Positions 1-64,000 of a stretch of DNA of 64,000 nucleotides are shown piece after piece. The notes under the pieces are model-generated. The model was given only the letters and a program-made list of their open reading frames with translations, was not told where the DNA came from and searched no databases. Source of the DNA: Desulfocicer vacuolatum DSM 3385 (lineage in GTDB: Bacteria > Desulfobacterota > Desulfobacteria > Desulfobacterales > Desulfobacteraceae); assembly GCF_900176365.1 (NCBI RefSeq), contig NZ_FWXY01000003.1:124001-188000 (forward strand). The letters run 5' to 3'. Position 1 is the stretch's first letter. The number at the start of each line of letters is the position of its first letter. The position numbers were made by a program, and so were the translations under genes.

Positions 1-284
1 TGATCCTTTTCATGGATGGGAAGACCTGCCATGCACTCTTCCAGAACAGTTTCACCGGTAAAGGCAATGTGCTGGGTAAGATATCCCAATCGATAATCAC
101 CGGGAATTTGTATTTGACCGGAGTCCGGCTCTTCTCCATGGGTGATCATTTTAAGAAGGGTGGTTTTTCCGTGACCGTTGCGCCCCACCAGGCCCACCTT
201 CTCTCCGGGATTAATCTGTAGCCCTGCATTGCTGAACAATATCTGGGCACCAAAACTTTTGGATATGGATTCAATGGTTATCAT
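1..284 (-). CDS. ABC-F family ATP-binding protein, N-terminal part (truncated by window edge)
   Basis: Reading the minus strand from the ATG at 284 gives the first ~94 residues of an ABC ATPase. It opens directly with the nucleotide-binding domain (MITIESISKSFG) and has a Walker A motif GRNGHGKTT near residues 38-46. The absence of any membrane segment before the ATPase and the start style match ABC-F proteins (Uup/YheS/EttA class), soluble twin-ATPase factors acting on the ribosome. The rest lies beyond base 1, so the second ATPase domain and linker cannot be checked. It is divergent from ppdK. An ABC transporter ATPase is the alternative. Confidence 0.75.
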   Translation of the reverse strand, partial: MITIESISKSFGAQILFSNAGLQINPGEKVGLVGRNGHGKTTLLKMITHGEEPDSGQIQIPGDYRLGYLTQHIAFTGETVLEECMAGLPIHEKD

Positions 285-430
285 AATCAATCTGTATACC
301 ATAAAATCTAAAAACAATGCCACAGATTATTATTCCCGCCCCGCTGCTAAAAGGAGCTGCATGGAACATGGGAAACACAATTTAATCGTTTGACAATAAA
401 GACAAAATCCTTGACGACCCAATATTAAGC

Positions 431-459
431 TTGACTTGTATCCTTATTTTGTTTTTAAC
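431..459 (+). promoter_or_regulatory. possible sigma70 promoter of ppdK
   Basis: TTGACT at 431-436 and TTTAAC at 454-459, spaced 17 bases, lie about 50 bases before the ppdK start. The -10 is a weak match, so this is tentative. Confidence 0.3.
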
Positions 460-508
460 CTTCATCTGGGAAAATATTAATATTAATTTTAAGGAAACAG
501 ATATAACA

Positions 509-3220
509 ATGGAAAAATATATTTATCAATTTGGTAATGGAATGGCCGAAGGAGACGCGACCCAGAAAAATCTTCTGGGTGGCAAGGGGGCAAACCTTGC
601 TGAAATGGCCCGACTCAAACTGCCGGTACCGGCAGGATTTACCATTTCCACACAGTGTTGCACAGCCTATTTTGAGAGAGGAGGCAAACTGCCGGAATCG
701 CTGCACCGGGAATTAGAACAGGCCATGGCGGCCATGGAAGCCTCCATGGGTATGAAGTTTGGAGATCCGGACAATCCCCTTCTGGTTTCCAGTCGTTCCG
801 GTGCCAGAAGCTCCATGCCCGGCATGATGGAAACCGTCCTCAATGTAGGCCTGTGCCCCTCCACCATTCCAGGAATGATAAAACAGACAGGTAATGAATG
901 GTTTGTTTATGATGCCTACCGCCGCTTGATCATGATGTACTCAGATGTGGTCATGGAAAAGGCCGAAGGAGAGGAACCCGCCGACGGCATGGGAATTCGG
1001 CTGCACCTTGAAATGCTTCTCAACGACCTTAAAAATGACCGTGCCTATGACGCTGACACCGAAATCACCACCGAAGAAATGAAGGCATTGTGTGAAAAGT
1101 TTAAAGTCAAAATAAAGGAAAAGCTGGGCAAACCCTTTCCCGATGACCCCATGGCACAGCTCATGGGCTCCATTGGTGCCGTATTTAAAAGCTGGAACGG
1201 GAAACGGGCAGTCTCTTACCGACGCATCGAGCACATCCCGGATGACTGGGGCACGGCAGTGAATATCCAGAGCATGGTATTTGGCAACATGGGAGAAAGT
1301 TCTGCCACTGGAGTGGCCTTCACCCGGGACCCGGCCACGGGGAATAATAAATTTTACGGTGAATGGCTGCCCAATGCCCAAGGGGAGGATGTTGTGGCAG
1401 GTATTCGTACCCCGAATCCTTTAAACACAGACACCCGATCCGAGCACAACGCCCATCTTACTTCCCTGGAAGAGACCATGCCCGCCATATACCGGGAACT
1501 TTGCGACATCAGAGAAAAGCTGGAAAACCACTACCAGGACATGCAGGACATTGAGTTCACCATACAGCAGGGCACCCTTTACATGCTCCAGTGCCGGGTG
1601 GGAAAACGCACCGGCACCGCGGCCTTGAACATGGCCATGGACATGTTTGAAGAAGGTATGATTGATGAACCCACCATGATCACCCGGCTTTACCCCAGAC
1701 AATTGGATGAAATGCTCCATCCTGTTGTGGACCCGGAAGCTGAAAAAACGGCACCTGTGGTGGTTCAGGGACTTCCTGCGGGCCCTGGAGGAGCTTTTGG
1801 CCAAATTGTATTCTCTTCGGAAGATGCAGTGTTGTGGCAGAAAAAAGGAAAAAAAGTAATCCTTGTGCGGGAAGAAACAAACCCCGAAGATATTGAAGGC
1901 ATGCGGGCGGCCCAGGGCATATTAACGGCCCGGGGGGGAATGACCAGCCATGCCGCCCTGGTGGCAAGGGGATGGGGAAAATGCTGTATTGTGGGGGCCG
2001 GCGCCATCCAGATTAATTCCATGGAAAAAACCATGAAGGTGGGCACCCGAATATTTAAAGAAGGGGATTTTCTAACCCTGAACGGCAGCCGGGGTATGGT
2101 TTACAGCGGCGCCATTGACATGAAAGATGCCACAGCCAACCCACGATTCATAAAATTCATGGCCGCGGCAGATAAATACAGAGCCATGAAAGTCAGAACC
2201 AATGCAGAAACACCCAAGGATGCCCAACTTGCCCTTCAGTTTGGAGCCGAGGGCATCGGACTTTTCAGAACCGAACATATGTTTTACGGTCAAAACTCTG
2301 ACAAGCCCCTTTTTCTGTTGCGCAAAATGATTTTGAGTAAATCTCTACATGAACGGGAAAGTGCCCTTGCCCAACTATACCCTTTTATTAAAGATGAGGT
2401 AAAGGCCACCATGAATATCATGGACAGCAAACCGGTTAACTTCCGTCTGCTGGATCCGCCGCTGCATGAATTTGTTCCCCAGAAACAGCATCACCAGGAA
2501 GCACTGGCCCGGGAAATCGGCATTGATTTTGAAGAGTTAATCAAAAGAAGCGAAGAACTCATTGAAACCAATCCCATGATGGGTCACCGGGGGGTTCGAC
2601 TTGGCATTAGCTTTCCTGAAATCAGTGTCATGCAGATCCGTGCCATTTTTGAAGCAGCTGCGGAATTGATCAAGGAGGGGAAAAAACCCATTCCCGAAAT
2701 CATGATACCGGTGACATGTAATGAAAAAGAGTTGATATTCACCAAGGAACTGGCCCAGTCCACCCTTAAAGAGGTACTGAAAAAATATGAACTCAATGAC
2801 ATTGCCCATCAATTTGGCACCATGATCGAAATTCCCCGGGCGGCCCTGATGTCCCACAAAATGGCCGAACATGCTGAATTTTTCTCCTTTGGGACCAATG
2901 ATCTCACCCAGATGACCTTTGGATTCAGCCGGGATGACATCGGCTCATTTATGAATGACTACATTGACAATGCCATATTGGATGCTGACCCCTTTGAAAC
3001 CCTGGATCAGGAGGCCGTGGGAAGTCTCATTGAAATCTCCGTGGAAAAAGGAAGATCTGTGAGACCGGATATCAAACTTGGTATCTGCGGGGAACACGGT
3101 GGAGATCCGGCATCGGTGGAGTTTTGCCACAAGGCTGGCTTAAGCTATGTGAGCTGCTCCCCCTACCGGGTACCTGTGGCCCGTCTGGCAGCGGCCCAGG
3201 CTGCCATCAAATGGGGATGA
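509..3220 (+). CDS. ppdK: pyruvate, phosphate dikinase
   Basis: Catalyses reversible conversion of pyruvate, ATP and phosphate to PEP, AMP and PPi in the cytosol, feeding gluconeogenesis from C2/C3 carbon. The 903-residue length fits the family. Visible are the N-terminal nucleotide-binding domain (GGKGANLAEM), the phosphohistidine loop GGMTSHAALVARGWGK with the catalytic His near residue 481 and the regulatory Thr two residues before it, and the C-terminal PEP-binding barrel ending in GICGEHGGDP and the Cys of SCSPYRVP (about 883). The start is the ATG at 509, preceded by AAGGAAA at 491-497; an in-frame upstream start at 431 would add a non-conserved hydrophobic stretch. A strong terminator follows. 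A DUF299 regulator homologue is encoded 4 kb downstream on the other strand and probably modifies the TSH loop. Confidence 0.97.
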   Translation: MEKYIYQFGNGMAEGDATQKNLLGGKGANLAEMARLKLPVPAGFTISTQCCTAYFERGGKLPESLHRELEQAMAAMEASMGMKFGDPDNPLLVSSRSGARSSMPGMMETVLNVGLCPSTIPGMIKQTGNEWFVYDAYRRLIMMYSDVVMEKAEGEEPADGMGIRLHLEMLLNDLKNDRAYDADTEITTEEMKALCEKFKVKIKEKLGKPFPDDPMAQLMGSIGAVFKSWNGKRAVSYRRIEHIPDDWGTAVNIQSMVFGNMGESSATGVAFTRDPATGNNKFYGEWLPNAQGEDVVAGIRTPNPLNTDTRSEHNAHLTSLEETMPAIYRELCDIREKLENHYQDMQDIEFTIQQGTLYMLQCRVGKRTGTAALNMAMDMFEEGMIDEPTMITRLYPRQLDEMLHPVVDPEAEKTAPVVVQGLPAGPGGAFGQIVFSSEDAVLWQKKGKKVILVREETNPEDIEGMRAAQGILTARGGMTSHAALVARGWGKCCIVGAGAIQINSMEKTMKVGTRIFKEGDFLTLNGSRGMVYSGAIDMKDATANPRFIKFMAAADKYRAMKVRTNAETPKDAQLALQFGAEGIGLFRTEHMFYGQNSDKPLFLLRKMILSKSLHERESALAQLYPFIKDEVKATMNIMDSKPVNFRLLDPPLHEFVPQKQHHQEALAREIGIDFEELIKRSEELIETNPMMGHRGVRLGISFPEISVMQIRAIFEAAAELIKEGKKPIPEIMIPVTCNEKELIFTKELAQSTLKEVLKKYELNDIAHQFGTMIEIPRAALMSHKMAEHAEFFSFGTNDLTQMTFGFSRDDIGSFMNDYIDNAILDADPFETLDQEAVGSLIEISVEKGRSVRPDIKLGICGEHGGDPASVEFCHKAGLSYVSCSPYRVPVARLAAAQAAIKWG

Positions 3221-3293
3221 TGCCTTAAAGTTTCGCTGTGGTGTTGCTCATTTACCGCCTGAGACCACAAAAAGACCTGAAGCGTTAAAAATT

Positions 3294-3344
3294 AACCGCC
3301 ACAGGTGGACCATATTCTGTTTTGGTCCACCCGTGGCGGTTTTA
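3294..3344 (+). terminator. Rho-independent terminator of ppdK
   Basis: AACCGCCAC and AGGTGGACC pair with GGTCCACC and CGTGGCGGTT across a 12-base loop; the long GC-rich stem runs into TTTTAT. It lies 75 bases after the ppdK stop. Confidence 0.8.
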
Positions 3345-3370
3345 TATAAAAAGATAGTGTTCAACTATCC

Positions 3371-3607
3371 TCAGCAGAGCCGCGCCCCCGATGGGCAATA
3401 GGAACCGGACAATTGAGCTATCTACAGTTCCGGTCCGGACCCATTGCCCACCGGGGCGCGGCAGCATAATACCATTTTCTATATTCGTTGTGGCTGAAGA
3501 TTACAGCCATGTGGGTTTATATGAAATACTCCGCAAATTTGTGGAGAATTTCTATCTTTGTTGTGGGCAGAGCCGGATCGGAATACGGTCCGCCCGTGGC
3601 GGTTATA
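3371..3607 (+). repeat. composite palindromic repeat A1+B1
   Basis: Part A (3379-3462) is a long hairpin: GCCGCGCCCC pairs with GGGGCGCGGC, and TGGGCAAT with ATTGCCCA. Part B (3518-3607) holds two smaller hairpins, CTCCGCAAATTTGTGGAG and a GGGCAGA...TCCGCCC stem, ending GGCGGTTATA. Near-identical composites recur at 41817-42026 and 48202-48431, with solo B units elsewhere. The unit ends just before the 3' end of the neighbouring minus-strand gene. Confidence 0.85.
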
Positions 3608-3619
3608 AAAAATTCAAAG

Positions 3620-4777
3620 TCAATTTCGATGGAGAAAATCCATATCCTTATCCTGGGAATTCTTAGTTCCAATCACCAGAATTTCAATGCGATGATCCTC
3701 ACCCTGCCTGAAATAAAGCCTGCCATTGTAAGCAAATAACACTTCAAAGGAGGCAGATTTATGTTTTTTCCCGGCAAACACCTTTCGCTTTATCACCACA
3801 TTATCTGAATTTTCATTGAGTTGATGCACCACCTCTTCTGCCTTTATCTGGAGTTCATCGTTCAAATCCAGAAACCCGGTGATGGCCCGGCGGTTCATAT
3901 CTATATTTTTATAGAGCACAGAAAAACGCTTGGCCATAAAATCAAAACCTTTTTGTTTTTTCTGGCCTCCTTTTTTTTGCTCATATTTTTTCAACTTATC
4001 CTTTAAAAGTTCAATCTCATAGGTTTTTTCCTTTTGAAGCTCCACGTTTTCATTGAGTTGATTCTCCAGGGAAACAATCTCATCAAACATCTCTTCCTCT
4101 GTGATGGTGGCCTTTTTCTGGGCATCTTTGTAGGTTTCCCTCAGGTCCTTCATTTTCTGTAAAAGACGTGTCCGCTCTTTTTTAAGTACCCCCAGGCTTT
4201 TTTTATGGGCTTTCTCATCCACCAGCAGGGCATTAAATTGTTTTTTCCTTTCTCTATTCTCCTGGATGGATTTCCCCACACCCCGTCGATAATAAATCCA
4301 GAAAATACCCATGGCAATACTGACATAAAATGCCAGAATAAGGTTAGCCCCAAGGGTGCCGTGGTGCAACCGAACACTGACTTTAACGGTGAGTCCCTGC
4401 TTTAAAATCGTATAGTTATGACGTGCAATGCCAAGAAAAATCTTATTATTAATGATATCCATGCCCTCGGAGGTTATCTCCGGGAAAAAAGGATATAAGA
4501 TATCGCCTTCATTGGCAAAAACAAGAATATCCAGCTGCAATCCAAACCGCTTGACCCACACATCAGATTCAAGGAAAAGATTAATATTTTTTTCAATGGA
4601 TTCACTGACCCCCATGGAGCCGTTAATCAATAACTGGGTATCCCCCAGAACACGCTGTTCCACTGCCTGCTGATACCACCCCACGCAGCTTCTCTCAATA
4701 AGGGAGATGGTCCCGGTATAAAACACCGGTGTTAATAAAATGCAAAGAACAACAATTTTGATGGGAAAATATTTCAT
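3620..4777 (-). CDS. unknown membrane-anchored coiled-coil protein
   Basis: I do not recognise a named family. The 385-residue product has an N-terminal membrane segment (about residues 5-27), an extracytoplasmic region of about 115 residues, a second membrane segment near 144-165, a long charged coiled coil (about 170-285) rich in Glu, Lys and Gln, and a compact C-terminal domain (about 290-385) with the phrase RLYFRQGEDHRIEILVIG. The topology resembles a sensor with a periplasmic domain between two helices, but no kinase, cyclase or receptor signature is visible. It is the last gene of a four-gene minus-strand operon (9-base gap from ugd), so a role in envelope or polysaccharide physiology is possible. 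Its end abuts a dispersed repeat. Confidence 0.8.
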   Translation of the reverse strand: MKYFPIKIVVLCILLTPVFYTGTISLIERSCVGWYQQAVEQRVLGDTQLLINGSMGVSESIEKNINLFLESDVWVKRFGLQLDILVFANEGDILYPFFPEITSEGMDIINNKIFLGIARHNYTILKQGLTVKVSVRLHHGTLGANLILAFYVSIAMGIFWIYYRRGVGKSIQENRERKKQFNALLVDEKAHKKSLGVLKKERTRLLQKMKDLRETYKDAQKKATITEEEMFDEIVSLENQLNENVELQKEKTYEIELLKDKLKKYEQKKGGQKKQKGFDFMAKRFSVLYKNIDMNRRAITGFLDLNDELQIKAEEVVHQLNENSDNVVIKRKVFAGKKHKSASFEVLFAYNGRLYFRQGEDHRIEILVIGTKNSQDKDMDFLHRN

Positions 4778-4786
4778 GTCAATCGT

Positions 4787-6145
4787 TTATGCTCCTGATA
4801 AATTCCCGCCAAAATTCCTTCCAATCCCATGGTATTCAAATCCATGCTCCTGCACTTCTCCGGGATCATATAAATTCCGACCGTCAAAGAGAATCTGCTG
4901 TCGCATTACCTTGGCCATGGCCTGGAATGCCGGTTGTCGAAAGGTCTTCCATTCCGTCACCAGCACCAGGGCATCTGTGTCAACAAGGGCATCATAGGGG
5001 GTTTTAAACAACCGAAGTCTATTTTCTTGAAAAAAAGAGGGGGAAAATTCCCCGACAGCCTGGGTCATGGCCACGGGATCATAGGCATGAACCGTTGCTC
5101 CGGCCGCCACCAGTTCATTAATGAGCACAATGGCCGGAGCCTCTCTCATGTCATCGGTGCCGGGCTTAAAGGAAAGTCCCCAGATGCAAAATATTTTTCC
5201 ACACAGATCATTGCCAAAGCGTTCCTTTATTTTATTTCCCAGAACTTCCTTTTGAAGGCTGTTCCTCCGGGCCACAGATGCCAGCACATGGGGTTCCACC
5301 CCCATATCTCGACTGGTGCGGATTAATGCGTTGACATCCTTGGGAAAACAAGATCCCCCATACCCGCACCCGGGATAGATAAAAGAATATCCAATGCGCT
5401 GATCCGACCCAATCCCCTTTCTTACGTTTTCCACATCCACCCCCAGGCGCTCACAAATGGTGGCCATTTCATTCATGAATGAAATTTTAGTGGCCAGCAT
5501 GGAGTTGACGGCATATTTTGTCATTTCAGCATCCCGGACCTTCATGGTGATCAGCTTGTCCCGATTTCTGGAAAAAGGCGCATAAAGGCGTTTCATTAAT
5601 TTAATGGCCCGGGGACTGTCACACCCAACGATGATGCGATCCGGACTTAAAAAATCATTGACAGCGGCCCCTTCCTTTAAAAATTCAGGGTTACTCACCA
5701 CATCAAACTCAAGATCACTGCCCCGTTTATCAAGGGATTCCTGAACCACCTTCTTAACCTTATCCGCCGTTCCCACAGGCACCGTTGACTTATCCACAAT
5801 CACTGTGTAGGAGTTGATCACCCGCCCAATGTTCCGGGCCACCTGGAGCACGTATTGAAGATCGGCAGATCCGTCCTCATCAGGGGGCGTACCAACGGCA
5901 ATGAAAAAAACATCACATTCCTGTGCCGCAGATTCAAGGGATGTGGTAAATCGCAGCAATCCCTCTTTGTGATTTTCAATGACCAGATTTTCCAGCCCCG
6001 GTTCATAAATGGGTAAAATACCCTTTTTTAAATTTTCAATTTTCTGTTCATCCACATCCACACAGGTAACGGTACTGCCCATTTCAGAAAAGCACGCCCC
6101 GGAGACAAGGCCCACGTATCCGGTTCCAACAATGGTTATATTCAT
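4787..6145 (-). CDS. ugd: UDP-glucose 6-dehydrogenase
   Basis: Oxidises UDP-glucose to UDP-glucuronate with two NAD+, supplying precursor for surface polysaccharides. Full length (452 aa). The N-terminal Rossmann motif GTGYVGLVSG (7-16), the central domain with FLKEGAAVNDF (155-165), the catalytic Cys266 in GGSCFPKDV and the C-terminal UDP-binding domain (GLSFKPGTDDMREAPA) are all present. It lies 35 bases after the sugar epimerase and 9 bases before the unknown membrane protein in one operon. A UDP-N-acetyl-sugar dehydrogenase is less likely because the sequence follows the Ugd/TuaD pattern. Confidence 0.95.
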   Translation of the reverse strand: MNITIVGTGYVGLVSGACFSEMGSTVTCVDVDEQKIENLKKGILPIYEPGLENLVIENHKEGLLRFTTSLESAAQECDVFFIAVGTPPDEDGSADLQYVLQVARNIGRVINSYTVIVDKSTVPVGTADKVKKVVQESLDKRGSDLEFDVVSNPEFLKEGAAVNDFLSPDRIIVGCDSPRAIKLMKRLYAPFSRNRDKLITMKVRDAEMTKYAVNSMLATKISFMNEMATICERLGVDVENVRKGIGSDQRIGYSFIYPGCGYGGSCFPKDVNALIRTSRDMGVEPHVLASVARRNSLQKEVLGNKIKERFGNDLCGKIFCIWGLSFKPGTDDMREAPAIVLINELVAAGATVHAYDPVAMTQAVGEFSPSFFQENRLRLFKTPYDALVDTDALVLVTEWKTFRQPAFQAMAKVMRQQILFDGRNLYDPGEVQEHGFEYHGIGRNFGGNLSGA

Positions 6146-6180
6146 CTATTTATTCCTTATTTTAATCATGGGAGATTGCG

Positions 6181-7218
6181 CTATTTAAGATATGCCATGT
6201 ACCAGGCAGCGGCCTGGTCAAGTCCCTGGGTCACGGAAAATTGCGGTGCATATCCCAGACATCCCATTGCACTGGAGATATCTGCCAGGGAGTGGCGCAC
6301 ATCCCCGGCACGGAAATCCCGAAACTCCGGTGCTGCATCCAGGGCCCGGGGAATTTTCTGCCCCACCCGCTCCCGAATAAGAGAAAAAAGCCCATTGAGC
6401 GTGGTTCGTTCTCCAAAGGCCACATTGTACACCCGGTTTACGGCATTTTTATTCATGGTCATGGCCGCCAGGATATTGGCCTGGACACAATTATCAATGT
6501 AACAAAAATCCCGACTGGTTTCGCCATCTCCATTGATGTATACGGTTGAGTTGTTAATCAAAGCTGAAAACCAGAGAGGAATCACGGCAGCATAGGCCCC
6601 ATGGGGATCCTGACGTCGTCCAAACACATTAAAATAACGAAGTCCCACTGTATCAAGCCCATAGGTTCTGTTAAAGACATCGGCATAGAGTTCATTGACA
6701 TACTTGGTCACAGCATAGGGCGACAAGGGGTTGCCGATCACAGATTCGGTCTTTGGAAGTCCTGGATGGTCCCCATAGGTGGAACTGGATGCCGCATAAA
6801 CAAAGCGTTCCACCCCGGCATCCCGGGCCGCCACCAGCATGTTGAGATGACCTGTGATATTATTGGCATGGGTTAAAAGGGGATCTGCAACGGAACGGGG
6901 CACCGACCCCAGTGCTGCCTGGTGAAGTATCCTGTCCTGACCTTCACAGGCCATGGCACAGGTGGCTGTATCCCGGATATCTCCTTCTATAAAAGAAAAA
7001 CGCTGCCACTGGGCCGGGGAGACAAGTTTTTCCACCTGATCCAGGTTATGCTGAAAACCCGTTGAAAAATTATCCAGCCCCGTAACTTCCTGATCCAGTC
7101 CCAGCAACGTTTCCACCAGATTGGAGCCAATAAAACCAGCAGCCCCGGTAATCAACCATCGAAGAGGATTTTTCTTTAATATCTGTTTTATTTCATCATA
7201 TTTCATGTCTATTTCCAT
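6181..7218 (-). CDS. NAD-dependent nucleotide-sugar epimerase (WbpP/TviC-like)
   Basis: Extended short-chain dehydrogenase fold, 345 aa: Rossmann motif TGAAGFIGS (24-32), catalytic Ser146 in SSST and Tyr168-xxx-Lys172 (YAVTK), and SRDFCYIDN typical of UDP-hexose 4-epimerases. Closest in feel to WbpP/TviC UDP-N-acetylglucosamine 4-epimerases, whose ~17-residue N-terminal extension before the Rossmann fold it shares; UDP-glucuronate 4-epimerase is the alternative and would use the product of the next gene, ugd. The start could instead be the ATG at 7206, which has a weak GGAA ahead. It lies 12 bases downstream of the DUF299 gene, in the same operon. Confidence 0.9.
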
Positions 7219-7230
7219 TCATATATGCAG

Positions 7231-8085
7231 TTATCTTTTATGTGCCTGGGCTTTAAATCTACGGGTAATCATCTCAATAATTTCTTCGGCACTGTTTTCA
7301 ATGGGTTTATTGCTCACATCCACCATGGAGTAGCCATGGGTAATGTAATGCCGGCGGGCCGCATTGATCTCCTTTTCAATTTCCTCCCGGGAAACATAGG
7401 TATAGATATCCCGGGTGCCAAGGGTTTCCTGGCGCATTCTCCGGTGGGCAATGAGCTGCTCCACATTAATGTTCAGGGCAATGATCCGCCTGCGATCAAT
7501 CTGTTTGAGCACCTCTGGCATGGGAACGCCAATGACCAGGGGCACATTGGCAGTTTTCCAGCCAAGAACAGCCAGATACATGGATAAAGGGGTTTTTCCG
7601 GCCCGGGAAAGTCCCACCAGTACAATTTCAGCCTTGTCAAGATGTTCGGGGTTTACCCCATCATCATGGGCCAGGGCAAACTCAATGGCCGACACCTGAT
7701 CCAGATCCACCTTATGAATTTCCCGGTAAAGACCGGGTTTCTCAATGGGATCATTGTCCAGAAAACTGCTCACCCGGGAGAGTACCGGCCCCATGAGATC
7801 AATGGTGACAACTCCTTTTTCCATTCCTTTGCGGGTCATATACTTTCTAAGTTCAGTGTTCACCATGGTATGAACAATCATGCTTTCGGTATTTGTGGCT
7901 TTTTCCACCAGATCATCCACCTGATTTTTGGAACGAATCTGGGGCACCTTAACCACGGTGATATCATTGGCGGGAAATTGCACAAGGGCGCTCTGGGCAA
8001 GATGATAGGCATTAATCCCTTCACCGCAGGAGGCAATATAGATCATATGAAAATTTTCATTCACATTTTTTTGTGTCAGATTCAC
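7231..8085 (-). CDS. DUF299 kinase/pyrophosphorylase, probable PPDK (or PEP synthase) regulatory protein
   Basis: Members of this family reversibly phosphorylate the Thr next to the catalytic His of pyruvate phosphate dikinase or PEP synthase, using ADP to inactivate and Pi to reactivate. The P-loop-like GLSRAGKTPLS (about 158-168), AIEFALAHDDG and the C-terminal ITRRF segment are diagnostic. I chose the GTG at 8085 because AAAGGA lies just ahead of it and the length (284 aa) fits; an ATG at 8046 would start at MIYIASCGEG. The usual SDGTG-type N-terminal motif reads SCGEG here. The obvious target is PpdK encoded at 509-3220. It is first gene of an operon with sugar-nucleotide genes, an unusual setting. 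Confidence 0.9.
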   Translation of the reverse strand: MNLTQKNVNENFHMIYIASCGEGINAYHLAQSALVQFPANDITVVKVPQIRSKNQVDDLVEKATNTESMIVHTMVNTELRKYMTRKGMEKGVVTIDLMGPVLSRVSSFLDNDPIEKPGLYREIHKVDLDQVSAIEFALAHDDGVNPEHLDKAEIVLVGLSRAGKTPLSMYLAVLGWKTANVPLVIGVPMPEVLKQIDRRRIIALNINVEQLIAHRRMRQETLGTRDIYTYVSREEIEKEINAARRHYITHGYSMVDVSNKPIENSAEEIIEMITRRFKAQAHKR

Positions 8086-8174
8086 TTTTTGTCCTTTTAA
8101 AAAACAATAAATTAAACTATTATATTTGCCCATTCCATATATTGGCGAAAACAAAATGAAACAGCAGTAACCAG

Positions 8175-8203
8175 TGTATATAACAAGAAAAGAGCCCTGT
8201 CAA
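8175..8203 (-). promoter_or_regulatory. sigma70-type promoter for the DUF299-epimerase-ugd operon
   Basis: On the minus strand, TTGACA (8203-8198) is followed after exactly 17 bases by TATACA (8180-8175). This predicts a leader of about 80 bases before the GTG at 8085. Confidence 0.6.
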
Positions 8204-8291
8204 AAAAATAAAGTGGCCATGGCCCTGACATTAAAGGCTTTGCAAGTGCTGCTGCAATTGAGTTATGCTGTTTTTGTTATTTTTCATTTTT

Positions 8292-8382
8292 TATAACTGC
8301 CACGGGCAGACCTTATTTTGATCCGGTTCTGCCCACAACAAAGATAGAAATTCTCCACAGATTTGCGGAGGATTGCATATAA
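8292..8382 (-). repeat. dispersed repeat B2
   Basis: Minus-strand copy of the B unit: TATAACTGCCACGGGCAGA, TTCTGCCCACAACAAAG and a CTCC...GGAG hairpin. It lies between the divergent DUF299 operon and the unknown gene at 8492. Confidence 0.8.
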
Positions 8383-8491
8383 AAACGGTCATGTCCTTTG
8401 CAACACAACAAATATTGAAAATGGCATTATGCCGCCCCCGACGACTATCCTGTCCAAAACCCATATCAATCCACACCCAAGGATCCCATCC

Positions 8492-8935
8492 ATGAGCAAA
8501 AATACAAATGCCCACTATGCGTTAAAACACATCGAACAATCCATTTTTCCTGAAATTGCAGAGGCCCTGGAAAGAAAAGCTGTGGAAGGACGAATTTCCT
8601 GTGCAGCTGTCCATGCCATTGCCGCTTCATTTCATATCACACCATTGGAGGTGGGTACACAGGCAGACCTCATTGAACTGCGCCTCACCAGATGTATCCT
8701 GGGGCTGTTTGGCCATGAGCGTCAAAATAAGGGAAACCGAAAAAACCTTGATGACCAGGTATCCATTTCCTTAGAATTAAAAGACACCCTTATTCAACAG
8801 GCAAAGGATAATAAAATCAGCTGCATCGATTGCTGGAATATTGCAAAAAGATTGGGCCTGAAACCCTCCCATGTCTCTTCTGCCTGTGAAAAAATGAGTA
8901 TAAAAATAAAACCGTGCCAGATAGGAGCGTTTTAA
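8492..8935 (+). CDS. unknown protein with a tandemly duplicated ISC...CxxGxF domain
   Basis: A 147-aa protein made of two homologous halves. Each half contains a 39-residue block starting ISC and ending in a Cys plus Phe: one from ISCAAVHAIAASF to RCILGLF, the other from ISCIDCWNIAKRL to KPCQIGAF. Each block looks like a small helical, winged-helix or HTH-like unit (ITPLEVGTQAD / LKPSHVSSACE). Single-copy relatives of this block occur, as I recall, as standalone or fused domains in sulfate reducers, sometimes near molybdopterin genes; that is memory, not a search. I start at the ATG at 8492 because translation from the further upstream ATG would run into repeat B2. Function unknown; DNA binding or metal binding through the paired cysteines are possibilities. 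Confidence 0.75.
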   Translation: MSKNTNAHYALKHIEQSIFPEIAEALERKAVEGRISCAAVHAIAASFHITPLEVGTQADLIELRLTRCILGLFGHERQNKGNRKNLDDQVSISLELKDTLIQQAKDNKISCIDCWNIAKRLGLKPSHVSSACEKMSIKIKPCQIGAF

Positions 8936-8953
8936 TCAGTTAATGCCAGGTGA

Positions 8954-8982
8954 GTAGTGTAGCGTCAAATCTTAATTTTAGG
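8954..8982 (-). repeat. solo end of D-family MITE
   Basis: GTAGTGTAGCGTCAAATC followed by TTAATTTTAGG matches, inverted, the right terminus of the elements at 9812-9919 and 29366-29470. No partner end is visible nearby, so this is a fragment. Confidence 0.6.
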
Positions 8983-9172
8983 TTCTGTTGACATTTTGTG
9001 AATTCTTCATAATTTATTCAAATTTAATATTTGAAACGCATAAAACAGATCATGGGTAATGCAAATTTATCAAACGTTGTATGGTTTAAAATATTAAATT
9101 TTTTAAAAAATTATCCGCACTTTGCGCGGAAACAGCAAACGCTTTCAGCACCCTTAGATTGTATCTCTGACG

Positions 9173-9523
9173 CTAATCCCCATATTTATCAACGGCCCTT
9201 TTCCGGGTCTTTTTTTTCTGCTTTCTGATTTTTGCCCGGCGGATATCCTCAATTGATGGGGCACCTGTCTGGTATGCCTCCACCGCTTCCACCAGAGCTC
9301 TCAAAGCAAGAAAACGATTCAGGGCCTGGGACCGGGTCTTTCCACATTTTACAGTAATACCTGTGGGAAGATGGCGTAAAAACACAGCAGAACTGGTTTT
9401 GTTGACCTTTTGCCCACCACGCCCCGATGCTTTGATGAACTTTTCCTGTATGTCTTCTTTTCGAATGCCCTGCTCAATCATCCTGGCATTTAATGCATCT
9501 ATTTTTTCCTGCCTGGGCCCCAT
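9173..9523 (-). CDS. GGQ-domain peptide chain release factor-like protein
   Basis: A 116-aa protein consisting almost only of the peptidyl-hydrolase domain of class I release factors: GRGGQKVNKTSSAV with GGQ at residues 36-38, then a basic C-terminal tail (KIRKQKKKTRKRAVDK). The stop-codon recognition domains are missing, as in ArfB/ICT1 and the mitochondrial MTRFR (C12orf65) type. The probable role is hydrolysis of peptidyl-tRNA on stalled ribosomes or released 50S subunits, with the basic tail contacting rRNA. The start has a strong GGGAGG seven bases ahead. It lies about 560 bases from the tmRNA gene, so two ribosome-rescue functions are neighbours. Confidence 0.85.
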   Translation of the reverse strand: MGPRQEKIDALNARMIEQGIRKEDIQEKFIKASGRGGQKVNKTSSAVFLRHLPTGITVKCGKTRSQALNRFLALRALVEAVEAYQTGAPSIEDIRRAKIRKQKKKTRKRAVDKYGD

Positions 9524-9630
9524 GAATTCCTCCCGGTATTTTTCACATTGTCATTGACACAATCCCCATACAGACGTATCTCATATTAAAACACAAATAA
9601 CAATAAACCAAAGGAGCAGATGAGAATACC

Positions 9631-9798
9631 ATGTCAGATCCAGAGACACCCCCAAAATACACCTGTAATGAATACCGGGAAGAGATGATTCTGGCGGCAC
9701 TTCAGCGGCAACTGGCCAAACCAGACTTGACACCGGAAACAAGGAGTCAACTCCTTATGGACATTGAAAAACTTGAAATTGCCATGGGTCTGGACTGA
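9631..9798 (+). CDS. small unknown protein, 55 aa
   Basis: An open frame from ATG 9631 to TGA 9796-9798 encodes a charged, helical-looking protein (MSDPETPPKYTCNEYREEM... ending LEIAMGLD). AAGGAG lies at 9611-9616, 14 bases before the ATG, a little far. The composition (acidic, helix-forming, no hydrophobic segment) and the defined N-terminus suggest a real small gene, but no family is recognised. Confidence 0.55.
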   Translation: MSDPETPPKYTCNEYREEMILAALQRQLAKPDLTPETRSQLLMDIEKLEIAMGLD

Positions 9799-9811
9799 AA
9801 CAGTGGGCAAA

Positions 9812-9919
9812 CCACTGCACAGTCAAAACTTAATTTCAGGATTGCCGATTTCCCAATATGCCATGGTGAAATACTTTTCGCAATCTGTCATCCTAAATTT
9901 TAGTTTGACTATGCACTAC
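9812..9919. repeat. D-family MITE-like element, complete copy
   Basis: About 108 bp with imperfect terminal inverted repeats of about 30 bases: left CCACTGCACAGTCAAAACTT, right (inverted) GTAGTGCATAGTCAAACTAA, both running into TTTCAGGAT/TTTAGGAT. No coding capacity. Related copies at 29366-29470 and a solo end at 8954-8982. Confidence 0.7.
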
Positions 9920-9995
9920 TTTTGGAACCTATGACGGACGTTCAAAAAAACAATGTAAATCTCTGCTTTTAATGATAGTGACTCGACAATGCATA

Positions 9996-10024
9996 TTGAC
10001 TTTCACAAAGAAAGGGGTTATCTT
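9996..10024 (+). promoter_or_regulatory. promoter of ssrA
   Basis: TTGACT (9996-10001) and TATCTT (10019-10024) with a 17-base spacer; transcription would start about 50 bases before the mature tmRNA 5' end. Confidence 0.55.
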
Positions 10025-10082
10025 AGTACCATTATTTATATCATACAAATATATGATAAAATAATATGATCTTTTATAATTT

Positions 10083-10441
10083 GGGGGCGTAAAGGCTTCG
10101 ACGGAAATTATGAGGCTTTTGGTTGCATGCCGAGCGTTCTGCCAACTCGTAAAATTGGTGGAAAATAAAGTAATCGCAGACGATTATAATTACGCTGTAG
10201 CTGCTTAAGGCAGCTTCCGTCCAGTCGGGATTTTTCCTGCAGATTCAGGCAATGGACGTCGACTATGCGGGACCGCTGAACCAGGGTGTCTGACCCTGTG
10301 TTTGGTTAAATTTTTCAGACTATGTCGCAGGGTATCCCTCCTGAAGGAGACCCACCGGCTAAATTTAAATTTCAGGATAAGCATGTAGAAGCCACTGCTG
10401 ACTGTTTTCGGACGCGGGTTCAATTCCCGCCGCCTCCACCA
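10083..10441 (+). ncRNA. ssrA: tmRNA (transfer-messenger RNA)
   Basis: One-piece tmRNA, 359 nt, ending in an encoded CCA. The 5' end GGGGGCGTAAAGGCTTCGACGG and the 3' TPsiC arm GGTTCAATTCCCGCCGCC with acceptor CTCCACCA are both canonical. The resume codon is GCA at 10176 and the tag reads ADDYNYAVAA before TAA at 10206-10208, ending in the hydrophobic AA expected of a ClpXP degron. It tags proteins from stalled ribosomes. Its 3' end is a classic integration target, and an island with an integrase-like remnant follows directly. Confidence 0.97.
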
Positions 10442-10475
10442 TCACTTTTCTTTATTGACGTGGGTCTCAGCGTTT

Positions 10476-10757
10476 TTAACCCCTTGAAAAGGTGCTGCCA
10501 AAATGCTGATTTTGGGGGTTCCACTTTTCATCATTTCTTGACCCGCACAGACTGTTTTCCCCCTTTACAATTCGGGCCATTTCAAAAGCCGTATCATCTT
10601 GGTATTGACAATATCTGTCAAATGCTTTGTTGGTTTCGTGCGCTGATGCCTTTCTGGCATTTACCGTACCTGCACGTCGAGCTATGGCTGGCTGGGTCAA
10701 GCCGGACCTGTGCAGATCCAGTATATCCAAATATGGTCTCCTTTTTTTCAGAAACAC
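10476..10757 (-). pseudogene. possible remnant of a tyrosine integrase C-terminus
   Basis: A 93-codon frame directly behind the tmRNA 3' end contains LDLHRSGLTQPAIARRAG followed by SAHETNKAFDRY, an order reminiscent of the HxLRR...H...Y end of tyrosine recombinases. The N-terminal three quarters is absent and no upstream frame continues it. Position and orientation (3' end toward the tmRNA) are what an integrase of a tmRNA-targeted island would show. The similarity is weak and judged by eye. Confidence 0.25.
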
Positions 10758-10805
10758 TCCACTGTTATCCCGGATAAAATTACCAATATAAGCATTTACC
10801 CGGGA

Positions 10806-10848
10806 AATTGAACAGGGGGGAGTGAACCTGCGGTCCCCCTGTTCAATT
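10806..10848 (-). terminator. strong hairpin, possible terminator
   Basis: AATTGAACAGGGGGA pairs with TCCCCCTGTTCAATT across a 13-base loop. It lies just beyond the 3' end of the small minus-strand ORF at 10859-11023. There is no long T tract, so termination is not certain. Confidence 0.45.
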
Positions 10849-10858
10849 CCCTAATGGC

Positions 10859-11023
10859 TCAATTTAACATAACCATCGCCATATGCGCATAGAGAAGATA
10901 GCCACGAGCGTATATAGAGTATGAAAGAAAAGAGATTATAGCAACCAGCAAGGCGTATCTCATATAATAAAGACGGTTGGTTTGTCTAAAAAAAGCTGAA
11001 AAGTAATAATCGAGTTCTTTCAT
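10859..11023 (-). CDS. possible small membrane protein, 54 aa
   Basis: ATG at 11023 opens a frame MKELDYYFSAFFRQTNRLYY with one hydrophobic helix (YALLVAIISFLSYSIYA, about residues 23-39) and a stop at 10859-10861, followed by a strong hairpin. It lies downstream of the HEPN-like gene, on the same strand, separated by a hairpin cluster. No family is recognised and the ribosome-binding site is poor. It could be a membrane partner of the conflict cassette or chance. Confidence 0.3.
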   Translation of the reverse strand: MKELDYYFSAFFRQTNRLYYMRYALLVAIISFLSYSIYARGYLLYAHMAMVMLN

Positions 11024-11057
11024 TAATCTTCATCCTGGCGGTACAGTTTTCATGCAT

Positions 11058-11164
11058 AACGCCCGCAGTTAAGGTGCCTGTGTCAGTTTGAACTGCGTTG
11101 TTGGGTTGGCGCGGAGCGCCAACCCAACGTGGACATCTGCGGCTTGCCCGTCAGCATGTCCGTT
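11058..11164. repeat. left multi-hairpin element flanking the island cassette
   Basis: Three successive hairpins: CGCAGTT/AACTGCG (11064-11097), a perfect 13-bp stem GTTGGGTTGGCGC/GCGCCAACCCAAC with a GGA triloop (11100-11128), and GGACAT/ATGTCC (11131-11161). A short AACG/CGTT pairing could close the three. The middle hairpin contains inverted GTTGGGT/ACCCAAC, resembling integron core sites, but normal attC spacing is missing. Confidence 0.6.
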
Positions 11165-11244
11165 GTTGAGATATTACCAAACAGAGTTAAATGTAGATCT
11201 CTTTTCTTAAAACAAGTCTGTACATAACATCATATGTGAGATTT

Positions 11245-12117
11245 TTAGGAGTACTTACTTTTTAGTTGCTCTAAAAGTGTTTCCGGATCCCTAACCCCAT
11301 CATTAAATAAGCTCCTGGATAACTCAATAGCATCTCTAACTTCTGGGCCTGGATCTAAGCCTAATACTGTCATTATTTCTTGTGTTGTAACTGGTAGAAT
11401 TGATCTGAAATGATCATGAACATCACGTTCAATAATACGAGTAGCCTCTCTTCTTAAATCAGCGTCTTCTGGCTGTTGTTCTAAATATTGACGCCACGTT
11501 GAAAGTTTTATATTGCGAAATTTCACAACATCTAAATTTTCTCCTATATGACTTGCAGCATTGCTAACCAATTTATCAAATTCATATGCGGGCCAATTTC
11601 GTTCTATACGATTTATCAAATCTTCAAAAAAAATCTCTTTATCTTCTTCTGAAGCGGCAATTTTTGATAAAACTTCATTACAGTACACTATTAATTCTGT
11701 TCCCTCTTTACATAATCCCTTTATACATGCCTTCCAGTGTTTTTTTTCAGTTGGAGAAATAACTTTACATTGTGCAAGGAACCAGTTTGAAACTTCTTTC
11801 CTTTTTGTGTCTTCAAAGTCAAGGTTATGAAAAAACCAAGTGCGTAGTAAATTTACGTTGTTGCATATTTTATTGGCACTTTCACTCCTCGCAAGATCTC
11901 CTAACGGAGGAGGTACTTTCAATAAGTAGCGGATACCGACTCTTCCAGCTTCAAAAATCAAAATATAGCACCATGTAGTAAGGCGGAGAAACGATGCCTC
12001 ATCATTATTTCCTGCAGGAGGTCTACTTTTAACACTCAACAAGGCATTATCTGATACCTGCGCACATAAACCATTCCGTAGATCATTAACTGCCGAATTT
12101 AGCGCTGCAAAGTTCAA
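11245..12117 (-). CDS. HEPN-like protein, partner of the SIR2/STAND gene
   Basis: A 290-aa helical, soluble protein. Residues 92-97 read RTWFFH inside LLRTWFFHNLDF, matching the Rx4-6H motif of HEPN ribonucleases, on a helix after an IFEAGRVGIRYLLKV helix. The C-terminal part (about 190-290) is also helical and unrecognised. The start is TTG at 12117; AGGAG is placed ahead of it inside the last codons of the upstream gene, whose stop lies 2 bases away, so the two are translationally coupled. By analogy with known HEPN toxins in defence systems, it may be an RNase released or activated by the large ATPase. Base composition is more A/T-rich than flanking housekeeping genes. Function is inference; the HEPN call rests on one motif. 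Confidence 0.6.
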   Translation of the reverse strand: MNFAALNSAVNDLRNGLCAQVSDNALLSVKSRPPAGNNDEASFLRLTTWCYILIFEAGRVGIRYLLKVPPPLGDLARSESANKICNNVNLLRTWFFHNLDFEDTKRKEVSNWFLAQCKVISPTEKKHWKACIKGLCKEGTELIVYCNEVLSKIAASEEDKEIFFEDLINRIERNWPAYEFDKLVSNAASHIGENLDVVKFRNIKLSTWRQYLEQQPEDADLRREATRIIERDVHDHFRSILPVTTQEIMTVLGLDPGPEVRDAIELSRSLFNDGVRDPETLLEQLKSKYS

Positions 12118-12119
12118 TC

Positions 12120-15100
12120 TTATCTCCTAATATGCTTTAAAGAATCGGCAATCGGCCCAATGTAATTGAAACCGATAGTAAAATTGGATACTGATCTACC
12201 ATACGCGAGCTCTACCTCGGGAAAATCCGCTTGTCGCATGAATATTCTACGATTTAGTTCATCAACATTTACTGACCATCTTCCCTGAGCATGCTCACGC
12301 TCGACCCTTCCAGAAAAAATTTGTGGATATCCATCAGACTTAGTAAAGATGTGGTGTTTGTAGATACGCCTGGGATCGTTATTATCAGTCTCTCTACTCA
12401 AAGTCTGCCATTGTTGTTTAGCTTGTCCTTCATCTCCTAATAACCAGGTAAAAACTGCTTCTAAATATTTAAAAGCATAGTCACAATTATCACCTGTGGT
12501 AGCGATAAGAGCTTGGACAATCTCTAAAATGCTTCTTCTGGTTTCGTTATCGAAGGGTAAAGACTGCCGCTCACCTCTAAATAAATAATGCTTGGTAGTA
12601 GCAATCCATTTACATTGCAACAAGTATCTGAGACAACGCAAATCACTATTAATTTTTTCCCAATTTTTTATCAGAAAACTAACCGCCGCTTTGGCTTTTT
12701 CTATGTCATTATCTGTAATATCGTCTGATGCGTTATAACCAACTTCAGGGCCGTAAGAACGAGCTCGAAGAAAAAAACCCGCGGTTGACCCAATATTATC
12801 AAGCTCTGCAAAAGCCTCATCTGAGAGATTTGGTATTTTAAGTAACTCGCCTAATTTTAATCGCCTGATTTCAAATTGGTTTTTTTGTTCGTATTCCAGG
12901 TTATCTTTATCTATTCGATCTAGCACAGAGTGGATATCTGCTCTTAAATCTATCTTCTGCTGCTCAGATAAAGCATCGGAATCAAGTAGATCAGCCGGTA
13001 CCCATAAACTAATATCTAAAGGATAGTAAGTAGAAATTGAGTTAGCAGCAGCCTGAGCTACAGTTCTGGCTGCTGTATATGCCGACCAAATTTCATCATT
13101 TGAACAAACTCTTTTTAAACAGTTGCTTGCCAAAAAACCATAGATCGAAGCACGCTCAACCAATAAATTGTTCATTGTGCGTTGAGATCCACTATATCTG
13201 TTTTTGTTAAGATGCTCTATTGCTGATTGGATTGAATCTCGTGCTTCATCAAGAATTGTAGACTGTTCACTTTCTTCAATAGTATTAAGCCTTATTGCTG
13301 CGCGACGTAACGCTGACTCTTGCAACATTAAGCTCGGATCAAGGATACTGAAGCGTTGGCGAAGATTGGTTAAGGCCCTAGCAGCATCTAAATAAGAATT
13401 TTTAAAATAATTACCTTCAGGCCCGTCAGGTCCAAATTTCTGAATTAAATCAATTAAAAATCTTCTTTCAGCACCGCCAGCATCCCATGACAATCGCGCC
13501 GCTTCTATCAAAGCCACCAGCCGTTCACCCTGAACAAGAGGATTGACTAACCGGCGCCGGCAAATTAGTGCAGCTTCTAGTTGAATCCTTGGAGAAATTA
13601 AAAAATCTTCACCTTCTTGATCAGACCTTCTCCAACGAAAGAGATCAATTCCACTAAACATTCTTGCAATAGTGTTAAGGTCAATCTTTTCACTGTTAGT
13701 TGAAACAGCTCTTATCAATAAATTAATTGGAACAGAACAATTGATGCGGCCTGGCACCATTACATAATCAATTAATTTTCCCGCAGAGTCGTCAATGTTT
13801 TCTAAAGCATCATCTATACATTGATCTAATAACGTATTTTGACCATTAGCTAACCCAGCAGCTATTAGTTGTTCAGCCAAATTAGAATGGCCCATTTGTT
13901 TTTTCCTAATTTTCCCTCTTTCCCTAATGTCCCCTTCTGCAACTTGAGCTTCACACCCCAAACCTTGAATAAATTTTGCACGACTCGCAGGAAGCACGCG
14001 ATATAATGCGGCCAGGACGTTGCTTGAACCGCTAATTTTATCTGAAGATGTTACTGCCCCAAATTGGTTCAAAAGTGTGGCCAAATCAGAACGTTCTGAG
14101 CCTGACAGGCTTGTTGGAGCTTCGATTAGTTCTTTATTGGAAGCAAGGGCTTTATCAATTTGACGGTAACACGAACCAACTACTACAATCTTACGACCAC
14201 GGCTTTTTAATTGGTGTAATAATTCACGATACCGACTGATGTGAGCATTACAGTCACAAATGACAACTGTTGAAGAAGCACCAGAGTTTTCGGCCAACTC
14301 ACAGAAATCTGATAAGTCAGTACTTTGAGGGATACGGGAAACAGAATATAGTATTGCAACGTCACCTTTTTCTTTTAAAAAAAGAACCAGTCTGGATAAA
14401 GCAATACTTTTTCCCGTACCGGATTGCCCATGCAAGACTATCGGATCATTGTATTTTTCATGTTCAAGAGAAGCATTTAAAACTTTTTTAAATAGTTCTT
14501 TTTCGAAATCTCTTTTTATGGCTAATTTTCGACGGATACCTTCAACTAAATTCCTAGCACCCTCAGCGTCTCCATGAAATTGACGAAAAGAAACGTATAA
14601 AGCATCATCACCAAGGGGCGGAAGAAAAGTTGTCCAGGAATCATCAATAATTGAAGCCACTGATTCGACCCTTATTCGCATTTCGGGTGTTGGAGCAAAA
14701 AATTTCCTGTTAGCAAAGGTGATATCGCTACTCTCACCTAACAAATATTGAGAAGGATCACGTAACTTTCCCGTTGCATTGAGTTCGGCAACCAAAGAAC
14801 TTAATTTAGTTTTAGTTAGTAGGATTTTCCCTTGCTCTGCTAAATCTTCCACTTCTTTTAGTTCAGGAAGATTGTGATTTTCATCCCACCCAAACCAGAT
14901 GACATGTTTGTCCGGCATTTGGTCAATCACAGCAAGTACATCATCTAATTGCAGCCAATCGTTTTTTGGATTGAATCCCTCAACAACGACCGTCCCCATA
15001 CTTGTTACAGTTTCAGCCAAACGATTCAACATTGGTATGGCATGAGTGTTTCGACGCTTTCTTAATGTCTGAGCGCTTATTGGGGGTTTTGAGTTTTCAT

Positions 15101-15548
15101 CATCTTGACCGGCACGTCCAAACAAATAATATATGGGGGTTCGGTTACGACTGCGAACCACTATTGGGATTTCTTCTCCAGTTAAAATGACCTGTGGATA
15201 TCTGCCCTCTACAGAAAAGGCATCTTTTATACTCGGATCAAGGCTTGAAGTAAAAATTGCACTGAAAGGTAAAGTGAATATAGTCTTAAGCCAATCTGGC
15301 TGCACACGTCGGCGGAAACGTTCTGCAAGCCATTGAAAAAAATCATGTGGTAAAGTCTCAGATTTAATTAATGAGGGCCAACCTTTTATTCCTGTCCCTT
15401 CTTTATTAAGATGTGTGAGAGTGTGCTTAAGTACAGGATCAGGTTCACCTCTAATGTTCCAAGCATCTTGCCCAAGAAAAAGTAATAATGGCCGCTCTTC
15501 TTTGATAGTTTCTATAACAACTTTTTCAGGTGTTTCAGTTTGTACCAT
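12120..15548 (-). CDS. large SIR2-like/STAND-type ATPase, probable defence sensor
   Basis: 1142 aa. Residues ~20-220 follow the order of a SIR2-like fold (LLLFLGQDAW, AIFTSSLDPS, PIYYLFGRAGQ, VVVEGFNPKNDW), but the usual GAG and catalytic HG positions read LGQ and FG, so NADase activity is doubtful. A P-loop NTPase follows: Walker A GQSGTGKS (374-381, Lys380), Walker B-like TVVICD (427-432) and KIVVVGS. Residues ~560-1060 are helical, repeat-like. The C-terminal ~65 residues (FSGRVEREH...IGFNYIGPIAD) resemble a cold-shock/OB fold. This layout is that of STAND sensors such as Avs or DSR-type proteins: N-terminal effector-like, ATPase switch, C-terminal sensor. It sits in an A/T-rich island behind tmRNA and is coupled to a HEPN-like gene. 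Domain calls are by eye. Confidence 0.65.
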   Translation of the reverse strand: MVQTETPEKVVIETIKEERPLLLFLGQDAWNIRGEPDPVLKHTLTHLNKEGTGIKGWPSLIKSETLPHDFFQWLAERFRRRVQPDWLKTIFTLPFSAIFTSSLDPSIKDAFSVEGRYPQVILTGEEIPIVVRSRNRTPIYYLFGRAGQDDENSKPPISAQTLRKRRNTHAIPMLNRLAETVTSMGTVVVEGFNPKNDWLQLDDVLAVIDQMPDKHVIWFGWDENHNLPELKEVEDLAEQGKILLTKTKLSSLVAELNATGKLRDPSQYLLGESSDITFANRKFFAPTPEMRIRVESVASIIDDSWTTFLPPLGDDALYVSFRQFHGDAEGARNLVEGIRRKLAIKRDFEKELFKKVLNASLEHEKYNDPIVLHGQSGTGKSIALSRLVLFLKEKGDVAILYSVSRIPQSTDLSDFCELAENSGASSTVVICDCNAHISRYRELLHQLKSRGRKIVVVGSCYRQIDKALASNKELIEAPTSLSGSERSDLATLLNQFGAVTSSDKISGSSNVLAALYRVLPASRAKFIQGLGCEAQVAEGDIRERGKIRKKQMGHSNLAEQLIAAGLANGQNTLLDQCIDDALENIDDSAGKLIDYVMVPGRINCSVPINLLIRAVSTNSEKIDLNTIARMFSGIDLFRWRRSDQEGEDFLISPRIQLEAALICRRRLVNPLVQGERLVALIEAARLSWDAGGAERRFLIDLIQKFGPDGPEGNYFKNSYLDAARALTNLRQRFSILDPSLMLQESALRRAAIRLNTIEESEQSTILDEARDSIQSAIEHLNKNRYSGSQRTMNNLLVERASIYGFLASNCLKRVCSNDEIWSAYTAARTVAQAAANSISTYYPLDISLWVPADLLDSDALSEQQKIDLRADIHSVLDRIDKDNLEYEQKNQFEIRRLKLGELLKIPNLSDEAFAELDNIGSTAGFFLRARSYGPEVGYNASDDITDNDIEKAKAAVSFLIKNWEKINSDLRCLRYLLQCKWIATTKHYLFRGERQSLPFDNETRRSILEIVQALIATTGDNCDYAFKYLEAVFTWLLGDEGQAKQQWQTLSRETDNNDPRRIYKHHIFTKSDGYPQIFSGRVEREHAQGRWSVNVDELNRRIFMRQADFPEVELAYGRSVSNFTIGFNYIGPIADSLKHIRR

Positions 15549-15621
15549 ATCGAATGCCCTTCATCTTTTAAAAAAAGGTATGCTATTTTACCGTAGTATT
15601 TAGAAACAAAATGTAAAAAGA

Positions 15622-15672
15622 ATAATCAACTGAAAATCTCTTATAAGTCAATCTATTTCCAAAAAGATTGAC
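15622..15672 (-). promoter_or_regulatory. possible promoter and operator of the SIR2/STAND-HEPN operon
   Basis: On the minus strand, TTGACT (15651-15646) and GATTAT (15627-15622) are 18 bases apart. An 8-bp inverted repeat GTCAATCT (15647-15654) / AGATTGAC (15665-15672) overlaps the -35 and could be an operator. Confidence 0.4.
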
Positions 15673-15810
15673 AGTAAGTTATTGAAAAATTTTGCGCTTT
15701 TTTATGATTCATTTTTTGAATCAGCCGAATGCACTTTGTGCTACCGCTTAGTATCGCTTCAGCCGTACCATATAATCGGACAATTTGCCAGCCCGCCACG
15801 CGAGTTCAGG

Positions 15811-15971
15811 TGAATCGCGGTGCTAACCGGCACCGTGCGCAGATCAAGCAGACGGAGTCTGGTTGATCTGTGTGCGGTGTCCGGTCCAGTACCTTGTTCA
15901 GGCGCGGAGCGCCGGAACAAGGTACTGGACGTAGTCAGGACCGCGATTCACGGCGGCGGAGCCGCCGTGAA
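15811..15971. repeat. right multi-hairpin (three-way junction) element with GGA triloops
   Basis: An 11-bp outer stem TGAATCGCGGT (15811-15821) / ACCGCGATTCA (15940-15950) encloses two long arms. Arm 1 (15826-15885) is capped by CAGAC-GGA-GTCTG; arm 2 (15884-15930) pairs GTCCAGTACCTTGTTC with GAACAAGGTACTGGAC, capped by GGCGC-GGA-GCGCC. A further hairpin TTCACGGCGGC-GGA-GCCGCCGTGAA (15947-15971) overlaps the right outer arm. The same GGA cap occurs in the left element at 11100-11128. It could be a structured RNA or a single-strand DNA recombination or mobility site. Confidence 0.65.
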
Positions 15972-15977
15972 CTAAAA

Positions 15978-16088
15978 GCGTTTTATCAATAGTCCCGCCC
16001 ACAGAGAAGGCAAGGCAATTAGATTCTCTAAAATCCTTCGTTGTTACTGAATCGTTGGTTTCGGTAAGCGGGATTATTGATAAAACGT
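15978..16088. repeat. 21-bp near-perfect inverted repeat
   Basis: GCGTTTTATCAATAGTCCCGC (15978-15998; 20 of 21 positions paired) is inverted at 16068-16088, separated by 69 bases without a gene. It adjoins the three-way-junction element. The stretch 16090-16540 beyond it contains no gene I can support. Confidence 0.6.
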
Positions 16089-16501
16089 TGTTGAACAGTG
16101 CCGCTGGTCAGAAACGGTAACGATTGTTTACTCTATGGAATTTATATCGAATGCTGCATGTTAGTGCAAGAAAAAATCGGCGTGATTTTTGTGATTTTAT
16201 GGAGAATGGTCAAAAATGCAGGTCTCATCTGTCAAATACCCTTTTGTTTTCCGGATACAGGAAATAATGGACTGGATAATGCCGGTTTCAAGACGCATCT
16301 CACCGGTATGGCCTGAAGCCATTGTCGTTGCCGCAGGTTGTGTCAGATCAAAGATCGGGTTCAGGAGGTATTCGGGGAATTATGTTGATACGTTTAAATA
16401 TTAATGGACGAAACTATGGCTGAACCTCCTTCCGCGAAGCGGTTTTGTTCAACTTATAATTCTGGTGCATGCTATTTGTTGACCTTCTGATTTCTCCCAA
16501 T

Positions 16502-16540
16502 AAAAAAGGCTTTCAACGAAAACGCTGAAAGCCCTTATTT
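16502..16540 (-). terminator. terminator of tRNA-Leu
   Basis: On the minus strand, GGGCTTTCAGCG pairs with CGTTGAAAGCC and is followed by TTTTTT, just downstream of the tRNA 3' end. Confidence 0.75.
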
Positions 16541-16543
16541 ATA

Positions 16544-16631
16544 TGGTGCCGGAGGAGAGACTTGAACTCTCAAGGGCATAAAGCCCGGAGGATTTTGAGT
16601 CCTCTGCGTCTACCAATTCCACCACTCCGGC
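16544..16631 (-). tRNA. tRNA-Leu(CAA)
   Basis: 88 nt with encoded CCA. Acceptor GCCGGAG/CTCCGGC, D arm TGGTGGAATTGGTAGACGC, anticodon stem GAGGA with loop CTCAAAA (anticodon CAA, decoding UUG), a long variable arm (CGGGCTTTATGCCC) typical of type II tRNAs, and TPsiC loop GTTCAAGTC. The right boundary of the A/T-rich island lies shortly before it. Confidence 0.95.
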
Positions 16632-16722
16632 ATATTTACTGAATTTTAAATTTCACAAAAACTCCCGAATATTCACTCGGAATCAATTTGTTTTTGCTTT
16701 TTAAGCCAAAAAAAATATTTTG

Positions 16723-17337
16723 TCAATGAATTCCTGACACACATTGCAAAATTTCATCTTCCCCAATTTCTCCATGACGCAACACCCTGGGGGGAAATTG
16801 GGTCACATCCACCACAGTGGAGCCCTTTCCCCCTTTTAATGTCCCGGCATCCAATACCATATCAACGCCCTGCAACAGCCGGGCATCCAGTTCATCAACC
16901 CTGCTGCACCCTTTCTCACCGGAAATATTGGCACTGGTACCGGTCACCGGGATGCCAGCAGCCCGAACCAGTGCCCGGGCAACAGGATGCTGGGGCAACC
17001 TTACACCGATTTTACCGGTGGCAGCAGTTAACGCCCCGGGCAAATTGGGTCCGGCCTCAAACACCAGGGTTACATCACCGGGCCAGAAGCGTTCCATGAT
17101 GGCTTTTGCACTCTGGGGGACCTGTGCCACCAGTTGCCCAAGCCATGAGATATCGGAAATCAACACCAGAATGGGGTTGGACGGCGGCCGCTGTTTAACC
17201 TTAAAAATCTGTGACACCGCCTCAGAACTGGAGGCATCCACGGCCAGTCCATAAAGGCACTTGGCCGGAAACACCACCAGTCCGCCTTGTTTAATCAAAG
17301 TGGCTGCTTTTTCAATGTCCAGTTTCTTACCAGGCAA
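16723..17337 (-). CDS. L-threonylcarbamoyladenylate synthase (TsaC/Sua5/YciO family)
   Basis: Makes threonylcarbamoyl-AMP from Thr, bicarbonate and ATP for t6A37 modification of ANN-decoding tRNAs. At 204 aa it is the short TsaC/YrdC type without the Sua5 C-terminal domain. KQRPPSNPILVLI, PGDVTLVFEAG, GVRLPQHP and GTSANISGEKG are characteristic of the YrdC fold. It overlaps the 3' end of the purD-purE gene by 11 bases, so it is probably cotranslated. YciO-type paralogues share the fold; the complete KxRP and SANIS motifs favour a true TsaC. Confidence 0.9.
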   Translation of the reverse strand: MPGKKLDIEKAATLIKQGGLVVFPAKCLYGLAVDASSSEAVSQIFKVKQRPPSNPILVLISDISWLGQLVAQVPQSAKAIMERFWPGDVTLVFEAGPNLPGALTAATGKIGVRLPQHPVARALVRAAGIPVTGTSANISGEKGCSRVDELDARLLQGVDMVLDAGTLKGGKGSTVVDVTQFPPRVLRHGEIGEDEILQCVSGIH

Positions 17338-19093
17338 GGTTCTCAGCCCTTTTGTTCACCTTATCTGCCATCTCTTTTTTATAATCTGCCAATTTTTCCG
17401 CCAGTACCGGATCAGACGCAGCAAGAATCTGGGCCGCAAAAATACCGGCATTCATGGCACCCGATTTTCCAAGGGCCATGGTGGCCACAGGAACGCCCGG
17501 GGGCATCTGCACCGTTGCCAGCAAAGAGTCCATTCCCTTTAATGCAGAAGAGTCAATGGGTACCCCCACAACGGGCAAAGTGGTGTGGGCGGCAAGTACA
17601 CCGGCCAGATGGGCAGCATGCCCGGCACCGGCAATGATGACCCCCATGCCCTTTTCCCGGGCTGTTTTGGCAAAGGCTTCGGCCCGGGCAGGGGTTCTAT
17701 GGGCCGAGGCCACGGTGACCTCATAGGCAATACCAAATTTTTTAAGCATTTTTAACGCCTGTTCCATCACCGGCAGATCAGAATCACTGCCCATGATCAC
17801 CCCCACCCTGGGGGGTATGGAAAGCCTTGCAATGGCCTTGGCCCCAATATCCTTGCGGTAAAAGCAGTCTTTCCAGGAGATTTTTTCACAGGCGGCATAG
17901 GCCTTGTCCATGGCATTTTTAACCCCGTCTCCCAGGGCTGTAACCCCCAGAACCCGTCCCCCCACAGCCGTGACATCCTCACCGTCAAGGCCGGTTCCGG
18001 CATGGAAAACCACGGTATCTTCAAGGGTTGCAGCATCCTTAAGGCCTTTGATAACAGCGCCCTTTTCATAGGCTCCCGGATATCCACCGGCGGCCATGAC
18101 AACACACATGGTGCTCCTCGGATCAATGTCTGTGGTGTATTTATGAAGGGTACCATCCACGCAGGCTTCCATCAAAGGCACCAGATCACTTTTCAACCGC
18201 ATGAGAATGGGCTGGGTTTCAGGGTCCCCCAGACGCACATTAAATTCCAGCACCTTGATCTGATCCTTGTGGATCATGAGACCGGCATAAAGAACCCCCT
18301 TAAAAGGAATTCCTTCGGCGGCCATGCCCTTAACGGCAGGGATCATCACTTCCTTCATGGCCCGATCCCGGAGCATGAAATCCAGCACCGGGGCCGGAGA
18401 ATAGGCCCCCATCCCACCGGTATTGGGACCTTCATCATTGTCAAAAGCCCGCTTATGATCCTGGGAGGTGGGCATGGGTAAAACCGTTTTCCCGTCCGTT
18501 AATGCAATAAAGGACGCTTCTTCACCTTCAAGGCACTCCTCCACCACCACCAATGAACCGGCATCGCCAAATATGCCTTCTTGCATCATGGCATCAAGGG
18601 CATTTAAAGCTTCTTCTTCACTGGTGCACACAAATACGCCCTTGCCGGCGGCCAGGCCGTCAGCCTTGACCACCAGGGGTGCCCCCATGACACGGATGTA
18701 ATCCCGGGCTTTGTCCACGTCATTAAAAGCCTTGCCCCGGGCCGTGGGAATTCCATACTTTTCCATGATATTTTTGGCAAAAATCTTACTGGCTTCCAGC
18801 TGAGCCCCTTTCCGGGAGGCGCCAAAGGCTTTGAGCCCTTTTTCTTCAAAAAGATCCACAATGCCCTGGGCCAGCGGGGCTTCCGGCCCCACAACGGTGA
18901 GATCAATTTCGTTGTCAGCGGCAAAGGTTGCCAGGGCCTCAATGTCTTCGGCCCCAATGGCCACATTTTCAGCATCAATGGCTGTACCGGCATTACCCGG
19001 TGCACAATAAATTTTATCCACCAGATTACTCTGGGCAATTTTCCACACAAGGGCATGCTCTCTGCCGCCACTTCCCACCACAAGAACCTTCAT
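17327..19093 (-). CDS. purD: PurD-PurE fusion: GAR synthetase / AIR carboxylase (or N5-CAIR mutase)
   Basis: 588 aa combining two purine-synthesis enzymes. Residues 1-~418 are phosphoribosylamine-glycine ligase: VVGSGGREHAL, ATP-grasp VVKADGLAAGKGV (141-153), DNDEGPNTGGMGA and EFNVRLGDPETQ. After a linker of about 10 residues, ~428-588 is PurE: GSDSDLPVM (435-443), SAHRTP (463-468), AGAGHAAHLAG and QMPPGVPVAT. No stop, frameshift or new start separates the domains. Free-standing PurD is about 420-430 aa and PurE about 160-170, so both are complete. They catalyse non-consecutive steps (2 and 6) of IMP synthesis. tsaC overlaps its 3' end. Confidence 0.95.
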   Translation of the reverse strand: MKVLVVGSGGREHALVWKIAQSNLVDKIYCAPGNAGTAIDAENVAIGAEDIEALATFAADNEIDLTVVGPEAPLAQGIVDLFEEKGLKAFGASRKGAQLEASKIFAKNIMEKYGIPTARGKAFNDVDKARDYIRVMGAPLVVKADGLAAGKGVFVCTSEEEALNALDAMMQEGIFGDAGSLVVVEECLEGEEASFIALTDGKTVLPMPTSQDHKRAFDNDEGPNTGGMGAYSPAPVLDFMLRDRAMKEVMIPAVKGMAAEGIPFKGVLYAGLMIHKDQIKVLEFNVRLGDPETQPILMRLKSDLVPLMEACVDGTLHKYTTDIDPRSTMCVVMAAGGYPGAYEKGAVIKGLKDAATLEDTVVFHAGTGLDGEDVTAVGGRVLGVTALGDGVKNAMDKAYAACEKISWKDCFYRKDIGAKAIARLSIPPRVGVIMGSDSDLPVMEQALKMLKKFGIAYEVTVASAHRTPARAEAFAKTAREKGMGVIIAGAGHAAHLAGVLAAHTTLPVVGVPIDSSALKGMDSLLATVQMPPGVPVATMALGKSGAMNAGIFAAQILAASDPVLAEKLADYKKEMADKVNKRAENLAW

Positions 19094-19142
19094 TTTATTT
19101 TCTCCTGAGTCTGTTATCTATATTGTTCAACATTGGTTGGTA

Positions 19143-19341
19143 TTGATTAACTCAACTTTCGGGCTTCATTTCAAAGCTGGCATTTTTAAATGTACCGATG
19201 GGCTCCGTGTGCCGACGGGGTCAGGCTTTTGTTATTGATGTTATCGACCAAGGCCTTTGCCAACGAAAAAAGCCTCGATAATGTCAATAACGAAAGCCTG
19301 ACCCCACCACGAATGCGAACACCGAAAGTTGAGTTGATTAA
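19143..19341. repeat. element F: nested inverted-repeat MITE-like element
   Basis: Outer 20-base arms TTGATTAACTCAACTTTCGG (19143-19162) and their complement (19322-19341) enclose a longer inner pair: 31-base arms starting GGGGTCAGGCTTT at 19217 and its complement at 19275-19305. There is no coding capacity. It lies between the divergently oriented ends of ddl and the start of purD-purE and probably contributes hairpins to the purD leader. Confidence 0.8.
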
Positions 19342-19352
19342 TCATACTTTTT

Positions 19353-20279
19353 TCATTCCATGGCCAGGGCAATGAGGCGATCCAGAAGCGCAGAAAAAGA
19401 GTACCCGGCCACCTGGGCCGCCTGGGGGTAGAGACTGGTGGCAGTCATGCCGGGAATGGTGTTGGTCTCCAGCACATAAAGACGTCCCTGGGACAAAATC
19501 ATGTCTGTGCGACTGTACCCTTTTAAAAACAATGCCTTGTGGGCCGCCATGGCATGGGACTGCACCTGATCCCGAATGGTATCTTCAATGCGTGCAGGGC
19601 AGATCTCTTCGGTGGCACCCGGGGTATACTTGGCTGTATAGTCAAAAAAATCAAACCCTTCACCAGGCAAAATTTCAATGACAGGCAGGGCCTCCAGCGT
19701 ATCATTGCCCAACACTCCGCAGGTGAGTTCCACCCCATCAACGTAAGCTTCAACCATGACCACATCATCAAAGGAGAGCGCTTTTTGCACCGCCGGTGTC
19801 AGCTCTTTTTCTTCTCTAACAATGGACATTCCCACGCTGGAACCTGCACACACCGGTTTCACCACCAGGGGCAGCCCTATTTTTTCAACATAGTATGCCG
19901 CATCCCGGGTCATGGATTTACGAATCACCAGATGCTCCGGCACTGGAATCTGTGCCTGGATATACATCTCCTTGGCTGCCAGCTTATTCATGGCAAGGGC
20001 GCTGCCAAGAACTCCGGCCCCCTGATAGGGAATTTTCAGCAAATCCAGAAGTCCCTGGACAGTGCCGTCTTCTCCGTTGGGGCCATGGAGAATTAAAAGG
20101 GCCACATCTATGGATGACGACTGGTCCACAAGACGTGCCAGATCCGTTTTAGGATCGTATTGATAAATTTCGTACTTATTTTTATCCAGGGCCTCATACA
20201 CCTGTTTTGCACTGTTCAAGGAGACATCCCTTTCCGGTGTATCTCCTCCTGACAGCAATGCCAGCCTTATTTTTTTCAT
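19353..20279 (-). CDS. ddl: D-alanine-D-alanine ligase
   Basis: ATP-grasp enzyme joining two D-Ala for peptidoglycan precursors, cytosolic. 308 aa, full length. N-terminal domain LALLSGGDTPERDVSLNS, ILHGPNGEDGTVQGLLDLL (the HGxxGEDG motif), PLVVKPVCAGSSVGM, and the C-terminal metal and D-Ala-binding segment LETNTIPGMTATSLYPQAA. Its start codon overlaps the stop of the upstream membrane-protein gene by 4 bases (ATGA type). In most bacteria ddl lies in the mur cluster; here it is isolated. Confidence 0.95.
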   Translation of the reverse strand: MKKIRLALLSGGDTPERDVSLNSAKQVYEALDKNKYEIYQYDPKTDLARLVDQSSSIDVALLILHGPNGEDGTVQGLLDLLKIPYQGAGVLGSALAMNKLAAKEMYIQAQIPVPEHLVIRKSMTRDAAYYVEKIGLPLVVKPVCAGSSVGMSIVREEKELTPAVQKALSFDDVVMVEAYVDGVELTCGVLGNDTLEALPVIEILPGEGFDFFDYTAKYTPGATEEICPARIEDTIRDQVQSHAMAAHKALFLKGYSRTDMILSQGRLYVLETNTIPGMTATSLYPQAAQVAGYSFSALLDRLIALAME

Positions 20280-20881
20280 CCCATTTCCCCCCTGTTCGAT
20301 TTATCCGGTTGCCGGTTTTCACCCGGCATATTGTCCATATTAATGGATTCCAGAGCGTCGGCCAGATCTCCGGTATGATTTCCGGAAAAAATCTGCTCCT
20401 TGGCCAAATCAAACTCCTCCCTGGTAATTAAATCACTCAGATAGAGCTGGGCCAGATCAGATAAACGCTTATCCGGTGATTCCTGTGCCGATGCCAGTAA
20501 AGGAACCGCTTCTCCCCGGGAATTCAGGGGCTGTTCCAGGGCCATCACATTGGAAGCAGATGGCGTGCCCCCGTCAATTTTAACAGATGCCATGCCCCCC
20601 AGAAGCTTGATCTCCACATTGCGGCCCTGGAACTGGGGAAATGCAAGGATCTCTTTTATCTCCCGGGTATTTTTTTTCATGCGCAGATAAAAAATCCAGA
20701 AAAGCGCAATGATAAGAACAGCAAGGCCTGCCATGATCCAGGGCAGATAATGATAAACGCCTCTGAACAGCACCACAGTGATGCCGGTACCGGCCAGCAG
20801 AAATACATGGAGAAGCAAAACAAAATATGCAGCAAAGAGACTCTTAAAAATCCCCTCCTGGTCTCGTTTTTTATTTTTCAT
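20276..20881 (-). CDS. unknown membrane protein with SHOCT-like C-terminal motif
   Basis: 201 aa. Two hydrophobic helices near residues 13-38 and 46-66 are followed by a cytosolic region. Residues about 140-165 (RLSDLAQLYLSDLITREEFDLAKEQIF) resemble a SHOCT-type short helical oligomerisation motif, in which Leu-x-x-Leu-hydrophobic-x-x-Gly/x-x-Ile-Thr-x-x-Glu-Phe is typical. Ends within the ddl start (ATGA overlap), so it is cotranscribed with ddl. No enzymatic motif; function unknown. Confidence 0.75.
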   Translation of the reverse strand: MKNKKRDQEGIFKSLFAAYFVLLLHVFLLAGTGITVVLFRGVYHYLPWIMAGLAVLIIALFWIFYLRMKKNTREIKEILAFPQFQGRNVEIKLLGGMASVKIDGGTPSASNVMALEQPLNSRGEAVPLLASAQESPDKRLSDLAQLYLSDLITREEFDLAKEQIFSGNHTGDLADALESINMDNMPGENRQPDKSNRGEMG

Positions 20882-20917
20882 AAAATCCTTAATTATCGGT
20901 CATAAAAGCGTTGTTAA

Positions 20918-21286
20918 CTATGAAATTTTTTTAATCACACGATCCTGATAAAGGCCGGGGATATGACATTTATCATGATTTCCCCGGGAAGCGTTCAACC
21001 TGTTGATCAAAAAATTTAATTTTTTTTGAACCTTGTATCGTTCCGGTGCATCAGATGCCATTGTGTGCAAAAGCGATTCCACATTTTCTATCTCTTTTCT
21101 TAACTTCACCTCCGGCGGTAGAAACCCTGCATTTTTAAGCACCCGGTGGGCCATGCGAAACTCTTCGGGTATACTCATATCTTCAAGATTCAAAGGTTTA
21201 CCTGCACCGGGCAGATTGTCAAGTTCCCCTTTCTGCCGGGCCTTTAAAATTCTTTGTTCCACCAACTTTTCAAATCCGGTTACCAT
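20918..21286 (-). CDS. DUF1992 (DnaJ-C28-like) protein
   Basis: 122 aa from the ATG at 21286, chosen because GGAGAAG precedes it; an in-frame upstream ATG at 21328 would add 14 unconserved residues. The core GFEKLVEQRILKARQKGELDNLPGAGKPLNLED is the DUF1992 signature, shared with YhdN-like proteins and human DNAJC28. Helical and basic; biochemical role not established. It precedes the membrane protein-ddl pair on the same strand with a 36-base gap and may share its transcript. The roughly 580 bases upstream, to fusA, hold no gene or signal I can support. Confidence 0.85.
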   Translation of the reverse strand: MVTGFEKLVEQRILKARQKGELDNLPGAGKPLNLEDMSIPEEFRMAHRVLKNAGFLPPEVKLRKEIENVESLLHTMASDAPERYKVQKKLNFLINRLNASRGNHDKCHIPGLYQDRVIKKIS

Positions 21287-21869
21287 GCCGGTATCTTCTC
21301 CCGGTGGGCACAGCTGTTTTACCCCCACCCTTTAACAAAAATAAAATTTAGAATCTATGGAAGCCTGATTTTTAAGAACGCTCATAGGGCAAATCAATGT
21401 GATATTCTTAATATTTTGGGATCACCCTGCCCTTAATAACCACCACACCCACAGCAAACCAAATAAAAATATCAGGCACAAGACACACAACACAAACCCA
21501 TGCTCACTACAGGAAAGGGATAAAAGATGAGGTGATAATCAAATTTTTAATATTATAGAAAACACGCTTCATTTGCAAGGCCAAATCTTTTCAAATGTTT
21601 ATTTTCTTGACACTTTTTGCTGGTTACTGTATCCAATTTATTCTTAATTAAACAACAAAATTTTACAGTGTGGCCACATCCCGATGCCCGGGACACACAA
21701 TGGCAAACAACCCGTTGTCCTGATAGAAAAACAATCCCATCCCGGGGGTGGGCTGAAAACCGCAAGATCTGTCCTGTGGAGCCAACCGTCGGCCGGGACA
21801 ACACACATTAAGCCCAAGCCTTTTTTCAACGTGGCCCCTGGAATCCCTTACCATAAGCAGGCATAGACC

Positions 21870-23903
21870 ATGAGCAAAAAAACACCTATTTCTCAAATAA
21901 GAAACATCGGCATCATGGCCCACATTGATGCGGGCAAAACCACGGTCACCGAGCGTATCCTCTACTACACAGGAAAATCCCATAAAATCGGTGAAGTCCA
22001 CGACGGAGAAGCTGTCATGGACTGGATGGAGGATGAACAGAACCGGGGAATCACCATCACCTCGGCTGTCACCACCTGTCAGTGGAACAGATCCCTGATC
22101 CAGATCATAGACACACCGGGACATGTGGATTTCACCATTGAGGTGGAAAGAGCCCTCCGGGTCCTTGACGGTGCCGTGGGGGTATTTTGTGCCGTGGGAG
22201 GAGTGGAGCCCCAGTCAGAAACCGTGTGGCGCCAGGCAGACAAATACGATGTGCCCAGAATTGCCTTTATCAATAAAATGGACCGCACAGGTGCTGATTT
22301 TTTTAATGTAATTGATATGATCCGGGAACGACTGAGGGCAACCCCTTTGATGATCCAGATTCCAGTGGGTTCAGAAGACCGGTTTTCCGGCGTCATTGAT
22401 CTGATTTCCATGGAGCAGATCACCTGGGATGATGAAACACTGGGGGCAGAATTTTCCAAGGGCCCCATTGAACCGGACATGGAAACCAAGGCCCGGGAGT
22501 ACAGAGAAACGCTTCTGGAAACCCTGTCCGAGGTGGATGATACCATCATGGAAAAATACCTTGGGGAAGAGGAGATTTCCATAAAAGAGCTCCAGAGCGC
22601 CATCCGCTCTGCCACCATCGCCCGGGAACTGGTTCCTGTGATGTGCGGCACGGCGTTAAAAAACAAGGGAATACAGCCCCTTTTAAATGCCATTGAAAAC
22701 TTTTTGCCAAGCCCCAAAGATATCCCTCCGGTGCAAGGCATCCACCCGCACACAGAAAAACCCATGGAGTTTCCTCCCCATAAAACAGCCCCCCTTTCGG
22801 CATTGATTTTCAAAGTATCCATGATTGAGGGCCGGAAACTCTCCTTTGCAAGAATTTACAGCGGCACCCTCAAAGCCGGGGAAGATGTGTTCAACCCCAC
22901 CTTAAAGAAAAAGGAAAAAATTTCCCGGATTCTTAAAATGCATGCCAATAAACGGGAACGGGTGGAAGAAGCCTATGCCGGAGACATTGTGGGTATCCTT
23001 GGACTGAAAAAAAGCTCCACAGGTGAGACCCTTTGCTCTTCCAAAGACCAGGTACTTCTGGAAAAAATGGAGTTTGACAAACCTGTTATCTCCATTGCCA
23101 TTGAGCCCAGAACCCATGCAGATCAGGAGAAACTCGAAGAAGTACTGGAAAAATTCACCATTGAAGATCCCACATTAAAGGTCAAAATTGATGAAGATAC
23201 AGGCCAGACCATCCTGTCCGGCATGGGGGAACTTCACCTTGAGATCATCATCAGCCGCATGAAAAGAGAGTTTAAAACCGATGTAAATGTGGGCAGCCCC
23301 CAGGTGGTTTACCGGGAAAGCATGGATGCCCCCTCCACCGGGCATGCGCTTTTTGACAGAGAAATTGCCGGAAAACAGCATTTTGCAGAAATTAGCCTGG
23401 AATTGTCTCCCCTGGAGCGTGGGAAAGGCATAGAATTCAGCTTCCAGGCCCCGGAAGAGTCCATCCCGGAAAATTACATCCCAGCCGTGGAAAAAGGGGC
23501 AAGGGAAGCATTGGAAAGCGGTTTTATTAAAGGATATCCCATGGTGGATACCAGAATCACCGTAAAAGAGGCCTCATGCCGGGAATCCCAGAGCTCGGAA
23601 CTTGGTTTTTCCGTGTGTGCCTCCATGGCCTGTAGAAATGCCATGGAACAAGGGGCCGTGTACCTGCTCCAGCCCATCATGGATGTGGAAGTTCTGGTAC
23701 CGGATAATTACATGGGAGAAGCCATTGGGGATTTAAATACCCGGGGGGGTAAAGTTGAATCCATCGAGCCCAGAAATGACATCCAGGTGATCAGTGCCAC
23801 CGTCCCTCTGGCCAAAATGTTTGGCTATTCCACGGCATTGAGGTCTGCCACCCAGGGCCGGGGAACCTTTTCCATGAAATTTTCCCGATTTGACAAAGAG
23901 TAA
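21870..23903 (+). CDS. fusA: elongation factor G (EF-G family translocase)
   Basis: GTPase that drives ribosomal translocation. 677 aa. G domain motifs: G1 AHIDAGKTT (residues 17-25), G2 RGITITSA, G3 DTPGHVDF, G4 NKMD; then domains II-V, ending [11 protein letters not shown]. It stands alone rather than in the rpsL-rpsG-fusA-tuf string, so it may be a second EF-G (delta-group bacteria often carry more than one) with a role in elongation or recycling; the sequence does not decide which. Domain IV and the domain-III/V region are intact, arguing against a tetracycline-resistance TetM-type protein. Confidence 0.93.
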
Positions 23904-23976
23904 GCGTCTGTTTAAAAATCAGGGAATGGCAATGAACTCCCATGAAATTGCAGCCGATTCATCTATTTTTTAGTTA

Positions 23977-24103
23977 ATATTCGGTCAGCGCCCCATTTTC
24001 ACCTGTTTTGGCCTGCTCACCCGTAGCAATAGTATGCTACGCAGTCCCAAGCAGGTGAATATGGGGCACGGCCCAAACATTTACATTACCAAGCCGAATA
24101 TTT
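23977..24103. repeat. C-family palindromic element, uninterrupted copy
   Basis: 127-bp imperfect palindrome with ends AATATTCGG/CCGAATATT, inner arms CCCCATTTTCACCTG/CAGGTGAATATGGGG and a GTAGCA...TGCTAC tip. A second copy at 29301-29533 is interrupted by a D element. It follows the fusA stop and could act as a bidirectional terminator for fusA and the convergent M48 gene. Confidence 0.7.
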
Positions 24104-24146
24104 ACATTTTTTAGAAGTCCCCAAGACAGATGGAAGGAGTCAACAC

Positions 24147-25556
24147 TCACCCCCTTTTCTTCTTTTTTTGTTTTTCCATCTGCCCGATCATTTCCCGTGC
24201 CCCTGTCTTCATTTCACCGTCGGGGAGCAAGGCAATGCTTTTTTTCAAATGAAAGACAGCATTTTTAAATGCGCTTATTTCATAGTAGTAGCGCCCAAGA
24301 TAGTAATGGGTCTGATCTGTCTGCTGCCGTTGCCTGGCCACATCAGCCATGAAGTAATAGGATTTTGGAAAAACATCCCCGGCGGTTTGTATGGTTTTTA
24401 ACAATCCCCGCTCTGCCTTGTCCCCTTTCCCCATCATCCACAGTGCCCAGGCCTGGTAATAAGTGGCCTGGGTGGCAATGGCCGGTATTTTTTCAAGCCC
24501 TGCCATGAGATCAAATGCTTTTTTGCCATCCCCGGCCAAAAGATAGACATGCCCCGTTTCCAGAAGAATATAAGGGTCAAATATCTTCTGGGACAACGCC
24601 CGACGCAGATGAACCAGGGCCTCATCCAACCGGGACACCCGGGGGAGCAGAACCCCCATACCATAATGTACGGCAGGATCATTGGGATTTTTTTCCAAAA
24701 GGTGATTAAATTCCTGCTCTGTTTCATCCACAGCCCCATAAAGACCTGCAAGACGGTGTTTTACCAGATCAAAACGAAAGGGATCAATGCCGTTATCGGG
24801 CTCGGTTTCGTCCCCATGCTGATCCAGCCACGAAGAGATATAAACAATGCGGTCTGCAGAACCGGGATGGGTCTTGAGATATCCGGGAATTTTTTCCGAA
24901 CCGTACCAGTCCCGGGAACGAATCTTTTCAAGCCCAGTCAACAATCCCCGGGGATCAAAGGAAGCGGCCTGGGTAAGTAAAATTCCCTTTTGATCTGCTT
25001 CGGTTTCATTCTCACGGCTGTAGGCCAGCATGGAAGTCTGCCCCACGGCCATGGCCCCCATGGCCACCGCCTGTCCGGCATCAGCCCCCCCTGCGGCCCC
25101 CACCAATACCCCGGCAAGCACCCCGGCAAGGGTTCCCATGTTCACCACCTTGGAGCGGTCGATCATCTGGGAAACATGGCGACATGCCGCATGGGCTGAT
25201 TCATGCCCAAGAATACCGGCCAGTTCATCCACATTATCAAGGGAAGTAATCAACCCCCGGTGTACAAAGATATTCCCCCCCGGGGTGGCAAAGGCATTAA
25301 ATTGACCATTATCCACGATGTAAAAAGAAAAGGGAAACGGCTGGGGGGGCAATTGCGCCACAATGCGTCTTCCCACCTCGGACACAAGGGCCACGGCCAT
25401 GGGGTCTTTAACCAGCTTGTTCTGCATGGATATGGCCTCCATGAACTCCTTGGCCATCTTTCTTTCCTCGGAAATGGATATGGCCCATGCACAACGAACC
25501 TGGCAGTGCAGGAGAATCACAATGACCACCCACGCTATTTTCTTTTCTGTTGACAT
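24147..25556 (-). CDS. M48 family metallopeptidase with helical repeats (BepA/YfgC-like)
   Basis: 469-aa secreted zinc protease. A hydrophobic N-terminal signal (about residues 6-25, ending CAWA) directs it to the periplasm. The peptidase domain carries HESAH at 118-122 (Zn ligands His118, His122; catalytic Glu119) and ENETEADQKG supplying the third ligand. After ~240, TPR-like helical repeats run to the end (HYGMGVLLPRVSRLDEALVHLRRAL and similar). BepA-type proteins degrade or chaperone misfolded outer-membrane beta-barrels such as LptD; the same role is inferred here. It is convergent with fusA, with a C-family palindrome between. Confidence 0.92.
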   Translation of the reverse strand: MSTEKKIAWVVIVILLHCQVRCAWAISISEERKMAKEFMEAISMQNKLVKDPMAVALVSEVGRRIVAQLPPQPFPFSFYIVDNGQFNAFATPGGNIFVHRGLITSLDNVDELAGILGHESAHAACRHVSQMIDRSKVVNMGTLAGVLAGVLVGAAGGADAGQAVAMGAMAVGQTSMLAYSRENETEADQKGILLTQAASFDPRGLLTGLEKIRSRDWYGSEKIPGYLKTHPGSADRIVYISSWLDQHGDETEPDNGIDPFRFDLVKHRLAGLYGAVDETEQEFNHLLEKNPNDPAVHYGMGVLLPRVSRLDEALVHLRRALSQKIFDPYILLETGHVYLLAGDGKKAFDLMAGLEKIPAIATQATYYQAWALWMMGKGDKAERGLLKTIQTAGDVFPKSYYFMADVARQRQQTDQTHYYLGRYYYEISAFKNAVFHLKKSIALLPDGEMKTGAREMIGQMEKQKKKKRG

Positions 25557-25663
25557 ATTAACATTCCTTCACTTTTTTTAATCCCCGGAAAAATCATCAT
25601 CGTTGCTGATGATTTAATTATCTTATACCCGGGCACGAAGATCAACCGATCCCATCATTTTTT

Positions 25664-25692
25664 TTGACAAAACACTTGTTTTTTATTATAAA
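25664..25692 (+). promoter_or_regulatory. strong sigma70 promoter for the HTH-cupin / acyl-CoA synthetase operon
   Basis: TTGACA (25664-25669) and TATAAA (25687-25692) with 17 bases between, near-consensus. The leader to the first ATG is about 200 bases and contains no further gene. Confidence 0.7.
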
Positions 25693-25899
25693 AAAAACTT
25701 TTAATTTTTTTACTTAGGCAAGTTTGAAACATCAGAGGATCAAAGTAAAATTTCATAAGAGCGAGAATCAATTTTCTCAAATTTTATGTCAATGGTAGAA
25801 CTATTGGCCGAAAATTGAGATTAATCGAAAGCCCACCCATGAGATTGCAGCTGATTCATCTATTTTAAACAGGCCATTAATCCCCCAAGAGGAGACACA

Positions 25900-26469
25900 A
25901 TGCAAACCGGAAAAGTGAGCCAGCGCATCACCTATTTCATGGAAAAAAGAGACATAGACCTGGAAAAACTCTCCCAACTCACAGGCCTTGACACCCCATT
26001 TTTAAACACCATGCTCACCGACAATGTTTACCCCCCCCTGGGTCCCCTGATGAAAATTGCCAGGGCCCTTGGGGTCCGTCTGGGAACCTTTCTGGATGAC
26101 CAGGACAGCAAAGACCCTTTTATAGTGCGACGTCCAGACAGAGAGGCGGAGATCAGCGTACTTGGGGGCAAAGGCAAACCCGCAGCCCTGAAATTCTATT
26201 CCCTGGGCAAAGGCAAGACAGACCGTCACATGGAACCTTTTTTCGTTGAAATTCTTCCGGAATCTGCCAAAGAAAAAAAACTTTCCTCCCATGAAGGAGA
26301 AGAATTTATTGTGGTGCAGCAGGGAAGTATTGAAATCATTTACGGCAAAGAGATTTACCGCCTGAACAAAGGTGACAGCGTTTATTACAATTCCGTGGTA
26401 CCCCATTATGTCAGCTGCGTGGGGGATGAAAAAGCGGAAATTCTTGCGGTTATCTACATTCCCAAATAA
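25900..26469 (+). CDS. XRE-type HTH plus cupin regulator
   Basis: 189 aa. The N-terminal third (about residues 5-65) is a Cro/C1-like helix-turn-helix ([43 protein letters not shown]), and the C-terminal half is a single cupin barrel ([41 protein letters not shown]). This architecture senses a small ligand in the cupin and represses or activates nearby genes. It lies 28 bases ahead of the acyl-CoA synthetase, the arrangement seen for fatty-acid and organic-acid activation operons; the ligand is likely an acyl or acid compound (inference). GAGGAG occurs ahead of the ATG. Confidence 0.9.
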
Positions 26470-26497
26470 GCCAACAAATCACCATGGAGACAATAAA

Positions 26498-28150
26498 ATG
26501 GAAACGCAAAAAGGCTTAAGGGAGATCACCCTGGGTCAAATTCTTGATGAAACTGTCAAGAAATATCCGGACAATGAAGCCATTGTCTATGTGGACAGAG
26601 ACTTTCGACTCACCTACCGGCAATTTGCCCATGTGGTGGATGAAATGGCAAAGGGCCTCATGGCGCTGGGGGTTAAAAAAGGCGAAAAAGTTGCCGTATG
26701 GGCCACCAACATCCCCTATTGGGTGACCCTGCAATTTGCAACAGCCAAAATAGGGGCCATCCTGTTAACGGTGAACACCAATTATAAAAAGGCTGAACTC
26801 TCCTATCTTCTTGAACAGTCTGAAACGGAAAATCTCTTTCTCATTGACGGCTTCCAGGACACCGATTATGTCAACACCATTTATGAACTGGTACCGGAAC
26901 TGAAAACCCAGCAGCGGGGAAGCATTTCATCAAAAACATTTCCCCACCTGAAAAGAATCTGCTTTCTGGGCCAGGAAAAACACCGGGGCATGTACTCCAT
27001 TCCGGAAATCCGGGGACTGCACACCATGGTATCGGATGAAGAATACCAGGCAAGGCAAGCCTCCTTAAGCCCCCATGATGTGGTAAACATGCAGTACACA
27101 TCCGGCACCACAGGCTTTCCCAAGGGGGTCATGCTCAGCCATTACAACATCGGCAACAACGGATTCTGGATTGGAGAAAACCAGAATTTTTCAGAAAAAG
27201 ACCGCCTGTGCCTGCCTGTGCCCCTGTTCCACTGTTTTGGTTGTGTGCTGGGGGTTCTTGCCTCTGTGACCCATGGCACCTCCATGGTGATTCTGGAAGG
27301 ATTTGATCCCCTGCTGGTCATGGCATCGGTGGAACAGGAAGGCTGCACCGCCCTTTATGGGGTTCCCACCATGTTCATTGCCCTGCTGGAGCACCCCCTG
27401 TTTTCCAAATTTAATTTTTCAACCCTCAGAACCGGTATCATGGCAGGTTCCAACTGTCCGGTGGAAATCATGCGTCAGGTCATTGAAAAAATGAACATGT
27501 CCGAGATCACCATCTGCTACGGCCTCACCGAAGGGTCCCCAGTGATGACCTACACCCGCATCCATGATGAACTCCAGAAACGGGTGGAAACCGTGGGCCA
27601 GGCCCTGCCCCACATTGAAGTTAAAATAATTGACCCGGAAACCGGTGAAACCCTGCCCCCCAATACCCAGGGAGAAGTTTGCTGCCGGGGGTACAACGTC
27701 ATGAAGGGCTACTACAACAACCCCCAAGCCACTGCCGAAGCCGTGGACAAGGATCAATGGCTCCACTCTGGAGATCTTGGGATATTGGACCCCGACGGCT
27801 TTCTATCCATCACCGGGCGTCATAAAGATATGATCATCCGGGGCGGAGAAAATATTTATCCCAAGGAGATTGAAGAATTTCTTTACCGCATGGAAGGTAT
27901 CCAGGATATCCAGGTGGCTGCAGTGCCCAGTGAAAAGTACGGTGAAGAGGTGGGAGCGTTCATCATTCGCAAGCAAGATGCAGACATGGAAGAAAGCGAT
28001 GTAAAGGATTTTTGCAGGGGAAACATCAGTCGGCACAAAATTCCCCGGTATGTCTCCTTTGTGGAGAGCTATCCCATGACCGCCAGCGGTAAAATTCAAA
28101 AATATAAGCTGACGGAAATGTCAAAAACCATCTGGCCGGATAGAAGGTAG
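26498..28150 (+). CDS. AMP-dependent acyl-CoA synthetase
   Basis: Activates a carboxylic (probably fatty) acid to its CoA thioester through an acyl-adenylate. 550 aa from the ATG at 26498 (GGAGA ahead); the longer upstream frame overlaps the cupin gene. Motifs: P-loop [29 protein letters not shown], the hinge and adenylation segment [34 protein letters not shown], and the C-terminal catalytic Lys in [11 protein letters not shown]. The closest group is medium/long-chain FadD-like. Substrate not determinable from sequence. Cotranscribed with and probably regulated by the HTH-cupin protein. Confidence 0.93.
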
Positions 28151-28171
28151 TCAACGCCCATGATCCACATC

Positions 28172-28339
28172 CTTAGGACCGCAGATGAAATAACTTGAGC
28201 AGAAATAGCGCAGAATTTTGGTTCATCTACAAGGCGCATTAAAGGTTTAATAGCAGGCCTGTTTGGCCTTTGATGCAACGCAGTAGATGGGCCAAAAGGC
28301 AAGCTATTTCGTTCAAGTTATAAAATTTGCGGTCCTTAG
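28172..28339. repeat. element E: 168-bp imperfect palindrome
   Basis: Left arm CTTAGGACCGCAGATGAAAT and onward pairs with the right arm ending ATTTGCGGTCCTTAG; inner arms AACTTGA/TCAAGTT, AGAAATAGC/GCTATTTC and ATCTAC/GTAGAT continue it. It sits directly after the acyl-CoA synthetase gene, before the convergent PilZ-LuxR gene, so it may terminate both. Confidence 0.65.
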
Positions 28340-28468
28340 TGCTGCGAAGAATTAAAACAGGAAGCTTGAAAATTAAACACGGGGGAGGTCTGCCGCCCTC
28401 TTTTTTAAGAAGCTGTCCGGTTTAAGAAGGTACCGTGGGCACTCCCCGGGGAAACTGAGTTATCCACC

Positions 28469-29008
28469 TTACATTGCAAGATGCTTGGCTGCCCACAGCG
28501 CTGCCTGCAGCCTGCCGCTGACATTGATTTTTTGAAAAATATTGTGCAGATGGGTTTTTACGGTGTGGGGGCTTATATACAGTCCATCGGCAATATCGCG
28601 GTTGGAAGCTCCCTGGACAATTTTTTCCAGTATCTCCCGTTCCCGGGGGGTTAAATGAACATTGTGGGACACCGCTTTTTCATCTGCCCCGTACTTAAAA
28701 TCAGCTTCTCCCTGGAAAGAAAAGGCGGCCCCTTTTTCCGTTGACCGCACCACCTTACCCCGGACAGACACCCGGGCACGACTGCCCGGAGGCCCCAGGT
28801 ATCCTAAAGGGATATCAAGGTTTAATTCCATCACCATCCCCACTTCCAGACCACTATTCGACTCCAACAATGCACCAGTGGAAGAGATATCTTTACTGCG
28901 AAGACTCATGATACCCTGGGAATGGCTTTCTCCCTCCACAAACTTCAACTGAACCGGAATCTCAAGATCAAACCGTTCAACAGCCCTTTTATTCTCCATG
29001 GGTTCCAT
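28469..29008 (-). CDS. PilZ-LuxR regulator, candidate c-di-GMP-responsive transcription factor
   Basis: 179 aa from the ATG at 29008, which has AAAGGGGG ahead; an in-frame ATG 29 codons upstream lacks it. The N-terminal ~110 residues form a PilZ domain with the two c-di-GMP contacts present: RAVER (RxxxR) and DISSTG (D/NxSxxG). The C-terminal ~65 residues are a LuxR/FixJ DNA-binding domain (LTPREREILEKIVQGASNRDIADGLYISPHTVKTHLHNIFQKI). A direct PilZ-to-HTH fusion would couple c-di-GMP to transcription. Single gene; its targets are not indicated by the context. Confidence 0.85.
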   Translation of the reverse strand: MEPMENKRAVERFDLEIPVQLKFVEGESHSQGIMSLRSKDISSTGALLESNSGLEVGMVMELNLDIPLGYLGPPGSRARVSVRGKVVRSTEKGAAFSFQGEADFKYGADEKAVSHNVHLTPREREILEKIVQGASNRDIADGLYISPHTVKTHLHNIFQKINVSGRLQAALWAAKHLAM

Positions 29009-29300
29009 GGTTCCCCCTTTGTTATCAATCTCCATACATTGCCACCTGAAAAATGCATTCACCCCATCAATATTCGGGCAACCTCCCGTCTTCACTGAGT
29101 TTGAGAGGCTACATTAAAAAAAGCCCCGGCCGGGAACAACCAAGCCAATAGGTGCAGTGGTAAAACATTTACATTACCATGCCCAACACGTCCAACGCCG
29201 GTATCATGTAACGTCAGTATATTTTAGATGAGCACACAGTACCTGTCAATGTGTGCAGCCATATTTTCAATGTTCATTGCTCAATCATACCTGATTTTGG

Positions 29301-29533
29301 TAAATATTCGACCGGCACTCCATCTTCACCCATTTGGGCCTGCTCACATAGCAAAAGTATGCTACTGAATGGTCAAGGCTAAGATTTGAGACGATAAAGT
29401 TCAAAGATTATTACCCCACGAGATCTTTGAGAATTAATAATCCTAAAATTAAGATTTGACGTTGCACTACGCAGTCTTAACAAAGCAAATATAGAGCACT
29501 GACCGAACATTCACAGACCAAACCGAATATTTA
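29301..29533. repeat. C-family palindrome interrupted by a D-family MITE
   Basis: Ends TAAATATTCG (29301) and CCGAATATTTA (29533) match the C copy at 23977-24103. Its tip sequence TATGCTAC...GCAGTC is split by 29366-29470, leaving CTAC on both sides. The rest of the ~740-bp gap between the PilZ-LuxR and zraR genes shows no gene. Confidence 0.7.
29366..29470. mobile_element. D-family MITE inserted in a C palindrome, CTAC target duplication
   Basis: 101 bp plus one 4-bp duplicate. Right end (inverted) GTAGTGCAACGTCAAATC, left end CTACTGAATGGTCAAGGC, both resembling the 9812-9919 element. CTAC at 29362-29365 and 29467-29470 flanks it; the uninterrupted C copy has a single CTAC at this point. 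No transposase within, so it must be moved in trans. Confidence 0.65.
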
Positions 29534-29747
29534 GGCATCTTTCATACAGCTTCAAAAAAAGTTTACACTTTTTCATCAAATTTTCCCGGAAAATGGCTAC
29601 ATCTGTCTGAAAAGTGTAAGCTGAAAAATGAAACATGCCAATATTTACTGATTTTATTATTATTTGTGTAAAATCTTAAAGATATACACCAACCAACGGG
29701 AATCCCGGGCCCACCGCTATCGGTTTAAACACAAATCGTTTCTAAGG

Positions 29748-31115
29748 CTACGCCTTGCCATATTGTTTCAATTTTTTCAACAGAGTTTTCCGGGTGATAC
29801 CCAGTCTTCGGGCCGCTTCGCTGCGGTTCCCACCCGCCGACGACAGGGTTTGAAGCACTGCCTTTTGCTCCACTTCAACCAGGGGAATATCTCCCACAGA
29901 CAAATGATTCAGCGGCCCGGGATATTCCTCTTTTTCCTGCCCTGCCGAAACAAAGGGAAGATCCCCATGGGTGATATACTGGGATCTGGCCAATACCACA
30001 CATCGCTCCACACAATTCATGAGTTCTCTTACGTTCCCGGGCCAGGAATACCGAATCATGGCATCCATGGCCTCCGGGGCAAACCCCTTGATTTCCCTAT
30101 GATTTTTTTCGGCAAATGATTTTAAAAAATACTGGGCCAGCTCCGGCACATCCTCCCGCCGATCAGCCAGGACTGGAATGGACAGACGTACCACATTGAG
30201 TCGAAAAAAAAGATCTTCACGAAAGGTTCCTCCGGCCACCATCTCTCCAAGGGATCTGTTGGTGGAGGCAATAACCCGCACATCCACCTTTATATTTTTA
30301 TCCCCCCCCACAGGGGTGACCTCCTTTTCCTGGAGCACCCGTAACAGTTTTGCCTGCATGGCAAGGGGCATCTCCCCAATCTCATCCAAAAGAATACTGC
30401 CGCCGTGGGCCTCCCGGAAGCGCCCCTTTCGTTGGCGCTCCGCTCCGGTGAAAGCCCCGCGCTCATGACCGAACAGTTCTGATTCCAGAAGGGTTTCGGT
30501 GATGGCAGCGCAATTGATGCGCACAAAGGGGGCCGCCTTTCGGGGACTGTTGTAATGAACGGCCCCGGCAATGAGTTCCTTGCCCGTGCCGGAAGCCCCT
30601 GTGATGAGAATATTGGCATCGGAAGCTGCCACCATCTCAACGGTGTCCAAAAGGGCGGTCATGGCAGAACTGCGACCAATGATGCGTTCCCGGTTAAACC
30701 CTTTTCCCAGTCGTTGTTTCAGGGTTTCATTCTCCTGTTTCAGATAAATACTCTCCAGTATTCTGGCCATGGTTAATTTTAATTTTTCAAAATCCAGGGG
30801 TTTGGTAAGATAATCACAGGCCCCCTTTTTAAGGGCATCCACAGCGGTTTCCACAGAGGAGTAAGCTGTCATGATCACCACCGGCAACGAAGGATTGTAT
30901 TGATGAATGGCCTCCAGGGCTTCCATGCCGGACATTTTCACCATGCGCATATCCATCAAAACAATATCAAAACCACCCTCTTGAACCTTTTCCACCCCCA
31001 CCATACCATCATCAGCCAGAACAATTTCATACCCCCATCCACTGAGGAGTGTTTTCAACATACTTCGATGCCCGGCATCATCATCCACAACCAGCACCCT
31101 TTTTCTTTCTTTCAT
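29748..31115 (-). CDS. sigma54-dependent response regulator, ZraR/AtoC-like
   Basis: About 455 aa from ATG 31115 (GGTGG ahead; GTG at 31124 possible). Receiver domain with phosphoacceptor Asp in DIVLMDMRM (about residue 54) and conserved Thr/Lys (MTAYSS, LTKPLD); central AAA+ sigma54 domain with Walker A GASGTGKE, the GAFTGA loop that contacts sigma54, and Walker B GGSILLDEIGE; C-terminal Fis-type HTH (GNRSEAARRLGITRKTLLKKLK). The cognate histidine kinase lies 76 bases upstream on the same strand, and a sigma54 promoter before the divergent zraP-like gene is the obvious target. Confidence 0.95.
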   Translation of the reverse strand: MKERKRVLVVDDDAGHRSMLKTLLSGWGYEIVLADDGMVGVEKVQEGGFDIVLMDMRMVKMSGMEALEAIHQYNPSLPVVIMTAYSSVETAVDALKKGACDYLTKPLDFEKLKLTMARILESIYLKQENETLKQRLGKGFNRERIIGRSSAMTALLDTVEMVAASDANILITGASGTGKELIAGAVHYNSPRKAAPFVRINCAAITETLLESELFGHERGAFTGAERQRKGRFREAHGGSILLDEIGEMPLAMQAKLLRVLQEKEVTPVGGDKNIKVDVRVIASTNRSLGEMVAGGTFREDLFFRLNVVRLSIPVLADRREDVPELAQYFLKSFAEKNHREIKGFAPEAMDAMIRYSWPGNVRELMNCVERCVVLARSQYITHGDLPFVSAGQEKEEYPGPLNHLSVGDIPLVEVEQKAVLQTLSSAGGNRSEAARRLGITRKTLLKKLKQYGKA

Positions 31116-31191
31116 ACCACCCACCTGCCATTTTTATTTTCAGCACAACCATATTCCCGCCATTGTTTTGAATGCATAATAGTGATGGTGA

Positions 31192-33045
31192 TCAACACTT
31201 TTTTGCACCCTGGAAATCATCTGCCAGCTTGATAAAAAATTGTGTTCCCCCGGGTGAACTCTCCACCCTAATATCCCCGCCCAACGCTTCCATTGCACGA
31301 TGAACCATGGCAAGCCCCAGGCCAGTCCCATTGGATCGGGTGGTAAAGTAAGGGTCAAATATCTTATCCAGATCATTTTCCAAAATCCCGCGCCCTGTGT
31401 CTGCCACCACAATAATAATTCCCTCCCCGGGGGCGTGGGTCATCGTAACGGACAGCGTTCCTCCGGCATCCATGGCCTGTAAAGCATTTAAATAAAGATT
31501 AAGTAAAACCTGATTCACCCGGTCAGGATCGGTGTTAACCGACACGGTGTCGGCTCTAAAAAACGTTTCCACCGCAATCTGCTTATTTTGCAGATCAGGC
31601 GCAATCAAGCGAAGGGAGTGATCAATGAGTTCCTTTATGTTCACTCGTTTTTTAACCACCGGCACAGGCCTGGCAAACTCCAGAAGCTGGGTAACAGCCC
31701 GGTTCAGTCGTTCCACTTCCTGGATCATTATGCCTGCCACCTCTCTGTCCTGGGGAATTTTTTCATAACGTTCAAAGAACCAGGTGGCAAATCCTTTGAT
31801 GGAGCTTAACGGATTTCTTATTTCATGGGCCACACCGGCGGCCAGTTTCCCCACAGCAGCAAGATGCCGATTCCGATCCACCTCCTTTTTCATGGCAGTT
31901 AATTCCGTTAAATCATGGAAAAGAAATAAATACCCTGAAAGCACCCTGCCCTCACTGAAAATAGATGAAGCCGTCACATCCAAGAGCAGGCTGCGATCCC
32001 CGTGCACCTTACAGGAAATCTCCCCGGCTATCTTCCGGGGCATCTCCCTGGAAACTTTTACAAGTTCTGCCATTTCCGGGGGTAACGCAATCGCCCTCTG
32101 ACTCAAGTGTCCAAGTATTTCCAGGGCAGCATCGTTGCTGGAGGTGATTTCCATATTTTTATCCACGGTGATCAAGCCCGCTGGCATATTGGCAATGACC
32201 TCATCGGAAAAAGCCTTCATCTGGGACAAAGAGGTTCTGGCAGATCGATATCCCTGCAAAGCCACCACACAAACCACGCCCACACCACCCAGGGCAAAAA
32301 AAAGAATGCCCATGAATATGGCATGATTCACAGCCTTGTGCCTGATTTGATCAATTTCCTTCATATTAATGGCCGCAAAAATCACCTGGTGATGCCGTGT
32401 TTTTCTTCCATCTTCCAAGGGGGAAAAATGGGAACGAAACCAATCTATTTTTCCCTGCACGGGAGGTGCATCCTCCCATTTTTCATCAAAATACTCCGGA
32501 GGGGGACAATGGCGGACATTATTTTCATCAAGCACACATCCGGAAGGAGATCCTGGAAGCCTTTTGAGCTTTCCCCTTCGTCGTACCGGCGTGAACTCTT
32601 TGTATACCTCAAAAATATGAATACCCTTTTTTGAGGTGAATTCCCGGTGGAAAAGGGGGGCTTTACCTTTATTAAAAGTCATATCCGGCATTTTTTCATA
32701 TACTTTCCCCACCTTTGTCTCATCACTGTGGGCAAGAATTTTCCCCCCGGGATCGGTGATCATCATATATTCAATTTCAGGCTGTTCCGCAGTTTCCGCA
32801 AGCAGTCGCTGGACCCGTCCCCCCCCCCATCGGGTGGTGATCATCCCGGTGCGGGTTCCCGCTTCAAAGGAACGAATGAGCAAAAGCCCCTTACCTGTTA
32901 GTTTTTCCTTTATTCTACCTTGCTGTTCCCGGATATTATCAATGGTCATCAACACAAAAATGGGAACAAGAATGGCAAAAATCCCCATGATGAGCAAAGG
33001 AGAAAGCCCAGGCAATTCCCGTTTAAACATTTTAAATTTAGTCAT
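31192..33045 (-). CDS. membrane sensor histidine kinase, ZraS-like
   Basis: 617 aa. First membrane helix about residues 15-35, a large periplasmic region (~36-235) with PDC/CACHE-like character (IEYMMITDPGGKILAHSDE) and a His/Cys/Pro-containing stretch VRHCPPPEYFDE, second helix ~240-262, PAS-like domain (IANMPAGLITVDKN), HisKA with AAGVAHEIRNPLSSIKGF (phospho-His) and HATPase_c with N, G1 (VADTGRGILEND) and G2 (NGTGLGLAMV) boxes. It phosphorylates the adjacent response regulator. With the nearby zraP-like gene, metal or envelope stress is the inferred input. Confidence 0.94.
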   Translation of the reverse strand: MTKFKMFKRELPGLSPLLIMGIFAILVPIFVLMTIDNIREQQGRIKEKLTGKGLLLIRSFEAGTRTGMITTRWGGGRVQRLLAETAEQPEIEYMMITDPGGKILAHSDETKVGKVYEKMPDMTFNKGKAPLFHREFTSKKGIHIFEVYKEFTPVRRRGKLKRLPGSPSGCVLDENNVRHCPPPEYFDEKWEDAPPVQGKIDWFRSHFSPLEDGRKTRHHQVIFAAINMKEIDQIRHKAVNHAIFMGILFFALGGVGVVCVVALQGYRSARTSLSQMKAFSDEVIANMPAGLITVDKNMEITSSNDAALEILGHLSQRAIALPPEMAELVKVSREMPRKIAGEISCKVHGDRSLLLDVTASSIFSEGRVLSGYLFLFHDLTELTAMKKEVDRNRHLAAVGKLAAGVAHEIRNPLSSIKGFATWFFERYEKIPQDREVAGIMIQEVERLNRAVTQLLEFARPVPVVKKRVNIKELIDHSLRLIAPDLQNKQIAVETFFRADTVSVNTDPDRVNQVLLNLYLNALQAMDAGGTLSVTMTHAPGEGIIIVVADTGRGILENDLDKIFDPYFTTRSNGTGLGLAMVHRAMEALGGDIRVESSPGGTQFFIKLADDFQGAKKC

Positions 33046-33520
33046 ATTTTCTTACCAGAAATCGTCTTTTACATGGTTAAGCTTCCTGTCGATATTTTGC
33101 TTAACACCCCGGCGGTTGCATCTTTCGGTCCATTCAAGCCCAGTCACTTTAAAATCAAAATTTGACACTATTTTACAGGGGAAATGCCCTATCACCAAAA
33201 TAGACCCATAATTCAACGAACACCAAAAGTTAAGTTATTCAGTTAAATGCAAAATAAATACCTGTGATGGATGAAAATATTATCAAAACAAAAAAACCGT
33301 CACCGGGCATCTGAATACCATTGAATGACACACTCATGCCTGGAACAAGCACCTAAATTGAAAAACATCTGATACGCTACCCTCCATGCCCACCCCCTTA
33401 GTATCGCCTGCTTTTTTAAGCAATAGATTCTGGATATTTTATACCCACCTGGATACACACCCTGGATACTAAATACCCACATCCATTTTCCCAACCCATA
33501 GCAACATTTAAGACCAAACA

Positions 33521-33582
33521 TTAAAAATAACAATGTTTTTCAAATTGTTAAAAATAGCAATACAATCTGGCACATCATTTGC
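33521..33582 (+). promoter_or_regulatory. sigma54 promoter with possible upstream activator site for zraP-like gene
   Basis: TGGCACATCATTTGC at 33568-33582 matches the -24 GG / -12 GC consensus with exact spacing. Just upstream, AACAAT (33529) and ATTGTT (33544), extended by TTAAAAAT on both sides, form an inverted repeat that could bind the neighbouring sigma54 activator. Transcription would begin near 33594, leaving a leader of about 185 bases. Confidence 0.8.
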
Positions 33583-33777
33583 TATTTAAATTCATCAGAA
33601 ACAAATTTATTTTTTGACATCGCTCAAATAAATTTAACTGCCCAAGGAGAATCTTCACCTTCAGTATCTCTCCCTGAACAGTAAAAAAAAATCTTGGAGA
33701 CGATGTAATAAGGCCATGTTTTATTTTTTAACTTATCATTTTTTGAGAAGACAACACTTCAATGCCAAGGAGGCACC

Positions 33778-34308
33778 ATGAAAAAACAGACATTCGTGAT
33801 CACGGCAATTATTTTCACCCTTATGACTATAACGCCACCTGTCTTTGCCGGAAACTACGGAGATCGAAAGCACAAAGGAAATGACAACTGTCCCCGATAC
33901 ATGAAAGGGATCGGACAAAATTGGGCAGCCCTTACCCAGGAACAGCAGGAACAACTCAAGGCCCTGCATCAGAAATTTGTGGATGAAACAGCCACCCAGA
34001 GAGCATCCATGATATCAAAACATGAAGAAATTCGTATTCTCATGGAAACCAGTACACCAAATCGTGATAAACTGATAACTCTGACCAGTGAACTTGCAGA
34101 CGCACAAAAAACGGTCATGGAAAAGGGCATTGATTTGGCTCTTAAAGCCAAAGAAATTGCACCAGATCTTCGTATTCACAAGTTTTTCCGAGGCATGGGA
34201 ATGTTCCCGGGAAAACAGGGGTTCCATGGTCCTAAAAAAATGCGACAACGCTGCCCACAGAAAAAAACTTGTTTCGGCCTATTCGCACCGACCCCTGCCA
34301 GTGAATAA
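33778..34308 (+). CDS. ZraP/Spy-CpxP-like periplasmic stress protein
   Basis: 176 aa with a clear Sec signal (about residues 1-24, cleaved after VFA). The mature part is helical with the LTQEQQEQLKALHQKF motif of the Spy/CpxP/ZraP superfamily, where paired helices form a chaperone-like cradle. The C-terminal end is rich in Gly, Met, His, Lys and Cys (RGMGMFPGKQGFHG, MRQRCPQKKTC), suggesting metal binding as in ZraP. Preceded by AAGGAGG and by a sigma54 promoter. Divergent from the zraS-zraR pair, reproducing the ZraPSR feedback arrangement of enterics. Confidence 0.88.
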   Translation: MKKQTFVITAIIFTLMTITPPVFAGNYGDRKHKGNDNCPRYMKGIGQNWAALTQEQQEQLKALHQKFVDETATQRASMISKHEEIRILMETSTPNRDKLITLTSELADAQKTVMEKGIDLALKAKEIAPDLRIHKFFRGMGMFPGKQGFHGPKKMRQRCPQKKTCFGLFAPTPASE

Positions 34309-34504
34309 AAAAACTTTAACAGATAAAGAACATGCCCGGACAACGGCCATACCTTACCGGACAAAAGTAACGTTTAAAATCAAGCACATAGGAGGACATA
34401 AATGCTTCCCCTACATTCTTAATTCTGTGTAACACCTTAATTTGGCGCTTTTTTCATAAAAAAAAAGCTGACAACAATCCTGTGTAGTAAACGCCTAAAT
34501 ATCC

Positions 34505-34621
34505 AACCGGTTGCAGAAATTGGGTATCCCCCCTTCCTGCCTTTTTTCTGCAACTGGCATTCTGGAAATACAGATGTCCCACTTCCCATAATATTGTGAT
34601 CAAAGCCCACAATATTATGGG
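34505..34621. repeat. pair of hairpins between zraP-like gene and tatD
   Basis: A perfect 14-bp stem CCCATAATATTGTG (34585-34598) / CACAATATTATGGG (34608-34621) with a 9-base loop, preceded by GGTTGCAGAAA / TTTCTGCAACTGG arms (about 34510-34560). The rest of this 440-base gap shows no gene. Confidence 0.55.
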
Positions 34622-34747
34622 ATGCCCTCCTGATTTTTTCCTTGATCCCATAATAATTCTTTTGTACAGTCTGTGTCCTTTGAATTTTACAATGATGATA
34701 AAATTTTGCCAGAGCCATGCCCGAAACAGCATAAAACAGGAGAAAAA

Positions 34748-35539
34748 ATGCGTTTATTTGACAGCCATGCCCACATTGATGACATCAGTTTTAACCAAGA
34801 TTTTAACCAGATCATGGAACGGGCAGACGCGTCAGGCGTCAAAGCTGTCATGGTGGTGGGAATAAACCTTGAAACAGTTCAAAAAGCCATTAAACTTGTG
34901 GAAACACATGCAAACCTGTTTACCTCGGTGGGGGTGCATCCCCATGATGCAAACACCTGCTCCGAGGCGGTGATGTCATCATTAAAGACCCTTGCCTGTC
35001 ATAAAAAGGTAAAAGCCTGGGGAGAAACAGGCCTTGACTTTAACCGAATGCACTCCCCGGTGGATCTCCAGGAAAAATGGTTCATCCGCCAGATTGAAGC
35101 AGCAGATGAAGCCGGTCTTCCCATGATTTTCCACGAGCGGGATTCCCGGGGCAGGCTGCTTGAAATTCTCACAGCCATGGACAATAAAAAACGACAGGGG
35201 GTGATCCACTGCTTCAGCGGTACCCGGGAAGAGATGTTTAAATACCTTGACCTGGGTTACCACATTGGCATCACCGGCATTGTAACCATCCAGAAACGGG
35301 GCCGATATTTAAGAGAACTTGTCCCCCACATTCCCCAGGACAGACTGCTCATTGAAACCGATGCTCCCTACCTCACACCGGCCCCCATGAAAAACAAAAT
35401 CCGCAGAAACGAACCTGCCTTTGTGGCGGCGGTGCTCAATAAAATTGCAGCCATCCGGAATAATGACCCCCATGAACTTGCTGAAACCATCTGGACCAAT
35501 ACTTTAAATCTATACAACATTCATGAACTCCGCGCATAA
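34748..35539 (+). CDS. tatD: TatD family metal-dependent hydrolase/DNase
   Basis: 263 aa from ATG 34748 with AGGAG seven bases ahead (an in-frame upstream start at 34673 is not conserved). Amidohydrolase-fold metal ligands visible: N-terminal DSHAHID, SVGVHPHDA, GETGLDF, FHERDSRG, GVIHCFSG and the C-terminal IETDAPYLTPAPMKNKIRRNEPAFV. Members are 3'-5' exonucleases with DNA repair or proofreading roles. Despite the name it is not part of Tat export; the tatA gene 3 kb away is probably coincidental. Confidence 0.93.
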   Translation: MRLFDSHAHIDDISFNQDFNQIMERADASGVKAVMVVGINLETVQKAIKLVETHANLFTSVGVHPHDANTCSEAVMSSLKTLACHKKVKAWGETGLDFNRMHSPVDLQEKWFIRQIEAADEAGLPMIFHERDSRGRLLEILTAMDNKKRQGVIHCFSGTREEMFKYLDLGYHIGITGIVTIQKRGRYLRELVPHIPQDRLLIETDAPYLTPAPMKNKIRRNEPAFVAAVLNKIAAIRNNDPHELAETIWTNTLNLYNIHELRA

Positions 35540-35540
35540 T

Positions 35541-35604
35541 TATCAGCAGAGCCCCCGACGGACAAGGGAGGCTGACCTGTTGGGCCGTCTACGGTTCCGG
35601 GCCG
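35541..35604 (+). repeat. decayed copy of repeat A
   Basis: ATCAGCAGAGCCCCCGACGG followed by GGGCCGTCTACGGTTCCGGGCC keeps the start and middle of the A hairpin but not its full stem. It fills the gap between tatD and the convergent CoxE-like gene. Confidence 0.5.
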
Positions 35605-35625
35605 AAAAACAAAAGCCTTGATACA

Positions 35626-36813
35626 TCAAGCCATCATGTGGGCCACAGCTTTTTCAAGGCCGTCCAGGGAAAGTTCGAACATGGGGAAAATGGATGCAAT
35701 GGTCATAAGAGAATGGGTATACCCCCACATCTGCCGGGGCACCGGGTTGAGCCACACGGCATGGGGAAAGGTATCGGCAATGAATTTCAAGCGTTCAATG
35801 CTGGGCTTTCCACTGCGTTCATGGATATGGATGGAGCCGTCCCGGGCCATGAGTTCATAGGGAGCCATGCTGGCATCCCCCACCACAATAAACCGGGTCT
35901 CCGGGTCCATCTTCACGAACTCATCAATGAGCCGGGGCTTTCGATAACGGGCCGGATCTTCCCACACACAGTCGTAGATGGTGTTGTGGAAAAAACAGGT
36001 TTTCACCTCTTTGAACTGGGATCGTGCATAATCAAAAAGGGTCTGAACCACAGGGATATGGGGATCCATGGACCATCCCCCATTGTCAATGGCCAGCATC
36101 ACCTTGAGCCTGTCCCTCAGGGAACGATCAAAAACCAGTTCAATTTCCCCCCCGTTTTTCATGGTCTGGTAAATGGTTTCATCCACATTCACCTGATCCC
36201 TGGGGCCCGTGGGAACAAGGTTGCGCAGCCGCTTCAATGCCTCCCCCATCATGGCCTGGGTCAGGGGGCCCCGCCCGGAATAATCCTTGTAGCGCCTTTC
36301 CGCCGCCACCTTTAAAGCTGATTTATTCCGGGATTCCCCTTCCACCCGCATGCCTTCGGGATGATATCCGGAATGCCCCACCGGGGAGGTGCCACCGGTA
36401 CCGATCCACTTATTCCCCCCTTCATGCCGCCCCTTCTGATCCTGTAAACGCTCCTTAAAATACTCAATGAGTTCATCCGGGGTCAAATGTTTCAACTTGT
36501 CAGGATCAATGCCCAGGGCGTCACTGAGCTGTTTGGGATCTTTTAACCATTCATCCAGCATGGAGCGGGCCAGGGCATCGACCTCAAATCCCTGGTTATC
36601 AGGTAAAGGCACCCCTTCAAAATAAAAAGCAAACACCTGGTCATAGAGATCAAAATAGCGCTCACTTTTAACAAGAATGGCCCGGGCGCAGGTATAAAAA
36701 TCATCCAGGGAGTTCACAAGCCCATGGTTAAGTGCCCGCTGGAGGGTGAGAAATGACGTGGGGGTAACAGGTATTCCCACCTCTTTTAACTTATAAAAAA
36801 AAGGAATAAACAT
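35626..36813 (-). CDS. VWA-containing CoxE-like protein
   Basis: 395 aa. The N-terminal ~170 residues are helical (PFFYKLKEVGIPVTPTSFLTLQRAL...), the C-terminal half is a von Willebrand A domain. The MIDAS motif reads DNGGWS instead of DxSxS, so metal binding may be weakened. CoxE-like VWA proteins work with MoxR AAA+ ATPases in cofactor insertion or maturation of enzymes. The MoxR gene lies upstream on the same strand (298-base gap filled by repeat B units). The substrate enzyme is not evident in the window. Confidence 0.88.
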   Translation of the reverse strand: MFIPFFYKLKEVGIPVTPTSFLTLQRALNHGLVNSLDDFYTCARAILVKSERYFDLYDQVFAFYFEGVPLPDNQGFEVDALARSMLDEWLKDPKQLSDALGIDPDKLKHLTPDELIEYFKERLQDQKGRHEGGNKWIGTGGTSPVGHSGYHPEGMRVEGESRNKSALKVAAERRYKDYSGRGPLTQAMMGEALKRLRNLVPTGPRDQVNVDETIYQTMKNGGEIELVFDRSLRDRLKVMLAIDNGGWSMDPHIPVVQTLFDYARSQFKEVKTCFFHNTIYDCVWEDPARYRKPRLIDEFVKMDPETRFIVVGDASMAPYELMARDGSIHIHERSGKPSIERLKFIADTFPHAVWLNPVPRQMWGYTHSLMTIASIFPMFELSLDGLEKAVAHMMA

Positions 36814-36900
36814 AGTGGTTGCATCCCTGACTATTTGAGCCCCCGATCTTCCTGCACAGGCCAGGCAAACGTCGGGGGTAGCATTTCAGAAGTTTTTTTT

Positions 36901-37076
36901 TATATGAAATACTCCGCAAATCAGGGATGTATTTCAATCTTCGTTGTGGCCAGACTGAGTTCAGAATAAGGTCTGCCCATGGCAGTTATATGAAATACGC
37001 CACAAACCGGGGGTGTATTTCAAGCTTTGTTGTGGGCAGAGCCGGATCAGAATACGATCTGCCCGTGGCGGTTATA
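36901..37076 (+). repeat. tandem pair of B repeats (B3a, B3b)
   Basis: Two consecutive B units, 36901-36990 and 36987-37076, sharing the junction TATATGAAATAC. Each has the TTGTGG...CAGA...TCTGCCC hairpin and the GGCRGTTATA end. They fill the gap between the MoxR and CoxE-like genes. Confidence 0.8.
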
Positions 37077-37111
37077 CGAATTCATAAGTCCGGTGTTGGA
37101 AAAATTTCCAA

Positions 37112-37969
37112 TTAAAAAAAACGACGTCGGGGGGAGAGCGTCTGCACCTTTTCATAGTCCGGACTCTTTTTAAACAATACCCCAAGAAACGGCACAGCTC
37201 CTTTGACTAAATCCTTTGCTCTGAAATCCTTATCAGCGTTCAAAGCCCGAATCCAGTTGATTAATTCCCGGGTGGCCGGTTTTTTCTCAACGCCTTCCAC
37301 CTCCCTTAAGGTGTAAAAAGAGTCAATGGCATGCTGTGCCAGACTGTTGTCAATATCCGGGAAATGGACAGAAATAATTTTTCTCATCATTTTGGGATCA
37401 GGAAAGGCAATGTGATGAAAATTACACCGCCCCAGGAACGGATCAGATAAATCTTTCTTGGCATTGGAGGTGATGATTATCACCGGACGATGACGGGCCT
37501 TCACAGTTTGATCGGTCTCAATAATATCAAACTGCATCTGATCCAGTACGTCCAGCATGTCATCTTGAAAATCAGTGTCTGCCTTGTCAATTTCATCAAT
37601 GAGCAGCACCGTTCGGGTATCTGCTGTGAATGCCTGGCCGATCTTTCCCATTTTAATATAGGCATCAATGTCACTGACATCCCGCTTAGAGTCCCCGAAC
37701 CGGCTGTCATTGAGGCGGGTGAGGGTATCATATTGGTAAAGCGCTTCAATGAGCTTCATGCTTGATTTCACATTCAAAACCATGAGGGGCATCCCCAGGT
37801 TTTCCGCAATGGCATGGGCCAGCATGGTTTTACCGGTTCCAGGCTCGCCCTTGAGCAACAGGGGCATCTCCAGGGTCATGGATATATTAACAATACCGGC
37901 AAGTTCCGGGTCCAGCACATATCGGTTGGCACCGGAAAATTGAAGGTTCTTTTCTCTTTTGGGCGTCAT
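37112..37969 (-). CDS. MoxR family AAA+ ATPase
   Basis: 285 aa from the ATG at 37969, preceded by AAAGGAG; an in-frame ATG 13 codons upstream lacks a ribosome-binding site. Walker A GEPGTGKT, Walker B VLLIDEIDKA, sensor-1 IIITSNAKKD and the Arg-finger region LSDPFLGRCNFHHI are intact. Paired with the following CoxE-like VWA protein, it probably acts as a chaperone for cofactor assembly. The C-terminus ends in an unusual basic RRRFF. Confidence 0.92.
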   Translation of the reverse strand: MTPKREKNLQFSGANRYVLDPELAGIVNISMTLEMPLLLKGEPGTGKTMLAHAIAENLGMPLMVLNVKSSMKLIEALYQYDTLTRLNDSRFGDSKRDVSDIDAYIKMGKIGQAFTADTRTVLLIDEIDKADTDFQDDMLDVLDQMQFDIIETDQTVKARHRPVIIITSNAKKDLSDPFLGRCNFHHIAFPDPKMMRKIISVHFPDIDNSLAQHAIDSFYTLREVEGVEKKPATRELINWIRALNADKDFRAKDLVKGAVPFLGVLFKKSPDYEKVQTLSPRRRFF

Positions 37970-38329
37970 TGGGGCTCCTTTTATTTTATCATAAAAACAG
38001 TGTTTCATTTATCGGAACAGGATAAAGCATATTAAGGCGCTTCTCAAGAACTTTATTGCCGACCCGGAAAGTTATAAAGATCAGGCATTGCAATACAAAT
38101 GGTTGACCCATGCCATATTGGCTTAGCTGCCCTGGGTAACCTGGGGATGTTAAATGAGCCTGTCAAAAGAAATGTAAATGGGATATCGGCTGATATATTT
38201 ACGATAAGTTTAAACATTGACACAAAATACACCGGATGCTATAGAATTTTTAAAATTGCTTCTAACTTCGACCACTTGGAGTTACCTGCTGACCGGGCTG
38301 ATCAACGCCATGAGATCTACAGGGGCAGT

Positions 38330-38416
38330 TGTAAAAAGTCCCCGCAAATCCGGGGAGCATTTCTATCTTTGTTATGATCAGACCCAGATAAAAATAAGGT
38401 CTGCCCATGGCAGCTA
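38330..38416 (+). repeat. dispersed repeat B4
   Basis: Diverged B unit: CCCCGCAAATCCGGGG hairpin, CTTTGTTATGATCAGACCC and GGTCTGCCCATGGCAGCTAT. It lies upstream of tatA. The remaining bases between it and the MoxR gene show no gene with a start codon. Confidence 0.7.
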
Positions 38417-38477
38417 TGTTTACCCTTGGGTACCCCCGTGGGGACCCCTTTGCTAAACCCAGACACAGGAGTTCGTT

Positions 38478-38669
38478 ATGATTGGTGGAATTGGCATGCC
38501 GGAGCTGATAATTATCCTTGTAATTATTTTAATTATTTTTGGTGCAGGAAAATTACCTGAAATCGGGTCAGGCATTGGAAAGGGCATTAAAAATTTTAAA
38601 AAAGCCACAAAAGAAGTTGAAACCGAGGAGAAAGATCCGGAAAAATTGGAAAATGATTCAAAATCATAA
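38478..38669 (+). CDS. tatA: twin-arginine translocase subunit TatA/TatE
   Basis: 63 aa: a short N-terminal segment with a membrane helix ([23 protein letters not shown]), the [10 protein letters not shown] hinge and an amphipathic helix ([14 protein letters not shown]), followed by an acidic tail. It multimerises to form the translocation path for folded Tat substrates. CAGGAG precedes the ATG. No tatB/tatC nearby. The 430 bases to the next ORF contain only a small CAAAATTGTAA/TTACAATTTTG inverted repeat at about 38949-38988. Confidence 0.93.
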
Positions 38670-39102
38670 TCCGGCCGTCCACCGCTGCCAACCGTTGTAA
38701 AAATGTCATTGCCATCCCCCCAGACAATATAAACATGGACGTCATCAGCCATTCCCGTGGCATCACACCTATCATCCCAGGAAATCCATCCTTAAATTTT
38801 GTGGGATTTCCATGGAGGATGAACCCAAAGGAAAACGTTAATGGATGTCGTGGACAGGCGCAACGCAACGGCCACGGGCAAACTTTATTTTAACCTTGCT
38901 CCCGCCCGCAACAACGCATGGCCGTTATATCGGCATGCCTGCCATATAACAAAATTGTAATATAGGCTCCCTGGTTTATTACAATTTTGAAAATCAAATA
39001 AGATTTGGCTATGTATGGGTGCACCTGAAGTTCTACATCATCAACGCAAAATTCTGTGGCATCTTCTTTGCAGTATTAATTGCAAGCCCGGGGAGGAATA
39101 AA

Positions 39103-39153
39103 ATGAAATTCAAATCCCTTAATCAGAACCCAATACCACAGTGGATGCCATGA
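39103..39153 (+). CDS. possible 16-aa leader peptide coupled to glnD
   Basis: GGGAGG at 39091 is followed at good spacing by an ATG at 39103 opening MKFKSLNQNPIPQWMP and TGA. The stop overlaps the ATG at 39150 of glnD (ATGA). glnD itself has no Shine-Dalgarno sequence before 39141 or 39150. So translation of glnD probably depends on ribosomes terminating on this leader. Confidence 0.45.
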   Translation: MKFKSLNQNPIPQWMP

Positions 39154-41777
39154 AAAATGAGACCGACGCTGGCATATTGATCCAAAAAAGGGATCAATTG
39201 ATTAAAAATTTTCTAAGGAACAAAGAACCCCGATTTCTGGAATCCTTTGCCGTGATTCTGGACGAATATTTCCAGTCTGCCCTGGGAAAAAGCAATGCGG
39301 CAGCGGACATGACTTTCCAGGGAAATCCCGTGGCCCTGGTGGCATTGGGGGGGTATGGGCGCCAGGAACAATGCGTTCATTCCGATGTGGATCTGCTGCT
39401 CTTATTTGAAAATAATATTCCCCGTGAAACAGAACAATTAATCAAGGACTTGTTGTACCCCCTGTGGGATATTCATCTGGAAACCGGGTATGCTGTCAGA
39501 ACCGTTAAAGATTGCCTGGATATGGCCTGGCAACAGTTTGATATCCTCACCACCATGTTAGATGCCCGGTTTATCTGCGGCGCCTCTCCCATTTTTTTTA
39601 TGCTGCGGGAACAGTTCAGAAGAACACTTTCATCCCAGCACCAGGAAAAAAGCCTGACCCGCCTGGTGGAAAACGGCCGCAAGCGCCACCGGGATTTTGG
39701 AGACTCCACCTATCTTATTGAACCCAATTTAAAATCCGGTCATGGCGGGTTACGGGACTACCACACCCTGCTGTGGTATGCCCGTATAAAGGAAAACATA
39801 CGCTGTAGAAGGGACCTGGAACGCAACGGTTTCTTATCCCATGAAGAGTACGAAGCCCTTGAAGAAGCTTTGACATTTATCTGGAGCATCAGAAACAGAC
39901 TCCACTACATCACCGGAAGAAAATGTGATCAACTCCATTTTGAACACCAGGTGGAAGTGGCAAAACTATTGGGATTTAAAAGCAGGCACCGTCACCAGGG
40001 CGTGGAGAGTTTCATGGGTAAACTCCATGCAAAAATGGATTTTCTCAAACAAACCAATCAACGGGTGACAGAAACCATTTTGCTGGATAAACGGGGGAAA
40101 CGATTCTCCTTTCCAGCCAAACCCACCCCCACTCCGGGCATCCAGATCCAGCGGCGACGCCTGGAATTTTCCTCCATGAAAAAAATTCCCCAAAACCCCT
40201 CCCTTTTGTTAAAAATTTTTGTGGAAAGCGGTCGATCCAGGACCCCTCTTTCCATTGAATCCAGAAGAATCGTAGGAGAATTTGTCCACCTGGTGGATGA
40301 TGCGTTCTGCAAAGACCCCGCCCATGTCAAAGATTTTGAAAAAACCCTGGCCACCTCCTTTTGGGAATTCAATGTTCTCAATGTGATGCTGGCCACGGGA
40401 CTTCTGGTTAAAATCATCCCTGAATTTTCAAGGCTTGTGCACAAAATCCAATACAATCAATACCATCTTTTTCCCGTGGATAAACACTCCATCCGATGCG
40501 TGCAGGAAATCAACAGCCTGAAAAAAACAAAAAAAAATGACCCCAGAACTGTTTTTTACAACAGCATCTATAAAGAGGTTCGGAATCGACGAAATCTTTT
40601 GATGGCAGCCCTTCTCCATGACATCGGCAAAGGTGAGCCTAACTGTGAACACTCCCGCAAGGGCTCAGAAATCACCGAAAAGATTCTCCAACGATTTGGA
40701 TACTCCCCCACAGACACCGAAGAGATCTGCTTTCTCATTGAACACCATCTGTTTCTCATCAAAGTCGCCACCCGTCGGGATATCAGTGATGAAGAAACCG
40801 TTATTTTATGCGCCAATAAAATAAACCAGGTGGGACGATTGAGAATGCTTTACCTTCTCACCGTTGCCGATTCCCGGGCCACCGGGCCCAAGGCCTGGAA
40901 TGAGTGGACAGAGAACCTCTTAAAAGAGCTTTTTTTAAAAACAATGGGAATTTTAAAAAAAGGGGAACTTGCCTCCCGGAGGGCCGCAAGAATCATCCAA
41001 AGGAAAAAAGCCGATGTGATGGCCCTGAAAAAAGCATCATGGGATAAAGAGAGCCTGGCCCGGGAACTGAGCTCCATGGCCCATCGCTATCTGCTTTACG
41101 TTCCCCCGGAAGAAATCATTGAACACCTTGACCTGCATAAAAAACTCGGTGATAATGCATTTTTGTGGAAAGTTAAAAAGACAGAAGATGCCGACATACG
41201 AACCATTGCCATCTGTGGAAAAGATACCCCGGGGTTTTTCTTTAAACTTGCCGGTGTGTTCTTCCTTAATGGGTTAAACATTGTGGGCTCCCAGGCATAT
41301 GCCTGGGGAAACAACACAGCCCTTGATATTTTTAAAGTTATGCCCCCCAGGGACCGCCTCTTTGAAACAGAAAAATGGGAAAAAGCAGAAAAGGATCTTC
41401 ATCTTGCCATTGCAGATGATTGTTTCTTGAATCGATTAAAAAAGAAACTGCCTGGAACACTGACGCTGTCATCGGGCCAGGCCCCCATCCCCAATCGTGT
41501 GAAAATTGACAATGAAACCTCCAGCTTTTTCACCATTATTGAAGTTTTCACCTATGATTTTCCCGGCCTTCTTTTTGCCATCACCCACACCCTGTTCCTC
41601 CAAGGTCTGGATGTGAGAATTGCCATGGCAGCCACCAAAGTGGATCAGGTGGTGGATGTTTTTTATGTTAAAACCCTTCATGGCGAAAAACTCATAGATC
41701 CCCATGGCATTGAATCTGTAAAGCAGGCCATTCTTGACGCGCTGCCGGAACTTATCCCGGAAAAGGAGACGGTTTGA
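39150..41777 (+). CDS. glnD: [protein-PII] uridylyltransferase/uridylyl-removing enzyme
   Basis: Glutamine sensor of nitrogen control: uridylylates PII under nitrogen limitation and removes UMP when glutamine is high. 875 aa from ATG 39150 (a GTG at 39141 would add three residues). Nucleotidyltransferase domain GGYGRQEQCVHSDVDLLLL, GlnD PII-uridylyltransferase helical region (LIEPNLKSGHGGLRDYHTL), HD domain LLHDIGKGEPNCEHS (about residue 490), and two C-terminal ACT domains (FFKLAGVFFLNGLNIVGSQAYAW; IIEVFTYDFPGLLFAITHTL). glnB and glnA follow on the same strand, separated by repeats A3/B5. Confidence 0.95.
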   Translation: MKNETDAGILIQKRDQLIKNFLRNKEPRFLESFAVILDEYFQSALGKSNAAADMTFQGNPVALVALGGYGRQEQCVHSDVDLLLLFENNIPRETEQLIKDLLYPLWDIHLETGYAVRTVKDCLDMAWQQFDILTTMLDARFICGASPIFFMLREQFRRTLSSQHQEKSLTRLVENGRKRHRDFGDSTYLIEPNLKSGHGGLRDYHTLLWYARIKENIRCRRDLERNGFLSHEEYEALEEALTFIWSIRNRLHYITGRKCDQLHFEHQVEVAKLLGFKSRHRHQGVESFMGKLHAKMDFLKQTNQRVTETILLDKRGKRFSFPAKPTPTPGIQIQRRRLEFSSMKKIPQNPSLLLKIFVESGRSRTPLSIESRRIVGEFVHLVDDAFCKDPAHVKDFEKTLATSFWEFNVLNVMLATGLLVKIIPEFSRLVHKIQYNQYHLFPVDKHSIRCVQEINSLKKTKKNDPRTVFYNSIYKEVRNRRNLLMAALLHDIGKGEPNCEHSRKGSEITEKILQRFGYSPTDTEEICFLIEHHLFLIKVATRRDISDEETVILCANKINQVGRLRMLYLLTVADSRATGPKAWNEWTENLLKELFLKTMGILKKGELASRRAARIIQRKKADVMALKKASWDKESLARELSSMAHRYLLYVPPEEIIEHLDLHKKLGDNAFLWKVKKTEDADIRTIAICGKDTPGFFFKLAGVFFLNGLNIVGSQAYAWGNNTALDIFKVMPPRDRLFETEKWEKAEKDLHLAIADDCFLNRLKKKLPGTLTLSSGQAPIPNRVKIDNETSSFFTIIEVFTYDFPGLLFAITHTLFLQGLDVRIAMAATKVDQVVDVFYVKTLHGEKLIDPHGIESVKQAILDALPELIPEKETV

Positions 41778-41816
41778 CCGGACATCGAAATCCCGCCGAA
41801 AAAATAACGCAACTGA

Positions 41817-42383
<567 letters not shown>

Positions 42384-42442
42384 GTATCCACTTGATAAAA
42401 ACCAATGTTGTGATCAATCCGCTTATTTTAAGGAAATAGAAA

Positions 42443-43855
42443 ATGACACCAGAACAAATCATTTCAAAAATCAAAGCCGAAAAAATCAGGGTCATTGATA
42501 TCCGCTACATGGATTTACCAGGCACCTGGCAGCATTTCACGGTACCGGCATGCGAAATAACCGAAACCTGCTTTGAGGATGGATTTGGATTTGACGGCTC
42601 CAGCATGCGGGCATGGCGGGAAATAGACAACAGTGATATGGTGGTGGTACCGGACCCCGGCACAGGCAGGATGGATCCTTTTTTTGAAGAGCCCACCCTG
42701 GTGCTCATAGGGGACATTAAAGACCCCATCACCGGAGAACCCTACAGCCGGGACCCCCGTTACATTGCCCGGAAAACCGAGCAATATATTAAAAGCACAG
42801 GCATTGGCGACACCATTTTTGTGGGGCCGGAGCCGGAGTTTTTTATTTTTAACAACATCCGGTTTGCCTCGGAAAACAATGCCGCCTTTTATGAAATTGA
42901 TTCCGATGAAGGCATATGGAACTCAAGCCGGGAGGAGATTCCCAATACCGGGTATAAAATTCGACATAAACAGGGATATTTTCCCCTGCCCCCTGCGGAT
43001 AAATACCAGGATATGAGAACAGAGATGATGCTTGCCCTGGAAGATATGGGCATAGAAATAGAGTGCCAGCACCATGAAGTGGCCACAGGGGGACAGGCGG
43101 AAATTGATCTGAGATACAGCACCCTGCTTCACATGGGAGACACCCTTGCCTGGTTTAAATATGTATTGAAAAACGTTGCTGCAAAATACGATCACACCGT
43201 GACCTTCATGCCAAAACCCCTTTACGAAGACAATGGAACCGGCATGCACACACATCTGAGCATCTGGAAGGATGGAAAGCCCACCTTTGCCGGAAACAAA
43301 TACGCCGGAATTTCCCAGGAAGCGTTGTGGGCCATTGGCGGCATCATCAAGCATTGCAAGGCCCTTTGTGCCATCACCAATCCCACCACCAACTCTTATA
43401 AAAGGCTGGTGCCGGGTTTTGAAGCCCCCATTAATCTGGCCTACTCCAGCCGGAACCGCAGTGCCTCCATCAGAATCCCCATGTACTCCAGCGCCCCTGC
43501 TGCCAAACGCATTGAATTCAGAACCCCGGACCCCTCCTGCAACGGCTACCTTGCCTTTTCTGCCATGACCATGGCCATGCTGGACGGCATTCAAAACAAA
43601 ATTGATCCCGGGGACCCCATGGATAAAAACATCTATGATCTGCCCCCGGAAGAGCTGGCAGAAATGGCATCGGCTCCGGCCTCCCTGGCAGAGGCCCTGG
43701 ATGCCCTGGAAGCGGATCATGAATTTCTGCTCAAGGGCGACGTGTTCACCAGGGATGTCATTGAAAAATGGATCGCTTATAAACGGACAAATGAAGTGAC
43801 ACCGGTGGACAGCCGGCCCCACCCCCATGAATTTTTTCTCTATTATGACATTTAA
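42443..43855 (+). CDS. glnA: glutamine synthetase type I
   Basis: 470-aa subunit of the dodecameric enzyme forming glutamine from glutamate and ammonia. Motifs: DGSSMRAW, PEPEFFIF (metal ligands), HHEVATGGQAEIDL, NGTGMHTH, NPTTNSYKRLVPGFEAP, NRSASIRIP and EFRTPDPSCNGYLAF. The sequence MDKNIYDLPPEE contains the Tyr adenylylated by GlnE in I-beta enzymes. Cotranscribed with glnB. A hairpin at 43875-43903 follows. Confidence 0.96.
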   Translation: MTPEQIISKIKAEKIRVIDIRYMDLPGTWQHFTVPACEITETCFEDGFGFDGSSMRAWREIDNSDMVVVPDPGTGRMDPFFEEPTLVLIGDIKDPITGEPYSRDPRYIARKTEQYIKSTGIGDTIFVGPEPEFFIFNNIRFASENNAAFYEIDSDEGIWNSSREEIPNTGYKIRHKQGYFPLPPADKYQDMRTEMMLALEDMGIEIECQHHEVATGGQAEIDLRYSTLLHMGDTLAWFKYVLKNVAAKYDHTVTFMPKPLYEDNGTGMHTHLSIWKDGKPTFAGNKYAGISQEALWAIGGIIKHCKALCAITNPTTNSYKRLVPGFEAPINLAYSSRNRSASIRIPMYSSAPAAKRIEFRTPDPSCNGYLAFSAMTMAMLDGIQNKIDPGDPMDKNIYDLPPEELAEMASAPASLAEALDALEADHEFLLKGDVFTRDVIEKWIAYKRTNEVTPVDSRPHPHEFFLYYDI

Positions 43856-43874
43856 CCCACAAAACTGATCATCC

Positions 43875-43903
43875 TTTGTCATGGCCATAACGGCCATGAC
43901 AAA
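43875..43903 (+). terminator. hairpin after glnA
   Basis: Perfect 12-bp stem TTTGTCATGGCC/GGCCATGACAAA with an ATAAC loop, 20 bases after the glnA stop. It is followed by A rather than T residues on this strand, so it may stabilise the 3' end rather than terminate. Confidence 0.45.
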
Positions 43904-43981
43904 AAGCCCCCGGACAAAAAGTAACGGCCCTGCCAGGGGTGTGAATATGGGGTGCATTTATCTTCACAAGGACCTTTTCCT

Positions 43982-45136
43982 ATGGCATCCCATGAAAAAA
44001 AATTCCAGACCCAGCATGTTCTGCTCCTCTCTTTTTCCCATTTCATCCATGATATTTACACAAGTTTTCTTGCCCCGGTTCTACCCATTATCATAGAAAA
44101 ACTCTCCATCACCCTTTACCAGGCCGGGCTGCTATCCACCATCATGCAGCTTCCTGCACTGCTGAACCCCTTTATCGGTGCCCTGGCAGATAGAAAGGGA
44201 CTTGCCCGGTGGGCCATTATTCTGGCCCCCAGCATAACCGCCGTCCCCATGTGCCTCATTGGCATGGCAACACACTACTGGATGCTTCTGGCCATGTTTT
44301 TTATCTCAGGTATCAGTGTGGCTGTTTACCATGTCCCGGCCCCCGGGGTCATTGCCCATGTATCAGGCAACAAAAAGGGCCGTGGCATGAGTTTTTACAT
44401 GACCGGAGGGGAAGCTGCAAGAATGGCAGGCCCCATCATTGCCGTGGGTGTGGTCTCCATGGGAGGCCTTGCCGGATTTTACCCCATGATGATTTTTGCC
44501 TTGGCCACCTCGGTGATGCTTTATATCAAACTTGCCCCCCTGGACATGTCATCCAACAGCTCCCCTAAAAAAACATCTCTGCTCACCACCACAAAAGAAA
44601 TCCGCCACGTATTGACACCCCTTGCCGGGATACTCACAGCCCGGGCCTTCATGCATTCGGCCATGGGGGTATTTCTTCCGGTGTTCATTGAGCAGCAGAC
44701 AGGGAATCTCTGGCTTGCCGGAAGCGCCCTTGCCCTTTATGAGGCATTTGGGGTGGCCGGGGTGTTAAGTGCAGGCATTTTAAGCGATACCGTGGGAAGG
44801 AAAAAAATCCTCTGTGCCGCAGTGATGCTGGCCCCGGTTACGCTGTTTTTGTTTATCATCACCGCCGGGATACTCAAGGCTGTCATGCTTTGCCTCACAG
44901 GCTTTTGCATTCTCTCCACCACCCCGGTGATGCTGGCAATCATCCAGGAACAGGCAAAGGGAAGCCCTTCTGCGGCCAATGGCCTTTTTATGATGATCTC
45001 CTTTATCACCCGATCCATTGCCATTGTGGTGGTGGGTGGCATTGCTGACCTCATCGGGCTTGGTAACATGTATCTGGTGTGTGCCGTTGTGGGACTCATG
45101 GGCCTGCCCTTTATTTTTAAACTGAAGGAGTCTTAA
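43982..45136 (+). CDS. MFS efflux transporter, fosmidomycin-resistance (Fsr)-like
   Basis: 384 aa from ATG 43982, preceded by AAGGA; an upstream in-frame ATG at 43952 lacks a site. About 12 hydrophobic segments, with the MFS loop ADRKGLARW between helices 2 and 3 and SDTVGRKK in the second half. HFIHDIYTSFLAPVLPII near the N-terminus is typical of the Fsr subgroup. Probable proton-driven exporter in the inner membrane; the substrate is unknown. It precedes the cobalamin riboswitch but is on the upstream side, so it is not under its control. Confidence 0.87.
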   Translation: MASHEKKFQTQHVLLLSFSHFIHDIYTSFLAPVLPIIIEKLSITLYQAGLLSTIMQLPALLNPFIGALADRKGLARWAIILAPSITAVPMCLIGMATHYWMLLAMFFISGISVAVYHVPAPGVIAHVSGNKKGRGMSFYMTGGEAARMAGPIIAVGVVSMGGLAGFYPMMIFALATSVMLYIKLAPLDMSSNSSPKKTSLLTTTKEIRHVLTPLAGILTARAFMHSAMGVFLPVFIEQQTGNLWLAGSALALYEAFGVAGVLSAGILSDTVGRKKILCAAVMLAPVTLFLFIITAGILKAVMLCLTGFCILSTTPVMLAIIQEQAKGSPSAANGLFMMISFITRSIAIVVVGGIADLIGLGNMYLVCAVVGLMGLPFIFKLKES

Positions 45137-45156
45137 ACAGGGATCTTTTTTTGACA

Positions 45157-45185
45157 TTGACACCCCAACAATACCATGGTAATTT
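45157..45185 (+). promoter_or_regulatory. promoter for the riboswitch-bzaF transcript
   Basis: TTGACA (45157-45162), 17-base spacer, TAATTT (45180-45185). Transcription would start about 10-20 bases before the riboswitch aptamer. Confidence 0.5.
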
Positions 45186-45207
45186 AGCGTCCCAACATCG
45201 CACTGTT

Positions 45208-45375
45208 TCTGGTGGCACCTTGCCTTAATAAGGGAATCCGGTGAAAATCCGGAACGGTCCCGCCGCTGTAAACGGGGAGAGTGGCTGCATCCATGTCACT
45301 GCAACGTCTTTATAAACGTTGTGGGAAGACGCAAGTCACTTCAATGATCCGTAAGTCAGAAGACCTGCCAGAAAC
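45208..45375 (+). promoter_or_regulatory. cobalamin (B12) riboswitch
   Basis: The aptamer core is complete: GGGAATCCGGTGAAAATCC, GGAACGGTCCCGCCGCTGTA (the B12 box), a variable arm, GGGAAGACGC and AGTCAGAAGACCTGCC. Downstream, GTCAGTTCCGG (45425-45435) pairs with CCGGAACTTGAC (45444-45455) just before the AAGGAC ribosome-binding site at 45463. This hairpin is probably the expression platform and, lacking a U tract, suggests translational control. High cobalamin should shut off the following gene. Confidence 0.93.
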
Positions 45376-45475
45376 GGTAAAGAACCACCCAGGTGAAATG
45401 GTAAATCCCAGGGCTGACACCAAAGTCAGTTCCGGGAAAATGTCCGGAACTTGACCGTAAAAAGGACATAAACCA

Positions 45476-46789
45476 ATGAAAACCCAGCTTGAAATCGCCA
45501 GAGACGGGATCATCTCTGAGCAAATGAACCAGGTGGCCGCCGACGAAAACATCTCCCCCGAACTCATCCGCAGCCGTGTGGCCAAAGGTGAAATTGTCAT
45601 TCCCTGTAATCCCTCAAGAAAAAACCAGCGGGCCGTGGGCATTGGTGCGGGACTTCGCACCAAGGTAAATGCCTCCATCGGCACATCCTCGGACATCTGC
45701 GACATTGATGCAGAGGTGAGAAAAGCCCTCATCGCCCAGGAAGAAGGGGCTGACACCCTTATGGAGCTTTCCGCAGGCGGAGATCTTGATGCCATCCGAC
45801 GGGAAGTTTTAAAAGCTGTAAATCTGCCGGTGGGGAATGTGCCTCTGTACCAGGCGTTTAAAGAAACCGGCAGAAAATACAAAAATCCCTCCAAGCTGGA
45901 CCCGGAATTTCTCTTTGACCTCATAGAAAAACAGCTGGCCGACGGCCTGAGCTTCATGGCAATCCATTGCGGCATCAATCAATACACCATTGAGCGGCTC
46001 AGAAAACAGGGCTTTAGATATGGAGGACTTGCCTCCAAGGGGGGTACCTTTATGGTGGCCTGGATGGATGCCACAGGAAAAGAAAATCCACTGTATGAAC
46101 AGTTTGACCGGGTATGCGATCTAATGAAAAAATATGATGCTGTCCTCTCCCTTGGTAACGGCATCCGGGCCGGTGCCATCCATGACAGCCACGACCGGGC
46201 ACAGATGGCAGAGATGATCATCAACTGCGAACTGGCAGAACTTGGCAGGGAAAGGGGCTGTCAGATGATGGTGGAAGGACCCGGCCATGTGCCCCTGGAT
46301 GAAATCCAGGGCAACATCATGCTGGAAAAACGAATGAGCGGCAATGCCCCCTATTATGTCCTGGGGCCCCTGCCCGCAGACACCGGGGCCGGTTACGATC
46401 ACATCACAGCGGCCATCGGAGCTGCCACATCTTCCTGGCACGGCGCAGATCTGGTGTGTTACATCACCCCGGCCGAGCACCTTGCCCTGCCCAATGAAAA
46501 TGATGTAAGAGAGGGTGTCCGGGCCACCCGGCTGGCCGTTAGAATCGGTGACATTTCAAAATATCCCAACAAAAGAGAATCTGAAAAACTGGCAGCCATG
46601 GCAAGACGGGACATGCGCTGGGAAGATCTTGAAAAACACCTCATGTTCCCGGAAGTGGCAAAACAGATGCGCCGGGAAAGATGCCCCCAGGAAGAAAAAA
46701 CCTGTACCATGTGCGGTGATTTCTGTGCCATGAAAAAAGGAATGGAAGTCTTTGCCGACGATATCAAATATGACAAAGTAAGCAAATGA
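45476..46789 (+). CDS. bzaF: BzaF-like 5-hydroxybenzimidazole synthase (ThiC paralogue)
   Basis: 437-aa radical-SAM enzyme of the ThiC superfamily: MKTQLEIARDGIISEQM, the barrel residues GNGIRAGAIHDSHDRAQ, EGPGHVPLDEI, YYVLGPLPADTGAGYDHI, and a C-terminal [4Fe-4S] motif TCTMCGDFCAMK. The spacing is CX2CX3C, one shorter than the CX2CX4C of long ThiC. It lacks the N-terminal domain of E. coli ThiC. ThiC makes the thiamin pyrimidine from AIR; the paralogue BzaF turns AIR into 5-hydroxybenzimidazole, the lower-ligand precursor of B12. A B12 riboswitch ahead and cobT behind, with no TPP riboswitch, favour BzaF. A short genuine ThiC remains possible. Confidence 0.8.
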   Translation: MKTQLEIARDGIISEQMNQVAADENISPELIRSRVAKGEIVIPCNPSRKNQRAVGIGAGLRTKVNASIGTSSDICDIDAEVRKALIAQEEGADTLMELSAGGDLDAIRREVLKAVNLPVGNVPLYQAFKETGRKYKNPSKLDPEFLFDLIEKQLADGLSFMAIHCGINQYTIERLRKQGFRYGGLASKGGTFMVAWMDATGKENPLYEQFDRVCDLMKKYDAVLSLGNGIRAGAIHDSHDRAQMAEMIINCELAELGRERGCQMMVEGPGHVPLDEIQGNIMLEKRMSGNAPYYVLGPLPADTGAGYDHITAAIGAATSSWHGADLVCYITPAEHLALPNENDVREGVRATRLAVRIGDISKYPNKRESEKLAAMARRDMRWEDLEKHLMFPEVAKQMRRERCPQEEKTCTMCGDFCAMKKGMEVFADDIKYDKVSK

Positions 46790-46979
46790 ACACCCATTAA
46801 GTAAAGACTTAGGGTGCTATGACAATAAAAATACCCACTCTGAAAAGACATGTCCGGCACTATCAAGCAAGGCTCATTTAATTTGGATATATTATTTTCC
46901 ATGGACTCCCTAAGCCCGCTTACTCAGCCTGAAATTTAAAAAAATATTTCACACCGGCCATCCAGACAAAGGCGAATAC

Positions 46980-47025
46980 AAGGGGGCAAAGTTATTTTGT
47001 TTCTGCAAAAAAAACAGCCCCCCTT
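46980..47025 (+). terminator. possible terminator after bzaF
   Basis: GGGGGC (46982) pairs with GCCCCC (47011) followed by CTTTT, with a long A/T-rich loop. It would separate bzaF from cobT, 290 bases apart; the rest of that gap shows no gene. Weak because the loop is long. Confidence 0.3.
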
Positions 47026-47079
47026 TTCCACAACTGACCGGTTTTATCGTGCATCTCAATTCAAGCCAAAGGACAAAAA

Positions 47080-48144
47080 ATGGAAAAGTTGACACAGGTA
47101 ATAAAAAACATTGAGCCATCCAGCCGGAAAATCAAACAAAAGGCCCTGAAGCGGCTGGCAGAACAGGCAAGACCTGCCGGAAGCCTTGGCATCCTGGAAG
47201 GGGTGGGGGCAAAACTGGCAGCCATCACCGGCACACTGGATGTCAGTTTTAATAAAAAAATAGTCATCACCTGCGCAGGAGATCACGGGGTGGTTGAAGA
47301 AGGTGTCAGCCTTTTCCCCCAGGAAGTCACCCCCCAGATGGTGGAAAATTTTGTCAACAACGGCGCATCCATCAATGTGCTGGCAAAACATGTGGGAGCC
47401 ACGGTGAAGGTGGCAGACATAGGGGTTAATTTTGACTTCAACCCGGAGATGCCCATTTTTCACAAAAAAGTAAGAAAAGGAACCTCCAATTTCACCAAAA
47501 CCCCTGCCATGACAAGAGAAGAAGCCGTTGAAAGCATCATGGCCGGTGTCCACATTGTGGATGAACTGGTGGAGCAACAAGGCCTTGACCTATTGGGAAC
47601 CGGCGATATGGGTATCGGTAACACCACCCCGTCCACGGCCATTATTGCCGCCTTTTCAGGCATTACCCCATCAAAACTCACAGGCAGGGGTACCGGCATA
47701 AACGATGAAATGCTGGAAAATAAAATTGCTGTCATTGACAAGGGCCTGGCACTTCATAACCCTGATCCCCAGGACCCCATTGATGTGCTTTCCAAGGTGG
47801 GAGGTTTTGAGATTGGGGGCCTTGCCGGGCTGGTGCTGGGAGCGGCGGCCCATGGCATCCCGGTGGTGTGTGACGGTATCATTTCCACAGCAGGGGCACT
47901 CATTGCCTGTGAACTTGCCCCCCATGCCCGGGACTATCTCTTTGCGGGCCATCGATCCGTTGAAGTGGGGCACGCCTTTATGCACCAGAGAATGCAGCTT
48001 GATCCCCTGCTGGACCTCCAATTCAGACTGGGAGAAGGTACCGGTGCTGCCCTGGCCTTTCAGCTTATGGAGGCAGCCACCCGGATTCTGGCGGAAATCA
48101 AAACATTTGAAGAGGTGGCCATACAGGATGCCCAGAAGCCATAA
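47080..48144 (+). CDS. cobT: nicotinate-nucleotide:dimethylbenzimidazole phosphoribosyltransferase
   Basis: Transfers the phosphoribosyl group of nicotinate mononucleotide to the lower-ligand base, giving the alpha-riboside phosphate attached to cobinamide. 354 aa. Motifs: KLTQVIKNIEPSS start, RPAGSLGILE, CAGDHGVVEEGVSLFPQEVT, GTGDMGIGNTTPSTA, and the C-terminal catalytic Glu in RLGEGTGAALAF. AAGGAC precedes the ATG. Directly after the BzaF-like gene, so its probable substrate is the 5-hydroxybenzimidazole made there (or a methylated derivative), as in other anaerobes. Confidence 0.95.
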   Translation: MEKLTQVIKNIEPSSRKIKQKALKRLAEQARPAGSLGILEGVGAKLAAITGTLDVSFNKKIVITCAGDHGVVEEGVSLFPQEVTPQMVENFVNNGASINVLAKHVGATVKVADIGVNFDFNPEMPIFHKKVRKGTSNFTKTPAMTREEAVESIMAGVHIVDELVEQQGLDLLGTGDMGIGNTTPSTAIIAAFSGITPSKLTGRGTGINDEMLENKIAVIDKGLALHNPDPQDPIDVLSKVGGFEIGGLAGLVLGAAAHGIPVVCDGIISTAGALIACELAPHARDYLFAGHRSVEVGHAFMHQRMQLDPLLDLQFRLGEGTGAALAFQLMEAATRILAEIKTFEEVAIQDAQKP

Positions 48145-48201
48145 CCAATCGTAAAAGTTTATGAATATTTTTTTTGTTAGAAAATAAAACTTCCAGGCGA
48201 C

Positions 48202-48431
48202 CTCAGCCGAGCCCCCCCCGAGGGGCAATAGGAACCGGCCAATTGAGCTGTCTACAGTTCCGACCGGGCCCATTGCCCCTCGGGGGGCGGCGGTATGACA
48301 CCATTTTCACTATTCGTTATGTTCGACAGGACATGCCCGTTTATGTGAAATACGCCGCAAACCTGTAGAGAATTTCTATCTTTGTTGTGGGCAGACCGAG
48401 GTTAGAATAAGGCCTGCCCATGGCGGTTATA
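48202..48431 (+). repeat. composite repeat A4+B6
   Basis: Same architecture as 3371-3607: A hairpin (GCCCCCCCCGAGGGGCAAT...ATTGCCCCTCGGGGGGC at 48211-48290), a short link ACCATTTTC...TATTCGTTAT also present in the first copy, then a B unit (48341-48431). It lies after cobT, before a convergent small gene. Confidence 0.85.
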
Positions 48432-48469
48432 GAAAAAACCGGGATGGATGCAGTTTTATTAAATGTTTT

Positions 48470-48679
48470 TTACAAATCCGCCTGTAAAACATCCTTTCCA
48501 TGGAGATCATGCTCTTTTTCAAGGCGCATCACCCGCCTTTCCAAGGTCAGCAAGTAGGTTTCCATCATCTCAATGTACTCTGAAAATTCCGGGGTAATTC
48601 CCAGTTCATGGCCCCTGTCTTTCAGCCTGCTTTCCAACTCTTTTTTCGTTTCTGCTTTCCTCTCTTCCAGTGTGGGCAT
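48470..48679 (-). CDS. small unknown coiled-coil protein
   Basis: 69 aa, MPTLEERKAETKKELESR..., charged and predicted almost entirely helical with heptad-like Leu/Met spacing (IEMMETYLLTLERRVMRLEKEH). AGGAG precedes the ATG. Downstream (3') of asnS on the same strand, but 190 bases away and separated by a repeat B fragment at 48751-48791. No recognised family; likely genuine given the codon pattern and ribosome-binding site. Confidence 0.65.
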   Translation of the reverse strand: MPTLEERKAETKKELESRLKDRGHELGITPEFSEYIEMMETYLLTLERRVMRLEKEHDLHGKDVLQADL

Positions 48680-48750
48680 TTAAATAATCTCCTATTGAGT
48701 TCCCCAAAACGATTCAATGATCCTGTGATAACACATTACACTGCTATGGA

Positions 48751-48791
48751 TAAACCGTATTTTGGCCTCGGTTCTGCCCATGGCAGTTATA
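48751..48791 (+). repeat. fragment of repeat B (B7)
   Basis: AAACCGTATTTTGGCCTCGG followed by TTCTGCCCATGGCAGTTATA: only the terminal third of a B unit remains. Confidence 0.55.
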
Positions 48792-48867
48792 AAAAAAAAA
48801 GTAAAAAATCAAGCAAAAAATTTTCCCCCGACCATGCGGATTTCAGCGGAACAAGTCTGACTGCAAG

Positions 48868-50247
48868 TTAAAAATCAATGCTTCCCGGGGTTCTGGGAAA
48901 GGGAACCACGTCCCGGATATTGGTCACTCCGGTGATGAGCATGAGAAATCGTTCAAAGCCCATGCCAAATCCGGAATGGGGAACCGACCCGAATCGCCGG
49001 GAATCCAGATACCACCAATAGGCTTCCCCGGGTAGATTCATCTCATTCATACGGTTTTCCAGCACATCCAGACGCTCCTCCCGCTGACTGCCGCCAATGA
49101 TTTCTCCAATGCGGGGCACCAGAAGATCCACGGCAGCCACTGTTTCATTGTCATCATTGACCCGCATGTAAAAAGGCTTGATGGTTTTGGGATAATGGGT
49201 GAGAAACACCGGCTTTTTAAAATACACTTCGGCAAGGAAGCGTTCATGCTCGGATTGAAGATCAATGCCGCTTTCAACCTTGTACTCAAACCTTTTTCCC
49301 GATTTCAACAAAATATCCACGGCCTGGGCATAGGTGATGCGTTCGTAGGGCTCATTCACAAGAACAGAAAGCACGTTAGAAAGGCCTTTATCCACAAACT
49401 TGGTGAACAAAGACAGATCTTCTTCACATTGTTCCATGGCATGGCGGGTGAGGTATTTGATAAGTTCTTCGCCATGGTCCATGTTACCGTCAAGATCACA
49501 AAAGGCCATTTCCGGCTCCAGCATCCAGAATTCGGCAACATGGCGGCTGGTGTTGGAATTTTCGGCCCGAAAGGTGGGGCCAAAGGTATACACATCCCCC
49601 AGTGACAGGGCAAACATCTCGGCAGACAACTGGCCGGACACCGTTAAATTAGCCTCCTGGCCAAAAAAGTCATCAGAGGGGTCCATCTTTCCGGAGGTTG
49701 CCACACCGGCAAGGTCAAGGTTGGTCACCCGGAACATCTCCCCTGCCCCTTCACAATCGGACCCGGTGATCACCGGGGCATGGAGGTAACGAAACCCCTT
49801 TTCTCTATAGAACTGATGGATGGCAAGGGCCATTTCCGATCGAATACGAAACATGGCTCCGTATTTATTGGTCCTGGGCCTTAAATGGGCAATGGTTCTT
49901 AAGAACTCATCGGAATGCCGTTTCTTCTGCAAGGGATAATCCTCGGGGGCCATACTGATAATGTCCATGTGATCTGCGTGGATTTCCCATTTTTGCCCCT
50001 TTCCCGGAGAAGCCACAAGTCTGCCCTCAACACAAATGGCTGAACCTGTGGTGAGCTTTACAACTTCTGCATAGTTATCCAGGGAGACATCGGCAATAAC
50101 CTGAATATTTTTCAAACAGGAACCGTCATTAAGCTCCATAAAGGAAAAGGTTTTTGAGTCACGTCTGGTTCTCACCCACCCCTTTACCAGCACCTTATCC
50201 ATGGCAGTGGTGTTGCCAAGGAGCTCTTTTATTTTTACTCGCTGCAT
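48868..50247 (-). CDS. asnS: asparaginyl-tRNA synthetase
   Basis: Class IIb synthetase charging tRNA-Asn, 459 aa. N-terminal OB-fold anticodon-binding domain (VLVKGWVRTRRDSKTFSFMELNDGS), then the catalytic core: motif 1 region IRSEMALAIHQFYREKGFRYLHAPVIT, motif 2 TFRAENSNTSRHVAEFWMLEPEMAF and motif 3 PHSGFGMGFERFLML. Gly-rich GCEGAGEMF-type loop (DCEGAGEMFRVTN) distinguishes AsnRS from AspRS. Divergent from the radical SAM gene, with a 130-base gap. Confidence 0.96.
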   Translation of the reverse strand: MQRVKIKELLGNTTAMDKVLVKGWVRTRRDSKTFSFMELNDGSCLKNIQVIADVSLDNYAEVVKLTTGSAICVEGRLVASPGKGQKWEIHADHMDIISMAPEDYPLQKKRHSDEFLRTIAHLRPRTNKYGAMFRIRSEMALAIHQFYREKGFRYLHAPVITGSDCEGAGEMFRVTNLDLAGVATSGKMDPSDDFFGQEANLTVSGQLSAEMFALSLGDVYTFGPTFRAENSNTSRHVAEFWMLEPEMAFCDLDGNMDHGEELIKYLTRHAMEQCEEDLSLFTKFVDKGLSNVLSVLVNEPYERITYAQAVDILLKSGKRFEYKVESGIDLQSEHERFLAEVYFKKPVFLTHYPKTIKPFYMRVNDDNETVAAVDLLVPRIGEIIGGSQREERLDVLENRMNEMNLPGEAYWWYLDSRRFGSVPHSGFGMGFERFLMLITGVTNIRDVVPFPRTPGSIDF

Positions 50248-50378
50248 TGCATCTCCCTCTTAGTTGATATTCATTCACAAGGCCGTCATTTTACCATTGC
50301 TTTATCCAAGATAAAATGTAATAATTCTTATTTGCTATAAATAATCAAACAATATGGATTTATTAAAAGTTCTCTATC

Positions 50379-52916
50379 ATGAACCCAAAAAATATACAAG
50401 CCGTCCTCCCCTTTGTGGAGATGCCCAGCAGATATCTTGGCTCCGAGGTCAATGCCGTTAAAAAAGACCTGACCCGGATGGATCTTACCTTTGCCCTGGC
50501 ATTCCCTGATCTTTATGAAATTGGAACCTCCCATTTTGGCATGCAGATCCTTTATACCATATTAAATGAGCAGGAGAACATTGCTGCAGAGCGCTTTTTT
50601 ACCCCGGCTCCAGACATGGAAAAAGCGCTTCTGGAGAAAGGTCTTCCCCTGTTTTCCCTGGAATCAGGGGTGGATCTAAAAGAATTTAACATCATTGGAT
50701 TCAGCCTTTTATATGAGCTTAATTTCACCAACATCCTAACAATGCTTAATCTTTCCGGCATTCCGTTTTATGCCAAAGAGAGGAATGACACCTTTCCCCT
50801 GATCATCGCCGGTGGCCCCTGTGCCTTTAACCCGGAACCCCTGGCCGATTTTTTTGATCTCTTTGTCATTGGTGACGGAGAAGAGGTCATTGTGGAGTTG
50901 TCCCGGACCGTGATCCAGTGGAAACAAGAGGGGGGCAGAGATAAAACCGAACTTTTAAAGAAACTTTCCACCCTCCAGGGAATTTATGTGCCCTCTTTTT
51001 TCAAGGTACATTATGACGAACAGAATATTCAGCAGATGACCCCTGAGTACCCTGATTACCGACGGATTAAAAGAGCCATCCTGCCGGACATCTCCACGGC
51101 TCCGCTTCCCACCGCTCCGGTGGTCCCCTTTGGAAAACCGGTCCATGACAGGCTTCGTCTGGAAATTGCCCGGGGCTGCTCCAGGGGATGCAGATTCTGC
51201 CAGGCAGGCATGATCTACCGCCCGGTGAGAGAGAGATCCACAAAGGAGCTCTTGGACATCACCCGGCGTTCTTTAAAAGAAACCGGTTACAGCGATGTTT
51301 CACTGCTTTCCCTGAGCACGGGAGATTATGGAGATCTGGCCACCCTCATGGACAAACTTCTTTCGGTGAATCCCAACCATTGTACAGCCATTTCTCTGCC
51401 CTCCATTCGGGCGGGAAGATTGACACCGGAGTTGATGAAAATCATCAAAAAGGTGAAAAAAACCGGATTTACCATTGCTCCGGAGGCCGGAACCCAGCGA
51501 CTGCGGGATGTGATCAATAAAAACATCACCCAGGAAGATATTTTTGATACTGTGAACAGCGCCTTTGAGCTGGGATGGCGGCGCATCAAGCTCTATTTCA
51601 TGAACGGACTGCCCACGGAGACCCAGGAGGATATCCAGGGCATCTGTGACATGGCCCGGCAGCTTGCCGGAATTAAAATAAACGGTAAAGGCAAAAGCCA
51701 GATCAATGTCAGCTTTGCCACTTTCATCCCCAAGGCCCATACACCTTTCCAGCGCTGCAGCCAGATCCCTTCGGAAAAATCCCGGGAGAACCTCCTGTTT
51801 TTAAAGGCAAACCTCAGACACCCCGGCATTAACCTCAAGTGGCAGGATCCCGACATGAGCGTACTTGAGGGAATATGGGCCAGGGGGGACAGAAAGCTCA
51901 GCCGGGTTCTTGTGACGGCATGGGAAATGGGATGCCGGCTGGATGGCTGGTCGGACATGTTTAATTTTGATACCTGGATGGCAGCCTTTGAAAAACAGGG
52001 TATTGATCCGCTGTTTTATACCACCCGGGAGCGCACCCCCAAAGAACGCCTTCCCTGGGCCCACATTGATTGCGGCATTTCAGACAAATTCATGGAAAAA
52101 GAATTCCAGCGTGCACTGATTCCCCAGCTGACACCGGATTGCAGGGAAGCCGACTGCACCGGCTGCGGCATCTGTGATTTTAAAAAGATACAACCGGTGC
52201 TCCATGCTCCCCTTGCCACTGACATGGAACCGGACACCATGGAAGACAAAGGCCCCTCCAGGGACAACCTTCCAGAACATTTTACCCAATACCGCTGTTT
52301 TTATTCACGCCTGGGAGATGCCAGGCATTTTGGCCACCTGGAGCTGGCAAAAATCATCCGGCGGGCCATACGCCGCATTGGTATCACAGTAAAATACTCC
52401 AAAGGGTTCTCCCCTGCCATGAAGCTCTCCTTTGACAATCCCCTTCCCGTGGGCATGGAAAGTGAAGAGGAATTTTTCAATATCCATGCCCATATTAAAA
52501 CAGATCCCATGGAAATTGTGGAAAAACTCAACCAGATACTCCCCCGGGGAATAACCATTATTAATTGCATCCCTGTGGCCCGAATCAATAAAAAAGCAAA
52601 GGACCTCCCCACAAGCTATCGCATCTTCCTGCCCGGTCATACCATTGACCCTGCCCTGGTGGACACCTTTATGGCGGCCCCGGAGTTCATTGTGGAAAAA
52701 CGTAATTTCAAAGGAAAGACCCGTTCCACAGATTTACGAAAAGTGACCCAGAAACTTAAGATTATTGACAATTTTCACCTGGAAATTGTATTAAAAAAAT
52801 ATCAGGATCGAATCATCAGGCCGGCGGAAATATTGCAGGAAGCCCTTAAGGTTCCTGACACCGTTCTCCACGCGGCACAGATTGTTAAACAAAAACAGGA
52901 CAAAATACCATGTTGA
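50379..52916 (+). CDS. TIGR03960-type radical SAM protein fused to DUF2344
   Basis: 845 aa. The N-terminal part carries a B12-binding-like region and, near residue 265, the radical SAM cluster motif RGCSRGCRFCQAG (CxxxCxxC), followed by SLSTGDYGDL and IAPEAGTQRLRDVINK. A Cys-rich stretch DCREADCTGCGICDF (about 590-605) may bind another Fe-S cluster. From about residue 635 the DUF2344 domain begins (YRCFYSRLGDARHFGHLEL). In many bacteria the two parts are separate adjacent genes; here they are one. It overlaps rng by 7 bases. The context (rng, often rplU-rpmA) suggests a role in RNA or ribosome maturation, but the reaction is unknown. Confidence 0.9.
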   Translation: MNPKNIQAVLPFVEMPSRYLGSEVNAVKKDLTRMDLTFALAFPDLYEIGTSHFGMQILYTILNEQENIAAERFFTPAPDMEKALLEKGLPLFSLESGVDLKEFNIIGFSLLYELNFTNILTMLNLSGIPFYAKERNDTFPLIIAGGPCAFNPEPLADFFDLFVIGDGEEVIVELSRTVIQWKQEGGRDKTELLKKLSTLQGIYVPSFFKVHYDEQNIQQMTPEYPDYRRIKRAILPDISTAPLPTAPVVPFGKPVHDRLRLEIARGCSRGCRFCQAGMIYRPVRERSTKELLDITRRSLKETGYSDVSLLSLSTGDYGDLATLMDKLLSVNPNHCTAISLPSIRAGRLTPELMKIIKKVKKTGFTIAPEAGTQRLRDVINKNITQEDIFDTVNSAFELGWRRIKLYFMNGLPTETQEDIQGICDMARQLAGIKINGKGKSQINVSFATFIPKAHTPFQRCSQIPSEKSRENLLFLKANLRHPGINLKWQDPDMSVLEGIWARGDRKLSRVLVTAWEMGCRLDGWSDMFNFDTWMAAFEKQGIDPLFYTTRERTPKERLPWAHIDCGISDKFMEKEFQRALIPQLTPDCREADCTGCGICDFKKIQPVLHAPLATDMEPDTMEDKGPSRDNLPEHFTQYRCFYSRLGDARHFGHLELAKIIRRAIRRIGITVKYSKGFSPAMKLSFDNPLPVGMESEEEFFNIHAHIKTDPMEIVEKLNQILPRGITIINCIPVARINKKAKDLPTSYRIFLPGHTIDPALVDTFMAAPEFIVEKRNFKGKTRSTDLRKVTQKLKIIDNFHLEIVLKKYQDRIIRPAEILQEALKVPDTVLHAAQIVKQKQDKIPC

Positions 52917-54478
52917 AAGAACTGGTTGTCAATGCAGCAGAACATGAAACCCGGGTTGCCGTGCTGGAAAACGGCAACATTGTTGAACTGTTCATGGAAC
53001 GGGGAGATGAATCCAATATCACAGGCAATATCTATAAAGGGCGGGTTCAACGCGTACTGCCGGGCATGCAGGCCGCCTTTGTGGACATTGGATTGAACCA
53101 GGCCGCTTTTCTTTACGTGGATGATATACTTGATGACACCACTGCAGAACTTGCCCAGCGGTTTGAGCAGGAAAATGACACAGACGGGGAAGAAGACAGT
53201 GATGATTCAGATATCAAAGAAGAGGAACTCTCCCCCCCTGCCGGATGGAAGTCTGCCAGAACCACGGACTGCCCCATTGAAGACCTCATCACCGAAGGCC
53301 AGGAGATATTGGTGCAGATATCAAAATCCCCCATTGGCACCAAAGGTCCCCGGGTCACCACCCACATTTCCCTGCCCGGGCGTTTCATGGTTCTCATGCC
53401 CACCGTGGACCACATCGGCATATCCAAGCGCATAGTTGATGAAAAAGAGCGCACCCGGCTCAAGGAGCTGCTCCTTTCTTTCAGGGAAGATACCTTTGGT
53501 TATATTTTTAGAACCGCAGCCCAGGGCATCCAGGAAAAAACCCTGAAAAAGGAGATATCCTTTTTAAACAAAACCTGGGAAGACATCCAGAAAAAAAACA
53601 AAACCGTGTCTGCCCCATGCCTGGTATACCGGGATCTCACCGTCACCTTCCGGGCGGTGCGGGATCTTTTAAATGATGAGGCAGACAAACTGATCATTGA
53701 TTCCCGGGAAGGCTACAACAACGTACTCGATTTCCTTGAAAAACTCATGCCCGATCTCAAGGTATCAGTGGAGCACTACACCGGTGTGGAACCTATTTTT
53801 GATGCGTATAATATTGAAGGGGACATTGCCCGGGCATTGAAAAGAAAGGTGTGGCTTAAATCCGGAGGATATATCATCATTGAGCAGACAGAGGCGCTTG
53901 TGGCCATTGATGTCAACACCGGGCGGTACGTGGGCAAGCACAATTTTGAAGAAACCATTGTTAAAACCAATCTGGAAGCTGTGAAAGAAATTGCCTACCA
54001 GATCCGCCTGAGAAACATCGGGGGCATTATTATCATTGATTTCATTGACATGAAAAAAAGCCAACACCGGGAAAAAGTTATGTCACACCTCAATGAAGCC
54101 CTGAAGAAAGACAAAAGCCAAACCAATGTCCTGCCTCTGTCTGAACTTGGATTGGTGCAGATGACCCGCAAAAGGGTGAGAAAAAACCTCACCAGATCCC
54201 TGTGCGAGCCCTGCTTTTACTGTAACGGCGACGGCATGCTCCTGTCCGGCAAGTCCATTTGCCATAAGATATATAGAGACCTTCTCAATGAAGCTTCGGA
54301 CATGATGGGTAACAAATTCACGGTTAAGGTTCATCCAGAGATTGCCCAGCTCCTCCACGGAGAAGAAAAAGGCCTTATCTCTTCCCTGGAGATAAAAGTG
54401 AACAGCCCCATTGCCATCTATCCAGAACCCCATTACCACATTGAAGAATACCATATTTTTGAAACATTGGTTAAATAA
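52910..54478 (+). CDS. rng: ribonuclease G/E family endoribonuclease
   Basis: 522 aa, the short RNase G form without the long RNase E scaffold tail. N-terminal S1 RNA-binding domain (GNIYKGRVQRVLPGMQAAFVDIGLNQAAFLYV) with an acidic insert (TDGEEDSDDSDIKEEE, about residues 85-105), 5'-sensor/RNase H-like region, and the DNase I-like catalytic subdomain with the metal-binding Asp residues in VAIDVNTGRYVG and IIIDFIDM. The C-terminal CEPCFYCNGDGM holds the Zn-link cysteines that join dimers. Processes 16S rRNA 5' end and mRNAs. Translationally coupled to the radical SAM gene. Confidence 0.94.
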   Translation: MLKELVVNAAEHETRVAVLENGNIVELFMERGDESNITGNIYKGRVQRVLPGMQAAFVDIGLNQAAFLYVDDILDDTTAELAQRFEQENDTDGEEDSDDSDIKEEELSPPAGWKSARTTDCPIEDLITEGQEILVQISKSPIGTKGPRVTTHISLPGRFMVLMPTVDHIGISKRIVDEKERTRLKELLLSFREDTFGYIFRTAAQGIQEKTLKKEISFLNKTWEDIQKKNKTVSAPCLVYRDLTVTFRAVRDLLNDEADKLIIDSREGYNNVLDFLEKLMPDLKVSVEHYTGVEPIFDAYNIEGDIARALKRKVWLKSGGYIIIEQTEALVAIDVNTGRYVGKHNFEETIVKTNLEAVKEIAYQIRLRNIGGIIIIDFIDMKKSQHREKVMSHLNEALKKDKSQTNVLPLSELGLVQMTRKRVRKNLTRSLCEPCFYCNGDGMLLSGKSICHKIYRDLLNEASDMMGNKFTVKVHPEIAQLLHGEEKGLISSLEIKVNSPIAIYPEPHYHIEEYHIFETLVK

Positions 54479-54488
54479 ACAAAAACAG

Positions 54489-56981
54489 CTAAATTAAACG
54501 GGGTTCCCACAACATTTTTTTCACAACTTTTCGATATGTCCCGCTGCCCGAACTACCGCCATGGACACCCCTGGCAGTACCATGGGCATTATTTTGTTTC
54601 CGAATAAAATTAAGCAGCCGGGGTCCCTTATAAACAGTATCATCCCCCTTACGCTTTGGAGACGGCTCCCGCACAAGAAACTCCACAACGATTTCCAGTT
54701 CCCTTCCCTTTTTACGCAGCACAAGTTCTGCAAAGGGAGATACCGCAAGGGATCTGGCATGTTTCATGGCGCCGTTGACAAAATCAATGAACCTCCGGCA
54801 TTCGGCGCTGGACACATCCGGGGGAGCACCATCCTTACCATGGACGGCATTGCGCTGGTATATACCAAAAAATTCAACCAGCTTATCCCGGAATTTATCC
54901 ATGGCTGAGATATCCAGAGCCACCTTGAAAACCATACCGTCTTTTCCTGTGCCGGTTACCTCCTCTTCCCCATTATGAACCTTCTCGGCATCCACAGGGG
55001 CCAAAATCCCATCACCGCTTTCAGAGTTTTTTGCCCCCTCTGCCATGGCAATGATCTCCCGGGAAGACCGCACCAGGTCATCTTCCGTATCCTGCCAGGG
55101 AAGCACCCGGGAAACCTCATCAAAAGAAGTGATTCCCTGCATCAGTTTATAGAATCCGTCCTCCCGCATGGTCATTAATCCCGCCTGGGCCCTGGCCACC
55201 CGACGAATGTCACTGCCGGTGCTATGGCTTAACAGAATATCTCTGACTTTATCATTCATGCACAGCAACTCATGGATGCCCGTGCGCCCCCGATAACCCA
55301 TGTGATCACAGTAGCTGCACCCCACAGCTTTATAAAACTTCACATCCCCCGGTATATCGGTGTCCACCCCCAGTATGCCCAATTGCACCGCATCCGGTGT
55401 ATAGGTTTTTTTGCACCGGGGACAGAGCACCCGGACCAGTCGCTGGGCCATCACAGCCACCACCGTGGATGTGATGAGAAAGGCATCAATGCCCATTTCC
55501 ACCAGCCGCAAAAGACCACCGGTGGCATCTTCGGTGTGAAGGGTGGTCAACACCTTGTGCCCTGTCAAAGAGGCCTGGACCACAGCCTCGGCAGACAAAG
55601 TATCCCGCACCTCCCCCACCATGATCACATCAGGGTCCTGGCGCATCATGGATTTGATAAAATCCACATAGGTGTGCCCAAGTTTGGGATTAAGCTGCCC
55701 CTGGACCACCCCTTCCATGACATATTCCACCGGGTCCTCCACAGTAATGATGGATTTAGATCCGTCATTGATATGATTAATGGCAGAATAAAGGGTGGTG
55801 GTCTTGCCGCTGCCTGTGGGACCTGTCACAAGAAGGATGCCCGACGGCAATGCCATGAGATCAAGAAATTTTCGTTTATTTTCAGGGGTGATGCCCAGCT
55901 GGTCAATATCAATGAAGTTACTCTGACGATAGAGAATACGAATGACAATATTTTCACCAAAGGCTGCGGCATACACCGACACCCGCATGTCCACATCCTG
56001 CTCCATGACCTGGGCACGGAGTCTGCCGTCCTGGTGCTTTCTTTTTTCAGAAATATCCAGTTTACACAAAATTTTAATGCGGGAGCTCAAGCCCGGGGCC
56101 ATGGAAACGGGAAGATCGGTTTTATGGTGAAGAATGCCGTCAATGCGATACCGGATCTGGAGACTTGACTCCTTGGGTTCAATGTGAATATCACTGGCCC
56201 CTTCTGCAATGGCATTGCTAATGATAAAATCCAGCACCCCCACCACCCCCTCCGGGCCGCCACTGGTAAGGCCTTCGTCCCCCACCACCAGATCTTTGGT
56301 GTTATCTTCGGTTTTGACGGCCATGCGCGGCATCACATCAAGGGAGACCTTTTGAAAATGTTGATGAAGGGCACGCTTGATATCCATGGAGGTGGCAATG
56401 GCTGGACGAATTTTACATTGAAACATGCGCCCCACATCTTGAATCAGTTCCTGATGAAAGGGGTCGGCCATGATCACTGTCACTTCATTCTTTTCTTTAA
56501 ATGCGGGGAGAATAAGATTTTTCTTTAGAAAATCTTCGCTCCACCCCTTTAAAAGATTGCGGTCAATGAGATGGAAATCTGGAAAAATTTTTAAGATACC
56601 CATTTGTGTGGCCAGGGTATCCACAAGTACTTTCTCATTGATCATACCTTTTTTGATAAGAATGGCTCCAATTTTTTCACCGCTTTGCCTCTGTTCCGCC
56701 AGGACGTTCTTGAGCTGTTGATGGCTGATCATGCCAAGATTCATTAAAAGCGTACCCAGAGGAATCCGTTTGTGATATTTTGCCAGTATCCGATTCAGGT
56801 CCCGCCGGGAAAGAAATTTTTTTTCCAGACAAATTTCGCCCAATGTTTTATATATAGAAAGAGTTTTCTGGATGGCCAGCGCCTCTTTTTTATGTTCCTC
56901 GGAAAGCACGCCCTCCGCCACCAGAAGTTCTCCCAGTCTAAGTTTTTCCCATTTTTTATCGTTTTTTTTATTTTTCATCAT
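54489..56981 (-). CDS. GspE/PilB family secretion/pilus ATPase with N-terminal MshEN repeats and a C-terminal extension
   Basis: 830 aa. Residues ~12-200 contain tandem MshEN-like segments (RLGELLVAEGVLSEEHKKEAL, PLGTLLMNLGMISHQQLKNVL, KIGAILIKKGMINEKVLVDTL), which in MshE bind c-di-GMP. The ATPase core has ASDIHIEP, Walker A GPTGSGKTTTL, Asp box VEDPVEY, Walker B DPDVIMVGEVRD and the zinc-type CPRCKK...CSYCDH. After ~640 a ~190-residue extension, found in no standard PilB, ends in a Gly/Ser-rich linker. It powers pilus or type II pseudopilus assembly; no pilin genes are in the window. Its 3' end is 10 bases from rng, convergent. Confidence 0.92.
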   Translation of the reverse strand: MMKNKKNDKKWEKLRLGELLVAEGVLSEEHKKEALAIQKTLSIYKTLGEICLEKKFLSRRDLNRILAKYHKRIPLGTLLMNLGMISHQQLKNVLAEQRQSGEKIGAILIKKGMINEKVLVDTLATQMGILKIFPDFHLIDRNLLKGWSEDFLKKNLILPAFKEKNEVTVIMADPFHQELIQDVGRMFQCKIRPAIATSMDIKRALHQHFQKVSLDVMPRMAVKTEDNTKDLVVGDEGLTSGGPEGVVGVLDFIISNAIAEGASDIHIEPKESSLQIRYRIDGILHHKTDLPVSMAPGLSSRIKILCKLDISEKRKHQDGRLRAQVMEQDVDMRVSVYAAAFGENIVIRILYRQSNFIDIDQLGITPENKRKFLDLMALPSGILLVTGPTGSGKTTTLYSAINHINDGSKSIITVEDPVEYVMEGVVQGQLNPKLGHTYVDFIKSMMRQDPDVIMVGEVRDTLSAEAVVQASLTGHKVLTTLHTEDATGGLLRLVEMGIDAFLITSTVVAVMAQRLVRVLCPRCKKTYTPDAVQLGILGVDTDIPGDVKFYKAVGCSYCDHMGYRGRTGIHELLCMNDKVRDILLSHSTGSDIRRVARAQAGLMTMREDGFYKLMQGITSFDEVSRVLPWQDTEDDLVRSSREIIAMAEGAKNSESGDGILAPVDAEKVHNGEEEVTGTGKDGMVFKVALDISAMDKFRDKLVEFFGIYQRNAVHGKDGAPPDVSSAECRRFIDFVNGAMKHARSLAVSPFAELVLRKKGRELEIVVEFLVREPSPKRKGDDTVYKGPRLLNFIRKQNNAHGTARGVHGGSSGSGTYRKVVKKMLWEPRLI

Positions 56982-57012
56982 GTCCTGCCAGCTAATTTCA
57001 GGGCCTCAATGA

Positions 57013-58431
57013 TTATTGCTTCCGAGGCATAGCATTTTTAAAAAAATTTTCCGCTGTTTTATCTCTAACTGCATTGAATTGACATGCACCAAACATCAGC
57101 TTAATCAGGCCAACGTCAATTCCTGACTCAGCAAGATCGCTCAAAAGAGTTTTTTTCACCCTCACCATGGCCTCCCGGGAGCCTTCCAAGGTCGTGTGAG
57201 TCAATAAAAACGCAAAATTGGCCTGATTCCATCTGGCTACCACATCTGTTTTTCTCATGCTCCTTAAAATAGATGTCTGAATGGACATGAGTAATGCCTT
57301 TAATTGCGAACTATCCATTTCTCTGCTAATGGTGGCAAAGTTAGCAAACAGCATGGTAAAAAGGGTGATGGTATAATTATGTCTTGTGGCATTCTCCATT
57401 TCCCGACCCAGAACCTCCATGAAAAACGTGATGGAATAGCCCTGGGTGGCGATGTCAATCAAGGAGAGCTCCTGATTCATGCGAAAAAAAATTTTCTTTT
57501 CAATAACCCCCCGGATAAGCTCCAGGGCAAGATAAAAAATTGATTTCTCATCCCGATTATAGGCTTCCAGGTGAATATTTTCAAAAGCAAGCCCGATACG
57601 CACCGCCCCCTGATTTTCGCCAATGTGAACATACACATCCTCATTTCCGGGGGAGGAGGGAGCGGAAATGTCAGATTCAATCATTACATCAACAATATCA
57701 TCAGGATTGATACGAATATCCTGGCGGTGCCGTAACTGGTCAAGGATCAAGGTTTTAAGTTCAGATGAGCGTTTCTTTCCAGGCATGTCCTCACCGCAGA
57801 AATAGAACTCAACATGGTTGTCATACACCAACAAAACAGAACCCGAAGAAAAAGGGTAAAGGGAGTTAATAATGGCAAATAAGGAAGAAAAGAGCTCCCC
57901 CGGGGAATTGTCCATGCTATCCACCATGTTGATCTCTTTTAGAATATTGAGCTTCAACAGATCTTGCTCAAGAAGATTGGTGGCAAGCCCCAAAATAGAC
58001 TGATCCGTCATCTCCGGTATGACATTATCCGATGTAACGGGCCTGGGGCGCACCCCGCCGCCTGGAACAAGGGCATGGATGGAGGAATGCAATTCTGCAC
58101 TTTCCAGGGGAACATCAAGGAACAGGTTCCCGCCGCACACTTTGCTCCAATAACGATCCACAGGGCCGCTATTGGCCCCCAGATGAATAATCGGCGTATT
58201 CCGGGTCACAGAATCATGCCTGAGTATCCGTGCACACTGATATCCATTCATGCGGGGCAAAGCGACATCCATCACAATGATATCCGGATTTTTCAAAATA
58301 GCCCTGCGTACAAGGTCAATGCCGTTGCTACAGGCAAGGCACCTCATCCCAATTTTTTCCAGTCCGTCCTGGATGGACAACTCCGCACCCGCAGGATCCT
58401 CCCCCACAAGAACAGTTAATTTTTCATTCAT
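57013..58431 (-). CDS. response regulator with GAF-like and degenerate GGDEF-like domains
   Basis: 472 aa. Residues ~5-120: receiver domain, with phosphoacceptor Asp in IIVMDVALPRMNGYQ (about 54). Residues ~180-320: a GAF-like region (EINMVDSMDNSPGELFSSLFAIINSLYPFSSGSVLL). The last ~150 residues follow the GGDEF order (YTITLFTMLF... VVARWNQANFAFLLTHT), but the RGGDEF signature reads RWNQANF, so no cyclase activity is expected. It is encoded just upstream (31-base gap) of the MshEN-ATPase and probably shares its transcript; together they hint at c-di-GMP-related control of pilus or secretion. Confidence 0.8.
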   Translation of the reverse strand: MNEKLTVLVGEDPAGAELSIQDGLEKIGMRCLACSNGIDLVRRAILKNPDIIVMDVALPRMNGYQCARILRHDSVTRNTPIIHLGANSGPVDRYWSKVCGGNLFLDVPLESAELHSSIHALVPGGGVRPRPVTSDNVIPEMTDQSILGLATNLLEQDLLKLNILKEINMVDSMDNSPGELFSSLFAIINSLYPFSSGSVLLVYDNHVEFYFCGEDMPGKKRSSELKTLILDQLRHRQDIRINPDDIVDVMIESDISAPSSPGNEDVYVHIGENQGAVRIGLAFENIHLEAYNRDEKSIFYLALELIRGVIEKKIFFRMNQELSLIDIATQGYSITFFMEVLGREMENATRHNYTITLFTMLFANFATISREMDSSQLKALLMSIQTSILRSMRKTDVVARWNQANFAFLLTHTTLEGSREAMVRVKKTLLSDLAESGIDVGLIKLMFGACQFNAVRDKTAENFFKNAMPRKQ

Positions 58432-59012
58432 ATTGTTCCCCTGTACTCAGAGACTGTTAAAATTCTGGCCCCATGGAGATAAAGCCTTGAACAGCAACCT
58501 CACCATTGCAGAACACTTACATAAAATCAGTATACAGAAAATTATTTTTACGGCAAGTGCAATCATTTTTTGTAAATGTTTGAATAAGTTTTCCACATTT
58601 GTGCACCCAGAACTGCGCAGCATACGAAGATCAGGTGCCCGCCCCCAATAAATGAAAATGGGGTAAAGGCCAAATACCAACCCTTTTTATTCTGCCAACC
58701 CAATGGACACCGGGCTTTAACCGAAAAAATCAATTGATTCTTGACACTTGACCAATAATGATTTAATGTTTCATGTTTATGACGGCAGACAATTTGTCAG
58801 CGCACATCTTCCCCATGATTTTCCAAAGGAGAATAAAGGCTGTGGCCTGCTGTTTTAAAACAAGCCCCAAAAAATGCAAGGCAAGAAGCAGTGCAACATT
58901 GATTTATTATGGTCCGGGCCGTGCCGTTTCAAGCCCCAGACCATACCACAGCTGTGGATAGCAGCTGTGGCAAAAAGAAAACACAAACCAACCGTAAAAT
59001 AAGGATTGACAG
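58432..59012. other. 580-bp intergenic region ahead of rpmH with two DnaA-box-like 9-mers
   Basis: No gene visible. TTTTCCACA (58589-58597) and TGTGGATAG (58953-58961, inverse CTATCCACA) each differ by one base from the DnaA box TTATCCACA; an inverted repeat CACAGCTG...CAGCTGTG surrounds the second. In many bacteria rpmH-rnpA-yidC borders dnaA/oriC, but dnaA is absent here. Probably the rpmH promoter region; an origin is only a remote option. Confidence 0.2.
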
Positions 59013-59147
59013 ATGAAAAGAACTTTTCAACCCAGCAGAATCAAACGTGCCAGAAAACATGGTTTCCTCAAAAGAATGTCCACAGCTGCCGGTCGACGCA
59101 TTGTAAACAGCAGACGCGCCAAAGGTCGTAAAAAGTTGACAGCCTGA
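59013..59147 (+). CDS. rpmH: 50S ribosomal protein L34
   Basis: 44-aa basic protein, [22 protein letters not shown]... ending in [11 protein letters not shown], the invariant L34 sequence pattern. Its length is exactly that of the family. AAGGAT precedes the ATG by about ten bases. First gene of the rpmH-rnpA-yidD-yidC-jag-mnmE run. Confidence 0.97.
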
Positions 59148-59163
59148 TAGAGGCACTTGACCA

Positions 59164-59517
59164 TTGGGCAAGTACGTATTTCAAAAAAACGAAAGGCTCC
59201 TGAAAAGAGCCCAATTTTTATTTTTGTCCAGACATGGGAAAAGGATGCAGACTCGTTTCTTCCTGGTCAATTTCAAGGAAAATTCCCTGGAAAAAAGTCG
59301 CATCGGGATCACTGTATCCAAAAAAGTGGGAAACGCGGTGGAGCGTAACAGAATCAAGCGGATGGTCAGAGAATATTACAGGCATAATAAGGACCTTCTG
59401 CCGGGAAGGTGGGATATCAATATTATTGCAAGGAAATATGCCGCCCAACTGACCAACCGTCAGATTCCCGATGAACTTGGCAGACTTTTTAAGAAAATCA
59501 AAAGGCCCTCTGAATGA
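59164..59517 (+). CDS. rnpA: ribonuclease P protein component
   Basis: 117 aa, starting at TTG 59164 with AGAGG ahead; there is no ATG in a suitable position. Basic protein that assists the RNase P RNA in 5' maturation of tRNAs. The RNR box [22 protein letters not shown] is intact. Its stop overlaps the yidD start by 4 bases. 16 bases after rpmH. Confidence 0.95.
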
Positions 59518-59726
59518 TCCAGCAGGTAATCCTATTCTTTATAAAAGTTTATCAACTCTTGGTATCCCCCCTGACAGGACCGACATGTCGTTTCTATCCA
59601 TCATGTTCAGAATATGCGTTTGAGGCTGTCAAAAAACATGGCAGCCTTAAAGGCGTTTTCCTTGCTGTCAAACGGATACTGAAATGTCACCCCTTCCACC
59701 CGGGAGGGTTTGACCCTGTCCCCTGA
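59514..59726 (+). CDS. yidD: membrane protein insertion efficiency factor YidD
   Basis: 70 aa with an amphipathic N-terminus and the family core [21 protein letters not shown], then [18 protein letters not shown]. Associates with the inner membrane and aids YidC-dependent insertion. ATGA-type overlap with rnpA. Confidence 0.95.
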
Positions 59727-59813
59727 AGAAACGAACACCATGATCTCTTCCCCATTGTCCCTTTCATTCCTAAACAGATACCATAATATTTATCACGCAT
59801 TGCGGGAGACAAG

Positions 59814-61484
59814 ATGGAAGAGCAAAAGCGCTTATTCATTGCCATTATCCTTTCTATAGTTATTATTGTTGGCTGGAACACCTTTTTTGTCAGTGACCAG
59901 AAAGTAATAGACCCCCTGGAAACCGCCCAGGAGACTTCCCCGGGATCAACGGTTGAGAATATATCCCCCACAGCAGGACAACTTAAGGGAAACGCAGTTG
60001 AAGCCAACGCTGTAGCCCAGCCCAACCTTAAAAAAGAAAATGCCCGGCTGCTGTCCGTTGAAACCCCCCTTTATGACATTTCCATATCTGAATACGGTGC
60101 GTCAGTAACAAGCTTTACCCTTAAAAATTACCGTGAAACAGTTGAAACGGATGCCCCTTTTAAGCAGCTGATTCCCCCGGGTCTTGATGTGGGCTTATTT
60201 TCTGTGGATTTTGAAGGAAAAACCATTCCCGGGCTTGAGGATGCTGTTTTTACTGCCCGCACAGACAATTTGCAAAACCGTTTGAACCATGGAGAAAAGG
60301 TCATTGTATTTTCCTGGGACTCTCCCCATGGCATCACCGTTGAAAAAATATTCACCTTTTCCGCAAACACCTATCTTGTGGAAATGGATGTTGTCGTTAA
60401 AAACACCTCTTCCATGCCCCTGAAAGATGCCCTTAAAATTTGTCTTCCCCACCGAATGGATCAGGATAAATCCGGTGCGGCCCGATTTGGGGCTAACGGG
60501 CCTGTGGCCTTTATTAATAACAAGCTGGAAGAAATTGATTCTGATGACATTGAAGAAAAGGACACCTTCACCGGCAAAATTGATTGGGTGGGCAACAGTG
60601 GCAGATACTTTATCTCGGCCCTGGTACCTGCCACCCCCTGGGACGCTCAATTTAAACTTGCCATGGACGGGGATCTGATTACCTCTTCTTATATCAAATC
60701 CATGGACCGTATTGATCCGGGACAGCAGGCAACCCTTTCATTTGAACTTTACATGGGCCCCAAAAGCCTGAAAATCCTCAGCGCCTATGACAACACCCTT
60801 AAAAAATCAATTAATTTCGGATGGTTTGACATCCTGGCAAAGCCCTGCCTCATCGGTATGAATCTCATCCATGATATCATCCCCAATTACGGCATTGCCA
60901 TCATCCTTTTAACCCTTTTGATTAAAATTCTCTTCTGGCCCTTGGGCAGCAAAAGCTACAAGTCCATGAGTGACATGAAAAGGCTTCAGCCCCTGATGAT
61001 GGAACTCAGGGAAAAGTATAAAGATGATAAACAGCGTATGAACCAGGAAGTGATGGGGCTTTACAAGACCTACAAGGTAAATCCCATGAGCGGATGCCTT
61101 CCCATGCTTGTCCAGATGCCCATCTTTTTTGCCTTGTATCGCATGCTTTACCAGGCCATTGAACTGAGACATGCCCCGTTCATGGGCTGGATCACCGACC
61201 TTTCCGCACCGGATCGCCTGTTGAGTTTTGATTTTGCCATTCCTTTTATGCAGGCCCCCTATGGTATACCGGTTCTGACCATCATCATGGGAGCTTCCAT
61301 GTTTTTACAGCAAAAAATGTCCCCCACCACAGGGGACCCCACCCAGGCTAAAATGATGATGCTCATGCCTCTGTTCATGACCTTTATTTTCATTAACTTT
61401 CCTGCCGGACTTGTTCTTTACTGGCTTGTTAATAATCTTCTCTCCATTGGCCAGCAGTATTACATTCAAAGGAAATTCGCTTAA
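59814..61484 (+). CDS. yidC: membrane protein insertase YidC
   Basis: 556-aa Gram-negative type: an N-terminal membrane helix (LFIAIILSIVIIVGWNTFFV), a large periplasmic beta-domain (~30-330), then five membrane helices from about residue 335 (IALLTL... MSDMKRLQPLMMELREKYKDDKQRM cytoplasmic loop, PMLVQMPIFFALYRMLYQAIELRHAPFMGWITDLSAPD). Inserts proteins alone or with Sec. Gap of 87 bases from yidD; AGA-rich leader with GGGAGAC ahead of the ATG. Confidence 0.97.
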   Translation: MEEQKRLFIAIILSIVIIVGWNTFFVSDQKVIDPLETAQETSPGSTVENISPTAGQLKGNAVEANAVAQPNLKKENARLLSVETPLYDISISEYGASVTSFTLKNYRETVETDAPFKQLIPPGLDVGLFSVDFEGKTIPGLEDAVFTARTDNLQNRLNHGEKVIVFSWDSPHGITVEKIFTFSANTYLVEMDVVVKNTSSMPLKDALKICLPHRMDQDKSGAARFGANGPVAFINNKLEEIDSDDIEEKDTFTGKIDWVGNSGRYFISALVPATPWDAQFKLAMDGDLITSSYIKSMDRIDPGQQATLSFELYMGPKSLKILSAYDNTLKKSINFGWFDILAKPCLIGMNLIHDIIPNYGIAIILLTLLIKILFWPLGSKSYKSMSDMKRLQPLMMELREKYKDDKQRMNQEVMGLYKTYKVNPMSGCLPMLVQMPIFFALYRMLYQAIELRHAPFMGWITDLSAPDRLLSFDFAIPFMQAPYGIPVLTIIMGASMFLQQKMSPTTGDPTQAKMMMLMPLFMTFIFINFPAGLVLYWLVNNLLSIGQQYYIQRKFA

Positions 61485-61498
61485 ACCACGGAGGTATA

Positions 61499-62647
61499 AT
61501 GAAACAGACCCAGGAATTTGATGGAAAAAACATTGATGCAGCCGTTGCCAAAGCCTGCTCAGAGTTAAATGTAACCAAGAAACAACTGGTTTATGATATA
61601 ATCTCCTCAGGTTCATCCGGAATTTTCGGCATTGTCGGTGTAAAAAAAGCAAGAATACGGGTTACCCTGCCGGAAAAGAAAAATACAGTGGATGATCAGG
61701 TATCTTCCCATGAAGAAGATTCAGCAGATCCACAGGGCGTTATGTCCATTGTGGATGAAGCCTTTGGAAAAGAAATACCTGAGCCTGAGGTGCCCCTGGC
61801 CGGCAAAAAATTTAAAAGTGTTCCTGCGGCAAAGAAAAAACCCCCCAGGAAAACGGCCCCCAGGCAAAAGAACAAACCCAAAGCCACAGAATCGGAAAAA
61901 AAACCGGAAAAAGATTTAAAAAAAGAATCCGTGCCCCAAGAGGCTCCTGTGGAAAAACCCCGGGAAACGTCTGGGGTTCCGGTGCCGGAGAAGACACAAA
62001 AATCCAGGGAGCCTTCCCGTCCACCTGAGAAATCAAGAAAAAAGAAATTTAAAAAAAAGGAAGTCACCACCCCACCCCGGAAAAAAGAAAAGACAGAACC
62101 TGTTGATGACAGGGATGAGGGCTTTCCCCCCAAATACGTGGACGAAATTGCAGTGGATGTCCCGGAAGAAGCCATGGAGCTGGGACGGCAGACCCTCCAA
62201 AAAATGGTGGATCTTATTACATCCGATGCCACAGTGGTTGCCCAAAGTGATGAAGACCGCCTGCTTTTAAAAGTGGAAGGGGGCAACTCCGGTGTACTCA
62301 TCGGTCGAAGGGGACAAACCCTGGAAGCCATGCAGTTCCTCACCGATAAAATTATCAATCGTTACAGCGAGTCCCGGGTACGGCTAAAGGTGGACATTGA
62401 AGGCTACATGGAGACCCGGAAAGACAACTTAAGAGCCCTGGCCCACAAAATGGCTGACAAGGCCCAGAAAACCGGAAAACCGGCCACCATCAACCAGATG
62501 ACAGCCCAGGATCGTCGCATTGTTCACCTGGCGTTAAAGGATGATGCCCGGGTGAGGACCCAGAGCATGGGAGACGGCTATTACAGAAGACTTGTGATTT
62601 TCCCCAAAAAAAGAGCATATAAAAAAAGAAGGAACACCCAAAAGTAG
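61499..62647 (+). CDS. RNA-binding protein Jag/KhpB
   Basis: 382 aa. N-terminal Jag_N domain (KNIDAAVAKACSELNVTKKQLVYDII), a long low-complexity linker rich in Lys, Pro and Glu (about residues 95-205), then a KH domain (NSGVLIGRRGQTLEAMQFLTDKIINRY) and R3H domain (RRIVHLALKDDARVRTQSMGDGYYRRLVIFPK). The linker makes the protein longer than the ~210-aa Firmicute form. Binds RNA; linked to cell elongation and division in other bacteria. It follows yidC by 14 bases (GGAGG ahead), as in most genomes. Confidence 0.94.
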   Translation: MKQTQEFDGKNIDAAVAKACSELNVTKKQLVYDIISSGSSGIFGIVGVKKARIRVTLPEKKNTVDDQVSSHEEDSADPQGVMSIVDEAFGKEIPEPEVPLAGKKFKSVPAAKKKPPRKTAPRQKNKPKATESEKKPEKDLKKESVPQEAPVEKPRETSGVPVPEKTQKSREPSRPPEKSRKKKFKKKEVTTPPRKKEKTEPVDDRDEGFPPKYVDEIAVDVPEEAMELGRQTLQKMVDLITSDATVVAQSDEDRLLLKVEGGNSGVLIGRRGQTLEAMQFLTDKIINRYSESRVRLKVDIEGYMETRKDNLRALAHKMADKAQKTGKPATINQMTAQDRRIVHLALKDDARVRTQSMGDGYYRRLVIFPKKRAYKKRRNTQK

Positions 62648-62651
62648 TTCC

Positions 62652-64000
62652 ATGATCCACGACACCATTGCCGCCATTGCCACCCCCCCCGGTATGGGGG
62701 GGATCGGCATCATTCGTATTTCCGGTGATCAGGCCCTGCCTGTGATATCCGGACTGTTTGGAAACACCCTTAAGGGCCCCATGGATTGCCTCAATCTGGA
62801 ATCCCACAGGGTTGTCCATGGATATATTTTCCATCCCCGGGAGCACATCGTTCTGGATGAGGTTCTCTTGGTTCCCATGCTGGCACCGCGATCCTACACC
62901 CGGGAAAATGTGGTGGAAATCCATGCCCATGCCGGTCCCATGGTCATGCGGGCCATTCTGGAAAGCATCATTTTCCTGGGGGTTCGACTGGCAGAACCCG
63001 GAGAGTTCACCAAGCGGGCATTTTTAAATAACCGCATTGATCTCACCCAGGCTGAAGCCATTTCTGACATCATTTCTGCCAGATCAACGGCTTCAATGAA
63101 GATGGCAGCAGTCCAGGCCACGGGAAAACTGAAAGAAAATATTACCCATGCCAGGGAAATACTCATTTCTCTGTTAACCCTAATTGAAGCGGCCATTGAT
63201 TTTCCCGATGAAGGGGATGAGTTGATCCAGGAAAAACAAGTTCTGGAACACATTGACAGGGTCATTGCCATCTGCAGGCAGGGCATCAACACCTATGAAG
63301 AGGCTCATTTTTTAAGGGATGGAATCAAACTTGCCATCTGCGGTTCCCCCAATGTGGGCAAATCCAGTCTCATGAACTGCCTTCTGGAGTCTGAAAGATC
63401 CATTGTCACAGCCATACCCGGCACCACCCGGGATCTCATTGAAGAGGGGATCAACATTGACGGTGTACCCTTTGTGATCTCCGACACCGCCGGAATGCAT
63501 GAAACCAAAGATCCGGTGGAACAGATCGGCATCCAAAAAGCAAAGGAATCCATCACCCGGGCCGACATGATCCTTTTCATGAAACCCGCCGGGGAAACAA
63601 TTTCTGCACAGGAAATTGATGCTGTTGTCCCCAGCCATGAAAAGGTGATCATTGTGTTTAACAAAATGGACCTCATGCCGGAAGGCTTCACCCCCACTAT
63701 CCCGGCTGATATTCAAAAAATTCCCCATGCGCTGATATCTGCACGCAGGGGCCGGGGGATTCAGAACCTTAAAAAACAGATTCTGTCACTGTCTGCTGCG
63801 GACAAAACAGATCCCACCGGTGTGGTCCCCAACCTGAGACATAAGATGGCCCTGGAAAAAACAAAAAACGCCCTTTCCTGTGCCAGGCAGAATCTGATAC
63901 ATCACAGGGAAGAGGAAACCCTTGCCATAGACATTCGAATGGCAGCAGAGGCACTGGGGGAAATCACAGGAGATACCGCAGACATTGACATCCTTGACAA
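62652..64000 (+). CDS. mnmE: tRNA modification GTPase MnmE, N-terminal part (runs off window)
   Basis: About 449 residues are present from ATG 62652; the C-terminal end is outside. N-terminal tetrahydrofolate-binding domain (MIHDTIAAIATPPGMGGIGIIRISG), helical domain and the inserted G domain: G1 CGSPNVGKSS, G2/G3 GTTRDLI and DTAGMHE, G4 NKMD. With MnmG it forms the cmnm5 modification of U34 in tRNAs. 4 bases after the jag stop. The essential C-terminal CIGK cysteine motif is not covered by the window. Confidence 0.96.
   Translation, partial: MIHDTIAAIATPPGMGGIGIIRISGDQALPVISGLFGNTLKGPMDCLNLESHRVVHGYIFHPREHIVLDEVLLVPMLAPRSYTRENVVEIHAHAGPMVMRAILESIIFLGVRLAEPGEFTKRAFLNNRIDLTQAEAISDIISARSTASMKMAAVQATGKLKENITHAREILISLLTLIEAAIDFPDEGDELIQEKQVLEHIDRVIAICRQGINTYEEAHFLRDGIKLAICGSPNVGKSSLMNCLLESERSIVTAIPGTTRDLIEEGINIDGVPFVISDTAGMHETKDPVEQIGIQKAKESITRADMILFMKPAGETISAQEIDAVVPSHEKVIIVFNKMDLMPEGFTPTIPADIQKIPHALISARRGRGIQNLKKQILSLSAADKTDPTGVVPNLRHKMALEKTKNALSCARQNLIHHREEETLAIDIRMAAEALGEITGDTADIDILD

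Follow-up and report, generated by a model that had tools for sequence, protein, structure and literature searches.

A 101-bp IS630-type MITE nested in an older palindromic MITE in Desulfocicer vacuolatum

The window considered here is a stretch of 64,000 nucleotides (G000:C37:124001-188000) from the genome of Desulfocicer vacuolatum DSM 3385, which comprises 5.04 Mb in 80 contigs. A palindromic repeat, designated C, is present in it both uninterrupted and split. The uninterrupted copy is 133 bp long and is bordered by a perfect 8-bp duplication, ATTTTTTA (23965-23972 and 24106-24113). The split copy (L001) extends from 29300 to 29534, a total of 235 bp, and the tip of its palindrome is occupied by a 101-bp segment, designated D, that reads TGAATGGTCAAGG...GACGTTGCA and has CTAC on both sides (Table 1). 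The nested insertion of D within C, with CTAC on either side, had been proposed in a preliminary description; both a re-reading of the sequence and the existence of C paralogues without the insert confirm it. The uninterrupted copy, placed there at 23977-24103, is also real but extends a little further. The D end was given as GTAGTGCA.., but part of this is the duplicated target (GTAG/CTAC), and the element itself begins with TGCA, or with TGAA in the window copy. Directly after the nested pair lies an intergenic repeat, designated E (L072, L107, L066).

Table 1. Positions of the repeats, repeat ends, and target duplications within the window
Feature	Position	Strand	Remarks
Lone D-type end	8958..8984	+	24/27 bases; no partner at >=18/27 nearby in the window
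Second D-type copy	9816..9915	-	100 bp; flanks CCAC / CTAC
Uninterrupted C copy	23973..24105	+	Paralogous empty site; ATTTTTTA on both sides
Repeat, D-free in the window	28172..28339	+	Paralogue at C20:49147 carries D, with the duplication CTCA
C, left 8-bp flank	29292..29299		TGATTTTG; duplication decayed, 4/8 match the right flank
C MITE, left arm	29300..29361	+	Starts GTAAATATTCGA
CTAC left of D (4-bp target duplication)	29362..29365		Belongs to the tip of the C palindrome
D, 101-bp IS630-type MITE	29366..29466	+	Ends TGAATGGTCAAGG and (inverted) TGCAACGTCAAAT
CTAC right of D (4-bp target duplication)	29467..29470		Read from the sequence
C MITE, right arm	29471..29534	+	Ends CCGAATATTTAG; most C copies end ..TTTAC
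C, right 8-bp flank	29535..29542		GCATCTTT
Repeat E, D-free	29551..29646	+	D at two different sites elsewhere: C42:75928, C27:75747

C is itself a MITE, having inverted ends and a duplication of fixed length, 8 bp. The 8-bp flanks are identical in 18 of the 32 C copies measured, and exact matches at 4-7 or 9-12 bp number 0. Thirty of these copies are free of an insert and span 104-136 bp; the two longer ones are the window copy and a second D-bearing C of 223 bp (L071), which starts at C39:140208. With the intact C as query, at least 40 distinct places are found at 80-100% identity, each as one stretch and at least 2 of them partial; this count scores 40 of 108 first-look candidates and leaves out 5 rows that are opposite-strand duplicates of places already counted. 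C is probably commoner than the 40 places scored, and loose matches to its ends number 128, versus 20 in the control. C folds much more stably than shuffled versions of its sequence (z of -5.97), and with D inside z is -2.68.

The family to which C belongs is perhaps of the IS66 type, a guess suggested by its ends and duplication, since IS66-family ends begin with GTAA ('GTAAGCG') and the family makes an 8-bp duplication (PMC11946415), and C likewise starts with GTAA and duplicates 8 bp. The ends of C, however, read GTAAATATTCGG. The IS66 DDE domain (PF03050) has no match in the D. vacuolatum genome, in a search whose positive controls ring in 4 of 14, and a C-like end is present at 0 of 30 IS66 loci of relatives, where two loose matches agree at 7/12 bases at the tip and where the flanks may miss the IS ends. 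A parent of C was thus found neither in its own genome nor among the 30 loci of the relatives.

D, too, is a MITE: it is short and non-coding, has terminal inverted repeats, and occurs in many dispersed copies. The genome search for D ends advocated in the preliminary description returns 53 matches to the end pattern, versus 0 for a reversed control, and pattern and similarity searches together yield 24 copies in which both ends are present; their length is 100-101 bp in 23 and 231 bp in one. D occurs at least 24 times; 9 lone ends and some partial matches were set aside. No match (0) came from an exact search of a genome collection with a degenerate D end, though that collection may have lacked the window's own genome. 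The ends of D mostly read TGCA..TGCA, and the duplications beside them are of 4 bp, NTAN. Flanks are identical at 4 bp in 11/24 copies, at 1 bp in 13/24, and at 2, 3, or 5-12 bp in 0/24; three copies are one base off-register in this count, and upon correction two become 3-of-4 matches and none becomes exact. Shuffling the right flanks among the copies gives a mean of 2.8 exact 4-bp flanks, and 11 were reached in 0 of 20,000 shuffles. The four-mers that are duplicated exactly are GTAG, CTAC, CTAT, ATAG, and one CTCA; this last target, at C20:49147, contains no TA. Thirteen of the 24 copies do not have perfect 4-bp flanks, and those at C39:103488 and C46:13050 have almost no duplication. Thus, insertion at TA with duplication is seen for D as NTAN in most copies, with four bases duplicated and not two. 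At one locus (L066, C54:15799-16003), two D copies lie side by side and share one CTAC, the later D having inserted precisely into the CTAC that the earlier one had duplicated at its flank.

Empty sites were sought by joining the flanks of the 24 D insertions and comparing them with the DNA of the loci analyzed. Paralogues that span the junction and lack D exist for 6 of the 24: two in C, one in the repeat at 28172-28339 (for the insertion at C20:49147), two in E (C42:75928 and C27:75747), and one in the L069 repeat (C49:39789). The two D copies of contig C54 were excluded from this count, their matches being each other's ends in one locus, and the remaining 16 insertions have no empty-site paralogue in the DNA compared. 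At the junction, the paralogues have one 4-mer, which is CTAC in C and GTAG for C27:75747. Other junctions are imperfect: GTAG reads GTAT in the paralogues for C42:75928 and C49:39789, and the paralogue for C20:49147 has a 2-bp gap. All of these empty sites are paralogous, the 57 relatives compared including no member of the same genus. The exact flanks of 11/24 copies and the empty sites for 6/24 uphold the earlier claim that D is a real mobile unit with a 4-bp target duplication.

At the window locus, the C duplication has decayed to 4/8 matches and the D duplication is intact, which fits the idea that C is the older element there. The earlier statement that C is older than D therefore stands for this locus, as it does for L071, but does not necessarily extend to the two families as a whole. 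The inserts of the window copy and of L071 occupy the same CTAC in the same orientation. They are 68% identical to each other; the L071 insert is 89-96% identical to six D copies elsewhere, and for the window D, identity to four others (C39:103488 and copies on contigs C31, C22, and C20) is 87-91%. Because the D subfamilies differ, the two insertions look independent, and the simplest reading is that they arose separately at one site.

A transposase gene between D-type ends, which had been named as something to look for, is present in the same genome as a full-length element that is interrupted and whose two parts lie at the ends of different contigs. On contig C78, close to its end (L063, from 3984), the flank CTAG is followed directly by the end TGCATAGTCAAGACTAAATTTTAGGAT and then by an ORF for the N-terminal 141 aa of the transposase. 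Near the start of contig C74 (L060, up to 1923), an ORF for the C-terminal 231 aa is followed by the inverted end TGCAGCGTCAAACCTTAATTTTAGGAT and the flank CTAG. The L063 end matches the commoner D left end at 24/27 bases and the window-type left end at 22/27; the L060 end matches the D right end at 25/27. The C-terminal half of the transposase scores 130.9 bits on the NCBIfam IS630 model NF033545 (cut-off 100) and also matches Pfam DDE_3 (PF13358); the N-terminal half alone scores 45.3 bits on the same IS630 model, below the cut-off of 100. Judged by sequence, then, D and an IS630-family element have their ends in common, and D is an IS630-type MITE.

The break in this element is marked on the C74 side by a fragment of an IS1380-family transposase (187 bits; cut-off 180). 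On the C78 side, CCTAAAATAAGCGTG past the break is the mirror image of CCTAAAACAAGCGTG on the C74 side, displaced by one base; ATTAG is found at the break on both sides (L063 4461-4465, L060 1180-1184). The natural reading is that a single IS630 copy was broken by a single IS1380 element, of which only the C74 side is typed. Contigs C78 and C74 are probably neighbors across one IS1380 copy (L063 4466-4759, L060 1-1179). The C-terminal transposase half has no match in the genome other than the interrupted IS630, and present activity is doubtful for that reason; D has probably ceased to move in its own genome.

Matches to the C-terminal transposase half are found in 9 of 58 genomes, D. vacuolatum included, and plasmid relatives of this half are 70% (Acaryochloris) and 69% (Methylobacter) identical. 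Of 80 loci of transposase relatives, 73 were used and 7 with partial matches or short flanks were left out. Automatic end-finding is noisy: ends were assigned for 68 of the 80 elements entered, many of them visibly misplaced. Among the 68, exact 4-bp flanks are present in 21 (18 CTAG, 2 CTAC, and 1 TTTA), flanks agree at 1 bp in 11 and at 2 bp in 3, and none agree at 3 or 5-10 bp. CTAC lies on either side of two full-length relatives (L113 and L115). Five plasmid elements have CTAG on both sides, a palindrome that cannot separate a 2-bp from a 4-bp duplication; one of these five, L229, starts with TAG and not TG. A distant IS630 relative (L118, 24% identical) has no identical 4-mers beside the ends chosen. 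In L113, L114, L115, L226, and L227, the transposase is encoded in two frames, an HTH part and a DDE part, which, by analogy with the report for ISHsp2, suggests frameshifting or coupled translation; in L228 and L230, the annotation gives a single transposase gene each. When a looser pattern was applied to 58 genomes, a member of another genus of the same family (G001) gave 65 D-like ends, versus 0 in the control. Six of the 7 loci inspected there have both ends of a D-like MITE of 102 bp, and all six of these have identical 4-bp flanks (CTAC in three, ATAG in three). The same genome has no match to the transposase half searched, and a driver is unseen there. Its D-like loci (L313, L318-L323) also include pairs of ends just 72 bp apart and a tandem at C21:2373-2519.

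Together, the repeat structure, the duplications, the paralogues, and the ends of the interrupted element indicate that D is very probably an IS630-type MITE, presumably moved in trans, that inserts at NTAN and is nested in an older MITE, C. D would consist of two IS630-family IS ends and about 45 bp of filler and would be non-autonomous; its interior is not recognisably derived from an IS. An IS630 transposase acting in trans would bind the TGCAnnGTCAA ends and cut D out, D would then enter a target of the form NTAN (in most cases GTAG/CTAC), and all four bases would be duplicated when the staggered cut is repaired. At the window locus, C would have inserted first, generating its 8-bp duplication, and D would later have landed in the CTAC of the C hairpin tip. 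The best reading of the present situation is that D is a MITE driven by IS630, that its driver in this genome is broken, and that its movement was presumably in trans.

Other readings of the nested site differ in what they make of the two D-bearing C copies. That the 101 bp were original to a subfamily of C, other copies having lost them by deletion between the CTAC repeats, can hardly be correct: the inserts of the 2/32 copies that have one do share their position and orientation, but 30/32 are insert-free, the two inserts belong to different D subfamilies (68% mutual identity versus 87-96% to copies elsewhere), and C houses just 2 of the 24 D copies, exact 4-bp duplications flanking 10 of the other 22. 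These duplications of their own, outside C, refute D as a part of C. The preliminary description had raised the prospect that other C copies contain the same 101 bp; 30/32 do not have an insert, and the insert in L071 is of a different D subfamily. It is less improbable, though still unlikely, that the C tip is a preferred target for D, recognized through its hairpin or its sequence, with the nesting thus directed and not accidental. YPAL elements are described as inserting at or beside dyad symmetry (PMC2229807), and two apparently independent insertions at one CTAC compare with 0.08 expected (P ~0.003) for 16 D insertions and 43 C tips, with all GTAG/CTAC sites equally open, the number of C tips being an estimate and that of GTAG/CTAC sites an extrapolation from the window. 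However, the expectation rises to 0.5 (P ~0.09) if insertion is tolerated at 15% of sites, the assumed intergenic share, and it would rise again if C copies exceed 43, as they may well do. Furthermore, hairpin propensity is no greater at the 24 joined D sites than at 114 GTAG/CTAC sites in the window, and D is also present in three other repeats. The balance leans toward coincidence combined with sequence preference for the two C-tip insertions, a hot spot being statistically insecure.

A further alternative concerns the duplication: D may duplicate TA only, like ISY100 and Tc1/mariner, with the outer bases agreeing by chance or through target preference. TA duplications have been described for members of this group (PMC2170065), and the full-length IS630 relatives lie mostly in the palindromic CTAG, where 2 and 4 bp are indistinguishable (18 of the 21 with exact flanks, and all 5 plasmid elements). 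At D itself, however, the outer positions may hold G, C, A, or T and yet match across the two sides, as in GTAG/GTAG, CTAT/CTAT, ATAG/ATAG, and CTCA/CTCA; the outer two flank bases agree in 35/48 cases, versus 16.3 when shuffled, and this level was reached in 0 of 20,000 shuffles. Since they differ between copies and agree within a copy, the duplication is of four bases and not of TA alone. The paralogue junctions, too, have one 4-mer (CTAC in C, GTAG for C27:75747, GTAT for C42:75928 and C49:39789), and a TA-only duplication is consequently very unlikely.

D and its IS630 lineage probably represent a branch of IS630/Tc1/mariner that cuts with a 4-base stagger centered on TA, versus the 2-base stagger of ISY100 and mariner; the lineage meant here has mostly TG..CA ends, a transposase often split over two frames, and members in several phyla. 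ISY100 is reported to duplicate TA (PMC2170065), and NTAN targets are in print (PMC5678879). If this reading is true, MITEs like D, which sit in non-palindromic NTAN sites, reveal a 4-base stagger and a 4-bp (NTAN) duplication that palindromic CTAG targets otherwise hide in this lineage. ISHsp2 of Halomonas is a comparable case, with an IS630-family transposase in two ORFs and the 4-bp duplication TTAA, whereas elements related to it duplicate TA (PMC3606827). Unlike D, ISHsp2 is autonomous, and the two are likened by description and not by sequence.

Among MITEs, RUP of Streptococcus pneumoniae (107 bp) has been proposed to be moved by IS630-Spn1 (PMC2229807). RUP and D are alike as non-coding MITEs of about 100 bp with IS630-type ends and TA-containing targets (PMC2229807). 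D differs from RUP in its sequence and host, in its 4-bp NTAN duplication, and in that the only parent copy found is interrupted. MITEPsy1 of Pseudomonas syringae is a 100-nt MITE with a 4-nt duplication, CTAG or YTAA, and it also occurs inside another mobile element (PMC3189936); it has been traced to ISPsy2 ('IS5?'), and its ends are different from those of D (PMC3189936). Nesting among RUP, BOX, and SPRITE has been described (PMC3049150). The available portion of a review of MITEs (PMC10969869) makes no mention of IS630 or IS66.

IS630-driven MITEs, the nesting of one MITE in another, and an IS630 element that duplicates 4 bp are thus already in print. To these, the present analysis adds a new MITE family together with its parent, which is interrupted; good support for a 4-bp duplication in the lineage; the relative age of C and D at the window locus; and several paralogous empty sites. 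The nesting of D in C is a clean but ordinary case of mobile elements accumulating in the DNA of bacteria; it accounts for part of the intergenic repeat clutter of this genome and leaves the general view unchanged. Members of one more dispersed family, about 100 bp in length, also occur in the window, in both orientations (3516-3618, 8281-8383, 36893-37090, 41932-42034, and 48340-48436), with associated repeats of 72-91 bp near 3385, 41823, and 48215.
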